Of a stretch of DNA of 64,000 bases, positions 1 to 64,000 are shown in pieces (within the stretch, counting starts at the first letter, position 1; the number at the start of each line of letters is the position of its first letter). This stretch comes from an uncultured Alphaproteobacteria bacterium. Its GTDB lineage: Bacteria; Pseudomonadota; Alphaproteobacteria; HIMB59; GCA-002718135. The notes beneath the pieces were generated by a model, which saw nothing but the letters and a program-made list of their open reading frames with translations, did no database searches and was not told the origin of the DNA. A program made the position numbers and the translations under genes. Location of the stretch: NCBI GenBank assembly GCA_902602695.1, contig CACKRO010000005.1, positions 37,229-101,228 on the forward strand, read 5' to 3'.

Positions 1-488
1 TTTACCGAATTCTATTAGCCTCGACAAACAAAGGTGATCTTGTTCTTGATCCTTTTTCTGGAAGTGGGACAACAGCTGTTGTTGCAAAAAAATTACAAAG
101 AAACTTTATTGGCATAGAAAAAGATAAAGATTACGTTAAACTTTCAAAAGAACGATTAAAGAATACAAAAGTATTGAAAGAAGAAGTTGTGACTATTGCA
201 AAGAGCAGAAAAGAATTACCAAAAGTTCCTTTTGGTGAATTAGTAGAGCAAGGAATTATTCCACCTGGGGCAGTATTAACTGATAAAAAAGAACGCTTTA
301 AAGCAACAGTTAGTATTGATGGAACACTTAAAATAAAAGATTTATCAGGTTCTATTCATCAAATGGGAGCAAAAATACAAGGACTGCCAAGTTGTAATGG
401 CTGGGATTTTTGGCATATAAAAGATAAGTCAAAATCAATCCTACTTGACGAAATACGATCTAATTATCGTAAAGATAAACTGAATTAA
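1..488 (+). CDS. ccrM: CcrM-type DNA adenine (GANTC) methyltransferase, C-terminal part (truncated by window start)
   Basis: Frame open from base 3: YRILLASTNKGDLVLDPFSGSGTTAVVAKKLQRNFIGIEKD; DPFxGSGTT motif, then C-terminal domain FGELVEQGIIPPGAVLTDKKERFKATVSIDGTLKI typical of CcrM. ORF track starts internally at 174. Confidence 0.85.
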   Translation, partial: YRILLASTNKGDLVLDPFSGSGTTAVVAKKLQRNFIGIEKDKDYVKLSKERLKNTKVLKEEVVTIAKSRKELPKVPFGELVEQGIIPPGAVLTDKKERFKATVSIDGTLKIKDLSGSIHQMGAKIQGLPSCNGWDFWHIKDKSKSILLDEIRSNYRKDKLN

Positions 489-574
489 AAAAAATTTTCA
501 TTTTAAACTATTAAGTTTTCTGCTAGTTTTATTATTGTTCAAAATAAAACTGCTTATTAAATAAAAGGACTATT

Positions 575-943
575 ATGAAAAAATTTGAAGACTTAATGAG
601 TGTTAAAAATGAAATTGAAAATATAACTGCAGAAGAAGCAAAAGAAAAACTTAATGATCCAAATGTGCAATTTATTGATGTTAGAGATAAAGAGAGTTTT
701 GAAAAAGAAACTATTGGAAATGCAATGCATTTGGACAAGGCTTTTCTTGAATTTTATTTAGCCGAGGGTAGTCCTTTAGAAAATGAATTTTTTAAAAATA
801 ACCCAGATAAAGAATATGTGGTATTTTGTGGTGTTGGAGGGCAAGGAACTTTAGCCACTAAAACAATGCAGGATATGGGTATTAAAAACGTTAAGAATAT
901 TACTGGCGGTATGGCAGAATGGAAAAAATTAAAAAATAATTAA
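575..943 (+). CDS. Rhodanese-like domain protein
   Basis: QFIDVRDKESFEKETIGNAMHL and active-site-like VFCGVGGQG, GGMAEWK C-terminus. Confidence 0.85.
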   Translation: MKKFEDLMSVKNEIENITAEEAKEKLNDPNVQFIDVRDKESFEKETIGNAMHLDKAFLEFYLAEGSPLENEFFKNNPDKEYVVFCGVGGQGTLATKTMQDMGIKNVKNITGGMAEWKKLKNN

Positions 944-954
944 TTATAAGGAAT

Positions 955-1371
955 ATGCATAAAATATTACTTATTTTTATAATTTCATATTTTTTTTCAT
1001 TGCCAGCCATAACTTTTACAAATAAAAATTTTAAAGATAAGCAATTACTGTGTCCTAAATTATTATGGGGAGTTGAATTTATTTCTTCTAATAAAGTCAA
1101 AGTAATTGAAACAGATTTAAACAAGAATACTTCAATTAACGAATATTTCTATGAAACTGATTTAGATCTATCATTTATTAATATATTCCAAAATGAAAAT
1201 AATATTAGAGATAGAGTCTACTCTATTGAATTAAATACTCTGAGAGTTGATGTATGGGCAATGACAGGAGGAGGCTTTACAACAAGAGAAATGTTTCCCA
1301 TGGGTTTGTGCGAATTTGTAGAAAATGATGATATTTTTTCCCAGATAAAAAATTTAAAATCAAACCAATAA
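955..1371 (+). CDS. Hypothetical secreted protein
   Basis: 138 aa ORF with N-terminal signal peptide-like segment; no recognised domain. Confidence 0.5.
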   Translation: MHKILLIFIISYFFSLPAITFTNKNFKDKQLLCPKLLWGVEFISSNKVKVIETDLNKNTSINEYFYETDLDLSFINIFQNENNIRDRVYSIELNTLRVDVWAMTGGGFTTREMFPMGLCEFVENDDIFSQIKNLKSNQ

Positions 1372-1393
1372 ATTTAAACCTTCATTAGTATTT

Positions 1394-4222
1394 CTAAAAA
1401 TTGTACGTCAGCATTAATTCCGCCTCTTGATTTGGTTTAGCGCTAAAAGACTCACTAGCATTAAATCCTAAATTAAAACCATGTATATTTTTTGATATAC
1501 CAAGTTTAGCCTCTGCATTTTCATCACCAGCTAATGACAGGCTATATTGTGTCTCACGATTTGAAATAAAGTTAATAGCAAAGTCTATAGTATCTCTTTG
1601 TTCACTCTTGTTACCTTGAACCCTTCTATAACTGGAGTTAATATTTAAATAATCTCCAGCGATATATGTTAACCCAATCATAGAGCTTAATAAATGATCA
1701 GAATTTGCTTTATGTGTGTATGTGTAAATTGTTGAAGTATCTGCTACATAATTCATCTTGGCATCTGATGAATTACTAAAATTAGTAATAAATGTAAGCG
1801 AGCCAAATGGTCTTAATTTATTTTCATTAAGTTTAATATTATCACTAAATTCAAATCCAAATGAGGCTAAGCCATTTTCTATTCGTTGTTTTGCATAAGA
1901 TAAAGCATCTGTTCCAGTTTCGGTATATCCATCAAGTTCAGTTAAACCTAAATCAAGTCGTCCAATTGGTGTTATATTAAAATCACCTCGGTCAATTGTT
2001 TTACCATAATTGATAGAACCAAATATTTGTGTTCCGTCTCGTGAGCCAGTTAATATATTTGAATTATGAACTCTTTTTAAATCACTTTCTATTAACCCAA
2101 CGCCTAAGAATGTTTCGATAAAATTATTATCATCAAGTGGTCTTGTACGGTAGATGGAAAAATTCATATTTTCACTATCAATACTCGTTCCATTTGTTCC
2201 AATATCCGTATCTCTCTGACCATACTGAATAGCAAAACCAAGGAAGTCACTATCACTTAATTTTTTATCAAATCCTAAAGCGACTGTTTGACCTTCAGTT
2301 TCTTGTGATGATGAATTTGTACTATCGCCAACTTTTGATACGCTTATTGTACCTGATGACCACGCGGACCAATTATCAGGAATGATGGAAGGGGTATTTT
2401 TTTGTATACTGTCATTCGCTAACGAGGTGAGTATTGTATTGCCAACATCTATTTGTAAATTTTGGCTTGATAAATAGTCACTCAATCTATTTTGTCTTAA
2501 ATATCGTAACCGATTTGAGACTGTATCAATAGACTGGCTAATATAATTTTTTGCTGTTTCACTTTGGGCATCTATTGAGCCAACAACATCTTTAATTGTT
2601 GTTGGATCCACCCTATTATTTACTGTAAAACTAAGGGCTGTTGTTGACGTTATACCCGTATAATCCTCATCATTAGCATCGTCGAAAGCTCCAGAGTCAA
2701 TTAAGACATAATATTCAACGCCATATTCAAAATCTGCAGATGGATTAATAGTTATTTGTGATGTTCCGCTTCCCGTTACATTACTCGCTGTAGAAGCAAT
2801 TGTTTCAACCGTAGTACCACCAGATGTTTTATAAATTACTATATCACCATCATCAGCATTAACACTTTCACTAAAATTTAGAACTATATTAGCATCAATT
2901 GCAACATCTGTTGCGTCATCAGCTGGTACGGATGAAACTAAAGTTGGGGCTGAATTTGCTGTTGTAAAACTTAATGCTGTTGTTGAAGTTATGCCCGCAT
3001 AAGATGCATCACTTCCATCATCAAAAGCGTCTTCATGAATTAAAACATAATATTCTGTATTCTCTTCTAAATCCGAGCTTGGATTAATTGTTATTGTGGT
3101 TGTTCCAGTTCCTGTAACTTGATCACTTGTGACATCAATTGTTTCAACAGTAGTGTCACCAGATGTTTTCTTAATAGTTATATTACCCTCTTCCACATCC
3201 ATAGCTTCACTAAAAGTAAGAACTATATTAGCATCAAGTGCAACATTTGTAGCATTATCTGCTGGTGAAAAAGTTACTGTTGGGGTCGATAAATTATAAG
3301 CTGCAGGTAATCGATGTTGTCTTATTCTATCCTGATGATTTACAGCAAGAAACAATTCTCTTCCATCACAACTACTACATCTATTTAATTCTATAGCAAA
3401 GGCCCCGGTACCTGTACCACCCTTACTTTCAACGAATGTAGCAGTTGTAAGATCATAACCCGTTGTTAAAACATATTCATCTACTTGACCATCCTGTAAT
3501 ACAAACATTGTCGTTCCATCACGGCTAAATATCACTGATCGTGGATTTGCAGATTCCGCTGAAATATCAAGGCTTTGGCTTGACTGATAACTAATGGTTG
3601 AATTGGTTGAATCTAAATCAAATCCAACTGATAAACTATACACATCAATCCGATCATTTGTTAAATCAGCAACAAATAATTTGGTACCATCACTATTGAA
3701 CGCAAAGCCCGAGGAGTTACCAGCACTTGAATTTGGTGTAGTTAATATTAAATCAACGGGATCTGTTAATGTGAGAATATCAAAAGCTGTAGTAAGAGTA
3801 AATTCTCTTAAAGTGGTGCTAGCTCCTGCCAAAAAAAACATTTTGGTACCATCACTATTGAAACGAAGTGAATAAGGAAATTCTACTTTACTATTAAGTA
3901 CATCACCCTCATTTTTACCAACCTTAGATCTTGGGGTGATAGTTGATGATAAATCAAAACCTACTGATAAATCAAATTGACGTATTCCCTGCTGTGTACC
4001 ACCTGCTCCAGAAACAAACATTTTCGTACCATCATTATTGAATGTTATACCTCTAGGGTACTTAATTACATTATCTCCACTGTTAGGAACCTGGTATTCA
4101 GTTGGATTAGCTAAATTTCCTGCTTCAACAGTATTAGTAAAAAAACAATTTAAGAATAATAATAATAATAATAATAAAAGATAAATTGAATATTTTTTTA
4201 TTTTGACCAAACTTACAAACAT
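1394..4222 (-). CDS. Autotransporter: signal peptide, DGTKMF propeller-like repeats, two Ig-like (Big_5/SbsA-type) domains, C-terminal beta-barrel
   Basis: Repeats FNNDGTKMFVSG / FNSDGTKMFFLA / FNSDGTKLFVAD / FSRDGTTMFVLQ; two ~110 aa repeats PADNATNVALDANIVLTFSE / PADDATDVAIDANIVLNFSE; barrel ending in LMLTYNF. Confidence 0.8.
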   Translation of the reverse strand: MFVSLVKIKKYSIYLLLLLLLLFLNCFFTNTVEAGNLANPTEYQVPNSGDNVIKYPRGITFNNDGTKMFVSGAGGTQQGIRQFDLSVGFDLSSTITPRSKVGKNEGDVLNSKVEFPYSLRFNSDGTKMFFLAGASTTLREFTLTTAFDILTLTDPVDLILTTPNSSAGNSSGFAFNSDGTKLFVADLTNDRIDVYSLSVGFDLDSTNSTISYQSSQSLDISAESANPRSVIFSRDGTTMFVLQDGQVDEYVLTTGYDLTTATFVESKGGTGTGAFAIELNRCSSCDGRELFLAVNHQDRIRQHRLPAAYNLSTPTVTFSPADNATNVALDANIVLTFSEAMDVEEGNITIKKTSGDTTVETIDVTSDQVTGTGTTTITINPSSDLEENTEYYVLIHEDAFDDGSDASYAGITSTTALSFTTANSAPTLVSSVPADDATDVAIDANIVLNFSESVNADDGDIVIYKTSGGTTVETIASTASNVTGSGTSQITINPSADFEYGVEYYVLIDSGAFDDANDEDYTGITSTTALSFTVNNRVDPTTIKDVVGSIDAQSETAKNYISQSIDTVSNRLRYLRQNRLSDYLSSQNLQIDVGNTILTSLANDSIQKNTPSIIPDNWSAWSSGTISVSKVGDSTNSSSQETEGQTVALGFDKKLSDSDFLGFAIQYGQRDTDIGTNGTSIDSENMNFSIYRTRPLDDNNFIETFLGVGLIESDLKRVHNSNILTGSRDGTQIFGSINYGKTIDRGDFNITPIGRLDLGLTELDGYTETGTDALSYAKQRIENGLASFGFEFSDNIKLNENKLRPFGSLTFITNFSNSSDAKMNYVADTSTIYTYTHKANSDHLLSSMIGLTYIAGDYLNINSSYRRVQGNKSEQRDTIDFAINFISNRETQYSLSLAGDENAEAKLGISKNIHGFNLGFNASESFSAKPNQEAELMLTYNF
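2615..3286 (-). repeat. Tandem duplicated Ig-like domain coding segments within the autotransporter
   Basis: Two consecutive ~110 aa units, both ending ITSTTALSFT. Confidence 0.8.
4155..4177. repeat. (AAT)7 trinucleotide microsatellite encoding a Leu run in the autotransporter signal peptide
   Basis: aataataataataataataataa; translated on minus strand as part of YLLLLLLLLF. Confidence 0.9.
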
Positions 4223-4331
4223 AAAAAACTTTAAGTAACGTTTGGCCTTTTTTGTTTTGAAATAGGGCTAGTGACCGACCTATTTATATAATTATCAGTC
4301 TTTTTAAGTATTTTTTTTAAATTTAATAGAA

Positions 4332-5648
4332 TTATTCTTGGATGCGGCCATAAATTCTAGGCATGTAGACAAACAGAGTGAGTGCTCTTGCAATAAAGAA
4401 AAGGCAAAGAGACAACCATAATCCTGTATTCCCAAAACTTGCAATTAAAAAGAAAGAGACAACAATATAGATGGCAACAGAGACGATCATGGCATTTCGC
4501 AGTTCAGTTGTTTGCGAAGCGCCAACAAAGATACCATCAAATTGAAAACAAAAAGAAGCCGCAAAAGGAATAATAATAATCCAGTAAGAATAAGAAAAGC
4601 TGATCTCTCTTATATTTGGTAAGTCTGTCATTGTGATAATGTAATAATTTTTGCTCAAGAAAAAGATGACACAAATTATTAATCCTGTTGCCGTACTTAA
4701 AATAAAGGAATTTTTTATCACGTCATTTAATAACTGTCGGTTTTTTGATCCAATAGAGTATCCAACAATCCCTTCTGTGGAGAAGGCATAAGCATCAAGA
4801 ACATAAGCAGATAACATAATAAAATTTAGGAGAATTGTATTGGCGGCTACTGTTTCTTCACTAATGGAATTACCAAGATAGGTAAAATATAAGAAGGCAA
4901 AAGCAAGAAGAAGGGACCTAATAAATATATTTACATTAATATTAAAAATGGTTTTAACTTTTTTTGGATCAAATATTTTGTTTGTACTGAATTCTAATTT
5001 CGTAATCTTACTAAGTGCAAAGAAAGTATAAAATAAAAAAATAATTGTTGTAAGAGTTGAGGCAACAAGTGTTCCTAAAGCAACACCGAAAACATTAAAA
5101 TTAAAATATAAAACAAAAACTAAACTAAAAATTATATTTGCAATTGAATAAAAACCCACAATAATGCTTGATGTTTTTGTTTTTTGGAGACCAATGAATA
5201 AACCAGTAATGACAAAAATAGTAAGCTCGCCAAAAGTAGAATAAATACGAAGATTAAAATAATCTTTAAAATATCTTTTGGTGTCTGATGATAACTCAAA
5301 TACTGATAAAGAAACCTGAAAGATATAACTTTGTAAAAGTATTAAGAGTAAAGAAATAATAATGACAAAAGCTATGTTTCTAAGAAAAATATTTACAACC
5401 TCTTGATAATCATTTGAACCATCTGCTTGTGCTACTAAGCCAACTGTTCCTGATCGCAAAAAACCAAAACTACCAAAAAGAATAGAGAAGACACTTGCTG
5501 CAATACTCGTTGCAACCAAATAACTTGCATTGTCTAGATTACCCATTAATCCTGTATCAACGATAGCTACAAATGGAATGACTAAGTTGGCAAAAAAAAT
5601 AGGAATGGATAATTTAAAAATATTTTGGATCGATGATCTTGGAGTCAT
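4332..5648 (-). CDS. MATE family efflux transporter (DinF-like)
   Basis: 438 aa multi-TM protein; LSIPIFFANLVIPFVAIVDTGLMGNL N-terminus typical of MATE. Confidence 0.8.
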   Translation of the reverse strand: MTPRSSIQNIFKLSIPIFFANLVIPFVAIVDTGLMGNLDNASYLVATSIAASVFSILFGSFGFLRSGTVGLVAQADGSNDYQEVVNIFLRNIAFVIIISLLLILLQSYIFQVSLSVFELSSDTKRYFKDYFNLRIYSTFGELTIFVITGLFIGLQKTKTSSIIVGFYSIANIIFSLVFVLYFNFNVFGVALGTLVASTLTTIIFLFYTFFALSKITKLEFSTNKIFDPKKVKTIFNINVNIFIRSLLLAFAFLYFTYLGNSISEETVAANTILLNFIMLSAYVLDAYAFSTEGIVGYSIGSKNRQLLNDVIKNSFILSTATGLIICVIFFLSKNYYIITMTDLPNIREISFSYSYWIIIIPFAASFCFQFDGIFVGASQTTELRNAMIVSVAIYIVVSFFLIASFGNTGLWLSLCLFFIARALTLFVYMPRIYGRIQE

Positions 5649-5699
5649 GTTAAAGATAAATTTTATATTAGTAAAATTTGATAATAAACTATTTATCTA

Positions 5700-5771
5700 A
5701 TGTCTAAAGGATCAAATTTATCACTATCTTTATTTCGAAAATCTTATAAAGCTCAAATTAATTTAAGATGA
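5700..5771 (+). CDS. Possible 23-aa leader ORF overlapping the next start codon (ATGA)
   Basis: ATG TCT AAA GGA ... TTA AGA TGA; MSKGSNLSLSLFRKSYKAQINLR; its stop overlaps the ATG at 5768. Confidence 0.3.
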   Translation: MSKGSNLSLSLFRKSYKAQINLR

Positions 5772-6247
5772 AAATTGGCAGATACAAATACGAATTTGAT
5801 TTCTTTAGTTGGATAAAAAAAACAGAACTAGTTGAACTAGAAAGTGTGAACCCAACTGATGATCCAGTGCGTCCAGAACTTGATAACGAATTTCGTACTT
5901 CAAAGGGCAGAAAAATTTTTGGTCTGAAATATAAAGATGACATTGAAGGTATTGCCTGTTTTGCTTTTACGAATGAAATTCCTGCAACCATTAAGGAAAT
6001 GGATTTGATGAGTGTGAAGGAAGATGAAGCTTCTATTCCAATCGCCTATACAGTTTGGTCATTTAAAAAAGGTGCTGGAAAGAAAATTATGAAGGAATTA
6101 CAAAAATATATTAAATCAAAAGATCAATTTGAAAGTATCGTTACTCTTTCTCCTTTAACTCCAGTGGCAACACACTATCATATTCGTAATGGAGCACGAT
6201 TAATAAAAATTAATCCAACAACACAAAATTTTGAGTATAAAATTTAA
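5768..6247 (+). CDS. GNAT-like acetyltransferase domain protein
   Basis: 159 aa; GAGKKIMKELQKYIKSK and HYHIRNGARLIKI resemble GNAT acetyl-CoA binding and C-terminal regions. Confidence 0.45.
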   Translation: MKIGRYKYEFDFFSWIKKTELVELESVNPTDDPVRPELDNEFRTSKGRKIFGLKYKDDIEGIACFAFTNEIPATIKEMDLMSVKEDEASIPIAYTVWSFKKGAGKKIMKELQKYIKSKDQFESIVTLSPLTPVATHYHIRNGARLIKINPTTQNFEYKI

Positions 6248-6253
6248 AAGTAA

Positions 6254-6937
6254 TTAGTCTGTTAAAGCAATACTGACTGTTGGTTCATTCGGCCACATTC
6301 TACAAGTTCCACCTGCATCAACTGCGCCACCTACTGCTGTCGATACATCAAATGATACTTTTATTTTTGGAGATACAAGACCAACTGTATAACTACTAGT
6401 TAAGGCGTAAATTAATTGCATTTGAGTAGCTGATGGTGAACCCACGCTCATAGACACTGCTGAACTTGGACTAGAATAGGCAATTTGAATATTGCTTCCA
6501 GAGCCATAATTACCGGCATCAACTATTTCAAAAGTTGTATTAGTTTTACCAGAAGTATCATCTTTTGTTCCTACATGCATGGTTGTTGCATTAGCCTCCG
6601 TACTTCCATCAGTAGTACATGTTCCATTTGATCCATCAGTAACAGTTCCGCTTATTGTAAATGTTCTATCAAGAGTAACCCTCAAATGACTGAAAGTTTG
6701 TCCAATTGGTAATCCAGATGTTGATCCAAATTTTGCTGCTTCAGCACCTGCTGAAAGATTTGCAATATTAACACTCTGCGAACCTGAAGCCACTTCCGTT
6801 GGCGAAGAACATGTCACTTCTCCACACAGTTCTACTTTTAGCATAGTAACAGTGTAAGTATCTGCAGAACCAGAAGCTCCAAAAAGTTTAAAAGAAATTA
6901 ATATAAATGAACAAAAAACTATTAGAAAATTTTTCAT
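6254..6937 (-). CDS. Secreted Cys-containing hypothetical protein, coupled to inverse-autotransporter gene
   Basis: Signal peptide MKNFLIVFCSFILISFKLFGA; start overlaps stop of upstream gene by 1 nt. Confidence 0.6.
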   Translation of the reverse strand: MKNFLIVFCSFILISFKLFGASGSADTYTVTMLKVELCGEVTCSSPTEVASGSQSVNIANLSAGAEAAKFGSTSGLPIGQTFSHLRVTLDRTFTISGTVTDGSNGTCTTDGSTEANATTMHVGTKDDTSGKTNTTFEIVDAGNYGSGSNIQIAYSSPSSAVSMSVGSPSATQMQLIYALTSSYTVGLVSPKIKVSFDVSTAVGGAVDAGGTCRMWPNEPTVSIALTD

Positions 6938-7821
6938 TAATTTGACCTTGCCATTACTACACCTGATCCTTCAGACTCAATTATTTGTTTATTAGTTCTT
7001 CTAACTATACTTAATAATTCAGTGCTCATATCAAACTGAACAAAAGCTTTTTCACTTACAAATTCTGTTGAAGCAGTTGGTGTTTCTCTTGGAGGATAGA
7101 TAAAGGTTATTTTTGCAAAATTATCGGTTCCAGAAATATTATTATCATCAAAACCCACTTCGGCTATTAAATTTGGCGTTAATGCCATTTCTAAGCTTAA
7201 TTTTTCACCTTTAGAATCTTTAGAATTTTTTTCAGCTTCCCAATTATAAGAGTTCCCGATTACATTAACCCATGGAATATAAGGAACTTGACCAACAACA
7301 CTAATATCATATCCATCAAGTGTTCTTTCAGTAAAACTACCAACAGTTTTTGCGCCACTAATTCCAGAATAGTAATTACCTAATACTTCAAAAGTAGATG
7401 ATCGAAGTTCCACTCCAATACTAGACCTTGCATTTCCTTCTTCATCATAATCAAAGAAAACATTTGCGCCTGTCATGGAATTTTTACTATCTGATAATTT
7501 TCTGTATCCAACACCAATATTTCCGGCTAATCTGCTATCACCTCTTATTTTGTGATCACTTAATTGTAACTGGATAAATGTTGCATCAACACTGTGGTGT
7601 ATGGCTATTGGTCTTACAGTAACAATAGAAAACTCAGGCTTGTAATCCTCTCCCATATCAATGCGAACCTGGGTATCACCTTCACCATCTAATATATTTT
7701 CTACAGCGTTAGATAATCCAGAGGTAAATCTTTCAACTAGTCCTTGTTTAACTTTTTCTTCATCGCCGGCAAAAACATTAAAGGAAATAACAAAAGTTGT
7801 TAAGAATATTACTAAACGCAT
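6937..7821 (-). CDS. Inverse autotransporter (intimin/invasin-type) beta-barrel protein without passenger
   Basis: GANVFFDYDEEGNARSSIGVELRSSTFEVLGNYYSGISG...DGYDISVVGQVPYIPWVNVIGNSYNWE matches the intimin-family barrel pattern (N.FFD..., G.E.R, YLP..P). Confidence 0.75.
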   Translation of the reverse strand: MRLVIFLTTFVISFNVFAGDEEKVKQGLVERFTSGLSNAVENILDGEGDTQVRIDMGEDYKPEFSIVTVRPIAIHHSVDATFIQLQLSDHKIRGDSRLAGNIGVGYRKLSDSKNSMTGANVFFDYDEEGNARSSIGVELRSSTFEVLGNYYSGISGAKTVGSFTERTLDGYDISVVGQVPYIPWVNVIGNSYNWEAEKNSKDSKGEKLSLEMALTPNLIAEVGFDDNNISGTDNFAKITFIYPPRETPTASTEFVSEKAFVQFDMSTELLSIVRRTNKQIIESEGSGVVMARSN

Positions 7822-7871
7822 AATTATTTATAATCTAATATTGAAAAAATATAAGTATTTTTTAAAAATAT

Positions 7872-8759
7872 TTACTTCCACTCTCGAAACCAATTAGTTT
7901 CAGCATATTCTGATAACTTATATGTACACCAATAAGAATTTTTTTTTATTTTGTTAAACTTTTTATGATTATATCTTTTTGGCCAATCATCTTCAAAACC
8001 ATAAGATCCTCCATGAGCCCTACCTGATCTTTCTGCTAAATAACAGACCATAGGCAATGGATCATATGGATCATCAGACGTTGGCGTCATATAAACTGAG
8101 TCTTTCAAATCAGGGCAACTTTCATCACCATGTTCATAAATCATTTTACCAAGAATATAATGATTGTTTTCATTACTGAGAACACTAGGGCCACTAACAT
8201 GGCCGTTTCGATTTCCTTTCGTACATTTCCATGAAAAACCATTACCATGAAGTAATTCGTGAATTGTAATTTTTATAATATCTTCTCTGGAGCCAGCTCT
8301 CTTTATAAATGTATAACCTGAGTGAACACCCATTTGCCCACCATCCCTATGTGTAAAGCTATCAACAAATGAGTAATATAATTTTTTCGGATTATTAAAA
8401 CCAAGATTTTGAATAAAATAATCTGGATAATTATTATTCCATCCTTTTTTTGTGCCTTTCTTATCAAGTCTTACAAAAGAAATATCTAATTTACCATCTT
8501 GCCTATAATCTAATTTATATTTCTGTTTATTACCGGTAAGCTCAAACATTTTCTGATTCATTTCTTCAATTATTTTTTCCAATTCACCATTAATGTCTAA
8601 CTCATTGTCTTTTCCATTTATATCAAGCATATAAATAAAATGGATTTGGTAATCATCATTTGTATCTGGTTGGTCTTCAAAAAATCTACCATTTTTAAGA
8701 TCTGAAGCATTTGCTGAATTAAAGATTAAAATCAGGGTAATTATAAAAATATATTTCAT
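7872..8759 (-). CDS. Secreted putative zinc metalloprotease (HExxH)
   Basis: Signal peptide MKYIFIITLILIFNSANA; IKITIHELLHGNGFSWKC. Confidence 0.55.
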   Translation of the reverse strand: MKYIFIITLILIFNSANASDLKNGRFFEDQPDTNDDYQIHFIYMLDINGKDNELDINGELEKIIEEMNQKMFELTGNKQKYKLDYRQDGKLDISFVRLDKKGTKKGWNNNYPDYFIQNLGFNNPKKLYYSFVDSFTHRDGGQMGVHSGYTFIKRAGSREDIIKITIHELLHGNGFSWKCTKGNRNGHVSGPSVLSNENNHYILGKMIYEHGDESCPDLKDSVYMTPTSDDPYDPLPMVCYLAERSGRAHGGSYGFEDDWPKRYNHKKFNKIKKNSYWCTYKLSEYAETNWFREWK

Positions 8760-8877
8760 AATATAATTAAATATTAAATTTTTTATTAACTCAACTAAGT
8801 TTAAAAAATATTCCCTTTTAATTTTAAAATATGAACTATTTACTTAACAAATCGATATAAATTAAATATTGTTGGAA

Positions 8878-9984
8878 ATGGCCTACCAGATAAATACTAA
8901 TTATTCCGTTACTTTTGATGATGTTTTGCTCTCACCAGCGTATTCGGAGATAAAACCAAAAGATGTAGATACAACGATTACCATTGGAAAAGTCAAATTA
9001 TATATTCCTATACTCTCTGCTGCTATGGATACCGTGACAGAGAACAAAATGGCGATCAATTTAGCACTTAATGGTGGTCTTGGTGTTATTCACCGTAATA
9101 TGCCAATTGATAAACAAGCAAGTGAAGTCAAAAAAGTTCATAGTTTTAAATTTAACATTAAAAAATTTCAAAATGCCGCAATTAATTCTAATAAACAGAT
9201 TGCGGTAGGAGCTGCAATCGGTGTTGAAAATAATGCGTACTTACGACTATTAGAATTATTAAAAGTCGGCGTTGATATAGTCTTTGTTGATGTTGCTCAT
9301 GCACATACAAAAACAACTTTACAGTTTATTGAAAAAGCAAAAAAAGTTTTAAAGAAAACCCCTCTCATAGTTGGAAACATTGCTACAAAAAAAGCCGCAT
9401 CAGATTTAATTAGTGCTGGCGTTGATGCTATTAAAGTAGGTATTGGACCAGGATCAATTTGTACAACAAGGGTTGTGACTGGTGTTGGTATTCCTCAACT
9501 CTCAGCAGTGATGGAGACATTTCAAGTTGCCAAAAAATTTAAAATTCCAGTAATTGCAGATGGAGGTATAAAAACATCAGGTGATATTGCAAAAGCTATA
9601 GCAGGTGGCGCAAGTGCATGCATGATAGGCTCTTTATTTGCCGGCACTGAAGAGTCACCAGGGAAATTATTAATGATTAAAGGTAAAAAATTTAAATCAT
9701 ATAGAGGTATGGGTTCTGTAGGAGCAATGCAAAAAGGGTCTTTTGATCGATACTCCCAAGAAGAAACAAAGAATGCAAAAAAATTAGTAGCAGAAGGTGT
9801 GGAAGGGATGGTTCCATATAAAGGTAAAATAGAAGATGTAGCGTATAAACTTGTTGGTGGTTTAAAGTCTTCTATGGGTTACACAGGTCATAAAACGATT
9901 AAGAAAATGCAAGGCAATTGTAAATTTGTCTTTATCTCTAAAGCAGGAGCCCGCGAAAGTAATGTTCACGATGTCATTATGTAA
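8878..9984 (+). CDS. guaB: IMP dehydrogenase lacking CBS domains
   Basis: [26 protein letters not shown], flap [29 protein letters not shown]. Internal ATG 8878 preferred over TTG 8869. Confidence 0.9.
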
Positions 9985-10026
9985 TAATGTATCGAATCAT
10001 CATTGAATTGATACAATAATAAATAA

Positions 10027-10518
10027 ATGACGTCAGCATCTACAAAACATAAGGTAGCAATCGTGATGGGTAGTAAATCTGATTATACTACCATGAAAAA
10101 TTGTGAGAAAATTTTAAAATTACTGAAAGTTAAATTTGAAACTAAAATCGTTTCTGCACACCGAACCCCGGAGAGAATGTTTAAATTTGCCAAAAGTGCT
10201 GAAGAAAATAATATTTCTGTCATCATTGCTGGTGCTGGAGGTTCTGCGCATTTACCTGGGATGATTGCATCCTTGACAACTATACCTGTGATCGGTGTAC
10301 CTATAGAAAGTCGTAAATTAAAGGGATTAGATAGTTTATTATCAATAGTACAAATGCCAAAAGGCATTCCTGTTGGCAGTGTTGCAATTGGTGAGGATGG
10401 AGCAATGAATGCCGGTTTATATGCAGCATCTATTATTGCTCTTTCAAATAAAGAGATAAAGAAAAATTTAAAAAATCATCGAAGTAAACAATCAAAAGCT
10501 GTTAAACAAAAACCATAA
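10027..10518 (+). CDS. purE: 5-(carboxyamino)imidazole ribonucleotide mutase
   Basis: [44 protein letters not shown]. Confidence 0.95.
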
Positions 10519-10521
10519 GTC

Positions 10522-11565
10522 ATGAACAAACCCACACTTGGCATTATCGGTGGTGGACAATTAGGAAGTCTTTTAGCAGATGCTGCAAAAAAAATAGATA
10601 TTAGAACTGTCATATTGAGTGATGATCCTGATGCGCCTGCAAAACACTTTGCTACTAAATTTATTTTTGGTCAGTATGATGATGATACAACAATAAATAA
10701 TTTTATTAATGAAATTGATCTTGTTACGTATGAATTTGAAAATATACCCTTTGCAATATTGAAAAAAATTAATGAAAAGAAAAAAGTTTTACCAAAACCA
10801 GAAATTAATCAACTCATTCAACACCGAGAAACAGAAAAAAATTTTCTTAATGACAATAATATAACAACAACAAAATATATGACTGTTAAAAATGAAAAAG
10901 ATTTAAATGAAAATCTAGACTTGCTTCCTGGTTTGTTAAAAACCACAACATTAGGATACGATGGTAAAGGTCAGTATAAATTAAACACTATAGATGATAT
11001 TACGAACGAGATTGATTTTACAAAAGAATATATCTTAGAAAAGCTCATTCATCTTAAAAAAGAAATTTCAGTCGTCATTACGCGTTATGATCAAAATAGT
11101 TATGAGATCTATGATCCTATTGAAAATGTTCATGAAGAACAAATTTTAAAATATTCAACAATACCAAGTGATATTCCTGATAATATACGAACAAAATCAA
11201 TTGAGTGGGCAAGACAAGTTGTAGAAAAGCTAGATTATATTGGAACGTTATGTGTAGAATTTTTTATTGATGCTGATGATAATTTATATGCGAATGAAAT
11301 TGCTCCTCGTGTTCATAATTCTGGGCATCTTACAATGAACTCTCATAATATTAGTCAATTTGAAAATCATGTACGAGCGGTATGCGGCCTAGAAAAGATT
11401 AAGACAAAAAAATTGTATAATGCCAAAATGATTAATTTAATTGGGGATGAAATAACACCTTATCGAAATAAAACATTTAAGAATAACGAATTTTTTTATG
11501 ATTATTTAAAAACAGAAATTAAAAATAAAAGAAAAATGGGTCATATAACGATTATTGAAAAATAA
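10522..11565 (+). CDS. purK: 5-(carboxyamino)imidazole ribonucleotide synthase
   Basis: LGIIGGGQLGSLL; ATP-grasp pattern; NEIAPRVHNSGHLT. Confidence 0.95.
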   Translation: MNKPTLGIIGGGQLGSLLADAAKKIDIRTVILSDDPDAPAKHFATKFIFGQYDDDTTINNFINEIDLVTYEFENIPFAILKKINEKKKVLPKPEINQLIQHRETEKNFLNDNNITTTKYMTVKNEKDLNENLDLLPGLLKTTTLGYDGKGQYKLNTIDDITNEIDFTKEYILEKLIHLKKEISVVITRYDQNSYEIYDPIENVHEEQILKYSTIPSDIPDNIRTKSIEWARQVVEKLDYIGTLCVEFFIDADDNLYANEIAPRVHNSGHLTMNSHNISQFENHVRAVCGLEKIKTKKLYNAKMINLIGDEITPYRNKTFKNNEFFYDYLKTEIKNKRKMGHITIIEK

Positions 11566-11575
11566 TTTATTAACT

Positions 11576-12472
11576 TTAATTAAATTGATTGGTTAACTTT
11601 GTTACCAATTGATATTTATTGGCAACATTTACTAAATCTTCTCCTTCACGAAAAGATTGTTTATCTAATTGTTTGGTTGGATCTCCTCCTGGCCATATTC
11701 GCCAACTATCATTATCAACTACATCAGATAAAACTAAAGAATTATCTGATACTTTAAAACCAAGTTCAAACTTAATATCTACTAAATGTATAGGGCCATC
11801 AATTGTGTTAATATTTTTCCATTTGTTTTCAATGAGCTCGAAACTTGGAAGAATAATTCCATTAATAGCTATTTCTAATTCTTTATCAGACAATAATTTT
11901 TTGGTTTTCATCAAACTTTTACTTGTCAAAGGTTGTTTGGCAGAAAATAATTCCCACTCTTCTCCAGTTTTTACAAAAGGATCCGTAAATACACCCTCTT
12001 CCCATTTTCCATCTTTTAAAAATTGTCTTCTCGCTTCACTCTCATCCATTTGAATGGGTTCTCCAACATGAGGAGGGATAACAACAGCTTGTTTATGAAA
12101 TATTTCCCAAACTAAGTTTTCAAATTGATGAGGATTACTTTTATCTTTTGAAAATTCAGTGTTTCTACTTAAATAACTTCCCCATGCATAACGTCTCACT
12201 ACAAATTCTAAAGGCAGCATATGACAGTTGTAACTTAAAAGACTATTTGGGGAATCTTGCTCAATAAATGATGTTGCAATTCCTGCATTGGTTAGCATAC
12301 TAAAAACATTACTTGTTTGTTTTGTCTTTTGAATTCCAATATCTTTAATTTCCTCTTTCTTCGCTGCATCCCCACCTGTTAAAAAATCTTTTGTTACAAT
12401 TCGAACGATATTTTGTTCATTTGTTTTCTCAATAATTTTTGTTTTTCCTTCAACTAAAAAAGAATTACTCAT
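11576..12472 (-). CDS. purC: Phosphoribosylaminoimidazole-succinocarboxamide synthase
   Basis: LVEGKTKIIEKT, PLEFVVRRYAWGSY, LVDIKFELGF, LSDVVDNDSWRIWP; start MSNSFLVEGK at 12472. Confidence 0.9.
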   Translation of the reverse strand: MSNSFLVEGKTKIIEKTNEQNIVRIVTKDFLTGGDAAKKEEIKDIGIQKTKQTSNVFSMLTNAGIATSFIEQDSPNSLLSYNCHMLPLEFVVRRYAWGSYLSRNTEFSKDKSNPHQFENLVWEIFHKQAVVIPPHVGEPIQMDESEARRQFLKDGKWEEGVFTDPFVKTGEEWELFSAKQPLTSKSLMKTKKLLSDKELEIAINGIILPSFELIENKWKNINTIDGPIHLVDIKFELGFKVSDNSLVLSDVVDNDSWRIWPGGDPTKQLDKQSFREGEDLVNVANKYQLVTKLTNQFN

Positions 12473-13742
12473 CAATATATCTCCAACCAATATCTTTTCG
12501 ATAATATCCCTCATTCCAATTAATTTGATTGATTACTTCATGAATAGTTTCTCTAATAGTTTTTAAATCTTTACCCGTACTAGAGATATTTAATACGCGC
12601 CCACCATTAGAGAGCCATTTGTTTTCTTTGAGCATTGTTCCTGCATGAAACAGATACTCACCTTTTGTTAAAGTAAGATTTTCCAAGTTATTAATTGATG
12701 TGAATTTTTTATAATCCTCAGGATAACCATTAGCTGCCATTACTACTGTCATGGCATAATCATTTTTCCACTTAATTTTCTCTATTTCATTTAAAGTGCC
12801 TATCGCCGAAGCATGAAGGAGTTCTAATAAATCTGTTTCTAATAGTGGGATGATTGCTTGAGTTTCAGGATCACCAAAACGAACATTAATTTCGAGTAAA
12901 TTTGGACCCTTATCCGTTAAAATTAATCCTGCATAAAACATTCCTTGATAGTTGATACCTTGTTCAGCAAGATGTTGGATAATAGGCTCAACAAATGTTT
13001 TGGATAATTCATTCATTTTATTTGATGAAATAGAAGGAACAGGTGTGTAGGCTCCCATACCACCAGTGTTTAACCCTTTTTCTCCTTCTAAGATTTTTTT
13101 ATGATCTTGTGCTGTAGTAAGTGGTAACACAAATCCATTTTTATCAACAAGTGAAAATAAACTTACCTCTTCACCAACTAAAAACTCCTCAATAACAACA
13201 ACTGAACCAGCATCACCAAAAGAATTATCTTTAAAACATTTAATCAGTGCATCTTTTGCATCCTCCTTTGTTTGACAAATAATGACTCCTTTTCCCGCTG
13301 CTAAACCATCAGCTTTAATAACAAGAGGATAGGATTGGTTTTGACAAAAATTTAAGCCGTCATCATAGTTGTCAAATACGTCATAAGCAGCTGTTGCAAT
13401 ATTTAATTTTTTACAAATATCTTTTGTAAACTTTTTTGATTTTTCTAGCTCAGCTCCCATCTGATCAGGGCCAAAAACTAATATAGAATTGTTCATTAAG
13501 AGGTTTGATAAACCTTTAGTTAAAGGTAACTCGGGACCAATCACCACCAGATCAATTTTACTTTCTGCACAAAATTGAAGAATAGCATTTTGATCATTAA
13601 CATCTGTATTTATCGATGAAGCAATTTTACTGATAGCATCACTACCTGGGATGCAATATAAATTAGAACAATTTGGAGATCGTTCTATACCATAACATAG
13701 GGCGTGCTCCCTTCCACCATTACCTATTACAAGTACATTCAT
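12465..13742 (-). CDS. purD: Phosphoribosylamine-glycine ligase
   Basis: MNVLVIGNGGREHALCYG; EVNVRFGDPETQ-like EINVRFGDPETQAI. Confidence 0.95.
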   Translation of the reverse strand: MNVLVIGNGGREHALCYGIERSPNCSNLYCIPGSDAISKIASSINTDVNDQNAILQFCAESKIDLVVIGPELPLTKGLSNLLMNNSILVFGPDQMGAELEKSKKFTKDICKKLNIATAAYDVFDNYDDGLNFCQNQSYPLVIKADGLAAGKGVIICQTKEDAKDALIKCFKDNSFGDAGSVVVIEEFLVGEEVSLFSLVDKNGFVLPLTTAQDHKKILEGEKGLNTGGMGAYTPVPSISSNKMNELSKTFVEPIIQHLAEQGINYQGMFYAGLILTDKGPNLLEINVRFGDPETQAIIPLLETDLLELLHASAIGTLNEIEKIKWKNDYAMTVVMAANGYPEDYKKFTSINNLENLTLTKGEYLFHAGTMLKENKWLSNGGRVLNISSTGKDLKTIRETIHEVINQINWNEGYYRKDIGWRYIDE

Positions 13743-13762
13743 GAAAAAAGATAATTCATTTA

Positions 13763-15250
13763 TTAGTTATTTGAAGCAAGACTTAAAAATGATAGTTTTT
13801 TTAAACTTTCGTCGTTCAAGTAATCTAAAGGCCTAATAGGATACTCTCCTGTGAAATAATGATCTGTGAATTGAGGGTTATCATTATCCCTACCATCATA
13901 TCCAAGAGCTTTATACAAACCATCTAATGATAAAAATTTTAATGATTTAGCTCCAATATATTTACGCATTTCGTCTAAATTTTTATTTGCTGCCAATAAT
14001 TCATCTTGCGTAGGAGTATCAACTCCATAAAAATCGGGGTATTTAATGGCTGGTGAAGCAATACGCATATGGACTTCTTTCGCTCCAAAATCATAGAGCA
14101 TTTTTATTATCTTAGTGGATGTTGTTCCTCTAACCAATGAGTCGTCAATTAAAACAACTTTCTTATTTTTAATAGAACTTTGGTTTGGATTTAATTTTAA
14201 CTTAACACCTAAACTTCTAATTTGCTGAGTTGGTTCAATAAATGTCCTACCCACATAATGATTTCGTATTAATCCTAACTCAAAAGGAATGCCAGATTCT
14301 TGACTAAAGCCAAGTGCAGCAGGAACACCAGAATCTGGAACTGGGACAACTACATCAGGTTTAATATCAGTTTCTTTTGCTAAGTATGTTCCTAAATTTT
14401 TTCTGTATTCATAGGCGGTTTTATTTTTTAAAATACTATCTGGTCGCGAAAAATAAATATATTCAAAAACGCATGGCTTTATTTGTTTTTTTGGGAATGG
14501 TCTTCTACTCTCAACTTTATTATCTTTAATTATTACAACTTCACCATTTTCAATTTCGCGAATAAATTTTGCACCAATAATATCTAAAGCACAAGTTTCA
14601 GAAGCAAGGATAAATGCATTTTTAAATTTACCTAAAACAAGTGGGCGAATACCTAAGGGATCTCTTGCGCCAATCAGTGTACCATTAGCAACAATTGATA
14701 AAGCGTAACCACCTTGAATTTGCATTAAAGCATCAATGATTTTATTTAGAATATCTTTCTTTTTTGAACGAGCAACAAGTTGGACAATAGTTTCAGTATC
14801 TGATGTTGTTTGAAATATTGCCCCTTCACGTACCATTTGCTCACGAAGCAAAAGTGCGTTTGTTAAATTACCATTGTGAGCAATACTAATCGCTCCTCCA
14901 TGAAGGTCCGCATAAAAAGGTTGTATGTTTCTTATCGTTTCACCGCCTGTTGTCGAATAACGATTGTGCCCGATTGCAATTTTTCCTTTTAATTTTTCTA
15001 GTGATTGTTTTTTTGTAAAATTATCTCCAACCAATCCAAATTTTCTTTCTGAATGATAAGAATTACCATCATAACTTACTATTCCACAACCTTCTTGACC
15101 ACGATGTTGTAAGGCATGTAAACCAAGAGCTGTTAAGGCTGCTGCATCTTTAGTTCCACTTATTCCAAAAACTCCACACTCCTCATGAAATCTTGGAAAA
15201 TGAGATTGCCCTATTTCTAATTTTTTTAGGAAATGTAGTCTATTTTTCAT
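13763..15250 (-). CDS. purF: Amidophosphoribosyltransferase
   Basis: EECGVFGISG, LQHRGQEGCGI, GHNRYSTTG, VVLIDDSLVRGTTS. Confidence 0.95.
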   Translation of the reverse strand: MKNRLHFLKKLEIGQSHFPRFHEECGVFGISGTKDAAALTALGLHALQHRGQEGCGIVSYDGNSYHSERKFGLVGDNFTKKQSLEKLKGKIAIGHNRYSTTGGETIRNIQPFYADLHGGAISIAHNGNLTNALLLREQMVREGAIFQTTSDTETIVQLVARSKKKDILNKIIDALMQIQGGYALSIVANGTLIGARDPLGIRPLVLGKFKNAFILASETCALDIIGAKFIREIENGEVVIIKDNKVESRRPFPKKQIKPCVFEYIYFSRPDSILKNKTAYEYRKNLGTYLAKETDIKPDVVVPVPDSGVPAALGFSQESGIPFELGLIRNHYVGRTFIEPTQQIRSLGVKLKLNPNQSSIKNKKVVLIDDSLVRGTTSTKIIKMLYDFGAKEVHMRIASPAIKYPDFYGVDTPTQDELLAANKNLDEMRKYIGAKSLKFLSLDGLYKALGYDGRDNDNPQFTDHYFTGEYPIRPLDYLNDESLKKLSFLSLASNN

Positions 15251-15254
15251 CTTG

Positions 15255-15821
15255 CTATTGTCTTGTTAAAAGTGTTTTTGCAACCATCTGTAATGCTCTT
15301 GGATAAACCTTATGCTCTTCTATCAATATTTTCTTTGAGAGTGATTCGGTATTATCTTTCTTCAAAATCTTTACTTTTTTTTGCAATATAATCTTTCCAG
15401 AGTCAATTTTAGCGCTAACGTAATGAACACTACAACCAGAATAGCTTGCTTTAGCCTTTATGGCCTGATCCTGTGCATTTAACCCTTTGAAAGCTGGTAG
15501 ATAAGATGGATGAATATTGATTAATCGCGATCGCCACTTCCTTACAAATTTTGAGTCTAAAACTTGCATAAAACCAGCCAAACAAATGATATCTATATTT
15601 TTTAGATACTTCATGACTTTATTTTCGAAATTTTTTCTTGAAATAAAATGTATGAATGGAATTTTATTTTTTTTTGCAATTATTAAACCTTTTGCTTTGG
15701 AGTTATTAGAGACTACTAATTGAACCTCTACTAAACTTTGTTTTTTAACTGATGATTGTATTAGTGATTCTAAATTTGAACCTCTTCCCGATATGAAAAT
15801 AGCAACTTGTAATTTTTTCAA
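15255..15821 (-). CDS. purN: Phosphoribosylglycinamide formyltransferase
   Basis: ISGRGSNLESLI; INIHPSYLPAFKG. Confidence 0.95.
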   Translation of the reverse strand: MKKLQVAIFISGRGSNLESLIQSSVKKQSLVEVQLVVSNNSKAKGLIIAKKNKIPFIHFISRKNFENKVMKYLKNIDIICLAGFMQVLDSKFVRKWRSRLINIHPSYLPAFKGLNAQDQAIKAKASYSGCSVHYVSAKIDSGKIILQKKVKILKKDNTESLSKKILIEEHKVYPRALQMVAKTLLTRQ

Positions 15822-16852
15822 CTAATTGTGCACCTTGATGATTTGTTAACTTCTATTTTCCCAATTTCAAAAATATCTAAATTTTCTTCTTTTTTTAATT
15901 GTTCAAATTCTTTGTAATTATTTTTTGAAATAGTCATTATCAAACCTAATCCACAATTAAAGGTATTCAACATTTCTTCATCTGAAATGTTAGCTAAACT
16001 TTGAAACCATTGGAAAATTTCTTCATCACAAATAAATTTTTTATCAATCCTTGCTGATAAATTTTCAGAGAGCATTCTTGGTGCATTACCAATAATACCT
16101 CCACCTGTTATATGCGAAATACCATTGATAAGATTTGTTGTTAAAATTTTTTTTAAAAACGGAAAATATAATTTTGTTGGAGCCATTAAGGCTGCTGCAT
16201 TTGTTTCGTAAGATGATTGAAATTCTGTTTTTTTATGTAGATCTATATTTTTATCTTTTAAAACCTTTCTAATGAGAGAATATCCATTTGAATGAAAACC
16301 CGAAGATCTAATCCCATATAGAAGATCACCTTCTTTCATGATATCTCTTTTGGGTAGAATTTTTTTTCTCTCTACTGCACCAACACAAAATCCAGCAAAA
16401 TCAAAATCATCTTTTTTATAGAGCCCAGGCATCTCTGCTGTTTCACCACCAATAAGAGAGCAATTATTTATCTTGCAAGCTTCAGTGATGCTTTTCATAA
16501 TTTTTAAAAAAGAATTTTTATCAATCTTGGAAGAAGCATAGTAATCTAAAAAAAATAATGGCTCTGCACCGTGGCAAAGAATATCATTAAGGCACATACC
16601 AACAAGATCATGACCCAAACCATCTAAAATTTCAGTTTCAATCCCTAGTAATATTTTTGTCCCTATGCCATCTGTTCCAGACACTAATAAAGGGTCTTCA
16701 TATCCACAATTTTTAAGATCAAAAATCCCGCCAAATCCGCCAATTTTATCAAAATTTCCGTTTCTGTTTGTTGATTTGCTTAGCTCAGAAATATCTTCAA
16801 CAAGGGCATCTGTATTTTCTATATCAACACCTGCTTCTTTATATGTTGTCAT
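15818..16852 (-). CDS. purM: Phosphoribosylformylglycinamidine cyclo-ligase
   Basis: VSGTDGIGTK, GGETAEMPG, HITGGGIIGN. Confidence 0.95.
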   Translation of the reverse strand: MTTYKEAGVDIENTDALVEDISELSKSTNRNGNFDKIGGFGGIFDLKNCGYEDPLLVSGTDGIGTKILLGIETEILDGLGHDLVGMCLNDILCHGAEPLFFLDYYASSKIDKNSFLKIMKSITEACKINNCSLIGGETAEMPGLYKKDDFDFAGFCVGAVERKKILPKRDIMKEGDLLYGIRSSGFHSNGYSLIRKVLKDKNIDLHKKTEFQSSYETNAAALMAPTKLYFPFLKKILTTNLINGISHITGGGIIGNAPRMLSENLSARIDKKFICDEEIFQWFQSLANISDEEMLNTFNCGLGLIMTISKNNYKEFEQLKKEENLDIFEIGKIEVNKSSRCTIS

Positions 16853-16925
16853 ATTTAATTAGTTTTAAACGAATCGTTAACGAGTAAACTATTAATATAG
16901 TAAATTAAGTTGATTCGTACTCATA

Positions 16926-19853
16926 ATGACAAATACAATTCAAATTCTTTCCATTGAGAAGACAGGGAAAGAAAGTTCACTACAAAAAGAACATAATAAT
17001 AAATCCATCAAAATTATAGATGGATATTTCTTTTCGACAAATCTTGATTATCAAAAGTTTACTAAAATAAGTAAACTTATTTCTAATGACGTTTCGCAAA
17101 CAATATTAACTAAAAAAAATGTAAATAAGATTTTATCTAGTTATAGTAAATTCAATTGGGTTGTAGAAATAAAATTTTTACCAGGTGTAACTGATAATAT
17201 AGCTACAACTGTAAAAGAAATAATCAAAGATAATCTAAAAAGTAGTTTTAAAAGCTTTGAACTTGGTTCAACAAAAATTATTTTAATAAAAGGAAGAAAA
17301 GAAGATATTACCAAAATATCTAAAAATGAAGCAAATCCCTTAATTCAAACAATTAAGATTTATCCATTTAAAAAATATTTAAATAATTTTAAAAAAAATC
17401 AGTTCAAAATAGAAAAGGTAAAATTACCGAAAAAAAAATATAGTAAAAAAGAAATTAATTTAGATATTTCTGATTATCATCTCAGCCTCATTGGTAAACT
17501 TGGTATTGAAGAAAATGATAAATCTAGAAGAGGAACACTTGGTCTAGATCTAGAATCTTTAAAAGCCATAAGAAATTATTTTTTCACTCTAAAACGTAAA
17601 CCAACAGATGTAGAAATTGAAACATTAGCACAGACGTGGTCAGAACACTGTAAACACAAAATATTTTCAGCTAGAATTGATGATATTCAAGAAGGTATAT
17701 TTAAAAAATACATTAAAGGTGCTACTGAAAAAATTATTCAATTAAGAAAAGATAATTTTTGTGTTTCTCTTTTTACGGATAATGCCGGCGGGATAGAATT
17801 CAATAAAGATTGGATTATTTGTCATAAAGTTGAAACACATAATACACCTTCAGCCTTAGATCCCTTTGGCGGTGCAATCACTGGAATTGTTGGTGTAAAT
17901 AGGGATTGTCTTGGATTTGGAAAAGGAGCAAAACCTATAGCTAATACGTATGCATATTATTTAGCAGACCCAAATAAAAAATATCAATTGTATCGTCAAA
18001 AAAATAAGGATCCAATGCTTCCAGCAAATTTTATTGCTAAGGGCGTTATTAGTGGTGTTAGGGTTGGGGGAAATTGCTCAGGTATTCCTACTCCTCAAGG
18101 CAATGTGTATTTTGATGACCGGTTTGCAGGAAAGCCTCTTGTATTTTGTGGAACAGTTGGGATTATTCCAAAAAAAATAAAAGGAAAATTATCGCATAAG
18201 AAAAAAGCTAATCCAGGAGATATTATACTAATGGCTGGAGGTAGAGTGGGAAAAGATGGTATTCACGGTGCAACATTTTCATCAGAGGAATTAGATCCTA
18301 ATAGTCCAGTTTCTGCAGTACAAATTGGTGATCCAATAACACAAAAGAAAATGTCTGACGTCATCATTAGAGAATTGCGTGATGAAAATCTTTACTCAAG
18401 TATAACAGATAATGGAGCAGGAGGATTATCATCATCAATAGGAGAGATGGCAAAAGAGAGTGGTGGTTTTATAGTTAATATTGAAAAAGTTCCTCTCAAA
18501 TATAATGGATTATATCCGTGGGAGATCTGGATTTCTGAATCACAAGAAAGAATGACACTAGCAATACCTCCAGCTAATGTAAAAAAAGTTATAAAGAGAT
18601 TTAATGCAAGAGGTGTGGAAGCAACAATAATTGGTAAATTTATTAAAAAAGAAAAAGCCATAGTAAAATATAATAAAATTGAAATTCTTAATTTAGATAT
18701 GGAATTTCTTCATGATGGTTATCCCAAATTAAATTTAAAAACATCTTTTCCAAAAATTAAAAAAGAAAAGAAAAAAGTAATTAAGAAAAGTTCTTTGATA
18801 GATAAATTACATAAACTTCTTTCTAGTCCAAATATTGTATCAAAAGAATTTATAGCAACACAGTATGATCACGAAGTACAAGCAACTTCTATTGTAAAAC
18901 CATTACAAGGCGAAGGTAGGATTTTTGGAAATGCTACAGCGATCAAACCTCTTTTTGATGATGAAAAATCAATAGCTCTATCTCAAGCTGCTTACCCTCA
19001 ATATGCCGAAACAAATCCTTATGACATGGCTGGATGTTCAATTGATACAGCATTTAAAAACTTAATTGTAAGTGGTGCTAATTCAAAAAAAATTGCAATT
19101 CTTGACAACTTTTGTTGGTGCAGTTCTGATGAACCAGAGAGATTGTATCAATTAAAAGAAGCAGCAAAAGCTTGTTATGATTATGCAGTTGCTTACCAAA
19201 CGCCTTTTATTTCAGGAAAAGATAGTATGTTTAATGATTTTAAAGGTTTTGACAAAAATGGAAAATCAGTAAAAATTTCAATACCTCCAACATTACTCAT
19301 TTCTTCTATTGGAATAGTAGATAAAATTTCGTATTTAACAAAAATAACACCAAGTGATGATGATATACTTATAGTTTTAGGCAATACTCTTAATGAATTA
19401 GAGGATAGTGTTTATTCCAAAATTATAGGTTATGAACATTCAAAAAATCCAGTTGTAGATAGTAAGGTTGCACTTCGAACATATAAAAATTTTGAAAAAG
19501 CTAATAAACTGGGAATTATAAATTCTGCAATTGGAATAGATTTGGGCGGACTTGGAATTGCAGTTACGAAAATGGCAATAGCTTCAAAGAAAGGTTTAAT
19601 CATTGATTTAAAACTAAAAAATAAAATCTCTGTTGATCAATTTTTATTTTCTGAAACACAAAGTAGAATTGTTGTTTCTCTTAAAAAAAATAAGTTAGCC
19701 AATTTTAAAAAAATATTTAAAATTTCCGATTATACAATTATTGGTAAATGCACGGGTTCAGATGTAATTGAGTTTAAAGATAGCAAAAAAATTATAAGAG
19801 GTAAAATTTCAGATTTTGCAAATTCATACAAACAAAATATTAAAGGGTTATGA
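16926..19853 (+). CDS. purL: Phosphoribosylformylglycinamidine synthase, fused PurS-PurL (PurSL)
   Basis: 975 aa; N-terminal PurS-like VVEIKFLPGVTDNIATTVKEII, then QTWSEHCKHKIF, VETHNTPSALDPFGGA; no glutaminase domain. Confidence 0.9.
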   Translation: MTNTIQILSIEKTGKESSLQKEHNNKSIKIIDGYFFSTNLDYQKFTKISKLISNDVSQTILTKKNVNKILSSYSKFNWVVEIKFLPGVTDNIATTVKEIIKDNLKSSFKSFELGSTKIILIKGRKEDITKISKNEANPLIQTIKIYPFKKYLNNFKKNQFKIEKVKLPKKKYSKKEINLDISDYHLSLIGKLGIEENDKSRRGTLGLDLESLKAIRNYFFTLKRKPTDVEIETLAQTWSEHCKHKIFSARIDDIQEGIFKKYIKGATEKIIQLRKDNFCVSLFTDNAGGIEFNKDWIICHKVETHNTPSALDPFGGAITGIVGVNRDCLGFGKGAKPIANTYAYYLADPNKKYQLYRQKNKDPMLPANFIAKGVISGVRVGGNCSGIPTPQGNVYFDDRFAGKPLVFCGTVGIIPKKIKGKLSHKKKANPGDIILMAGGRVGKDGIHGATFSSEELDPNSPVSAVQIGDPITQKKMSDVIIRELRDENLYSSITDNGAGGLSSSIGEMAKESGGFIVNIEKVPLKYNGLYPWEIWISESQERMTLAIPPANVKKVIKRFNARGVEATIIGKFIKKEKAIVKYNKIEILNLDMEFLHDGYPKLNLKTSFPKIKKEKKKVIKKSSLIDKLHKLLSSPNIVSKEFIATQYDHEVQATSIVKPLQGEGRIFGNATAIKPLFDDEKSIALSQAAYPQYAETNPYDMAGCSIDTAFKNLIVSGANSKKIAILDNFCWCSSDEPERLYQLKEAAKACYDYAVAYQTPFISGKDSMFNDFKGFDKNGKSVKISIPPTLLISSIGIVDKISYLTKITPSDDDILIVLGNTLNELEDSVYSKIIGYEHSKNPVVDSKVALRTYKNFEKANKLGIINSAIGIDLGGLGIAVTKMAIASKKGLIIDLKLKNKISVDQFLFSETQSRIVVSLKKNKLANFKKIFKISDYTIIGKCTGSDVIEFKDSKKIIRGKISDFANSYKQNIKGL

Positions 19854-20614
19854 ACGTATTAGTTTTATCAGGTTATGGTATTAATTGTGAAAATGAAACT
19901 CTCCATGCTTTTGAAGTAGTAGGATTTAAAGGAAAGATTGTACATATTAATGATCTGATACAAAATCCAAAACAACTTAATAATTATCAAGTATTCGCTA
20001 TACCCGGTGGCTTTTCATATGGTGATGATACAGGCTCAGGAAATGCTATGGCAAAAAAAATTATGACCAATTTGTATGATCAGCTAATAGATTTTTCATC
20101 AAAAGATAAATTAATCATAGGCATTTGTAATGGATGCCAAATATTAATTAATCTTGGTTTAGTTCCCAGCATTAACAAAAAAGATCCAGAAGTAGCAATG
20201 ATTGAAAATAAATCTGGAAACTATGAATGTCGATGGGTGGATGTAAAAGTGGGGAATAATAAATCGCCATGGCTAAAAAATATTAACACCTTGAACTTGC
20301 CTGTCGCTCATCAAGAGGGTCAATTCATGATACCTATTAATATACTTAAAAGCATTAAAACTAATAAGCTTATTGGTTTACAATATATTGATGACGATAA
20401 AAAATTAGCAAGAGGTAAGTTTCCCTTTAATCCTAACGGGTCTAAGGATGATATAGCTGCTTTAACAAATCAAAATGGTAACGTTCTTGCAATGATGCCT
20501 CATCCAGAAAGAGCCTTATATAATTATCATATTCCTGATTGGCAAAATAATACTTCAAAAAAATTTGGAGATGGACATAAAATTTTTATGAATGCAAAAA
20601 ATTACTTTGTATAA
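19850..20614 (+). CDS. purQ: Phosphoribosylformylglycinamidine synthase glutaminase subunit
   Basis: IPGGFSYGDDTGSG, GICNGCQIL, MMPHPERAL; ATGA overlap with purL. Confidence 0.95.
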   Translation: MNVLVLSGYGINCENETLHAFEVVGFKGKIVHINDLIQNPKQLNNYQVFAIPGGFSYGDDTGSGNAMAKKIMTNLYDQLIDFSSKDKLIIGICNGCQILINLGLVPSINKKDPEVAMIENKSGNYECRWVDVKVGNNKSPWLKNINTLNLPVAHQEGQFMIPINILKSIKTNKLIGLQYIDDDKKLARGKFPFNPNGSKDDIAALTNQNGNVLAMMPHPERALYNYHIPDWQNNTSKKFGDGHKIFMNAKNYFV

Positions 20615-20615
20615 A

Positions 20616-21665
20616 TTATACTGCCATTTCTACTATTTTTTTCATAACAGTTGGCATTCTGGAATTAGTATATGAAGATTTCTTAATCCAATTACTTTTT
20701 GATAGTTTTTCTTTTTTAATATTTCCATAAAAAATCTCTGTTTCTAAATCAAAATGACTAAATGAATATTCAATTGAACCTTTAGATTTTAATTTTGTTT
20801 TTATTTTTTTTATGTCTTGATCTGTGGTTAATAATTTTTTGTTTTTAACCCAAACATCATTAGGCACTTCAAGCATGGATGCTAACATTCCTTTATTTGG
20901 TCTACTTCGTACAAGGATTTCGTTCTTTTCATTCACAATTACATAAGCTCTAGTGTACTTTATTGGCTTAATGGTTTTCCTCTTTAATTTTATTGGAATT
21001 TTTAGCTGTAAATTTTTTTTGTATGATTGGCAAAATTTATTAATTCCACAAATATTACATTTAGGATTTCTTGGAAGACAGATCTCTGATCCATAATCCA
21101 TAAAAGACTGAATTAGATTTGAAGAGTATTTATCTGATATGAATTTATTTCCTAAATCTTTGAGTTTAATTTTTACTTTATTAATTGGCTTATCGATAGC
21201 GTGTAACCTTACCAAAATTCTCTCAATATTAGCATCAAGTGGCATTACTGATTTATTAAATCCTATTCCAAGAATTGCTTTTGCAGTGTAATCTCCAATA
21301 CCGGGAAGTTTGATGAGTTCATCATAAGCTTGTGGTATTTTATTTTTAAAATTTTTGTTAATTATTTTTGCAGACTTAAGTAAATTTCTAGCTCTTGAAT
21401 AATAACCAAGGCCTGACCAGAACTTTAAAATATTTGGCTCTGACGTTTGCGCTAGTTTAGTTACTGAAGGCCATTTTAAAATAAAATCATTAAATTTATT
21501 TTTTACGGTATTTACTGTTGTTTGTTGAAGCATATACTCGCTTACAAACACAAAGTATGGATAAGGTAAGTTAAAATTATTTTTCTTCCGCCACGGTAAA
21601 TTTCTAGCATTCACGGAATACCATTGAAGTAAGAACTTTATTACTTGTGTTTCGTGTTTAAACAT
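20616..21665 (-). CDS. mutY: A/G-specific adenine glycosylase
   Basis: NLPWRKK, EYMLQQTTV, LPGIGDYTA, FeS ligands CLPRNPKCNICGINKFC (Cx6Cx2Cx5C). Confidence 0.9.
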   Translation of the reverse strand: MFKHETQVIKFLLQWYSVNARNLPWRKKNNFNLPYPYFVFVSEYMLQQTTVNTVKNKFNDFILKWPSVTKLAQTSEPNILKFWSGLGYYSRARNLLKSAKIINKNFKNKIPQAYDELIKLPGIGDYTAKAILGIGFNKSVMPLDANIERILVRLHAIDKPINKVKIKLKDLGNKFISDKYSSNLIQSFMDYGSEICLPRNPKCNICGINKFCQSYKKNLQLKIPIKLKRKTIKPIKYTRAYVIVNEKNEILVRSRPNKGMLASMLEVPNDVWVKNKKLLTTDQDIKKIKTKLKSKGSIEYSFSHFDLETEIFYGNIKKEKLSKSNWIKKSSYTNSRMPTVMKKIVEMAV

Positions 21666-21698
21666 ATTGCTTTCATATTTAGGTACTATAAATTATTT

Positions 21699-22220
21699 AT
21701 GTATATGGACAAAAAAAATATAAAGCAAAAAAGAACATTTGTTCCACAATCTATTGGTGATACTCTGAAGAAAGTTAATAGAAAATTTTCCTCTAAATAT
21801 AATCGAACAGAATTTATAATTAACTCCAAATGGCCTGAAATTGTTGGTAGTTATTTTAAAGAATATTCAGAGCCGTTAAATGTTTCAAGGGTGAGTAATT
21901 TTGAAAATGATTTAGGTGAGACAGTATATAAAAATTATCTAAATGTGAGTGTCACACCTGCCGCAGCCATTGAATTTCAACACTTCAAAGACACTATAAT
22001 AGAAAAAATTAATACTTATTTTGGCTATAAAGCTATAATAGACTTGAGAATTCATCAAAATTACATACCTAAACATAGTCATATGGAACGAAATAAGAAA
22101 AAACAAATAGATAAAGGCGACATAGAATTTGTTAAGAAAAACGTTGAAGATTTTCAAAATTCCAATTTGAAACAATCACTATTAAATTTAGGTAATAAAA
22201 TTACAACTGAGGACAAATAA
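21699..22220 (+). CDS. DUF721 (DciA-like) family protein
   Basis: QSIGDTLKKVNRKFS...IINSKWPEIVG...FGYKAIIDLRIHQ; start at 21699 or 21705 rather than 21645. Confidence 0.65.
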   Translation: MYMDKKNIKQKRTFVPQSIGDTLKKVNRKFSSKYNRTEFIINSKWPEIVGSYFKEYSEPLNVSRVSNFENDLGETVYKNYLNVSVTPAAAIEFQHFKDTIIEKINTYFGYKAIIDLRIHQNYIPKHSHMERNKKKQIDKGDIEFVKKNVEDFQNSNLKQSLLNLGNKITTEDK

Positions 22221-22831
22221 TGAAAATTAAAATTTTATTTATTTCTATTATACTATCACTACTTTTTTTTAATGCCAAAGCAGCTGAAAACTCAATAATA
22301 GATGTCAAAGATAATGATTTTTATATTGGAGAAGAAAATGCTCCGATCACAATTATAGAATATGCTTCAATGTCTTGTAGTCACTGTGCAGATTTTCATA
22401 ATGATACTCTAGCAGAGTTAAAAAAAGAGTTTATTGATACTGGTAAGGTTAAGTTTATTTTTCGTGATTTTCCTTTCAATTATCCTGCCCTTGCTGGAAG
22501 TATGATTTTAAGATGTGTGCCAGAAGATGTAAGATACGATTATATGAATGGGCTTTATAAGCTTCAAAATAGTTGGGTTAATAGAGATCACTCCAAAACA
22601 AGATCTGAGTTATACAAAATTATGCAAAGTGGTGGTATGCAACAAGATGATTTTGATGCATGTTTAAGTAATGTGGATTTAGAAAATCAATTACTTGAGG
22701 GTGTAATGGAAGCACAAAGAGAATATAAAATAGGCTCCACACCATCATTCATTGTTAATGGAGTTTTGTATTCCGGGAATAAAAACATAAAAGAGTTTAG
22801 ACAAATCATCGATAAAATATTATCACAATAG
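22220..22831 (+). CDS. DsbA-family thioredoxin-fold thiol:disulfide oxidoreductase
   Basis: Signal peptide; IIEYASMSCSHCADFH (CxxC), IGSTPSFIVNG cis-Pro loop. Confidence 0.85.
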   Translation: MKIKILFISIILSLLFFNAKAAENSIIDVKDNDFYIGEENAPITIIEYASMSCSHCADFHNDTLAELKKEFIDTGKVKFIFRDFPFNYPALAGSMILRCVPEDVRYDYMNGLYKLQNSWVNRDHSKTRSELYKIMQSGGMQQDDFDACLSNVDLENQLLEGVMEAQREYKIGSTPSFIVNGVLYSGNKNIKEFRQIIDKILSQ

Positions 22832-25480
22832 TTGATGATTAATTTTAGGACCCTTAAAGTCAAAGGCTTTAAGTCTTTTGTTGAACCTACAGAAATTTTG
22901 ATTGAAAATGGTTTAACAGGTATTGTTGGTCCAAACGGATGTGGTAAATCCAACCTTGTAGAAGCTTTTAGGTTTGTTATGGGTGAACTTTCCCCAAAAC
23001 AAATGAGAGGAAGTGAATTAGACGATGTCATCTTTAATGGAACAGATGATAGGCCAGCTTGGGATATTGCTGAAGTTACTATAGATTTAGATAATAAAGC
23101 AAGAAAAGCACCAAGTATTTTCAATGAAAATGATACCATTGAAGTAACTAGAAGAATTTGGCGTGGCGAGGGATCGGAATATAGAGTGAATGGCAAAGAG
23201 GTGCGATTAAAGGATGTACAATTACTATTTGCTGATGCAGCAACAGGTGCTCGTTCAACATCAATGGTTAGTCAAGGTAGAGTTGGTGCTATTATCTCAG
23301 CTAAGCCTGAACAAAGAAGGACGTTACTAGAAGAAGCTGCAGGAATTACAGGTCTTCATTCAAGACGACACGAAGCTGAATTACGATTAAATGCTACTGA
23401 AAATAACTTAGAGCGCGTAAAGGACGTTTTAAAAGCTCAAGACGAACAACTTACAATATTAAAAAAGCAATCTAAACAAGCAGAAAGGTATAAGTACATT
23501 CAAAAAGATATTACAAAAGCAAGAGCAAGATTATTTTATAAAAAATGGATTGATGAGAAAGATAAACTAAAACATGCTAGTGAAAAAATTCAATCTGAAA
23601 CAAATTTTGTAAATGATCAAACACAAGTAGTTGCACAAATAAATGTAGAGTTTGAAAAAGTGCAAGAAAGCCTTCCAAACCTTAGACTTCAAGAAAGTAA
23701 GGTTGCAGCTGAACTTCAGAAATATTCTATTAGTTTAGAAAATCAAGAAAAAGAAATTGAAAGAGCTAATATTGCTGTAGACGAAACAAAAGTCCGTATT
23801 GAGCAAATTAAAAATGACATTAATAGAGAGAAGTTTTTATTTGAAGATGCAAAACAAAATCTTGAAAGAGTACAAGAAGAAAAATCAATTCTGTTAAAAC
23901 AACAAGGTGATCTTTTTATTCAAACAGATGATGATATAGGTAATGAAAATGTTTCTAATAAAAAAAATAATAATCCAATAATTGATTATCTAGACTTTGA
24001 AGATGGTCTTGAAAAAGCAATTGCTGCAGTTTTTTCAGATGAGTTAATTGCATCTATTGATGAAGAACAAAGTATTTTTTGGAGAAAATTAGATGTAGAA
24101 GATTCTTCCTTTAATTTAGAAATTACAAAATTTTCATCTCTGATTAAAGCTCCGGATAATTTGAAAAAAAAATTAGAATTTATTGGTTTAATAGAAAATA
24201 AAGAAAATGTATTAGAAATTCAAAAAAGTTTAAAACCAGGTCAAATATTAGTAAGCAAATTAGGAGAAATTTGGAGATGGGATGGATATGTTTCTAAAGG
24301 TAAGCAAAATAATTCTACTAAAGCAATATTAGACCAGCTTAAAAATAGAAGAATTAAACAATTAAGTGCTGAGGAAAAACAATGGAATGATATTTCTGAA
24401 AAAGCAAATCAAAGAATAGAAGAGTTAAATTCAAGGGAAAATTCTTTAATTAGTGATTTATCAAATCTTCAATCTGTCCCTGAAGATGTATCAAGTGAAA
24501 AGTTAAAAATACAAAAATTGATTGATGAAAACAAGAATTCTTATCAGCAAATAGCTGAGCAACTTCGTCAAACTGAACAAAATTCTAATGAGGTTAATAA
24601 AAAATTGAAACTAGAAGAAATTAAATTAAATGAACTAAGAGAAGAAAGAATTAGGACTGAGGGTCAAATTAATACAATTAATGAAGCAATTAAATTACTG
24701 TCTACTCAAGTTAGAGAAAGATTAAGTATAGAGTTAGATGAACTTTATAATATTGGAGAAATTGATCCAAATAAAATTTTAGGTGAAACTGAGGATTTAG
24801 AAAAAAAATTAGAAAGACTAATTTCTGAGCAAGAACGTTTAGGAGGTGTTAATCTATTAGCTGAAAATGAAGCAAAAGATCTAGAAGAAAAAGTAAATAC
24901 AATTAAAAATGATCAAAACGACTTGTTGAGTGCAATTGCAAAACTAAGAGAAGCTATTGATTCATTAAATACAGAAGGTAGACAAAGATTACTAGCTGCT
25001 TATGCGATAGTAAATGAAAATTTTCAAAAATTATTTGTAAGACTTTTTGGAGGTGGAAAAGCTTACCTAAAATTTACTGATGAATCAGATCCTCTTCAGG
25101 CAGGTTTAGAAATATTTGCAAGCCCTCCAGGAAAAAAATTACAAAACTTGACGCTTCTTTCAGGAGGTGAACAAGCACTTACAGCCTTATCATTGTTATT
25201 CGCTGTATTCTTATCTAACCCTGCTCCAATTTGTGTTCTAGATGAGGTTGACGCTCCCCTAGATGATACCAATGTCGATAGATTTTGTTCATTAGTTGAG
25301 GAAATAGCTAAAACTTCTTCAACAAAATTCTTGGTTATAACTCACCATAGAATGACAATGGCTAGAGTAAATAGATTATTTGGTGTTACAATGCCTGAGA
25401 AAGGTGTATCACAATTAGTTTCCGTTGATCTTGAAAAGGCAATCGAGATAAAAGAGCAAGATACTACAAATGAATTATAA
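22832..25480 (+). CDS. smc: Chromosome segregation protein SMC (short form, 882 aa)
   Basis: GPNGCGKSNLVEAFRFVMGE, hinge-like YLDFEDGLEKAIAAVFSDEL, LLSGGEQALTALSLLFAVF, CVLDEVDAPLDDTNV. Confidence 0.9.
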   Translation: MMINFRTLKVKGFKSFVEPTEILIENGLTGIVGPNGCGKSNLVEAFRFVMGELSPKQMRGSELDDVIFNGTDDRPAWDIAEVTIDLDNKARKAPSIFNENDTIEVTRRIWRGEGSEYRVNGKEVRLKDVQLLFADAATGARSTSMVSQGRVGAIISAKPEQRRTLLEEAAGITGLHSRRHEAELRLNATENNLERVKDVLKAQDEQLTILKKQSKQAERYKYIQKDITKARARLFYKKWIDEKDKLKHASEKIQSETNFVNDQTQVVAQINVEFEKVQESLPNLRLQESKVAAELQKYSISLENQEKEIERANIAVDETKVRIEQIKNDINREKFLFEDAKQNLERVQEEKSILLKQQGDLFIQTDDDIGNENVSNKKNNNPIIDYLDFEDGLEKAIAAVFSDELIASIDEEQSIFWRKLDVEDSSFNLEITKFSSLIKAPDNLKKKLEFIGLIENKENVLEIQKSLKPGQILVSKLGEIWRWDGYVSKGKQNNSTKAILDQLKNRRIKQLSAEEKQWNDISEKANQRIEELNSRENSLISDLSNLQSVPEDVSSEKLKIQKLIDENKNSYQQIAEQLRQTEQNSNEVNKKLKLEEIKLNELREERIRTEGQINTINEAIKLLSTQVRERLSIELDELYNIGEIDPNKILGETEDLEKKLERLISEQERLGGVNLLAENEAKDLEEKVNTIKNDQNDLLSAIAKLREAIDSLNTEGRQRLLAAYAIVNENFQKLFVRLFGGGKAYLKFTDESDPLQAGLEIFASPPGKKLQNLTLLSGGEQALTALSLLFAVFLSNPAPICVLDEVDAPLDDTNVDRFCSLVEEIAKTSSTKFLVITHHRMTMARVNRLFGVTMPEKGVSQLVSVDLEKAIEIKEQDTTNEL

Positions 25481-25757
25481 AAATAAAAATTTAGAAGAAT
25501 TAGCTAAAAGAATTAATAATTTAGATAACCAAAACAAAGAACCTAATATTAAAAAAAAAGAAAGTGGCGCTGGATTTGGCTTTAAAATTAGTACCGAAAT
25601 TATCGCTGCACTAGTTGTTGGAGTTGGAATTGGGCTTATTGTGGATAATTACTTTAATACTAAACCAATAGGGTTAATTATTTTCTTCATATTTGGCGCA
25701 TTGGCTGGATTTTTAAATGTTTATCGTGTAATGCGTCGCATTGAAAAGCAAAGGTAA
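25470..25757 (+). CDS. atpI: AtpI-like ATP synthase accessory protein
   Basis: 95 aa, ISTEIIAALVVGVGIGLIVDNYFNTKP; directly upstream of atpB. Confidence 0.75.
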   Translation: MNYKNKNLEELAKRINNLDNQNKEPNIKKKESGAGFGFKISTEIIAALVVGVGIGLIVDNYFNTKPIGLIIFFIFGALAGFLNVYRVMRRIEKQR

Positions 25758-25778
25758 TTTTAATATTCAGTATCTATT

Positions 25779-26513
25779 ATGGCCGCAAAAGATAGTCCCC
25801 TTAAACAATTCGAGATAGATCCAATATCTAACATAGAACTTGCTGGTTATAATATTTCATTCACAAATTCATCCTTTTCAATGCTTATTACTGTTCTAGC
25901 AATTACTCTATTTTTAACTTTAACAGTTAATACAAAATCAATTATTCCTTCAAGAATGCAACTTGTCTCAGAGTTAATGTATAATTTTATTGCTCAATTA
26001 CTCTCCGATACAGTTGGAGATAATGGAAAGAAATATTTTCCATTTGTCTTCTCTATATTCATGTTTGTTTTAATTGGAAATATGGTTGGCATGATACCAT
26101 ACCAATTTACTTTCACGAGCCATATTATTGTTACATTCGCTTTAGCAGCTGTTGTATTTATTGGTGTAACTATTCTTGGATTTGTAAATCATGGTATTAA
26201 ATTTTTTACCTTCTTTTATATACCAGGTGTCCCATTTTACATGCATCCACTTCTCATTCCTATTGAAGTAATTTCTTACTTATCAAGACCTATAAGTTTA
26301 TCAGTAAGATTATTTGCAAACATGCTAGCGGGTCACACACTACTAAAAGTATTTGCGGGCTTTGTTGTTTCAATGCCATTTTTTACAGGAGTTTTTCCTT
26401 TAGCTTTCATTGTAGCTTTAACAGGATTAGAAATTTTAATAGCTTTTTTGCAAGCATATGTGTTTGCAATACTGACGTGTTTATATATTAACGATGCTTA
26501 TCATTTACATTAA
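25779..26513 (+). CDS. atpB: F0F1 ATP synthase subunit a
   Basis: SVRLFANMLAGHTLLKVF; LEILIAFLQAYVFAILTCLYINDA. Confidence 0.95.
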   Translation: MAAKDSPLKQFEIDPISNIELAGYNISFTNSSFSMLITVLAITLFLTLTVNTKSIIPSRMQLVSELMYNFIAQLLSDTVGDNGKKYFPFVFSIFMFVLIGNMVGMIPYQFTFTSHIIVTFALAAVVFIGVTILGFVNHGIKFFTFFYIPGVPFYMHPLLIPIEVISYLSRPISLSVRLFANMLAGHTLLKVFAGFVVSMPFFTGVFPLAFIVALTGLEILIAFLQAYVFAILTCLYINDAYHLH

Positions 26514-26531
26514 TTTAAAATAGGAGGACTT

Positions 26532-26756
26532 ATGGAAATTGAAGCAGCAAAAGTAATCGGAGCGGGTCTAGCCGTTATCGGTGTTATCGGATCAGGTATT
26601 GGAATTGGGAATATTTTCTCATCTTTTATTCAAGCAGTTGGAAGAAATCCAGCAGCAAGAAGTGAGGTTTTCACAATGACAATGTTAGGTTTCGCATTAG
26701 TTGAAGCGATTGCACTTTTCGCACTAGTTATAGCTTTAGTTATTTTGTTTGGATAA
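26532..26756 (+). CDS. atpE: F0F1 ATP synthase subunit c
   Basis: 74 aa; GSGIGIGNIFSSFIQAVGRNPAA...GFALVEAIALFALVIALVILF. Confidence 0.95.
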   Translation: MEIEAAKVIGAGLAVIGVIGSGIGIGNIFSSFIQAVGRNPAARSEVFTMTMLGFALVEAIALFALVIALVILFG

Positions 26757-26773
26757 AACTTAATAGTTAATTA

Positions 26774-27265
26774 ATGCCTCAATTAAATCCTGAGTTTTTT
26801 GTTTCACAGCTCTTTTGGTTAGCTGTATTCTTTACTTTTCTATTGGTATTTTTATGGAGAGTATCTCTTCCAAGAATAGCTACAGTTTTAGAGAAAAGAC
26901 AAAATAAGATAGATGAAAATTTATCTTCAGCAAAAGAACTTCAAGAAAAAGCAATGGATATTGAAAAAAAAATAAATGATCAAATTAATAAAGCTAAACT
27001 CGAAACAGATGAGAAAATTAAAGAAACAATCAATACTTTACAAGAAGATGTTTCTTCACAACTTTCTTTACTTGATAAAGATCTAGAAAAAAAAGTTTCT
27101 GATGCAGAAAAAGAAATTTTAAAAAGTAAAGATGATCAAATGAAAAATATTAATAATGAAATAGCTAATATTACAAAACTGACTGTTGGAAAAATTACGG
27201 ATATAGAATTGTCAGATAATGAACTTAATAAAGTTATTCAAACACATAAAGGTAGTTTTAACTAA
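26774..27265 (+). CDS. F0F1 ATP synthase subunit b'
   Basis: N-terminal TM then long charged coiled coil; position after atpE. Confidence 0.85.
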   Translation: MPQLNPEFFVSQLFWLAVFFTFLLVFLWRVSLPRIATVLEKRQNKIDENLSSAKELQEKAMDIEKKINDQINKAKLETDEKIKETINTLQEDVSSQLSLLDKDLEKKVSDAEKEILKSKDDQMKNINNEIANITKLTVGKITDIELSDNELNKVIQTHKGSFN

Positions 27266-27750
27266 TGTTTTCTGATCCTCAATTTTGGGTAGCAGTATCT
27301 TTTATTTTATTTATAGCTGCCATTTTCAATCCAGTACGAAAAATTCTTACGTCTAGTTTAGATGCTCAAATTAATGATATAAAAAATAAAATAGATGAAG
27401 TTGAGAATTTAAAAAACGAGGCTCAAAAAGCTTTGGACGAACTTAAAGAGAGAGAAGCTAAAGTAGAGAAAGAAATACAAAATCTACAGTCTGAATCTGA
27501 AAAAAGAATTGCTGCATTTAAAGATACATCTGCTTCTAAATTAACCGAGCAAATTGAAAAAAGGAAAATATTGGCTGAAAATAAAATTGAACAATTAATA
27601 CGAGATACCAATAACTCAATAAAAAACTACATTTCAAGTGTTGCAATAGAGGCTACTAAAAATATTCTACTTCAAAATCTAAGTAATGAAAAAAAATCTG
27701 CTTTAATTGAAGAATCAATTACCGAATTTAACTCTGTTCTAAAGAACTAG
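27265..27750 (+). CDS. atpF: F0F1 ATP synthase subunit b
   Basis: FWVAVSFILFIAAIFNPVRKIL then coiled coil; follows b'. Confidence 0.85.
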   Translation: MFSDPQFWVAVSFILFIAAIFNPVRKILTSSLDAQINDIKNKIDEVENLKNEAQKALDELKEREAKVEKEIQNLQSESEKRIAAFKDTSASKLTEQIEKRKILAENKIEQLIRDTNNSIKNYISSVAIEATKNILLQNLSNEKKSALIEESITEFNSVLKN

Positions 27751-27862
27751 AAGTAGATTTATTTATCCTATAATTTGCATGCAATATTAATAAATTAATA
27801 TTAAAAGATTTGCAAAATTTATAGTATTATTAATTAACTAAAACTAATTTTAGCAAATTTAA

Positions 27863-28804
27863 ATGTCAAAAAAACTTAATATCTATCTAGCAGGACCTCG
27901 TGGATTTTGTGCAGGAGTAGATAGGGCTATAGAAATGGTTAAGGGTGCTTTAAAAAAATATGGGGCTCCCGTATATGTTCGTCATGAAATAGTTCATAAT
28001 AAATTTGTTGTTGAAAATCTTAAATCACAAGGAGCTATTTTTGTAGAAGAACTAAGTGAAATTCAAGATCAAAGTAGACCGGTTATATTTTCTGCGCATG
28101 GTGTTCCAAAAGCAGTTCCAGAGGAAGCATTAAGTTTAAATTTAGTGTATTATGATGCAACATGCCCACTTGTTAGTAAAATCCATAAAGAAGTTGAAAA
28201 TTTTGATAAAAAAAATCTTCCAGTAATTTTAATTGGCCATAGAAATCATCCTGAAGTTATTGGAACTATGGGGCAAACAAATAAAAAAATTCATTTAGTA
28301 GAAAAAGTTGAAGATGTAAAAAAATTACCTTTTAACCAAAATGATGAGATTGCATATGTTACTCAGACAACGCTATCAGTAGATGATACTAAAGATATAA
28401 TAAAAGAGATAAAATTCCATTTCAATAATGTCATAGAACCAAAAAAAAATGATATTTGTTATGCAACAACAAATAGACAAGAAGCGGTCAAAAAGATAGC
28501 GAATCAATGTGATTATTTTTTAGTAATTGGTGCAAGTAACTCATCAAATTCTTTAAGATTAGTTGAAGTAGCAAAAAATTATGGGTCAAAAAAAGCTATT
28601 TTAGTAGAAGATGTAGATTCCTTAAATTTAAATATATTTCAAGAATCTGAAAATATAGGAATAACAGCAAGTGCGTCATCACCAGAAGTACTTGTTAAAA
28701 AACTTCTTGATAATTTGAAAAGAAATTTTGAAATACATATAAATGAAGAATCTTATCAAAAAGAAGATGTATTTTTTAAAGTGCCCCAAAAACTAAACGT
28801 ATAG
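27863..28804 (+). CDS. ispH: 4-hydroxy-3-methylbut-2-enyl diphosphate reductase
   Basis: LAGPRGFCAGVDRAIE, DATCPLVSKIH, ICYATTNRQEAV. Confidence 0.95.
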   Translation: MSKKLNIYLAGPRGFCAGVDRAIEMVKGALKKYGAPVYVRHEIVHNKFVVENLKSQGAIFVEELSEIQDQSRPVIFSAHGVPKAVPEEALSLNLVYYDATCPLVSKIHKEVENFDKKNLPVILIGHRNHPEVIGTMGQTNKKIHLVEKVEDVKKLPFNQNDEIAYVTQTTLSVDDTKDIIKEIKFHFNNVIEPKKNDICYATTNRQEAVKKIANQCDYFLVIGASNSSNSLRLVEVAKNYGSKKAILVEDVDSLNLNIFQESENIGITASASSPEVLVKKLLDNLKRNFEIHINEESYQKEDVFFKVPQKLNV

Positions 28805-28807
28805 AAG

Positions 28808-29758
28808 ATGGCAGTCTTTACTAAATTACTAAAAGAAGATATTGAAAACTTTATCTCTGAGTACTCAATTGGTAATTTAGATAGCTTTGAAGAAATTGTA
28901 GATGGGATAGAGAACTCAAATTTTAAAATTTTTTGTAATAATCAACCATATATTTTAACAATTTTTGAAAAAAGAGTAACTGAGCAAGAATTACCTTTTT
29001 TTATAAATTTAAAAAACTTTTTAAATAAAAATAATTTTAAATGTCCAAAAGCTATCTCAGATAAAAATGGAAAAATTTTAAAAAGAATAAAAAATAAAAC
29101 AGCTGTAATAATATCTTTTCTAGAAGGTAAAAGTATTGAAGAACCTAACTCTGAAATGTGTAGAGAAGTTGGAAAAATGGTTGCTGATTTACACAATCTT
29201 ACCATAAATTTTGATGAAAAAAGACCTAACAGTTTAGATCTACAGGATTGGAAAGAAATTTACAAAAAGTGCCTTAATAATAAATCCGAAAAGTTTAATG
29301 AAACAATGTATTTGTTAAAAAATGAATTAGACTATTTAGAAAATTATTGGCCAAAAAATATTCCTTGTGGTGTCATACATGCTGATTTGTTTAGAGATAA
29401 TATTTTTTTTAAAGATGAAAAAATTTCTGGAGTAATAGATTTCTATTTTGCATGTTATTATTTTTATATTTACGATTTAGCTATAGTTATTAATGATTGG
29501 TGCTTTAGTGAAAATGGACAAAACTTTAACAAAGAGAACTGCTTAATAATTCTTGAAGAATATCAAAAGTTCAGAGAATTAAATGATCTTGAGAAGAAAT
29601 CATTAAATATTTTATTAAGAGCTGCTGCTGTTAGAATATTATGTACGAGAGTGCATGATTACATTTTTCATTCACCTAATGCAGTAGTTGTTAAAAAAGA
29701 TCCATTTGAATATTTGAATATTTTAAGATGGCATCAACAGAATAATATTTTTGAATAA
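28808..29758 (+). CDS. thrB: Homoserine kinase type II (APH fold)
   Basis: GIENSNFKIF, CGVIHADLFRDNIFF, GVIDFYFACYYFYIYDLAI. Confidence 0.85.
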   Translation: MAVFTKLLKEDIENFISEYSIGNLDSFEEIVDGIENSNFKIFCNNQPYILTIFEKRVTEQELPFFINLKNFLNKNNFKCPKAISDKNGKILKRIKNKTAVIISFLEGKSIEEPNSEMCREVGKMVADLHNLTINFDEKRPNSLDLQDWKEIYKKCLNNKSEKFNETMYLLKNELDYLENYWPKNIPCGVIHADLFRDNIFFKDEKISGVIDFYFACYYFYIYDLAIVINDWCFSENGQNFNKENCLIILEEYQKFRELNDLEKKSLNILLRAAAVRILCTRVHDYIFHSPNAVVVKKDPFEYLNILRWHQQNNIFE

Positions 29759-30186
29759 TGATTAATATTTATACAGATGGTGCATGTTCTGGGAACCCAG
29801 GTATAGGTGGATGGGGGGTTGTGATATTAGATAATAACAAAGAAATTTTATTAAATGGTGGTGATCAACACACAACTAATAATAAAATGGAACTTACAGC
29901 AGCAATAAAAGCACTGGAATATTTTGAGATAAAAAAAGAATTAATCATTTTTACCGATAGCAAATATGTAAAGGATGGTATTGAATCATGGATTACAAAT
30001 TGGAAAAAAAATGGATGGAAGACTTCAACAAAAAAAATAGTGAAAAATAAAGAATTATGGATGCAATTAGATAATCTAATAAACAAACATAATGTAACTT
30101 GGAAGTGGGTTAAAGGTCACGCAGGTTTCGAATTTAATGAGAAAGCTGATGAACTAGCAAGGAAATATATTGAAAGTAATATTTAG
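29758..30186 (+). CDS. rnhA: Ribonuclease HI
   Basis: IYTDGACSGNPGIGGWG, NNKMELTAAIKALE, TDSKYVKDGI, WKWVKGHAG. Confidence 0.95.
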   Translation: MINIYTDGACSGNPGIGGWGVVILDNNKEILLNGGDQHTTNNKMELTAAIKALEYFEIKKELIIFTDSKYVKDGIESWITNWKKNGWKTSTKKIVKNKELWMQLDNLINKHNVTWKWVKGHAGFEFNEKADELARKYIESNI

Positions 30187-30736
30187 TTTATTTTTTATTT
30201 TTCTGTATTGTAAACAAATTGTTGCAAATGATTTATGGACTATAGATAAAAATATTTCTACCATAGAATTTGAAGTTCCAGTTTTGTTTGCAAAAAATGT
30301 TACTGGTAAATTCAACACATTTGATGGTTTCGTTTCATTGGATTTATCTAATCAAAATAATAATAAAGCACTTATAAATGTTAGTATTAATAGTTTAGAC
30401 TTAAATTATAAACGATATAAAGATTTAGTACTAAGTGAGGTTTTCTTTAATGCTCAAAAATTTCCTTTAGGCCTTATTGATACAAATAATTTTAACTTTA
30501 ATTACGAAGATAATAAAATTAATTTAATAGGTGAATTAACAATAAAAGGTAAAAGTCAAAATATCCCTATTGATATTGAAATTATAAAATTAGCTAGCGA
30601 GTTGGTTCAAGTAAAAAGTGAGATATTTTTTTCTCGTAATGATTTTAATATAGGCACAGGTAATTGGAAAAATACTGCAATTTTAAAAGATAAAATAATA
30701 ATCAATTCTAACCTATTCCTTATAAAAGAAAATTAG
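30170..30736 (+). CDS. YceI-family periplasmic protein
   Basis: Signal peptide; WTIDKNISTIEFEVPVLFAKNVTGKF; ELTIKGKSQNIPI. Confidence 0.8.
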   Translation: MKVIFSLFFIFLYCKQIVANDLWTIDKNISTIEFEVPVLFAKNVTGKFNTFDGFVSLDLSNQNNNKALINVSINSLDLNYKRYKDLVLSEVFFNAQKFPLGLIDTNNFNFNYEDNKINLIGELTIKGKSQNIPIDIEIIKLASELVQVKSEIFFSRNDFNIGTGNWKNTAILKDKIIINSNLFLIKEN

Positions 30737-32361
30737 TTAATAGTATTAGAATTAGTTAAAAAATCACCACAACGCAATCCTAACATCATTGCAGGAGCTG
30801 ATGTATTTCCAGAGTTTATATTGGGCATTGCTGACAAGTCACATACACGAAGGTTATTAATACCTCTCACTCGTAATTTAGAGTCTAATACGGACATTTT
30901 ATCATTATCAGCTCCCATTTTAGCTGTACCTGATGGATGATAATTTGTTCTGACAAATCTTCTACAGTGTTTTTCTAGATTTTCATCTGTTAAGTTATCA
31001 GTATTAGGAATAATAATTCTCTCAACTTTTTTTGATAATGGGCCTTGCTTTAGTGCTTCAAGAAAAAAACGTTGTCCAGCCATCATCATTTTTAAATCAT
31101 CCTCGTGCTTTAATAAATTTAATTCAATCTCTGGTTGGTCTTTAAAATTAGATGATTTTAGTTTTACGTATCCTCTTGATTTTGGTTTTGTCATAACAGT
31201 TGTAATAGACATTCCATAATCATCATCAATTACTCCAATTGTATCTGAGTTCATGTATATACCAGGTACAAAAAAGGCTTGAATATATGATAGGTCATTA
31301 GGATTAAGGGGATTAACAAATGCCCCTGCTTCAACACCTGTTGAATTAACTCTTCCTGATCCAAATAATATAAATTCCAAACCATTTTTTAACATTCGCC
31401 AACCATCCCCTTGTTTATAATACCCATATTTGCCATTTGCTTTTGCAATGAGTGGACATTCAGGGTGATCCATTAAATTTTTACCAACACCAGATAAATT
31501 ATTTTTACACTTGATAGAAAATTTACTTAATTCTTCTTCATCCCCAATTCCTGATAACATCAATATTTTAGGTGTAATAAAAGAACCTGATGCTAAAATT
31601 ATTTCTTTATTAGCAAATATTTTTTCTTCCTTTCCCTCAGCGTTTTCAATAATTACTCCAATCGCTTTTTCATTTTCAATTATGATTTCTTTAACCGAAG
31701 TTCTAAGAAACAAACTTAAAAGTGGATTTTTCAATTCTGGTTCCAGAAAAGCATAAGCAGCTGAGGAACGTTTGCCATTACGATTCATAAACTGATATAA
31801 GCCTACTCCCCTTTGATGTTCCCCGTTGAAATCAGTAGTTTTATCAACACCAAGGGAAGCAACAGATTCTACGAAATCGTATGATAATGGGTCAACATAT
31901 GGTGAATCAGAAACTTTTAATTTACCTGTGTTGTTATGATATTTATTTTTCAAACGTGAATTGTTTTCCATCTCTTTAAAATAAGATAAAACAGTTTCCC
32001 AATCCCACTTTACATTGTCATTATTAACACGCAAAATATCATTCCACTCATTGTAGTCTTCCTCTCTACCTCTCATATAAACTTGAGCATTAATAGAGGT
32101 GCCTCCCCCTAAAACATTACCTTGAGGGACTATATTTTCTCTATTGCCTAAATGTTTTTGAGGATTTGTTTTATGATAGGTTGCATATTTAGAGTCATTG
32201 ACTAACTTAAAAAAACCAGCTGGAGCATCTAATAAAAAATTATGATGTGAGTATCCTGCTTCAATTAAAGTTACTGATTGATCTGCGTTTAGTAATTTAT
32301 TTGTTAGTGCACAACCTGATGCACCACCTCCTACAACAATATAATCTGAAGATTTCTCCAT
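30733..32361 (-). CDS. GMC-family (choline dehydrogenase-like) FAD oxidoreductase
   Basis: YIVVGGGASGCALTNKL, GNVLGGGTSINAQVYMRG, NYHPSGTAKMG; start at MEKSSDY likely. Confidence 0.9.
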   Translation of the reverse strand: MEKSSDYIVVGGGASGCALTNKLLNADQSVTLIEAGYSHHNFLLDAPAGFFKLVNDSKYATYHKTNPQKHLGNRENIVPQGNVLGGGTSINAQVYMRGREEDYNEWNDILRVNNDNVKWDWETVLSYFKEMENNSRLKNKYHNNTGKLKVSDSPYVDPLSYDFVESVASLGVDKTTDFNGEHQRGVGLYQFMNRNGKRSSAAYAFLEPELKNPLLSLFLRTSVKEIIIENEKAIGVIIENAEGKEEKIFANKEIILASGSFITPKILMLSGIGDEEELSKFSIKCKNNLSGVGKNLMDHPECPLIAKANGKYGYYKQGDGWRMLKNGLEFILFGSGRVNSTGVEAGAFVNPLNPNDLSYIQAFFVPGIYMNSDTIGVIDDDYGMSITTVMTKPKSRGYVKLKSSNFKDQPEIELNLLKHEDDLKMMMAGQRFFLEALKQGPLSKKVERIIIPNTDNLTDENLEKHCRRFVRTNYHPSGTAKMGADNDKMSVLDSKLRVRGINNLRVCDLSAMPNINSGNTSAPAMMLGLRCGDFLTNSNTIN

Positions 32362-32365
32362 CAAT

Positions 32366-33133
32366 TTATCTTGATGTATAACCACCGTCTATAACTAAAA
32401 CTTCTCCTGTTACATAACTTGAAGCAGGGCTACATAAAAAAAGAGCTGCGGGAGCAATTTCATTTGTCTCACCCATTCTATTCAATGGTGTTTGTTTATC
32501 CCAAGTTGGATACCAATGTTCATTTTCTTTTGGTAAACTTGTCATTTCTGTTCTAAAATAACCAGGTGCAAGTGCATTGACTCGTATGTTATCTTTAGCA
32601 AAATCACTAGCTAAACTTTTTGTCATCATATGAACAGCTGCTTTTGATGCATTATAGGCAACTTGAGGCTGAGGAATATTTGAAACTAATCCAGATATAG
32701 ATCCGATATTTAAAATAACTCCACCACCTTGTTTTTTCATAGGCGTTATAGCTGATCTGCACATGCGAAATACTGAATCAACATTTATATTCATAATATT
32801 GTCTAATAATTCATCAGTGTATTCTTCCATTTCACCGTGTTTAGCAACTCCAGCATTATTAACAAGAATATCTACTCTTCCATGTTTCTCCAAAGTAAAA
32901 TCTATAATTTTTTGAGGCACAGATTTATCATGCATATCACTTTCAAAGAAAGATACATCATAGCCAGAGTTTTTTAAACTATCTAATCCACCAAACTTGT
33001 CAGTTCTACTTGTAACAACTAATTTAGCACCTGCTTCTCCCAGAGCACTAGCAATAGCAAGGCCTATCCCCCTAGTTCCTCCAGTTACTATAGCAACCTT
33101 GTTATCAACTCTAAATTTTTCTAAAATCATCAT
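32366..33133 (-). CDS. SDR-family oxidoreductase
   Basis: AIVTGGTRGIGLAIA, LVNNAG, YNASKAA, GEVLVIDGGY. Confidence 0.9.
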   Translation of the reverse strand: MMILEKFRVDNKVAIVTGGTRGIGLAIASALGEAGAKLVVTSRTDKFGGLDSLKNSGYDVSFFESDMHDKSVPQKIIDFTLEKHGRVDILVNNAGVAKHGEMEEYTDELLDNIMNINVDSVFRMCRSAITPMKKQGGGVILNIGSISGLVSNIPQPQVAYNASKAAVHMMTKSLASDFAKDNIRVNALAPGYFRTEMTSLPKENEHWYPTWDKQTPLNRMGETNEIAPAALFLCSPASSYVTGEVLVIDGGYTSR

Positions 33134-33220
33134 TACTACCAATTTTTGATAGCATAAGCTCTTTGAAAAAATTTTCAATATCTTAATTATTTTTATAAAC
33201 TATGATAATATTATTATCTC

Positions 33221-34177
33221 ATGAATTCAAAAGAGCCAAAAATTGATGATGAATTATTTTTATGTAAAAAAGCTGCCTGGCTTTACTATGTTGCAAAACT
33301 AAATCAAAATCAAATTGCTGAAAAGATTGGTTTGAGTAAAATGAGAGTTCATAGACTTATAGCATTAGCAGAAAAAAATGGTTTCGTTAAAACATATGTT
33401 GAAGGAGATTTTGAAAGAACATCAAAATATGAAAATATTTTAAAAGAAAAATATAAAATTAAATTTTGTGAAGTAATTCCTAATGACTTAGAATCTGATA
33501 ATCCTATAAATATGCTTGGTGCTGCAGGTGGAAGATTTATTATGAATCAAATAAATAATAATATTTATGAATTTGGTATTGGAACTGGTTCAACAATGAG
33601 TGCAGTCGCAAAGTGGCTTCCAAAAATTAATAAAAAAATTGATTTCATAAGCTTAAATGGTTCATTGACTAGAAACAATGCTGTTCAAACACAATCAGTA
33701 ATATCTCAAATAGCAAATAAAACCAACGGTCAATGTTATGCAACTGGTATACCTTTAATTACTGAGTCAGTTGAACAAAAAAAAATGATTGAAAATATTA
33801 ATTATGTGAAAAAAATTTTAATTAGAGGAAATAAAACAAAAATTAAAATTTTAAGTGTCGGAGGCCTAGATGACTCTTCACTAAATGTAAGATCTAAAAT
33901 ATTTAGTCAAAAATCGATTGCAAATTTAAAAAGTTCAGGTGCTGTAGGTGAGGTTGGAGGAAATTTTTTTAATATTGATGGAAAAATTATCTCTAATGAA
34001 GAAACAACTAAAATACTATCTGCAGACTACTCTTTCTTTAAAAAAGCAAAAACTATTCTAATAGCGGGAGGTAAAAATAAAATATTACAATTAAAATCAG
34101 TATTAAAAAGTGCTTATTTTTCAGGCCTGATAACAGATTCTAATACAGCAGATAAACTTATTAATAGTAAATATTAA
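33221..34177 (+). CDS. SorC-family sugar-binding transcriptional regulator
   Basis: HTH AWLYYVAKLNQNQIAEKIGLSKMRVHRLIALA; GIGTGSTMSAVAKWLP effector domain. Confidence 0.85.
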   Translation: MNSKEPKIDDELFLCKKAAWLYYVAKLNQNQIAEKIGLSKMRVHRLIALAEKNGFVKTYVEGDFERTSKYENILKEKYKIKFCEVIPNDLESDNPINMLGAAGGRFIMNQINNNIYEFGIGTGSTMSAVAKWLPKINKKIDFISLNGSLTRNNAVQTQSVISQIANKTNGQCYATGIPLITESVEQKKMIENINYVKKILIRGNKTKIKILSVGGLDDSSLNVRSKIFSQKSIANLKSSGAVGEVGGNFFNIDGKIISNEETTKILSADYSFFKKAKTILIAGGKNKILQLKSVLKSAYFSGLITDSNTADKLINSKY

Positions 34178-34216
34178 TATTATTTTTTGTTGATTTCCTA
34201 TCTTTCTAAGTTAATG

Positions 34217-34249
34217 TGAAATAAATTTTACTTAGTGAAATTTATTTCA
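34217..34249. promoter_or_regulatory. Candidate operator: 12-bp perfect inverted repeat upstream of polyol ABC operon
   Basis: TGAAATAAATTT-tacttagtg-AAATTTATTTCA. Confidence 0.5.
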
Positions 34250-34282
34250 TAATTAAATTTTTATTTTTTATAAGGAGGAATA

Positions 34283-35707
34283 ATGAAAAAATTAATAATA
34301 GCCGTTGTGGCATCTATTTTTTCCTTTTCAGCAATGGCTGATGGTCATGCTGATTGGTGGAAAAAAGCTGGTGCTCCTTATGCGGGAACAGTACTTCAAG
34401 GTGTTGCTGAAAACACACCTCCAGGACAGTTTGCTGGAGAAGTTATTGCAAAAGAATTTGAAGCTTTAACTGGAATTAAAGTACAATTAGAAAATACTTC
34501 TTGGGATCAGATGTATGACAAAGCAATTAAAGATATGGAAGCTAATTCTGGTATCTATGACTTTGTATATATAGAACAAGATATTGTTTATGATTATCTT
34601 AACAGAGACTTCTTAGTAAATATTACTGAAGGTCTTGCAAACAATCCAGATCTTCAAGCACCTGGTGTAAGTCTTGATGACTTTACAACCTTCATCGATT
34701 ACTTCAAAGATGGATCAGGTGATGTATTTGGTATTCCAATGGAAGCGTTCATTAAAGTATATCTTTACAGAAAAGATCTATTTGGAAGAGCAGATGCAAA
34801 AGCACAATTTAGATCTCAATATGGATACGGTCTAGCTCCTGCAACTTCATTTGATCAATGGAGAGACAATGCTGAATTCTTTACTCACTTTTGTGCTGAG
34901 CAAGGAATGGAGTGTTGGGGAACAACTGTTCAAGGACATACTGGTCACCCAGCATCTACATATGAATTCTTAGAATCTATTGCACCATCTTTCGGTTTAT
35001 ATAACTGGGGTGTAAATATGGATAACTATCAATCATGTGTTGAAAATGGTGGACAGTTAAATGGTGGAAGAGCAAAAGCTGCTCTAAACTTCTGGACACA
35101 ACTATTACCTTTTGCTCCACCTGAAGCACTTCAAAGTACTTGGAGTGAAGTTGGATCATCTTTTGCTGCTGGTAGAGCTGCACAAGGATGGGTATACGGA
35201 GAAAATGCTGCATGGATTGCAACTGATGCTGAAAAATCAGCTGTTGTAGGAAAAGTAGGTGTTATGCTTCCTCCAACTGCACCAGGTGTTATGACTCAAG
35301 CTGCATCAGGTAATGGATATATTGGATATTTTGATGGAGGTGCTTATGGTATTCCTCACTCATCAAAAAATAAAGAAGCTACAATGCTTTGGTTACAATA
35401 TGTTGCATTAAATGATCACCAAGCTGATTGGGCAATAGCTGGCGGACGTATTACGCACAAAGATACATATGCGGATGCAAAAGTAATGGCTGTTGACGAA
35501 CAAGCAGATGGATACTTCTCATTAATGAGAGATACTGGCTTTTTATATGCTGGTGCTCCTCCATTCCCATTCCACGGAGCGGGTAGAGGTGCAATTGATC
35601 CATTCATCTATAGTGCTTTAGCTGGAGAAATGACTCCTGAAGAAGCTCTAGATGGTGCTTGTCAAGCACTTGATCAAGTGATGGCTGACCTTGGTTATCA
35701 AGGTTAA
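34283..35707 (+). CDS. ABC transporter extracellular sugar/polyol-binding protein
   Basis: Signal peptide; GEVIAKEFEALTGIKVQLENTSWDQMYDKAIKDME. Confidence 0.85.
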   Translation: MKKLIIAVVASIFSFSAMADGHADWWKKAGAPYAGTVLQGVAENTPPGQFAGEVIAKEFEALTGIKVQLENTSWDQMYDKAIKDMEANSGIYDFVYIEQDIVYDYLNRDFLVNITEGLANNPDLQAPGVSLDDFTTFIDYFKDGSGDVFGIPMEAFIKVYLYRKDLFGRADAKAQFRSQYGYGLAPATSFDQWRDNAEFFTHFCAEQGMECWGTTVQGHTGHPASTYEFLESIAPSFGLYNWGVNMDNYQSCVENGGQLNGGRAKAALNFWTQLLPFAPPEALQSTWSEVGSSFAAGRAAQGWVYGENAAWIATDAEKSAVVGKVGVMLPPTAPGVMTQAASGNGYIGYFDGGAYGIPHSSKNKEATMLWLQYVALNDHQADWAIAGGRITHKDTYADAKVMAVDEQADGYFSLMRDTGFLYAGAPPFPFHGAGRGAIDPFIYSALAGEMTPEEALDGACQALDQVMADLGYQG

Positions 35708-35720
35708 TTAAATTTTAATT

Positions 35721-35752
35721 AGGAGGCATACATGTTATGCCTCCTTTTTTTT
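35721..35752 (+). terminator. Intercistronic terminator-like hairpin overlapping SD/start of permease
   Basis: AGGAGGCATA-CATGT-TATGCCTCCT followed by a T run (8 T counting the last stem base). Confidence 0.8.
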
Positions 35753-36634
35753 ATGTTTTCCAATAATAGAAATGCATGGCTTCTTTTATCACCAACAATT
35801 TTAATATTAATAATAGTTGGTTTAGTTCCTTTTTTTTATGTTCTCTATGTAGGATTTTTCAAATGGAATCCTCTCGCAGTAGACCCATCAATGCAGTTCG
35901 AGGGTTTTGGATTTAATTACAGAAGACTTATTTTTGATGATGTCTTTTTAGCATCCATATGGCGTTCAATAAAATTTTCAGTGGTAACTTTATTTTTTGA
36001 ACTTAGCCTTGGTTTTATTTTAGCTCTGTCATTGCTAAGCTCTTTCCCACTTAAATCATTTTTTAGAGGTGTTCACACATTACCATTAGTTATTGCACCA
36101 ATTGTAGTTGGATCAATTTTTAAACTATTTACTGTTCAAGGCTTAGGGCCGTTACCGCACCTTTTAAAAGATTATTTTGGATATACTTTAAATTACGGAT
36201 TAAATGCAGATCAAGCTTTTTGGATGATTGTTATTATGGATATCTGGCATTGGACACCATTTGTTACATTAACACTCCTAGCTGGTTTAAGTGCGTTACC
36301 ACAAGACCCTTATGAGTCGGCAAAAATAGATGGTGCAAATAATTTTCAAATATTTACATACATTACTATACCGATGATGGTCCCAGTTTTGATAGTCGTT
36401 ATATTTATTCGCTTAATGGACTCATTAAAAATAGTAGATGAGGTATGGATGTTGACAGGTGGTGGACCTGGTTATGCAACAAGGTTTACTGGAATTCATA
36501 TTTGGAAAGAAGTCTTTGAAAAGAGATACTATGGACTTGGCTCAGCAATGTCTATTTTATACTTATACATTACAATTGTTATTTGTTGGTTGTTATATAG
36601 TGTCATGGTATCAAGAGGTAAAAATGAAGATTAA
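35732..36634 (+). CDS. ABC sugar transporter permease 1 (alternative start 35753)
   Basis: [27 protein letters not shown] loop [23 protein letters not shown]. Confidence 0.9.
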
Positions 36635-37478
36635 AAAGTTACTGGGTAAAATTGGCTCAACAATTATATGGACTATTCTAACTATCATTACTCTCTTTCC
36701 TATTTATTGGATGATATTGGTATCTACAAGAACTCCAGTAGAGTTATTTGGTAAACCAAATCTTTATCCAACATTTTTTGAAAAAATTCATTGGAAAAAT
36801 TTCACTAAACCTTTCATAGATGGAATTTATGCAGATTATCTTTTCAATTCCATAATTGTTGCTACATCAAATGCAGTGCTAGTAACTATTTTAGCATTGA
36901 TGGCTACATATGCTTTATCTAGATATAAATTACCTGGTTCTGAAAGTATATTTTTTTGGACCATGACGAATAGAATGGCTCCACCAGCTGCATTTATGCT
37001 ACCTTTATTTTTATTATTTTCAACAGTCTTTAAGTTTGGTGACTTTACTTTATTTGACACTAAAATTGGATTGATCTTATTGTATTGTGTTTTCAACCTA
37101 CCTTTTGCCATATGGCTTTTAAAAGGTATCATTGATGGTATACCAAAAGAATTAGATGAAGCAATGGTAGTAGATGGAGCAAATTTATTTACTATTTTTT
37201 GGAAATTAATAATTCCACTAGCAGCTCCTGGTATAGCAGTTACATCTTTATTAAGTTTTCTTTTTGCTTGGAATGAGTATTTATTAGCGTCAACCTTAAC
37301 AAGTGTGTACGCGAGAACTATACCGACAGGTTTGTCAGAATTTGTTACTACAACAGGAACTAATTGGGGCACAATGGCTGCTGTAGCATTAGTTTCTATG
37401 ATACCTGCATTAATATTTTTATTTTTAGTACAAAGATATATTGTTGCTGGGCTAACATTTGGAGCTGTAAAAGGATAA
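36624..37478 (+). CDS. ABC sugar transporter permease 2
   Basis: EAA loop [32 protein letters not shown] 36624 preferred over track start 36459. Confidence 0.9.
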
Positions 37479-37479
37479 T

Positions 37480-37659
37480 ATGAAAAAGAGAGGTTTTATT
37501 CCAATAAACACTAATTGGTTTGATAGACTTTTTATTGGAGTTATTAGTTTTGTGGCATTACAATTATTTTGGATGCGTTTTATAGAAAATTTTATTTCTA
37601 TTAATTTTGCTATTGGTATTGGGATAGCTTGGATAATATTTGTTATTTGGAAAGGATAA
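37480..37659 (+). CDS. Small (59 aa) two-TM membrane protein in ABC operon
   Basis: MKKRGFIPINTNWFDRLFIGVISFVALQLFWMRFIENFISINFAIGIGIAWIIFVIWKG*; fits exactly between permease 2 and dehydrogenase. Confidence 0.7.
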   Translation: MKKRGFIPINTNWFDRLFIGVISFVALQLFWMRFIENFISINFAIGIGIAWIIFVIWKG

Positions 37660-37661
37660 AA

Positions 37662-38699
37662 ATGAAAGCACTAGTATTGGAAAAACAATTAGAATTAAAC
37701 TTGCGTGACATTGATCTTCCAACAGAAGTTGGTCCAGATGATGTAAAAATTAAAATGCACACTGTTGGTATTTGTGGATCAGATATTCATTATTATGAGC
37801 ATGGAAAAATTGGTCAATGGCATGTAGACGCTCCTATGGTGTTAGGTCATGAAGGTTCAGGTACAGTCATTGCTGTTGGAGAAAATGAAAAAATATTAAA
37901 AGAAGGTGATAGAGTTTGTATAGAACCTCAAGTTGTAAGTAAAAAATCAAAAGAATACAAACTTGGAATGTACAACTATGATCAAAAAGTAAAATTTTGG
38001 GCTACTCCCCCTATTCATGGATGTCTTGCACCAGAAGTAGTTTTTCCAGGTGATATGGTTTTTAAAATACCTGATCATTTATCTTATGCTGAAGGTGCAA
38101 TGGTTGAGCCATTAGCCGTTGGCATGCAGGGTGTAACAAAAGCAAAAATTAAACCAGGTCAAATTGGATTAGTAATGGGTTGTGGTCCAATTGGTTTAGT
38201 AACAGGATTAGCAGCTTTAGCTGGAGGATGTTCAAAAGTTTACATTGCAGATATCTTAGCTGAAAAATTAAAAATGTGTGATCATTATCCAGATTTAATT
38301 CCAATAGATTTATCAAAAGAGAATTTAGCTGAGAGGGTTATGGATGATACAGGTGGTTGGGGAGTTGATCGCTTTTTTGAATGTAGTGGAGCAGTAAAGG
38401 CTTATGAAGCAATCTTTTCTTGTTGTTCACCGGGAGCTCACGTAGTTCTTATTGGAAATAATGCTGAGCCCGTTCCGATGAATTGGGCCATTTTATTTGC
38501 TAAAGGGTTAGAATATCAAACTGTTCACAGATATTCCCATCAATATGAGCCATCAATCAGATTATTAGGTAGTGGAAAAATTGATGTTAAACCGATGATT
38601 ACACATACCTTTAAATTTGAAGAAAGTGTTGAAGCTTTTTTACGAGCAGCAGAACATAGGCCCACCGATGTAAAGCTTCAAATAAAAATTGATGAATAG
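37662..38699 (+). CDS. Zinc-dependent alcohol/polyol dehydrogenase (sorbitol/xylitol DH-like)
   Basis: GICGSDIHYYEHGKIG, MVLGHEGSGTVIAVG; start MKALVLEK at 37662. Confidence 0.85.
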   Translation: MKALVLEKQLELNLRDIDLPTEVGPDDVKIKMHTVGICGSDIHYYEHGKIGQWHVDAPMVLGHEGSGTVIAVGENEKILKEGDRVCIEPQVVSKKSKEYKLGMYNYDQKVKFWATPPIHGCLAPEVVFPGDMVFKIPDHLSYAEGAMVEPLAVGMQGVTKAKIKPGQIGLVMGCGPIGLVTGLAALAGGCSKVYIADILAEKLKMCDHYPDLIPIDLSKENLAERVMDDTGGWGVDRFFECSGAVKAYEAIFSCCSPGAHVVLIGNNAEPVPMNWAILFAKGLEYQTVHRYSHQYEPSIRLLGSGKIDVKPMITHTFKFEESVEAFLRAAEHRPTDVKLQIKIDE

Positions 38700-40095
38700 A
38701 GGTGAACTAGCTATTTCGTCTTATAATAGAGAAAATTGTAAAACAGGTATTGTTCATCTTGGTGTAGGAAATTTTCATAGAGCTCATCAAGCAAATTATA
38801 TAGATGAATATCTTAATACATCTAATAATATGAATTGGGGAATATGTGGAATTAATTTAAAAAAAGAAGATAGCAAAAATTTTGAAAATCTAAAATTAAG
38901 AAAAGGGAAATATATCCTGAAAACAATTTCTACATCAGGAGATGAAAAATATAAAGACATCAATTCAATTATAAAACTAATAGACTGGAGTAAGGATAAA
39001 GATGAAGCTGAGGGTATTCTTTCAAATCCAGATATAAAATTAGTTACAATGACAATTACCGAAAGCGGTTACTATATAAATGAAAAAAATAAATTAAATC
39101 TAAATTTAGAGCTTATTAAGAATAATATTAAAGGAAAAGAAAACAATATAATTTACTCTTTTCTTATGGCAGCTTTAAAAAAAAGAATGCTATCTATAAA
39201 TAAAAAAATCACATTGCTATGCTGTGATAATATTAGAGAAAATGGAAAAATGTTACAAGACTGTTTAAAACAATATTTATCAGCATCTAAAGAATATGAA
39301 CTTTTAGAATGGATAGAAGAAAATGTCAGCTTTCCCTCTTGTGTTGTTGATCGAATTACTCCTAGAACACCAGAATTTTTAAAGTCTGATATAATGGAAA
39401 AATTTAATTTGAAGGAAAATTGCGGTGTAGTAGCTGAACCCTTTATTCAATGGATAGTAGAAGATAACTTCATAAATGAAAGACCAAAGCTTGAAGATGT
39501 TGGTGTGAAGTTTGTGAAGGACGTATTTCCCTATGAAGAAGCTAAAATTAGAATTCTAAATGGAGCTCATTTAGCATTAAGTTATTTTGGAGCACTAAAA
39601 GGTTATACAACTTATGATGAAGCAATATCAGATAAAAAATTAGAACAATTTTTCTTTGAAATTCAACAAAAGGAAATATTACCAGCACTTGTTCATAAAC
39701 CCTTTGATTTAGAAGAATATATGATCACAATTTATGAAAGATTTAAAAATAAAAATATTGCTGATAAATTAGAGAGAATTGCAATGGATGGTGTAGGTAA
39801 ATTTCCTATATTTATATTACCAACTATACATAATTGCTTTGAAAAAAATATTATTCCTGAAAATTGTATTGATGCAATTGCAAGTTGGTATATTTTTATG
39901 TTGAAAATTAAAGATAAAAAATTAAGTTTTCAATACTATGAACCAAGTTGGGAATGGATCAAATATTATCTAGAAGAAAATAAAATTGTTGAATTTACAA
40001 ATTGTGTAGAACTATGGGGCAACACACCAAAACAATTTTCTTTATTTTCTGAAATTTTAGAAAAAAAAATAAATTTTTTAAAAGATATTTATTAA
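38692..40095 (+). CDS. Mannitol dehydrogenase family protein
   Basis: GIVHLGVGNFHRAHQANYIDEYL; PSCVVDRITPRT. Confidence 0.85.
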   Translation: MNRGELAISSYNRENCKTGIVHLGVGNFHRAHQANYIDEYLNTSNNMNWGICGINLKKEDSKNFENLKLRKGKYILKTISTSGDEKYKDINSIIKLIDWSKDKDEAEGILSNPDIKLVTMTITESGYYINEKNKLNLNLELIKNNIKGKENNIIYSFLMAALKKRMLSINKKITLLCCDNIRENGKMLQDCLKQYLSASKEYELLEWIEENVSFPSCVVDRITPRTPEFLKSDIMEKFNLKENCGVVAEPFIQWIVEDNFINERPKLEDVGVKFVKDVFPYEEAKIRILNGAHLALSYFGALKGYTTYDEAISDKKLEQFFFEIQQKEILPALVHKPFDLEEYMITIYERFKNKNIADKLERIAMDGVGKFPIFILPTIHNCFEKNIIPENCIDAIASWYIFMLKIKDKKLSFQYYEPSWEWIKYYLEENKIVEFTNCVELWGNTPKQFSLFSEILEKKINFLKDIY

Positions 40096-41576
40096 AAATT
40101 TAAATTTTGAGCAATTTTTTTATTACTGTTGTATAAATCTTTCCAAATTGAATACCTTTGTAATAAAAGATCAATGTTATCTTCGTTAGGCTCATAAGTT
40201 TTACTTATTTTTATTTCACTAATAATATTTTCTTTATTATCAATAGTAGCGTCCTGATACATAGCTAATCTTGCAACGCCAAGCGCGGCACCAAATTCGC
40301 TTTGATCACAAACACTTAACCTTCTATTTAAAAGTGCTGCAAGCAATTCAATCCAAAATGAACTTTTTGAACCACCTCCAACCATAAATATTTTATCAAA
40401 GTTATTATTAACTTTCAAAATAGAATTTACTCCATCTAATATTCCAAAACTGACACCTTCAATTACTGCATACTGTAAATCTGTTGGATTTGTAGTTGTT
40501 TTTATAGAATGGAGTGAACCTCTAATATGCGGATCATTATGTGGAGTCCTTTCTCCAGACAAATAAGGTAAAAAATATGATGAATTTTTTATAGAATTTT
40601 TATCATTATAAAATTGCTCTACATTATTAAGTGTATCAGCAATTGAAGTATTGGTAATAGCGCAAATCCAATCTAAACAATTACTTGCACTTAACATAAC
40701 AGACATAAGGTGCCATTTATTTGGTAAACAATGACAAAAAGAATGTACTGCATCACCAGTATTACTTAAAAAATTTTCAGTGGGGGTAAAAAAAACGCCT
40801 GAAGTACCAAGAGATATAAATGATTGATTTTTATTTGTTATACCCATACCAGTTGCTGCGGCAGCATTATCCCCTGCTCCACCCACAACTTTAACATTAT
40901 TATTAAAATTAAATTTCTCTTTTAAATCTTTTTTTAAAAATCCTGTATGCTCATTGCCTTCCACTAGATCTGGCATGTGTTTTTCTTCTAAAAATGAGCA
41001 AGATAAAAGCTGATTGGACCATTTTCTTTTTTGGATATCTAGCCATAATGTTCCAGATGCATCTGACATTTCAGAAAAAAATTCACCAGTAAGAACAAAT
41101 CGTAAATAATCTTTAGGGAGTAAAACTTTAAAAATTTTTTTGAAATTATCTATTTCATTATTTTTTATCCAATTTATTTTTGGTGCAGTAAAACCAGGCA
41201 TAGTAATATTTCCTGAGATTGATCGTACATCAAAATTTTGTTTTTCAAATTCTTCACACTCTTGATATGATCTTGTATCGTTCCAAAGAATACATGGTCT
41301 AATAACATTTCCATCCTTATCTATTAACGTCGCTCCATGCATATGACCTGATATTCCTATTGAAATAGTTTGTGAAAATTCTTTTGGTTTTTTTGACTTT
41401 AAAGCCTCCAAGCATTCCATTGTTGAGTCAATCCATTCTTGTGGATTTTGTTCACTAAAACCATCTTTAGGGGATTGTACAGTAAGACTTGAACTAGCAG
41501 ATGCAAGGATGCTTTGATTGTGATCTATTAAAATCATTTTGATTGATGAAGTTCCAAGATCAATTCCAATAAACAT
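40092..41576 (-). CDS. xylB: Xylulokinase-like FGGY carbohydrate kinase
   Basis: FIGIDLGTSSIKMILID; GISGHMHGATLID; SLGTSGVFF; VGGGSKSSFWIELLA. Confidence 0.85.
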   Translation of the reverse strand: MFIGIDLGTSSIKMILIDHNQSILASASSSLTVQSPKDGFSEQNPQEWIDSTMECLEALKSKKPKEFSQTISIGISGHMHGATLIDKDGNVIRPCILWNDTRSYQECEEFEKQNFDVRSISGNITMPGFTAPKINWIKNNEIDNFKKIFKVLLPKDYLRFVLTGEFFSEMSDASGTLWLDIQKRKWSNQLLSCSFLEEKHMPDLVEGNEHTGFLKKDLKEKFNFNNNVKVVGGAGDNAAAATGMGITNKNQSFISLGTSGVFFTPTENFLSNTGDAVHSFCHCLPNKWHLMSVMLSASNCLDWICAITNTSIADTLNNVEQFYNDKNSIKNSSYFLPYLSGERTPHNDPHIRGSLHSIKTTTNPTDLQYAVIEGVSFGILDGVNSILKVNNNFDKIFMVGGGSKSSFWIELLAALLNRRLSVCDQSEFGAALGVARLAMYQDATIDNKENIISEIKISKTYEPNEDNIDLLLQRYSIWKDLYNSNKKIAQNLNF

Positions 41577-41625
41577 AGATTAAATTTATAACATTAATTT
41601 TTTAATTGATACAAAGAAATTAAAA

Positions 41626-42486
41626 CTACTTGTAAGAATATCTAAATATAAATATTCCAGATGAAACAATAATAATTGCTCCTATAATCGTAAATATATC
41701 TGGGACTTCTCCATATACTAATAAACCAAAAATTATTCCCCAAATAATTATAGTATAATTATAAGGTGCTAAAATACTTGCTGGTGTAATACTCAATGCC
41801 TTAATTTGTAAAAATAGCCCAGTACAAAAAAAGATACCCAAAAAAATAAAAAAGATAAAAGAAAATGAATGTAGAGGTTGCCAGAAAAAAAGTGATAGTA
41901 CAAATGTAATGATAGCACCTATAAGGCCATTGTAGAATAACATAGTTTCATTATCATCATACTTAGCATTTAATCTTGTTGCTATTTGAAATAGTGAATA
42001 GAAAAAAGCAGCACATAATGGGATAATTAGATATGGATTAAATATAGTTAGTCCAGGTCGCATAATTAGAATAACTCCACAAAAACTTACACAAATTGCT
42101 AACCAAGTGGCTACATTTATTTTTTCTTTTAAAATAAAATAAGAAAAAACTAAAACTAAAACAGGGGCTAAAGATCCTATTGTGTGAGCATCTGCCAGAG
42201 CTAAGTGCCTAAAAGACAATACAAAAAAACAAGATTCACATACAGATAAAATACATCTGGTTATTTGTATCTTGTAATTATTTGAAAGATAAAATTTTTT
42301 AACTTTATTTTTTTTTGCAATAAAAAAAGAAAAAATAAAACAGAAAGTAAATTTTACAAATAATAATACAAAAACAGAGTGATATTGAACTGCTGTTTTT
42401 TGAATTGTATCTAAAATACCAAAAGATAAGTAAGTTAAAAGAGTTAAAATTATTCCATAGGTATAGGGATTTGATTTCATGTTCAT
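41626..42486 (-). CDS. EamA/DMT-family transporter
   Basis: 10-TM EamA pattern; GSLAPVLVLVFSYFILKEKINVATWLAI. Confidence 0.8.
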   Translation of the reverse strand: MNMKSNPYTYGIILTLLTYLSFGILDTIQKTAVQYHSVFVLLFVKFTFCFIFSFFIAKKNKVKKFYLSNNYKIQITRCILSVCESCFFVLSFRHLALADAHTIGSLAPVLVLVFSYFILKEKINVATWLAICVSFCGVILIMRPGLTIFNPYLIIPLCAAFFYSLFQIATRLNAKYDDNETMLFYNGLIGAIITFVLSLFFWQPLHSFSFIFFIFLGIFFCTGLFLQIKALSITPASILAPYNYTIIIWGIIFGLLVYGEVPDIFTIIGAIIIVSSGIFIFRYSYK

Positions 42487-43676
42487 TAAAGATTTTTAAA
42501 GATATTATTGTAAAAATCTTTTTTAATATTCTTATCTGCATCTAAAATTTGCATCATTAAAACAGCTGACAAATCATTTTTTGGATCTGCCAAAAAATAA
42601 GTAGCGGCATAGCCTGACCATCCAAATTCTCCAACTGGACCAAACTTATTTTGAGAGGTATTATTCATTAAAACTCTAAATCCTAAACCCCAACCATATC
42701 CATCTAGATCATTTTCATAATCTTCATCTTTATTTGTATTAATTGATGTGATTTCAATTGGAAACAACTCTTTATTTAAAGAATTATTTCGCATTAATTC
42801 TAAACTTTGAGAATTAATGAGCTCTTTTCCATTTTTATTTTTACCATCGATAAGCATTGTAGCAAATTTTTCATAATCTTCAGCTGTAGAAAACAAACCA
42901 TGACCTCCTCTGGAATAATTTTTATTATTTGTTGGGTACCCGTATAATATTAACTTTCTCTTATCGTAATTTATATTTGTTAGTTTTAATTTTTCGCTGT
43001 TATATTCAAATGTTTCAACTAATTTACTATTACTATTTTCATCAATATAAAAATTTGTATTATTCATTTCTAAAGGTAAAAAAATATTTTCGTTTAAAAC
43101 GTCAAAAATTTTATCTTTTGTTACAACTTCTATAATTCTGGCTAAAACATCAATAGATATAGAATAATGCCATTTTGAACCAGGTTCATATAACAGAGGT
43201 AATTCAGAAATTTTACTAATCTCTTCCTCCAAACTTGAAGATGCAGAATGAAATAAACTTCTATCCTCATATTCTTGAGCTAAAAAATTATCACAACTGT
43301 TATATGTAAAGCCTGCTGTATGTTGTAAAAGTTGTCTAACAGTAGGTTTATCTTCTAGAGAAGTTGTATTTTTTAATTTACTCTCAATACTACTAAGTTT
43401 TTTTAAATTTTTAAAATCAGATAAATGTTTATCTATAGTATCATCAAGAGATAAGAAATTTTTTTCAATTAATTGCATTGCTACAAAACCAATAATTGGC
43501 TTTGTCATTGACCAAATTCTATAATATGAATTTTTATTGAGCTTATTTTTTAATTCCAAATCTTTGTAACCAATTACTTCATGATAAATATTATTTTTAT
43601 GATTTATTATCCATTCAGCTCCATTACATCTTCCTGCATCAATATGTTTTTGAAAATCTAATTTAATATTATCCAT
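42486..43676 (-). CDS. Serine hydrolase (beta-lactamase/class C-like)
   Basis: YRIWSMTKPIIGF (SxxK), LLQHTAGFTY, WHYSIS. Confidence 0.85.
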   Translation of the reverse strand: MDNIKLDFQKHIDAGRCNGAEWIINHKNNIYHEVIGYKDLELKNKLNKNSYYRIWSMTKPIIGFVAMQLIEKNFLSLDDTIDKHLSDFKNLKKLSSIESKLKNTTSLEDKPTVRQLLQHTAGFTYNSCDNFLAQEYEDRSLFHSASSSLEEEISKISELPLLYEPGSKWHYSISIDVLARIIEVVTKDKIFDVLNENIFLPLEMNNTNFYIDENSNSKLVETFEYNSEKLKLTNINYDKRKLILYGYPTNNKNYSRGGHGLFSTAEDYEKFATMLIDGKNKNGKELINSQSLELMRNNSLNKELFPIEITSINTNKDEDYENDLDGYGWGLGFRVLMNNTSQNKFGPVGEFGWSGYAATYFLADPKNDLSAVLMMQILDADKNIKKDFYNNIFKNL

Positions 43677-43683
43677 AAATGGA

Positions 43684-44682
43684 TTAGATTAGACTCTTTA
43701 TCTTTTCTATTAGCTCTGAATTAATTTGTCTTGGACCTTTATCTTGCCTATTAGTGTGTCTTCGTTGTCCAGGTAAACGCACACCGTCTAAAGATGTCAT
43801 TTGTTCAAAAAATTTCTCAGCATGTTCATTCCAATTTTTTCCTGCAATAAGCTCTGGAGATAACGCCATAATAAATTCACCACCCCTTGCAGGACCTCCA
43901 TCATTATTGTCTTCTTCTTTAGCTTCAAAACTAAATAAATCTCCTACTAGACCTGCAGCTAATAACTCAATCATCATTGCTATTGCAGAACCTTTGTAGT
44001 CGCCAAATGTTAAAAGGACTCCTCCATTTGCAATTTCAGATGGATTATCAGTTTTTTCTCCATCTTTATTTAGGCCTGTTCCAAATGGAACTTTGTGACC
44101 ATCACGTGCTGCAACCTGAACCTCTCCCATCGCCATTGTTGAAGTAGCCATATCGTAGACTACAGGGGTATTATTTTTTCTTGGCCAAGCAAATGATATT
44201 GGATTAGTTCCAAATAGTGGTTTCTTTGCACCAGCTGGAGCCACACTTGGTTTATATGCAGTACATGCAATTCCAATTAAATTATTTTCTGCTAATGCTT
44301 CAGTTTCATGCCATAAAGCTGCAAAGTGATGCGTATTAGTTATAGTTAAAACACCAACTCCATGTTTATTTGTCGTTTTTATCAATTCAGGTAAACCAAC
44401 TTTGATTCCTACAGGAGCAAACCCATAATCACCTTCAACACGAATTGCGTTTTGTGTAAGATAGGTATTTGAAGGTCGTGAAGCTCCATTTACTTTTTTA
44501 CTTTTTAGCGAAGCTACATAACCAGGAATACGAAACAATCCATGAGAAACACTTCCATCTCTTTCAGCATGTGAAACTGTTGTTGCTACAGAATCAGCAT
44601 TGAAATGATCACATCCATGGGTTGATAGTGCTTTATATGCTAAATCATATATATTTTCTAATTCTAATGCTGTGGTATTCAT
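43684..44682 (-). CDS. Ldh family malate/lactate/ureidoglycolate dehydrogenase
   Basis: HGLFRIPGYV, GTNPISFAWPRK, GDYKGSAIAMMIELLAAGL. Confidence 0.85.
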   Translation of the reverse strand: MNTTALELENIYDLAYKALSTHGCDHFNADSVATTVSHAERDGSVSHGLFRIPGYVASLKSKKVNGASRPSNTYLTQNAIRVEGDYGFAPVGIKVGLPELIKTTNKHGVGVLTITNTHHFAALWHETEALAENNLIGIACTAYKPSVAPAGAKKPLFGTNPISFAWPRKNNTPVVYDMATSTMAMGEVQVAARDGHKVPFGTGLNKDGEKTDNPSEIANGGVLLTFGDYKGSAIAMMIELLAAGLVGDLFSFEAKEEDNNDGGPARGGEFIMALSPELIAGKNWNEHAEKFFEQMTSLDGVRLPGQRRHTNRQDKGPRQINSELIEKIKSLI

Positions 44683-44715
44683 TTACTTTTGTTGAATAAT
44701 TAATATTATTAAATC

Positions 44716-46086
44716 ATGGATAGAGGATTATTGGACAATTTAAAAGATATTTTACAAGAAAGAATATCATTTTCAGAAAGTGTAAGAAATAATCATGCAA
44801 AAGGTGAAGATGCCTATGATCCTATTCTACCTAGGGCAGTTTTGTTTCCAAAAAACAATGAAGAACTTTCAAAAATTTTAAGAATTTGCAATGAATTTAA
44901 AGTACCAGTAACTGCTTATGGCACAGGTACATCTTTAGAAGGTCATGTTGTTGGAAATGATGAAGGTTTTACAATTTCAATGGAAAATTTCAACAAAGTT
45001 ATTTCTATTAATGAGGCGGACTTTGATTGTCGTGTGCAAGCAAATGTATCACGTGAACAATTAAATGAAACTTTAAAAGATAAAGGAGTTTTTTTCCCAA
45101 TAGATCCAGGTGCAAATGCTTCTCTTGGAGGTATGGCGGCTTGTTCTGCTTCAGGAACAATGGCAGTAAGATATGGAACGATGCGAACTAGTGTGCTTGG
45201 TTTAACTGTCGTAATGGCAAATGGCGATATAATTAAAACAGGAAGTAGGGCAAAAAAAACTTCTGCAGGATACAATTTAACAAACCTTTTTGTTGGTTCA
45301 GAAGGAACACTTGGGATTATTACTGAAGTTCATCTAAGATTATCACCTATACCTGAAAGTATTATGAGTGCTGTTTGTCAATTCCCAGATCTAGACTCTG
45401 CAGTTTTAACAGCACAAGAAATAATTCAGTATGGTGTCCCAATTGCAAGAATAGAGTTATTAAATAAAGATCAAATGGATATAAGTATTAAATATTCAAA
45501 GTTAGAAAATTTAGAGAGCTTGCCTACACTTTTCTATGAATTCCATGGGAGTGAAATTTCAAATAAAGAATCGATTGATGTAGTGGAAGAAATTTCAAAA
45601 AATAATAATGGCAGTGAATTTAAGTGGGCAGCAAACACAGAAGAAAGAAACAAAATCTGGAAAGCAAGGCATAATGTATATTATTCAGTAAAAGCAGAAG
45701 GAGATAACATTAGAGTGTATGTCACTGATGTTTGTGTACCTATTTCAAACATTGTGGAATGTATTAAATTTGCAGAAACAGAACTTAGAGATACTGGATT
45801 AAGAGCACCAATGGTTGGTCATGTAGGGGATGGAAACTTTCATGTATCTGTTGTTTACGATCCTAGCAAAGAAAATGAATATAAATATATTAGAGCATTT
45901 AGTAATAAATTAATTGATAAAGCACTAGAAATGGATGGAACTATAACAGGCGAGCACGGTATAGGTCTTCAGAAGAAAGAGTATTTATTAAAACAACATC
46001 CAGATAATATTCCACTAATGAAATTGATAAAGAAAAGTTTCGATCCAAATAATATTTTAAATCCTGGTAAAGTTTTTGATGTATAA
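44716..46086 (+). CDS. FAD-binding oxidase (D-lactate dehydrogenase/GlcD type)
   Basis: PVTAYGTGTSLEGHV, LFVGSEGTLGIITEV, VGHVGDGNFH, GTITGEHGIGLQK. Confidence 0.9.
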   Translation: MDRGLLDNLKDILQERISFSESVRNNHAKGEDAYDPILPRAVLFPKNNEELSKILRICNEFKVPVTAYGTGTSLEGHVVGNDEGFTISMENFNKVISINEADFDCRVQANVSREQLNETLKDKGVFFPIDPGANASLGGMAACSASGTMAVRYGTMRTSVLGLTVVMANGDIIKTGSRAKKTSAGYNLTNLFVGSEGTLGIITEVHLRLSPIPESIMSAVCQFPDLDSAVLTAQEIIQYGVPIARIELLNKDQMDISIKYSKLENLESLPTLFYEFHGSEISNKESIDVVEEISKNNNGSEFKWAANTEERNKIWKARHNVYYSVKAEGDNIRVYVTDVCVPISNIVECIKFAETELRDTGLRAPMVGHVGDGNFHVSVVYDPSKENEYKYIRAFSNKLIDKALEMDGTITGEHGIGLQKKEYLLKQHPDNIPLMKLIKKSFDPNNILNPGKVFDV

Positions 46087-46858
46087 ATTAAATAATGAGT
46101 TTGAAATAAATTATAACAAAGAAATCATCCCAAAAAAATTAAATCCAGATTTAGATAAAAAATTAGAAAAAGAGGTCAATTTTTTTCTTAAATGGGGCTA
46201 TCTTATTATTGATGAAGCTCTAAAAGATAATCAAATTATTCTGTTAAGAAAAACTTTTAATAAAACCTTTAAAAAACTTAAAGGAAAAGATCATATAGAT
46301 TACAATTTATTTGAATATGATAAAAACTTTTTATTTTTGCTTGATAATAAACCTGTAATAAAAAGAATTTCTGCAATTCTAGGTAACTGTATTCAACTTC
46401 ATAGCGCTTCAGCAAGACTATCAAGTCCTGGATCAAAAAATCAAAATTGGCATAGAGATGGGCATTGGCCCGTTGATCCAAATGGAACCCCAATTGGAAG
46501 TATTCCTGGTCAAATTAATTGTGGTTATTATCTAGATCCACTAACTGAAAAAAATGGCCCGATAGCAATTGTTCCGGGAAGTCAAAAAGCTTTATTTAAA
46601 CCGCCAAAAAAAGATTTTGAATTTCCAGATCAAAAAATAATATATGCAAAACCTGGGCAAGCCATAATATTTAATGGATGGATATATCATAGGGGTTTAG
46701 GTAATAAATCAAAGTCTGATAGAAGAGTGTGTTTAATATGCTATCAAAATTCATGGATGAAATCACGAGAAACATTTGATGGGCCAATTATTTCAAAGAT
46801 AAAAAAAAGTGGAAGTAGTTTACAAAAATTACTTTTAGGATCAGTTAATAAATGGTGA
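46076..46858 (+). CDS. Phytanoyl-CoA dioxygenase family protein
   Basis: NWHRDGHWPVD (HxD), GPIAIVPGSQKA, GWIYHRGLGN. Confidence 0.8.
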   Translation: MMYKLNNEFEINYNKEIIPKKLNPDLDKKLEKEVNFFLKWGYLIIDEALKDNQIILLRKTFNKTFKKLKGKDHIDYNLFEYDKNFLFLLDNKPVIKRISAILGNCIQLHSASARLSSPGSKNQNWHRDGHWPVDPNGTPIGSIPGQINCGYYLDPLTEKNGPIAIVPGSQKALFKPPKKDFEFPDQKIIYAKPGQAIIFNGWIYHRGLGNKSKSDRRVCLICYQNSWMKSRETFDGPIISKIKKSGSSLQKLLLGSVNKW

Positions 46859-46864
46859 AGTAAA

Positions 46865-47920
46865 CTATATTCTTTCTAATTTTTCACTTTTCAGAGATTT
46901 ATACATGGCTTCAAGTATCTTCACAGTTTTAAGAGCAAGTTCACCATTTGAATGGTTCGTTACGTTTTTATTTAAACATATATCTACAAATGTATTCAAT
47001 GCTTCTTTAGTGCCATAAGAATAAGCCCCATCACCCTCTTTAATTTTATGTTCAATAATATTTCCATCATTTAATCTTACAAAAAGTCTTTCTCTTTTTA
47101 TTTCCATATCTAAATATAAAGTACCGATGGTTCCATGAATTGTAATATAAAAAGTTCCTCCAAAATTTTTAGGCACAAAAGCGCTGCCAGAAAAAGATCC
47201 AGTTGCCCCATTGGCAAATTTCATTGATATCGCATTGGTATAATCAACTTTTGTTGGTGATGGAACTGAAAGACAAAATATACATTCTGGGTCAAGATTA
47301 GTAATTTTTAATATACCTGCAAACATATGCGATAATTGTCCCCAACCATAACCACCAGCTTTTTCTGGGTCTGACCAAGTTGATGCATGAGGTTGAAAAG
47401 TATGATTATTTGATTCACTTAAAGGTATGCCCTGAAATAAATCTATTAAAGAAGAGGAAAAAGCTGCGTCTAAGTGCTTAATTTCTCCAATTAAACCATT
47501 TGAAATTATTTCCTCTGCCTTTGACATAAAAGATTTAAAATTAAAACCATTTGGAATTAAAATTTCCTTATTATATTTTTTAGCAAGTTCAATTAATATT
47601 TCTGCATCTTTAACATTTGTCGTCATGGGTTTTTCAATCATTACATGACATTTTTTTTCAAGAGCAGCTTTGGCATTTTCAAAATGAGCGTGGTGAGGAG
47701 AAGAAATAATTACCCCATCCAAATCAGAAAATTGAAGCATTTCATTGTAATTTGTTGATGCAAATTTAAATCCAAACTTTTCCTTAACAAATTTTAATTG
47801 ATCTTCTTCGAGTTTACATACACTTGTTAATTCTACTTCACTTCTTTCTAATAAGTGTGGAATGTGGTTTTCAGTTGCCCACCATCCAGCGCCTATTACC
47901 CCAATTTTTAATTTATTCAT
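46865..47920 (-). CDS. Gfo/Idh/MocA family oxidoreductase
   Basis: KIGVIGAGWWA; CHVMIEKPMTTN. Confidence 0.9.
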   Translation of the reverse strand: MNKLKIGVIGAGWWATENHIPHLLERSEVELTSVCKLEEDQLKFVKEKFGFKFASTNYNEMLQFSDLDGVIISSPHHAHFENAKAALEKKCHVMIEKPMTTNVKDAEILIELAKKYNKEILIPNGFNFKSFMSKAEEIISNGLIGEIKHLDAAFSSSLIDLFQGIPLSESNNHTFQPHASTWSDPEKAGGYGWGQLSHMFAGILKITNLDPECIFCLSVPSPTKVDYTNAISMKFANGATGSFSGSAFVPKNFGGTFYITIHGTIGTLYLDMEIKRERLFVRLNDGNIIEHKIKEGDGAYSYGTKEALNTFVDICLNKNVTNHSNGELALKTVKILEAMYKSLKSEKLERI

Positions 47921-47928
47921 TTTTAAAT

Positions 47929-48240
47929 TTAATCTAAATGCATTTGTAATGGTAATAAGTATGGAAAATTTGTTTTTGGATCAATATCTACTTTCATAAT
48001 TGGTTCCATATATTCAGACCATTTTTTATTAATTTCGCTATTAGAGATAAAATTAATTGATTTATTAAGATCATCAGTTTCAAAATATCCAAAAAGTTTT
48101 ATTCCATATCTAAAAATATTATAATTTCGTAATCCAGCTTCTTTAAGCATTTGAACCATTTCTGGCCAAATTTCATCATGTCTCTTTTTATATTCTTCCT
48201 CATATCCTGGTCGGATTTCAAGAATCCATGCGTAATTCAT
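47929..48240 (-). CDS. rhaM: L-rhamnose mutarotase family protein
   Basis: MNYAWILEIRPGYEEEYKKRHDEIWPEMVQMLKEAGLRNYNIFRYG; start 48240 preferred. Confidence 0.8.
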   Translation of the reverse strand: MNYAWILEIRPGYEEEYKKRHDEIWPEMVQMLKEAGLRNYNIFRYGIKLFGYFETDDLNKSINFISNSEINKKWSEYMEPIMKVDIDPKTNFPYLLPLQMHLD

Positions 48241-48317
48241 AAAACCTCTTTTCAAATAAAAAATATGTATTAATTTTATAAACTTATAGAAAAAATTCAA
48301 TTTTTTAAAAAATATAA

Positions 48318-49226
48318 ATGGAAAGAATAGCTATTATTGACTCGCATCATCATCTATGGGATCTTGATTCTAAAGAAACACATTATCCTTGGTTAAGTAG
48401 TAATGAAGAAAAAGCTTTTTATGGAAGTTATAAAAGTATTAAAAAGAGTTATTTATTAGATGATTATTTAAATGATGCAAAAAATCAAAATCTTGTAAAA
48501 TCAATACATGTTCAGGCTGAACATGATGCAATGAACCCGATAGAAGAAACAAAATGGTTACAAAATATTTCAGATAATAATAATTTAAAAATCCCAAATG
48601 GTATAGTTGCATTTGCAGATTTTTCTAAAGAAAGAGTCAGTGAAGATCTTGATCAACACCTTATATATAAAAATGTAAGAGGAATTAGACAAATCTTGTC
48701 ATTTGATAAAGATAAACCTCAATATTCTCATGCTAAAAAAGATTTTCTAAAAGACGAGGTATGGCTAAATAACTTTAGACATATAGCCGATAGAGACTTA
48801 TCTTTTGATATCCAAATATATCCTCATCAGTTTGATGATGCTTGTAAATTAGCTAAACGGTATCCAAATGTTCTGTTTATCTTAAATCATACTGGCGAGC
48901 CTTGTCTCCAAACAAAAGAATACAAAAATTATTGGATGAGAAAAATGCAATCTTTAGCCAAAAATGAAAATTTTGTTTGTAAAATATCAGGTTTAGGAAT
49001 GTTTAATCCTAATTGGACAATTATTTCAACTGAATATTTTATTCTTAAGACAATTGAGATTTTTGGTATTGATAGGTGTATGTTTGGATCAAATTTTCCT
49101 GTAGATAAAATTTTTAACACTTTTGATAACTATTGGAATTCATATTTTGAAATAGTAAAAAATTTTTCAAAAGATGAACATAATAAAATTTTTTTAAAAA
49201 ATGCAGAGAAGTTTTATAGAATTTAA
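48318..49226 (+). CDS. Amidohydrolase-2 family (sugar lactonase-like)
   Basis: IIDSHHHLWDLDSKETHYPWL; FILNHTGEP; RCMFGSNFPVDK. Confidence 0.8.
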   Translation: MERIAIIDSHHHLWDLDSKETHYPWLSSNEEKAFYGSYKSIKKSYLLDDYLNDAKNQNLVKSIHVQAEHDAMNPIEETKWLQNISDNNNLKIPNGIVAFADFSKERVSEDLDQHLIYKNVRGIRQILSFDKDKPQYSHAKKDFLKDEVWLNNFRHIADRDLSFDIQIYPHQFDDACKLAKRYPNVLFILNHTGEPCLQTKEYKNYWMRKMQSLAKNENFVCKISGLGMFNPNWTIISTEYFILKTIEIFGIDRCMFGSNFPVDKIFNTFDNYWNSYFEIVKNFSKDEHNKIFLKNAEKFYRI

Positions 49227-50203
49227 TGAGAAATAAAAAAAGTATAGCTGTTCTTTTAGGTGATCCATCTGGAATAGGCCCTGAATTAATTTCAAAAATT
49301 CTATCTCATAATATTTTAAAAAAAATAAATATTATAATTATTGGAGAAAAATCTATATTTGATCAATATTTAACGAAACCAAAAAATAAAAAAAATATTA
49401 AATTAATTAATAATTTTGATCAGATAGAATTTAAAAATACTAATAAAATTTTCTTTGATATTAATAAAAGAAAAGTAAGATATCCAATTGGAAAAGCAAA
49501 TATCAAATCAGGAATTTCTGTTCTAAATTCTATCGATATAGCAGTTGATTTATATAATAAGAAAAAAATAGATGGAATTAATTTTGCTCCGTTTAATAAA
49601 ACAAGTTTAGATCTTGCTGGTATGAAATTTAAAGATGAGCTCCATTATTTTAAAAATAAATTTAAAATAAAAAGCTATGTTTGTGAACTTAACGTATTAA
49701 ATAATTTTTGGACTGCACGAGTAACTTCACATATTCCCCTTAAAGATGTTGCAAAAAATATCACTATTAAAAATATTATTGAACCAATTAAATTAGTTAA
49801 CAAGTATTTAAAAAAAAATGGATTAAAAAATCCGAAAGTAGGTGTTCAAGCTTTAAATCCTCACGCTGAGTTTGGAAATGAAGAGAAAAAAATAATAATT
49901 CCTGCAATAAACAAAGCAAGAAAAATGAAAATCAAAGCTTTTGGCCCGTTACCATGTGATACATCATTTATTAGAGCTTATAAAAATAAAGAGTATAATT
50001 GTCTTGTCGGTATGTATCATGACGCCATACAATCAGGTCTTAAATCGTTTGGATTTGAAAAAGGTGTTACTGTTCAAGGAGGTCTACCAATACCTATAAC
50101 TACACCTGCTCATGGAACAGCTTTTGATATTGTGGGTAAAAATAAAGCTAATGTAAGTCCGATGCTCGAATCTTTAAAGTTATTACTTAAACTCTTATCT
50201 TAA
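49226..50203 (+). CDS. PdxA-family dehydrogenase (divergent)
   Basis: LLGDPSGIGPELI, ALNPHAEFGNEE, YHDAIQSGLKSFGF, AHGTAFDIVG. Confidence 0.75.
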   Translation: MRNKKSIAVLLGDPSGIGPELISKILSHNILKKINIIIIGEKSIFDQYLTKPKNKKNIKLINNFDQIEFKNTNKIFFDINKRKVRYPIGKANIKSGISVLNSIDIAVDLYNKKKIDGINFAPFNKTSLDLAGMKFKDELHYFKNKFKIKSYVCELNVLNNFWTARVTSHIPLKDVAKNITIKNIIEPIKLVNKYLKKNGLKNPKVGVQALNPHAEFGNEEKKIIIPAINKARKMKIKAFGPLPCDTSFIRAYKNKEYNCLVGMYHDAIQSGLKSFGFEKGVTVQGGLPIPITTPAHGTAFDIVGKNKANVSPMLESLKLLLKLLS

Positions 50204-50252
50204 TATTAAAAAATTCTCTTAAATTGAATTAAATTAGTATAATAATTATTTT

Positions 50253-51437
50253 GTGAGTAAAATTTTAAGTGTTAAAGCAAAGGTCTATAAATGGACAGGG
50301 CCCGTTCAAAAAATTCACGAAAACTTTTGCACAAATGCTGCAGATATTGTGAATCAAGAAAATATTTCAAATGATAGATGGACAACATATAAATTTCATA
50401 ATTGGTTAGTTGTAGAAGTAGAAACAAGTGATGGTTTTATAGGTTTAGGTAATGCTGCATTATCCCCAGAACCATGTAAATCAGTTGTAGATACTTATTT
50501 AGCGCCAGCCATTATTGGTGAAAGTATATGGGATTATGAGCATATATGGCAAAAGATGTATCGACAAACACTAGCTTGGGGAAGAAAAGGTGTAGGTATG
50601 ACAGCTATTAGTGCTGTTGATATTGCAATATGGGATGCACTTGGAAAATCTGCTAAACAACCTGTATTCAAATTATTAGGTGGAAAAACTAAATCAAAAC
50701 TCCCTTGTTATGCAAGTAAGCTTTACAGTCAACCTCTTGATAGTCTTGCAAAAGAAGCTAAAGATTATGTAGATCAAGGTTTTAAAGCAATGAAATTAAG
50801 ACTTGGTTGGGGTCCGACTGATGGTGCTGAAGGTATGCACAAGAATATTGAGTTAATCAAAACAGTACGATCAGTTGTTGGTGATAATGTTGATCTTATG
50901 GCTGATGTATATATGGGATGGACATTTGAATATGCAAAAAGAATGATGAGATTAATTGATAATGAAAATCTTCGTTGGTTAGAAGAACCAGTTATTGCTG
51001 ATGATATTGATGGTTATGCAGATCTAAAAGCTTCATGTAGAACTCCTATATCTGGTGGTGAACATGAATATACACTTTTTGGTTTTAGACAATTACTAGA
51101 AAAAAAAGCAATTGATGTTGTGCAATTTGATACGAATAGAGTTGGTGGAATAACACAGGCGCATAAAATTTCTGCTTTAGCTGAAGCATTTCAAATACCC
51201 GTTATTCCTCATGCTGGACAAGTCCATAATTTTCATATTTCCATGAGTTCAGTCAACGCTCCTATTGTCGAATATTTTCCATTCTGGCCAGTAGAAATTG
51301 GTAATGAATTATTTTGGTATGTTTTTGATGGAGAGCCTCAAGCAAAAAATGGTTTTATTGAATTAGATGAAAATAAGCACGGATTAGGAATAGAGTTATC
51401 CGAAAAATATTTAGATAACTTTGACATTCATCAATAA
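50253..51437 (+). CDS. Mandelate racemase/enolase-superfamily sugar acid dehydratase (rhamnonate dehydratase-like)
   Basis: GTG start; AVDIAIWDALGK, KAMKLRLGWGPTDG, LMADVYMGW, WLEEPV, GGEHEYT, IPHAG. Confidence 0.8.
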   Translation: MSKILSVKAKVYKWTGPVQKIHENFCTNAADIVNQENISNDRWTTYKFHNWLVVEVETSDGFIGLGNAALSPEPCKSVVDTYLAPAIIGESIWDYEHIWQKMYRQTLAWGRKGVGMTAISAVDIAIWDALGKSAKQPVFKLLGGKTKSKLPCYASKLYSQPLDSLAKEAKDYVDQGFKAMKLRLGWGPTDGAEGMHKNIELIKTVRSVVGDNVDLMADVYMGWTFEYAKRMMRLIDNENLRWLEEPVIADDIDGYADLKASCRTPISGGEHEYTLFGFRQLLEKKAIDVVQFDTNRVGGITQAHKISALAEAFQIPVIPHAGQVHNFHISMSSVNAPIVEYFPFWPVEIGNELFWYVFDGEPQAKNGFIELDENKHGLGIELSEKYLDNFDIHQ

Positions 51438-51440
51438 TAT

Positions 51441-53174
51441 TTAGTGGCTATGTCTTTTGACTTCAGCACCTCTTTTTCCAATTAGAAAATCTAAATCTGC
51501 TCCTTTGTCGGCTTGCATCACATGTTCTACATACATTTTTTGATAACCACCTGTTATTTCTGGAACAACGGGTGAATAATTTTCCAGACGATTTTTTATT
51601 GTTTCATCATCAACTTTTAAATTCATTGTACCTTGATCAACATCAACTTCTATTTCATCACCATTTTGAACGGCTGCTAAAGGCCCTTTAACAGCAGCTT
51701 CTGGAGCTGTATGAAGTATTACTGTACCATAGGCTGTTCCACTCATTCTAGCATCAGATATTCGAATCATATCTCTCACACCTTTCTTAAGTACTTTTTG
51801 TGGAAGTCTCATATTTCCAACTTCAGCCATACCAGGATAGCCCTTTGGTCCACAATTTTTTAAAACTAATATTGAATTTTCATCAACTTCTAAATTAGGA
51901 TCATCAATCTTTTCATGAAATTCTTCTACGCTTTCAAAAACTACCGCTTTTCCCGTATGTTTCATTAATTCTGGTGATGCAGCTGATGGTTTAATAATTG
52001 CACCATTTGGAGCGATATTACCCCTAAGAATTTTAATACCTCCATTTTTTGTTAATGGATTTTCGAATTCTTTTATAACGTCATTGTTCCAACATTTAGA
52101 ATTTATATTATTCTCAGCTATTGTTTTTCCATTAACAGTCATTGAATTTTCATCTAGTAATTTTTTTTCCATTAATCTTTTTATAACTACAGGAACGCCA
52201 CCTGCATAATAAAAATCTTCCATTAAGTATTTCCCTGAAGGCTGTAGATTTACTAATGTTGGAATACCTTCCCCACATTTATTCCAATCATCTAAATCTA
52301 AATCAATTTCCATTCGACCAGCAATTGCAGCTAAATGGATAACTGCATTTGTAGATCCACCTATTGCTCCATTTACTTTAATTGCATTTTCAAATGATTT
52401 TTTTGTAACAATTTTTGACATTGTTATATCTTCCTTGACCATTTCAACAATTCTTTTTCCAGACATGTGCGCTAAAGCATATCTTCTTGAATCTACTGCA
52501 GGTATTGCAGCATTTCCAGGAAGTGACATTCCTAATGCTTCTACCATTGAACCCATTGTTGATGCAGTTCCCATTGTCATACAGTTTCCTTTTGAACGGC
52601 TCATTGAGATTTCAGCATTAATAAAATCTTCTTCAGTTATTATGCCCGCATTTAAATCTGCATCCAGTTTCCAAACTCCTGTTCCAGAACCTATTGTTTC
52701 CCCTTGATGATGTCCATTTAGCATTGGGCCACCAGAGACACCAATTGTAGGAAGATCAACACTTGCAGCCCCCATCATCAATGATGGAGTTGTTTTATCA
52801 CAACCCATTAGTAGTACTACTCCATCTATAGGATTGCCCCTTATTGCTTCTTCAACGTCCATACTTGCTAAATTTCTAAACAACATAGCTGTTGGTCGTA
52901 AATTGGATTCACTTGCTGAAAAAACTGGAAATTCTAAAGGAAAGCCTCCTGCCTCATAAACACCTTTTTTAACAGACTCAGCAATTTCTCTGAAATGTCC
53001 ATTACATGGTGTTAATTCAGACCAAGTATTACAAATACCAATTACAGGACGCCCGTCAAATAAATGGTTTGGATGACCTTGATTTCTCATCCAGCCTCTA
53101 TGAATAAATGTATCTCTTCGATGTGATTTAGAATTATACCAATTAGAAGATCTATATTTATTTTTTTTATTCAT
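51441..53174 (-). CDS. IlvD/Edd family dehydratase (arabonate/pentonate dehydratase-like)
   Basis: GICNTWSELTPCNGHFREIAE, LMGCDKTTPSLMMGA, GNCMTMGTASTMG. Confidence 0.9.
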   Translation of the reverse strand: MNKKNKYRSSNWYNSKSHRRDTFIHRGWMRNQGHPNHLFDGRPVIGICNTWSELTPCNGHFREIAESVKKGVYEAGGFPLEFPVFSASESNLRPTAMLFRNLASMDVEEAIRGNPIDGVVLLMGCDKTTPSLMMGAASVDLPTIGVSGGPMLNGHHQGETIGSGTGVWKLDADLNAGIITEEDFINAEISMSRSKGNCMTMGTASTMGSMVEALGMSLPGNAAIPAVDSRRYALAHMSGKRIVEMVKEDITMSKIVTKKSFENAIKVNGAIGGSTNAVIHLAAIAGRMEIDLDLDDWNKCGEGIPTLVNLQPSGKYLMEDFYYAGGVPVVIKRLMEKKLLDENSMTVNGKTIAENNINSKCWNNDVIKEFENPLTKNGGIKILRGNIAPNGAIIKPSAASPELMKHTGKAVVFESVEEFHEKIDDPNLEVDENSILVLKNCGPKGYPGMAEVGNMRLPQKVLKKGVRDMIRISDARMSGTAYGTVILHTAPEAAVKGPLAAVQNGDEIEVDVDQGTMNLKVDDETIKNRLENYSPVVPEITGGYQKMYVEHVMQADKGADLDFLIGKRGAEVKRHSH

Positions 53175-53205
53175 AAAAAAAGTTTTATCTAATTAAAGTA
53201 AAAAA

Positions 53206-54081
53206 TCAAATTTTAAATTTATTATCTTCAATACCAGGAGTAGTAACATTTAATGCAAATAGGCTGCCATCATATTTATTTTTACCTGAGTTATTAGCAG
53301 TAGTAATAAATAGAGTTTTAAGATCATTGCCGCCAAATACACAATTTGTTACATTTTCAACAGGTAGCTCGTAAATTTGATCAACCCTACCTTTTGGATC
53401 AATTTTCACAACACATGATCCACCCCAACGACAATTCCAAATAAATCCATCACTATCAATAGTTGATCCATCTGGAGCACCTCTATCAAAATTGAAGAAG
53501 TTTTTTTTGTCTGACAAACTACCTTCATCTAGGTTAAACTTGTATTCGAGTAATGATCCCTCAGTTGTATCAGCAAAATAAAATTTTGTGTTATCTGGAC
53601 TCCAAACAAATGTATTAGGTATACCAAGATTTGTTTCAACAATATTAACCTTATTATTAGATAGACAATATAAACTACCAGATTTAGCATTTAAAGATTT
53701 TGCACTTCCATCTTGATTAAAATTATTTTGCATCGTCCCAAACCAAAGCCTACCTTTAGCATCTGATGCACCATCATTAGATCTATTTGTTAGAATATCA
53801 TCTTCAACATTAATTATTCTTTCATATTTTTTAGATTGAAAGTTAAATTTATTTACTCCATTATTTGAGACTAAAGCAGTTTCATTCTTTGAGATTATTG
53901 ACGTCGCTGTTACAAAATCAGGTAAATCAAAAGTTTCTAATTTATCGTTATCTAAATTAATTCTGAATAAAACTGATTTTGGTTTAATATCTACCCAAAG
54001 TAAACTTTGATCAATGGAAGACCAAGTGATGCCTTCTCCTAAACTATTTTTTACATCTTTATATAATTCGACCTTACTCAT
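53206..54081 (-). CDS. SMP-30/gluconolactonase family protein
   Basis: LGEGITWSSIDQSLLWVDI; RSNDGASDAKGRLWFGTM; APDGSTIDSDGFIWNCRWGG. Confidence 0.9.
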   Translation of the reverse strand: MSKVELYKDVKNSLGEGITWSSIDQSLLWVDIKPKSVLFRINLDNDKLETFDLPDFVTATSIISKNETALVSNNGVNKFNFQSKKYERIINVEDDILTNRSNDGASDAKGRLWFGTMQNNFNQDGSAKSLNAKSGSLYCLSNNKVNIVETNLGIPNTFVWSPDNTKFYFADTTEGSLLEYKFNLDEGSLSDKKNFFNFDRGAPDGSTIDSDGFIWNCRWGGSCVVKIDPKGRVDQIYELPVENVTNCVFGGNDLKTLFITTANNSGKNKYDGSLFALNVTTPGIEDNKFKI

Positions 54082-54125
54082 ATTTTAGATCAATATAATA
54101 AAAATTAATATTTATGAAGATAAGT

Positions 54126-55130
54126 TTAGAGGTAATGGGCTTTATCTTTGATACGAGCCATTACTTCCTTAGTGGCTTCTTCAGATCCATCATGGAACGT
54201 GCCCATTAATTTATCTAAGAAACTAGTATTTCCGCCTGAGTAATTGCATTCAAAATATTTATGATGAATATAATGCATATAATCACCTGTTGGAATTGAT
54301 ACACCATTTTTGAAAGTCATTTTTTCATATCCTGTATGTCCAGGTGTAGGTGCTAAACCAGCATGAAATACATGATACATCGCAACAAGAGGATGTGAAG
54401 GGATTATCCAATGAACTAAGATACCTGAAAAATATAATATATGCTCTATTGGATGCATAGACATACCTGACCAAGCACCTGTATTCGTATTACGGTGGTG
54501 AACTTTATGTGCAATTTTATAAAGTGGTGCCCAGTGCAATAGTCTATGAGTTAAGTAAAAATGTGCATCTCTTATAAATGGAACAAGAAAGAACATGAAA
54601 CAACAATATATTGGATACGCCTCCCAGCTTACATATGGGATTATTTGATTTGCAAATGCCCAAAATGTAATTACTTCATAAGCTGTCCATAATGGAATAG
54701 CACTACAAAAAGTATAGAATAGGTTATCTTTAGTCTGATCATTAAATAAAAAAGTTGGGTTATTTTTTTCTAGAGGTCGTGGGTTATATTTAAATGAAGT
54801 TCCTTGAGTCTTCAGTCTTAAATGAAAGAAGCCTGTCCAAAGCAAAATAATAACTGCGTTCCTGAAAAATATATATGATATCCATCCTATTTCAAAAGTC
54901 TTCATTGTCTCTAAAGAAGGAGTCAAAAAAAGATATGTAGCAACTGTTATTGCTGCAAAGACAAATGTCCATGGGAAAAAAATTCCTGGAAATTTAAAAA
55001 AATATTTTAAAAATTTTATTGGGTTAAAAAATATATCTTTAGGTGGGTTAATACTTATTGTACCAAATGGTTTCCAGTGACCCCTTTTATCTCTTTTACC
55101 AAAGTCACTATCATTTAGCTGATTTCCCAT
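54126..55130 (-). CDS. Sterol desaturase/fatty acid hydroxylase superfamily di-iron protein
   Basis: His boxes HRLLH, HKVHHRN, HYIHHKYFECNYSG. Confidence 0.85.
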   Translation of the reverse strand: MGNQLNDSDFGKRDKRGHWKPFGTISINPPKDIFFNPIKFLKYFFKFPGIFFPWTFVFAAITVATYLFLTPSLETMKTFEIGWISYIFFRNAVIILLWTGFFHLRLKTQGTSFKYNPRPLEKNNPTFLFNDQTKDNLFYTFCSAIPLWTAYEVITFWAFANQIIPYVSWEAYPIYCCFMFFLVPFIRDAHFYLTHRLLHWAPLYKIAHKVHHRNTNTGAWSGMSMHPIEHILYFSGILVHWIIPSHPLVAMYHVFHAGLAPTPGHTGYEKMTFKNGVSIPTGDYMHYIHHKYFECNYSGGNTSFLDKLMGTFHDGSEEATKEVMARIKDKAHYL

Positions 55131-55168
55131 TGTATATTTATAGTATATTTTGAATAAAAAAAAAGAGA

Positions 55169-56185
55169 CTAAATTGTCGTATCTGGAACCTTCACATCAA
55201 TAAAATAATTTTTATCTTTAGATTGCTTAAATATTGCTGGAATTATTGATCTATAAGCAGAAATTATTCCGTTATGAGGTTCTGGCATTTGATTTTTAAC
55301 TATTTTGTGAAATTTTTTTAAATTATGGCATGGGATTTTTGGGAAAATGTGATGCTCAATATGATACTCCATGTTTGAATACAAAAAACTAAAAAAAGGA
55401 TTCATAATAACGGTTCTTGTACTTTTTCTATGATCTTTAATATTATCAGCTAGTCCAGCATGTTGAGTCATGCCGCATATCATTAATATAGTATTACCAT
55501 AAAATGGAGGTAAAATTATCATTATGATTGGTAGCCATGATTGTAACAAAACTGAACATAAAATTACGAGCAACCAAAAACTTAAATATAATCTTGAACT
55601 ATTAATAATTTTTTTTATCTCCTTTTCAGGTACTGTAACTTTTACAACATGAGTAATTATCCCAAATGAATGTTTAATAATTTCAAAATGTGTAAAATGT
55701 CTAATTTTTTGAATATTAATTATTGGACCAAGAGGTAAAAAATTTAAAAGAAATCTAATAGGCTCTGTTGGTTTCGGACTATTATTTTCGTAATCGTACA
55801 CCTCTTCATGTGTAAATATAGTGTAAGTATGATGATGAAAATGACTCCACTTCCATCTAACTGCTTCAAAACCACCGAGTAAAGAAGTTATATGATAAAA
55901 AAGTTTATTTAACGCTCTTGTTTTAAAATATGTTTCGTGATTTGTTTCATGTTGAATGCTTATGATTTTACAATAGAAAATATTTCCATAAAGCAAAAGA
56001 GCAGGTATTGACCATAAAGTACCCCAACTTAGAATACACAGATATCCACTTAATATTAGAGCAACAATAAATATGGATATATCTAATAAACCTTTTGTAT
56101 CAGATCTCTTAGAAAGTTCCTTTAAAGTTTTCTTATCAATTTTTGGTTTATACCAAGTTTTTAAATCAACTTCGCCCGCAAACAT
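55169..56185 (-). CDS. Fatty acid desaturase-fold protein, MocD-like (paralog A)
   Basis: His boxes HETNH, HFHHHTYT, MEYHIEHHIFP; co-linear with 58641..59627. Confidence 0.8.
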   Translation of the reverse strand: MFAGEVDLKTWYKPKIDKKTLKELSKRSDTKGLLDISIFIVALILSGYLCILSWGTLWSIPALLLYGNIFYCKIISIQHETNHETYFKTRALNKLFYHITSLLGGFEAVRWKWSHFHHHTYTIFTHEEVYDYENNSPKPTEPIRFLLNFLPLGPIINIQKIRHFTHFEIIKHSFGIITHVVKVTVPEKEIKKIINSSRLYLSFWLLVILCSVLLQSWLPIIMIILPPFYGNTILMICGMTQHAGLADNIKDHRKSTRTVIMNPFFSFLYSNMEYHIEHHIFPKIPCHNLKKFHKIVKNQMPEPHNGIISAYRSIIPAIFKQSKDKNYFIDVKVPDTTI

Positions 56186-56188
56186 TAA

Positions 56189-57016
56189 TCAAAATTTTTC
56201 TGAAAGCTTTAAAAATTTTTCAAATTCACTTTCATCAATGTTAACTGTGATTTTAGGATCATTAAATTTTTTGTTTACCGTGTCATCGTGAAACTCTTTG
56301 AATGCACTTACTCTTTCAGCTTGTAATTTTGCAAATTCTTTTTTAAAATCTCTATAAATTCGCGCATGTCTTGGAATTTTTCCTTGGGTATATCCGAGTA
56401 CATCATTAGCAAATAAATATTGCCCATCACATCCAGAACCACTTCCCATTGAGAGAGTCATGATATCAACTTTTTTTGTAATAACTTCTGCAACTTTTGG
56501 AGGAACTACTTCGAGTTCAACTCCGATAGCCCCCGCTTCTTGTAACTCAAGAGTATGTTCTAAAATTCTAACGGCTTTATCAGCAGTTTTACCTTGTGCA
56601 ATAAATCCTCCAATCCAAGTAGCATTTCCTGGAACTAATCCAACATGACTATTAATTGGAACATACTCATCTCTTAATGCTCTAATCCATTTGTAACTCC
56701 AATTACCACCATAGATAACATCTGCGCCAATGTCTAAATACTTGTGTGATAGTTTCATTGCTTCATATTCAGAAGCTACTCTTACTGCCCCTCCGGATTG
56801 CATAAAGCAAGTTGGTGCAGCCTCGCGAATTCGCTTAAGCTCATCAAAAGAATTGTAAATACCAAATTGTGGAGCATCATGAGAAGTACAAATCATGTCA
56901 ATGCCAGCCTCTTCAGCTGCTGCAGCTTCGTCAGCATTATGTACAAACATAACACTTAGTTGTCTTTTACCTTTGCATTGCAAATAATCATAAACCGTAA
57001 GTTTTTTTCTGCTCAT
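56189..57016 (-). CDS. PanB-like TIM-barrel protein with altered active site
   Basis: NSHVGLVPGNATWIGGFIAQGKTADKAVRILEHTLELQEAGAIGVELEVVPPKVAEVITKKV...SGCDGQYLFANDVLGYTQGKIPRHAR matches PanB; N-terminal ligand motifs differ. Confidence 0.75.
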   Translation of the reverse strand: MSRKKLTVYDYLQCKGKRQLSVMFVHNADEAAAAEEAGIDMICTSHDAPQFGIYNSFDELKRIREAAPTCFMQSGGAVRVASEYEAMKLSHKYLDIGADVIYGGNWSYKWIRALRDEYVPINSHVGLVPGNATWIGGFIAQGKTADKAVRILEHTLELQEAGAIGVELEVVPPKVAEVITKKVDIMTLSMGSGSGCDGQYLFANDVLGYTQGKIPRHARIYRDFKKEFAKLQAERVSAFKEFHDDTVNKKFNDPKITVNIDESEFEKFLKLSEKF

Positions 57017-57035
57017 AAAATCTCCAAAAAAATAG

Positions 57036-57353
57036 TTAATCTATCTTAATGAAAATTTTGTCATTATCAACTTTAACTGGATATGTTTTTAAATCCTCAC
57101 ACGCTGGTGGGCTTAAAGCTTCTCCGGATTTAATATTAAAAATTCCCTGGTGCATTGGACATTCAATTTCATCATCCATAACCAAACCATCTTCAAGATG
57201 TACCGCCTCATGTGTACAAATTCCATCAGTAGCATAAAAACCATCTGTTAGTTTATACACACAAAAAGTTTTATCTTGATGATCAAATCTGATGAGATCC
57301 TCTTCTTCAATACTATCTGTAGACCCTACTTCAATCCAATTTTCTTCAGACAT
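57036..57353 (-). CDS. Rieske [2Fe-2S] ferredoxin (MocE-like)
   Basis: CTHEAVHLEDGLVMDDEIECPMHQGIFNIKSGEALSPP (CxH...CxxH). Confidence 0.9.
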   Translation of the reverse strand: MSEENWIEVGSTDSIEEEDLIRFDHQDKTFCVYKLTDGFYATDGICTHEAVHLEDGLVMDDEIECPMHQGIFNIKSGEALSPPACEDLKTYPVKVDNDKIFIKID

Positions 57354-57405
57354 AAATTGTATATAATAGCTATTTTGTGAAAATAAATAAAAAATAATTA
57401 AATTG

Positions 57406-58635
57406 TTATTTTTGTATAAGTTTATTTAATTTTAGATTTTGATCTGAGAGAATTTGTTTATCTACAATGGTATCTTTCTCAGTTAATTTAGAAGTTATTC
57501 TAATGTCACGGCCTACTTTTCCAATGATTCCAACACCACATGCTCCTCTTATTTTATTATTTTTTAGGAAAAAATAAATAACACCATTATTAATATCATT
57601 ACCTCTTTCGATAATTTCATCATACTCATCACAAATACCAGTCAGTTGAAGATTCAAATTAAATTGATCAGACCACATCCAAGGAATTGAAGTGTATTCT
57701 GTTTTTACTCCAGCAATATTTTTTCCAGCACATATTCCATGATTTTGTGCATGTTGATAAGACTCAAGTCGCATATTTCTTTCATAGAATGGATGATAAA
57801 AATTAGATACATCACCTGCTGCAAAAACATCTTTAATAGAAGTTTCACAAAATTGATTAGTTACAATACCATTATCAAGCTTTAAATTTGTATTTTCAAA
57901 TAACTTTACAGTCGGGGTTGAGCCTATACCTGCAATTATAAAATCTGTTTCTATTAGAGTATTATCATTTAATAAAATTTCATAATCGCCATTTTTTTTA
58001 GTTATTTTTTCTATCTGTTTATTTAATATTATTTCATTTCCATGTTCTATATGAGTGTTTTGAACTAAATCAGCAATTTGTTTGGGTATAATTCTTCCCA
58101 TAAGTTGACTGCCAATTTCAATAACAATTACTTTCTTTTGAAGCTGAGATAAAGATGAGGCAATTTCTAAGCCAATGAAACCGCCACCAATAATTGTTAT
58201 TTTATTTTTATTTGAAACTATTTCTTTAATTTTTTTGGCTTCTTCTAAATTTCTTAGATAATAAATATCATTCTTTAAATTATTATCTAAAGTAAGTTTT
58301 TTATTTTCAGAACCTGTTGAAATAAGCAAACTATCATAAGAGTAAACATTATCATTTTTTGCAAAAAGTTTTTTATTTTCAAAATCAACTTTATTAATTG
58401 ATATATTTTCAAATTCTATATTTTCATTTTTTAGTACGTCGCTAGAATGAAAATAAAGATCTTCTTCTTTTTTTTTATCTAGCAAAAAATCTTTAGATAA
58501 AGGAGGTCTTTCGTATGGTAATAAATTTTCTTCACCTAAAATTTTAATATTTGATTCTGTATCATTTTTTCTAATTTCTCTTGCAGCATAGATTCCGGCT
58601 TGACCACCGCCTAGAATTGTAATGTTATTTTTCAC
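57406..58635 (-). CDS. FAD-dependent ferredoxin reductase (MocF/oxygenase reductase-like)
   Basis: ILGGGQAGIYAA, LPYERPPLSKDFLL, IGGGFIGLEIAS, VFAAGDVSNF, ESYQHAQNHG. Confidence 0.9.
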   Translation of the reverse strand: MKNNITILGGGQAGIYAAREIRKNDTESNIKILGEENLLPYERPPLSKDFLLDKKKEEDLYFHSSDVLKNENIEFENISINKVDFENKKLFAKNDNVYSYDSLLISTGSENKKLTLDNNLKNDIYYLRNLEEAKKIKEIVSNKNKITIIGGGFIGLEIASSLSQLQKKVIVIEIGSQLMGRIIPKQIADLVQNTHIEHGNEIILNKQIEKITKKNGDYEILLNDNTLIETDFIIAGIGSTPTVKLFENTNLKLDNGIVTNQFCETSIKDVFAAGDVSNFYHPFYERNMRLESYQHAQNHGICAGKNIAGVKTEYTSIPWMWSDQFNLNLQLTGICDEYDEIIERGNDINNGVIYFFLKNNKIRGACGVGIIGKVGRDIRITSKLTEKDTIVDKQILSDQNLKLNKLIQK

Positions 58636-58640
58636 TTAGT

Positions 58641-59627
58641 TTAAGCGTTGCTTGGAACAGATAATGGAATTTGATAGTCTGGATTTTTTGCTTGTTTTAT
58701 GAGTGCTGGAATAATTTCTTTATAAGCCCCAAGAAGACCTTTTCTTGCAGGTGGTAATTGATCTTTAATCATAGCATGCAGCTTAGGTAAATTATGTGAG
58801 GGAACTTGAGGGAACATATGGTGCTCAACATGATATTCCATATGCCAATATAAAAAACTTAAAACTGGATTTAAATATACTGTTCTAGTTGTATACCTAT
58901 GGTCTCTTTTATCTTCTCTAAGTCCGGCGTGCTGAGTAAGGCCCATAAGCATGACAAGTGTTTTTCCATAAAAATTAGGCAATAAAACATATAGAACTGG
59001 AAGCCAGCTTTGAAAGTATACTGAAGAAGCAATACTTATGATCCAAATAGAGAGATGACTCCACGCAGATAATCTACATTTCCATCTTTCGTTTTCAGGA
59101 ATACAAACTTTCATTACATCTGTAGTTACACCGAAGGCATGTTTTATAGTTTCCCATTGAAGAGAATTTTTAAAGAAAAATAAACTTGAAAATGGAATAT
59201 AGTGAGAGAAAAATACAATCAAGTCAGTTGGTTTTTTTACATGTATTTCAAAATCTACAGGATCATTAAATTGAGTATAGGTATGATGATGGTAGTGTGA
59301 ATACCTCCATCTAATCGGCTCAAAGTTATCCATAAAGCTGGCTATGTAATAAAAGAAGTCATTCCAGAATTTAGATTTAAAAGCTGTTCTATGACCAGTT
59401 TCGTGCCAAATAGCATCACTGCATCCCCAAATGTTTCCATATATTAAAAAAAATAGTAAAGACCACCAAGTGCCCCAAGTAACATATGCTAAATAACCGA
59501 AAAGAACCAAAGAAGAGAAAAAAATAATCATGTGTTTGAAACCTTGCCAATCAGATTTCACACATAATTGTTTAAATTCTTTTTTATCTATGTTGGCTCT
59601 ATACCATTTACCTAAATCCACATCCAT
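58641..59627 (-). CDS. Fatty acid desaturase-fold protein, MocD-like (paralog B)
   Basis: His boxes HETGH, HYHHHTYT, MEYHVEHHMFP. Confidence 0.85.
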   Translation of the reverse strand: MDVDLGKWYRANIDKKEFKQLCVKSDWQGFKHMIIFFSSLVLFGYLAYVTWGTWWSLLFFLIYGNIWGCSDAIWHETGHRTAFKSKFWNDFFYYIASFMDNFEPIRWRYSHYHHHTYTQFNDPVDFEIHVKKPTDLIVFFSHYIPFSSLFFFKNSLQWETIKHAFGVTTDVMKVCIPENERWKCRLSAWSHLSIWIISIASSVYFQSWLPVLYVLLPNFYGKTLVMLMGLTQHAGLREDKRDHRYTTRTVYLNPVLSFLYWHMEYHVEHHMFPQVPSHNLPKLHAMIKDQLPPARKGLLGAYKEIIPALIKQAKNPDYQIPLSVPSNA

Positions 59628-59771
59628 TATTAAAAAATACCACTTTTTGATAATATTATAAATATAAAAAATAAATTAAATTCCTGATTAAGTGCGACCA
59701 TTTAATCTATCCAGGAGTTCAAGAATATGAATTGTAATAAGACGTATAATAATTTAATTTAATTGTATTAT

Positions 59772-59798
59772 TGATTTATTCACTTATAAAATAAATCA
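59772..59798. promoter_or_regulatory. Candidate operator palindrome upstream of ribose-type ABC operon
   Basis: TGATTTATT-cacttataa-AATAAATCA; 9-bp arms, 9-nt spacer, in divergent intergenic region. Confidence 0.35.
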
Positions 59799-59817
59799 TA
59801 AATTATTTGGAGGAATT

Positions 59818-60798
59818 ATGAAAAAAATTTTTGCCGTCATTGCTCTATTTTTTGCTTTTGTATCTACTTCAGCAGTAGCAAAAAATGATTACAGCTGTGA
59901 TAAGAAATTTATCTTTTTCCCAGGTGGGCCAGAAGGTGGACCATTTGGAACTATCGTTTACAATGGTGCAGTAGCTGCAGCAGAACATACTGGTTGTGAC
60001 GTAGATTATTACTGGTCACAATGGAATTCAGAAATTATGATTAAGCAATTTAAAGAAGCTGTTGCATTACAGCCAGACGGAATTGCAATTTATGGTTTTC
60101 CAGGTGATGCAGCAATGAGACCTATTATTCAAGAAGCAAGAGAAATGGGAATTGTTATCACAACTATGAACACGCCACTTCCTGATCTTGAATCTGAATT
60201 TAAAACTGAAGGTTTTGGTTACGCAGGTGCAGATCTTTTTGATGCTGGATTTAATCTAGGTAAAAAAGCTGTTGATGTCTGTGGATTACAAGCTGGAGAT
60301 AAAGCGTTTATTTGGGGTCTTGCAAGTATGCCAAATAGAGGAGAAAGAACTAAAGGTGCAATAGCTGGTGTTGAAGCAGCTGGTGTAGAAGTTGTATATC
60401 AAGAAATACCTGATAATGTAAACTCAGATGCATCTCAAGGAACTCCTATGTACGTTGCGACTTACAGTGCAAATCCTGATATCAAAATGGCAATTACTGA
60501 TCATGGTGGATTGACTGCAAGTTTACCTACTTACATGAAAGCTGCAGGTCACGGTACTGAAGAAGTCTGTGGTGCTGGATTTGACTTATCAGCTCCGATT
60601 GTTGATGGAATAAATTCTGGTTACATAGATGTAGTAATTGATCAGCAACCATTTATTCAAGGGTATATGCCAATAATTCAATTATTCCTAAGTACAAAAT
60701 ATGGAATGGCTGGATTAGCAATGGATACTGGTGCTGCATTTGTTACAGCTGATAATGTGGAAGCTGTTGCTCCATTAGCAGCGGTACAAATAAGATAA
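59818..60798 (+). CDS. Ribose-type (RbsB/MocB-like) periplasmic sugar-binding protein
   Basis: Signal peptide; ALQPDGIAIYGFPGDAAMRPIIQEAREMGIVITTMNTP. Confidence 0.85.
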   Translation: MKKIFAVIALFFAFVSTSAVAKNDYSCDKKFIFFPGGPEGGPFGTIVYNGAVAAAEHTGCDVDYYWSQWNSEIMIKQFKEAVALQPDGIAIYGFPGDAAMRPIIQEAREMGIVITTMNTPLPDLESEFKTEGFGYAGADLFDAGFNLGKKAVDVCGLQAGDKAFIWGLASMPNRGERTKGAIAGVEAAGVEVVYQEIPDNVNSDASQGTPMYVATYSANPDIKMAITDHGGLTASLPTYMKAAGHGTEEVCGAGFDLSAPIVDGINSGYIDVVIDQQPFIQGYMPIIQLFLSTKYGMAGLAMDTGAAFVTADNVEAVAPLAAVQIR

Positions 60799-60811
60799 AT
60801 TAAAATGTTAT

Positions 60812-60838
60812 AACCTGCCTTATTTTATAAGGCAGGTT
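60812..60838 (+). terminator. Intercistronic terminator-like hairpin between binding protein and ATPase
   Basis: AACCTGCCTTA-TTTTA-TAAGGCAGGTT followed by ttattttt. Confidence 0.7.
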
Positions 60839-60845
60839 TATTTTT

Positions 60846-61613
60846 ATGGCAGAAGAACTCTTAAAATTAGAAAATATATACAAAAACTTTGGAAACGTAA
60901 AAGTTTTAAAAGACGTAAACATTAAAATAAATAAAGGTGAAGTAGTAGCTTTAATAGGTGATAACGGAGCTGGCAAATCAACACTTATAAAAGTCATAAC
61001 TGGAGTTCATAGTCCAAACTCAGGAAAAGTATTTTTTAAAAATGAAGAAGTGCAAATTAAATCAGTTGCTCAATCAAGAAAAATGGGAATTGAAGCAGTT
61101 TACCAAGAAAGAGCATTGTGTGATCAACAAGAATTATTTAGAAACATATTTGCTGGAAGAGAAATTACAAATTCATTTGGCTTTTTAGATATAAAAAAAC
61201 AGAGAAAAGAAGCAGAAAAAATTCTTCGTGACTATATTGGATTTACATCAAAGGCTATAACAGTTGACTCTCAAGTAATGGGATTATCTGGTGGAGAAAA
61301 GCAAGGTGTTGCTTTTGGTAGATCATTATATTTTAATTCTGATTTGATCGTATTAGATGAGCCAACTATGGGCTTATCAATTCAAGAAACAGAAAAAGTC
61401 CTGAATTTCGTAAAGGGTTTAAAAAATGAAAATAAATCAGCAATTTTTATCGATCATAATATAATTCATGTCTATGGTGCTGCAGATCGATTTATTATTT
61501 TGGATAGGGGTGAAGTTGTAGGAGAGTTTAATAAAGAAGAAATATCAAGAGAAGAACTTGTACAGAAAATGATACAGTTGCATGAATCTGGGAAAATTAA
61601 AGTGGAAGATTAA
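60846..61613 (+). CDS. Sugar ABC transporter ATP-binding protein (single-domain)
   Basis: Walker A GDNGAGKST, LSGGEKQG, Walker B LIVLDEPT. Confidence 0.9.
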   Translation: MAEELLKLENIYKNFGNVKVLKDVNIKINKGEVVALIGDNGAGKSTLIKVITGVHSPNSGKVFFKNEEVQIKSVAQSRKMGIEAVYQERALCDQQELFRNIFAGREITNSFGFLDIKKQRKEAEKILRDYIGFTSKAITVDSQVMGLSGGEKQGVAFGRSLYFNSDLIVLDEPTMGLSIQETEKVLNFVKGLKNENKSAIFIDHNIIHVYGAADRFIILDRGEVVGEFNKEEISREELVQKMIQLHESGKIKVED

Positions 61614-62591
61614 ATGAGTAATTTATTAAATAGTTATTTTGTAAAAACACATAAACTTGAGATTAGTATTACAATAATCGCAATCGTTCTGTTTCTAATA
61701 TACTTTTTAGGTGCACCACATGTTTTCACTCGCTTTCCAATTTATAGGGCATTTATGCAATCAATGCCTTTTTTTGGAATCATTGCTATATCAGCAACAT
61801 TTGTCGTTACGCTTGGTGAAATTGATTTATCATTTCCTTCTATAGTTGGAATTACTTCATTAATATTTGGAATGGTTATGACATCAACTGATGGTAACGT
61901 TTTCATTGCATTTATACTTGCAACTTCTCTTGGAATGTTTGCGGGTCTAGTTAATGGATTACTCGTTACTAAAATAGGTATTCCTTCAATAGTAGCTACA
62001 ATAGGGACATTATTTTTTTGGCGTGGATTGGTTAATGTAATTTCCCAAGGAAGTGGTATTGCAATCGTCGATGTAGCAGATGGAACCTGGCATCATATGA
62101 TATTTGTTGAAAAATTATTTGGAAAAATTCCAATGCAATTTATTTGGTTCATTGTTTTAACTGGATTAATGCAATGGGTTTATCGATACCATAAATTTGG
62201 AAATCACATCCACTTTGTAGGTGACAACAAAGCAAGTGCTCAAATGATGGGAATTAATGTTGATAATGTAAAAATTATTGCTTTTGTTCAACTTGGATTT
62301 TTCTCTGCTTTAGCAGGAATCTTTACAATGTATGAAATGTTATATTTCTGGCCTACACAAGGTGAAGGTTTAATGTTAACGACACTAGCAGCTGTCTTTG
62401 TTGGTGGTACTTCAGTCTTTGGTGGTAAAGGTACTATTTTTGGAACTTTTATTGGAGTATTAATTATTGGATCATTAGAATCAGGAATAGTTGCTTTAGG
62501 GTTATCTGGTTTTTATGTAAAATTTATTAACGGACTCATGATTACAGTAGCCGTAACAGTCTACGCTCTAATACAAAGAAGAAAAAATTAA
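61614..62591 (+). CDS. Ribose-type ABC transporter permease
   Basis: GEIDLSFPSIVGI, GLVNGLLVTKIGIPSIVATIGT, FVGGTSVFGGKGTIFGT. Confidence 0.9.
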   Translation: MSNLLNSYFVKTHKLEISITIIAIVLFLIYFLGAPHVFTRFPIYRAFMQSMPFFGIIAISATFVVTLGEIDLSFPSIVGITSLIFGMVMTSTDGNVFIAFILATSLGMFAGLVNGLLVTKIGIPSIVATIGTLFFWRGLVNVISQGSGIAIVDVADGTWHHMIFVEKLFGKIPMQFIWFIVLTGLMQWVYRYHKFGNHIHFVGDNKASAQMMGINVDNVKIIAFVQLGFFSALAGIFTMYEMLYFWPTQGEGLMLTTLAAVFVGGTSVFGGKGTIFGTFIGVLIIGSLESGIVALGLSGFYVKFINGLMITVAVTVYALIQRRKN

Positions 62592-63325
62592 TAAGTAGCT
62601 CTACCTCCACTCAAATCAAAAGTTGAGCCTGTTGTGTAAGAATTTTCTTCAGAAGACATCCATGCAACTAAAGAAGCTAATTCTTCAACTAACACAAATC
62701 TATTTCTAGGAATTTTTGATAACATATAATCAATATGTTCTTGGGTAATTTGATCAAAAATACGCGTTTTAGCAGGCGCAGGAGTAACACAATTTACTGA
62801 AATGTTATTTTCTGCTAATTCTTTTCCTAAAGATTTAGTAAGTGCGATAACTCCTGCTTTAGCTGCACTATAAGGCATTGCATTAGGATTACCTTCCTTA
62901 CCAGCTATCGAAGAAATATTAACTATACGTCCATAATTATGTTTTATGAAATGAGGAACTATAGTTTTGCAGCAATAAAATACTCCACTTAGATCTATAT
63001 CTATAACTTTTTGCCATTCCTCAAGCGGATAATCCCATGTCTTAAAGTTTGGTCCAGCTATTCCTGCATTATTTATTAAAATATCAATTTTGTTTTCATA
63101 CGTAAGACTTTTGGCAAATGCACTCTCTACACTTTTATAATTTGAAACATCAACTTCAATTTTTTGAGTATTTTTTAAATCAACTTTATTCAAATATTCT
63201 GTATCTTTATCCCATATTAATACTTTTGCACCTGACTCAATAAATCTTTTTGTAATTGCTAACCCAAAGCCTTGTGCTCCACCTGTTACAATTGCGACTC
63301 TATTTTCTAAATTAATTTTATTCAT
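62588..63325 (-). CDS. SDR-family oxidoreductase
   Basis: AIVTGGAQGFGLAI, LINNAG, YSAAKAG, GSTFDLSGGRA. Confidence 0.9.
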   Translation of the reverse strand: MNKINLENRVAIVTGGAQGFGLAITKRFIESGAKVLIWDKDTEYLNKVDLKNTQKIEVDVSNYKSVESAFAKSLTYENKIDILINNAGIAGPNFKTWDYPLEEWQKVIDIDLSGVFYCCKTIVPHFIKHNYGRIVNISSIAGKEGNPNAMPYSAAKAGVIALTKSLGKELAENNISVNCVTPAPAKTRIFDQITQEHIDYMLSKIPRNRFVLVEELASLVAWMSSEENSYTTGSTFDLSGGRATY

Positions 63326-63789
63326 TAGATTTGTTCTAAAATATATTCCGCTGAACTAACATTATATTCGCCATCGTTTTCAACAAATTTGTTTATAATC
63401 ACATTATTCTCAATTATCATGGCAAACCTTCGACATCTAAAACCCATATAATTTTTTCTCTTATCCGATATCAAGTCAAAATACTTTGTAATCTCTGCAT
63501 TTCCATCTGCAATTCCATTGATCATTTCTCCATCTGTATAACTCACTAACCAAGATTTCATAACATGTTCATCGTTTACAGATAGACAGTAAATGCCATC
63601 AATTTTTTTATCTATAAATGCATTATATAATTTTATGTAACCTGGAAGATGTTTCTCAGAACAAGTTGGTGTAAATGCACCTGGAACACCAAATAGAATA
63701 ATTTTTTTTTTTATAAATTCATTTTTTAATGAAGATACTGTTGATATACCTTTTTTAATTATAGGCACTTTAAAATCATCAATAACCAT
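63325..63789 (-). CDS. Peroxiredoxin (Prx5-like, redoxin family)
   Basis: IILFGVPGAFTPTCSEKHLPGYI; MGFRCRRFAMIIENN. Confidence 0.85.
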   Translation of the reverse strand: MVIDDFKVPIIKKGISTVSSLKNEFIKKKIILFGVPGAFTPTCSEKHLPGYIKLYNAFIDKKIDGIYCLSVNDEHVMKSWLVSYTDGEMINGIADGNAEITKYFDLISDKRKNYMGFRCRRFAMIIENNVIINKFVENDGEYNVSSAEYILEQI

Positions 63790-63794
63790 ATTTT

Positions 63795-64000
63795 TTATTT
63801 AACTTTATTATATGTTTCAAATATTTCTTTCTCAGTCAATATTTCATTCATTACTATACCTTCTGGAAACTTTGAAGAGTAAAATGCATTAAAAGGTATT
63901 CCAAATTTATTATATTTTTTTAAAAATTTATTTATTTTTTCATTTGGTTGTGTCCAATCAGCTTTTATTAATGTCACTTCTTGTGAATCAAAAAAATTTG
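63795..64000 (-). CDS. DsbD-like thiol:disulfide interchange protein, C-terminal end (truncated by window end)
   Basis: Frame open through 64000: NFFDSQEVTLIKADWTQPNEKINKFLKKYNKFGIPFNAFY matches DsbD C-terminal thioredoxin domain. Confidence 0.65.
   Translation of the reverse strand, partial: NFFDSQEVTLIKADWTQPNEKINKFLKKYNKFGIPFNAFYSSKFPEGIVMNEILTEKEIFETYNKVK

Follow-up and report, generated by a model that had tools for sequence, protein, structure and literature searches.

A PanB-like protein family lacking the PanB metal site, encoded beside oxygenases in SAR11 and rhizobia, is a candidate for joining formaldehyde to tetrahydrofolate

What does a homologue of PanB do when it is encoded among oxygenases and has lost the residues of the PanB metal site? 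The question is raised by an open reading frame, here named KPL, in a 64,000-nucleotide stretch of a contig from an uncultured Alphaproteobacteria bacterium (the window; Table 1). A sequence-only reading had taken the protein for a PanB homologue whose C-terminal half aligns with PanB. The homology was borne out: Pfam PF02548 matched at 130.6 bits (cut-off 28.7), with an alignment covering residues 82–251 only, the C-terminal part, and the nearest solved structures were PanB both by sequence and by predicted fold. Structure prediction, which had been proposed as a check, returned an AlphaFold2 model (pLDDT 89.4, pTM 0.81) with the PanB TIM-barrel fold, for which the best Foldseek match was 3vav (E 1.9e-18, TM 0.70); PrpB and PEP mutase were also returned. 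The models specific to panB were not passed, with 102.8 bits against the equivalog TIGR00222 (cut-off 207.55) and 118 against NF001452 (cut-off 272), and canonical homologues in the same genus and order did pass the equivalog cut-off. A decayed pseudogene was ruled out, because intact orthologues at 66–100% identity are found in many SAR11 genomes.

Residue positions were compared through profile and multiple alignments of 40 non-redundant KPL proteins, from SAR11 and other Alphaproteobacteria, and 18 canonical PanBs. In E. coli numbering, we take Asp45, Asp84 and Glu114 to be the Mg ligands of PanB, Lys112 to be a further active-site residue, and Glu181 and His136 to be catalytic. Asp45, Asp84, Lys112 and Glu114 were each found in 18/18 canonical proteins, against 1, 0, 0 and 0 of the 40 KPL proteins, and the window protein has H46, G75, Y102 and G104 at these positions. 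The earlier hand alignment, by which the Mg ligands and the Lys112/Glu114 region had been replaced, was therefore right, each position being lost in 39–40 of the 40 relatives. What did not hold was the picture of an odd single gene, as the loss is shared by a whole family, all 40 aligned members of which retain E169 and H124, equivalent to Glu181 and His136. An alignment artefact behind the lost residues was ruled out by the family-wide count with its 18 canonical controls. New invariants found in the KPL family only are E167, H217 and R64 (40/40), where canonical PanB has Leu or Val at the E167 position and Phe at the H217 position. Seven polar residues are invariant across the 40 proteins (R64, H124, E167, E169, D197, D205 and H217), and the K143 position is lysine in 39. 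In the model, E167 lies two residues ahead of E169 on one predicted strand (165–169), so the second carboxylate probably points into the barrel. No KPL residue could be linked to tetrahydrofolate (THF) binding from the alignment or the model.

In the tree, KPL and canonical PanB fall on two sides of one branch (length 1.11, support 100/100), with the window protein outside the canonical clade; the suggested phylogeny against true PanB thus gave a separate clade. KPL is a separate family with hundreds of members, and the best explanation is that it descended from PanB or is sister to it. A PanB-type match to the window KPL was found in all 61 SAR11-order genomes searched, some of which had canonical panB only. 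Strong KPL-type matches numbered up to seven or eight in one SAR11-order genome, and Rhizobiaceae genomes held 1–3 copies. An even draw of 387 Alphaproteobacteria genomes had KPL in 21 (E ≤ 1e-50), of which 16 do not belong to the SAR11 order, while a draw of 399 genomes from the phylum gave 18 matches, all within Alphaproteobacteria. Relatives were also present in 279 plasmid records, mostly Rhizobium and Sinorhizobium. No description of the family was found in the open-licence papers searched. Public records (L251, L252, L253, L289) annotate KPL as 3-methyl-2-oxobutanoate hydroxymethyltransferase with a pantothenate GO term, although those KPL proteins that were scored fall short of the panB cut-off. 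One KPL subclade carries an N-terminal MASHATGDG.IPPR-type extension (L132, L138–L140, L154–L163); in some MAGs it adjoins PhyH, and in others no oxygenase could be recognised among its neighbours.

That KPL is nevertheless an ordinary or divergent PanB of pantothenate synthesis is almost certainly wrong, and we reject it. The reading can draw on the PF02548 match, but the Mg and Lys residues are absent and KPL forms its own clade with 100/100 support. The proposed search for a second, canonical panB found one coexisting with KPL in relatives of the window genome: G221, from the same genus and 96% complete, carries one panB over the cut-off and four KPL, and G037, a single contig and 99% complete, carries one of each. 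Four other genomes (G282, G129, G177 and G143) have KPL and neither a panB over the cut-off nor panC. The window's own genome (G000) holds four KPL, with panC elsewhere and, as had been noted from the sequence, none beside KPL in the window. No canonical panB was found in G000, which would favour a pantothenate role, as would G289 and G425, where panC and KPL occur with no panB over the cut-off. The G000 assembly is only 73.9% complete, however, so the gene may be missing from the assembly only.

The gene had been described as sitting inside an oxygenase cluster, and oxygenases do lie on both sides of the window KPL. Across 222 KPL copies, with neighbours labelled by homology to seed proteins taken from these loci, an oxygenase of the FA_desaturase, FA_hydroxylase or PhyH family was found within two genes of 193 and directly adjoining 173, compared with 0/35 within two genes of canonical panB. 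Since many of the copies are orthologues, the Fisher p of 7e-26 for KPL versus panB neighbourhoods is overstated, and the count by KPL sequence cluster (17/21 with an oxygenase within two genes) is the fairer figure. Among 17 further loci from non-SAR11 genomes, an oxygenase lay alongside in 14, and an oxygenase or MocE ferredoxin in 16. The partners span three Pfam families (PF00487, PF04116 and PF05721), and so the link looks tied to chemistry and not to one substrate. KPL and oxygenase genes are paired almost one to one in some clusters (L112, L113, L121). In these loci a second, divergent KPL (277 aa) lies between a desaturase-type oxygenase and an FA_hydroxylase; the same oxygenase pair stands 38 bp apart in the window (55130–55169), where the second KPL of the relatives is absent. 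Elsewhere in the window's genome (L123:1-12400; G000:C5:6000-18400), tandem KPL genes and three PhyH-family genes lie beside NanE, ROK and BNR-repeat genes, which suggests that SAR11 breaks down a modified sialic acid, perhaps an O-methylated one. A different SAR11 family has a conserved KPL–oxygenase pair adjoining a glutamine-synthetase-like gene (L110:6815-9973, in G037; L116:9972-13120), hinting at an N-methylated rather than an O-methylated substrate.

Table 1. Genes of the KPL cluster in the window, with the basis of each label
Feature	Coordinates	Strand	Basis
L-rhamnose mutarotase-like	47929..48300	-	profile match below cut-off
Amidohydro_2 lactonase-like	48318..49226	+	best match L-fucono-1,5-lactonase, below cut-off
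PdxA-like dehydrogenase	49226..50203	+	profile match
Enolase-superfamily sugar-acid dehydratase	50253..51437	+	best match L-rhamnonate dehydratase, below cut-off
IlvD/Edd-type sugar-acid dehydratase	51441..53174	-	closest named sugar-acid equivalog L-arabinonate dehydratase, below cut-off
SMP-30/gluconolactonase-like	53206..54081	-	Pfam
FA_hydroxylase-fold oxygenase	54126..55130	-	Pfam
Second FA_desaturase-fold oxygenase, 3 bp from KPL	55169..56185	-	Pfam; ORF spacing
KPL (275 aa), KPHMT-like PanB homologue lacking the Mg/Lys site	56189..57016	-	Pfam, NCBIfam, model, Foldseek, alignment, tree
MocE-type Rieske ferredoxin	57036..57353	-	TIGR02377 136.0 bits, just under cut-off 136.15
FAD ferredoxin reductase (MocF/HcaD type)	57406..58635	-	profile match
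FA_desaturase-fold di-iron oxygenase (MocD-like), probable demethylase	58641..59627	-	Pfam; demethylase role by inference
Sugar-type periplasmic binding protein	59818..60798	+	best NCBIfam match rhizopine SBP, 82.7 bits, below cut-off
Sugar ABC ATPase	60846..61613	+	recognised from sequence only
Sugar ABC permease	61614..62591	+	recognised from sequence only
SDR dehydrogenase	62588..63325	-	profile match

The window carries an adjacent MocDEF-type set (57036–59627), made up of an FA_desaturase-fold oxygenase, a MocE ferredoxin 0.15 bits under its cut-off, and a reductase. Given the mutarotase-, lactonase- and dehydratase-like genes, the SDR and the sugar ABC transporter, an O-methylated deoxysugar is a reasonable guess at the substrate of the cluster, and no more. 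In rhizobia, KPL is the last gene of a mocD-mocE-mocF-KPL operon. A unit of LacI regulator, MocD-like oxygenase, MocE ferredoxin, FAD reductase and KPL was found in five rhizobial replicons or strains (S. meliloti pSymB, R. johnstonii pRL11, R. etli, Sinorhizobium sp. B11 and Rhizobium sp. SL42), and inositol-catabolism genes are added at the KPL loci of a Marivivens plasmid and of SL42. In Rhizobium sp. AB2/73 (L286) and 11515TR (L287), the operon extends to mocD-mocE-mocF-KPL-purU-folD on one strand, with gaps in L286 of about 23, 53 and 0 bp for mocF–KPL, KPL–purU and purU–folD; in these loci PurU scored 332 bits, over its cut-off, and FolD was confirmed. This gene order would place KPL between formaldehyde release and methylene-THF oxidation, an arrangement with the presumed formaldehyde source on one side and FolD/PurU on the other that we met in these two strains and not in SAR11.

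Other rhizobial loci vary the theme. KPL-purU-folD occurs without MocDEF in R. lusitanum (L288), mocD-mocE-KPL-purU occurs in G548, and KPL and purU lie within an inositol cluster in G177, while in Peteryoungia and Rhizobium SL42 a folD-purU-sugar ABC-LacI block is divergent from mocD-mocE-mocF-KPL-iolG. The distance from KPL to purU is 8–10 kb on plasmids of R. rosettiformans, Pararhizobium A13 and the two Neorhizobium galegae strains, and about 75 kb on R. johnstonii pRL11, so the link between the two genes is not universal. PurU exceeded its cut-off in 7 of the 24 KPL genomes tested and was within about 2.2 kb of KPL in two; chance placement would rarely give two such pairs in genomes of 3.5–6.5 Mb. 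Neither folD nor purU was found beside KPL in the SAR11 clusters searched, the window included.

PanB itself is a CH2-THF enzyme. The reading that we favour, with somewhat better than an even chance of being right, is that KPL is a one-carbon transfer enzyme acting after demethylating oxygenases, and that it would join formaldehyde or a hydroxymethyl group to THF. A methyl compound, putatively a methylated sugar or cyclitol, would be taken up, and oxygenases of the FA-desaturase-fold/MocD, FA_hydroxylase or PhyH type would oxidatively remove its O- or N-methyl groups, leaving a hydroxymethyl adduct that would release formaldehyde. KPL would then join the formaldehyde, or the still-bound hydroxymethyl group, to THF to give 5,10-methylene-THF; FolD would oxidise this to 10-formyl-THF, from which formate would be released by PurU or, in SAR11, by another THF enzyme. 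KPL would in this way keep the THF half-reaction of PanB, while binding of the alpha-keto acid and its enolisation on Mg2+ would have been lost with the Mg and Lys residues. The sequence-only reading had suggested a new reaction, possibly C1 or aldol chemistry, on the product of the oxygenases. That KPL has no pantothenate role and probably catalyses a new reaction of C1 type coupled to them is well supported by the separate clade, the coexisting panB, the KPL genomes without panB and panC, the demethylase-type operons and purU/folD; C1 transfer to folate is more likely than an aldol reaction on what the oxygenases produce.

Published work bears on this proposal from both sides. By spontaneous reaction, formaldehyde and THF condense too slowly in vivo, and PanB has been considered as a candidate for the step (PMC7073904), though in a delta-panB strain from the same study E. 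coli PanB made no difference to the condensation in vivo, which counts against the proposal. A 2022 review still calls the condensation spontaneous (PMC8879981). SAR11 strain HTCC1062 oxidises C1 through THF, without Gfa (PMC3160333), and mocDEF is needed for rhizopine catabolism, in a paper that does not state a demethylase role (PMC10107442).

The carbon skeleton could be the target instead of the methyl carbon, with KPL acting as a lyase or aldolase on a sugar or sugar acid, for example as a 2-keto-3-deoxy-acid aldolase. PanB is a member of the PEP-mutase/isocitrate-lyase superfamily, whose enzymes act on keto acids, and PrpB and PEP mutase are among the Foldseek hits; the sugar-acid dehydratases of the window should yield a 2-keto-3-deoxy acid, and a lysine is nearly always kept at K143. 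We consider this unlikely, as the metal and keto-acid residues are lost family-wide, the oxygenase partners come from three families, and KPL also adjoins PhyH at loci where no sugar-acid dehydratase was observed (L154, L162) and accompanies purU-folD alone in L288. The same oxygenase neighbourhoods would suit an enzyme that handles the C1 unit without THF, by hemiacetal cleavage or hydroxymethyl transfer to another acceptor, and so prevents formaldehyde leak. Use of free formaldehyde in the absence of THF is known for PanB variants (PMC7073904), and no THF gene was seen beside SAR11 KPL, but several rhizobia have purU and folD immediately downstream of KPL, which makes this reading quite unlikely. 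It is very unlikely that KPL serves the oxygenase as a subunit without catalytic activity, as a chaperone or in substrate delivery: seven polar residues would hardly be invariant in 40/40 proteins, and KPL-purU-folD occurs without an oxygenase in L288, even if the loss of the PanB metal site and the near one-to-one gene pairing in L112, L113 and L121 fit such a partner.

Compared with PanB (EC 2.1.2.11; PF02548, TIGR00222; 1m3u, 3vav, 1oy0), KPL is alike in its TIM-barrel fold, its Glu181/His136 equivalents, a CDGQ-like region and similar length. It differs in lacking Asp45, Asp84, Glu114 and Lys112, in its invariant E167, H217 and R64, in scoring below the equivalog cut-off, and in its gene neighbours, which are not panC but oxygenases, joined in some rhizobia by purU/folD. 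The job proposed for KPL is the one done by Fae with H4MPT and by Gfa with glutathione, namely faster condensation of formaldehyde with a C1 carrier, but in sequence and fold searches KPL resembles PanB and neither Fae nor Gfa, and its carrier would be THF. We give even chances to KPL being the THF counterpart of Fae, a dedicated maker of 5,10-methylene-THF from formaldehyde, or straight from a demethylase's hydroxymethyl product, that has been duplicated again and again to serve many demethylation pathways and lies hidden under the "pantothenate biosynthesis" label in SAR11, rhizobia and Rhodobacterales. With MocDEF catabolism of rhizopine (3-O-methyl-scyllo-inosamine), the rhizobial KPL loci have in common a MocD-like oxygenase, a MocE ferredoxin and an FAD reductase, which come before KPL, and no description of this fourth gene was found in the searchable literature. 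The rhizopine and inositol contexts point to oxidative methyl-ether demethylation of the MocDEF type, and KPL neighbours suggest other substrates too (inositols, deoxysugars, sialic acid). As for THF-linked formaldehyde oxidation, folD and purU are part of the KPL operon in several rhizobia; its first step is described as spontaneous (PMC8879981), and KPL is our candidate for that step.

If the proposal is true, a dedicated enzyme would close the gap at a step treated as spontaneous but measured in vivo to be far too slow, and would account for the ability of SAR11 and rhizobia to feed on methylated sugars and cyclitols without being poisoned. It would also offer a short THF route for synthetic methylotrophy and correct the pantothenate annotation of many public records, the plasmid records above among them. 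A third PanB-like group was also observed (L106:7965-9817, L107:7640-9600), with metal-type motifs SDSGG, VDMPY and CEGN. In both of these Alphaproteobacterial MAGs folD directly follows the PanB-like gene, and an ATP-sulfurylase and a fumarate-reductase-like flavoprotein lie in the vicinity in L106. A PanB-like gene adjoining a GcvT (glycine-cleavage T) gene has been reported near a methanesulfonate locus (PMC4433239). The third group may be a further derivative of PanB with a role in C1 metabolism.
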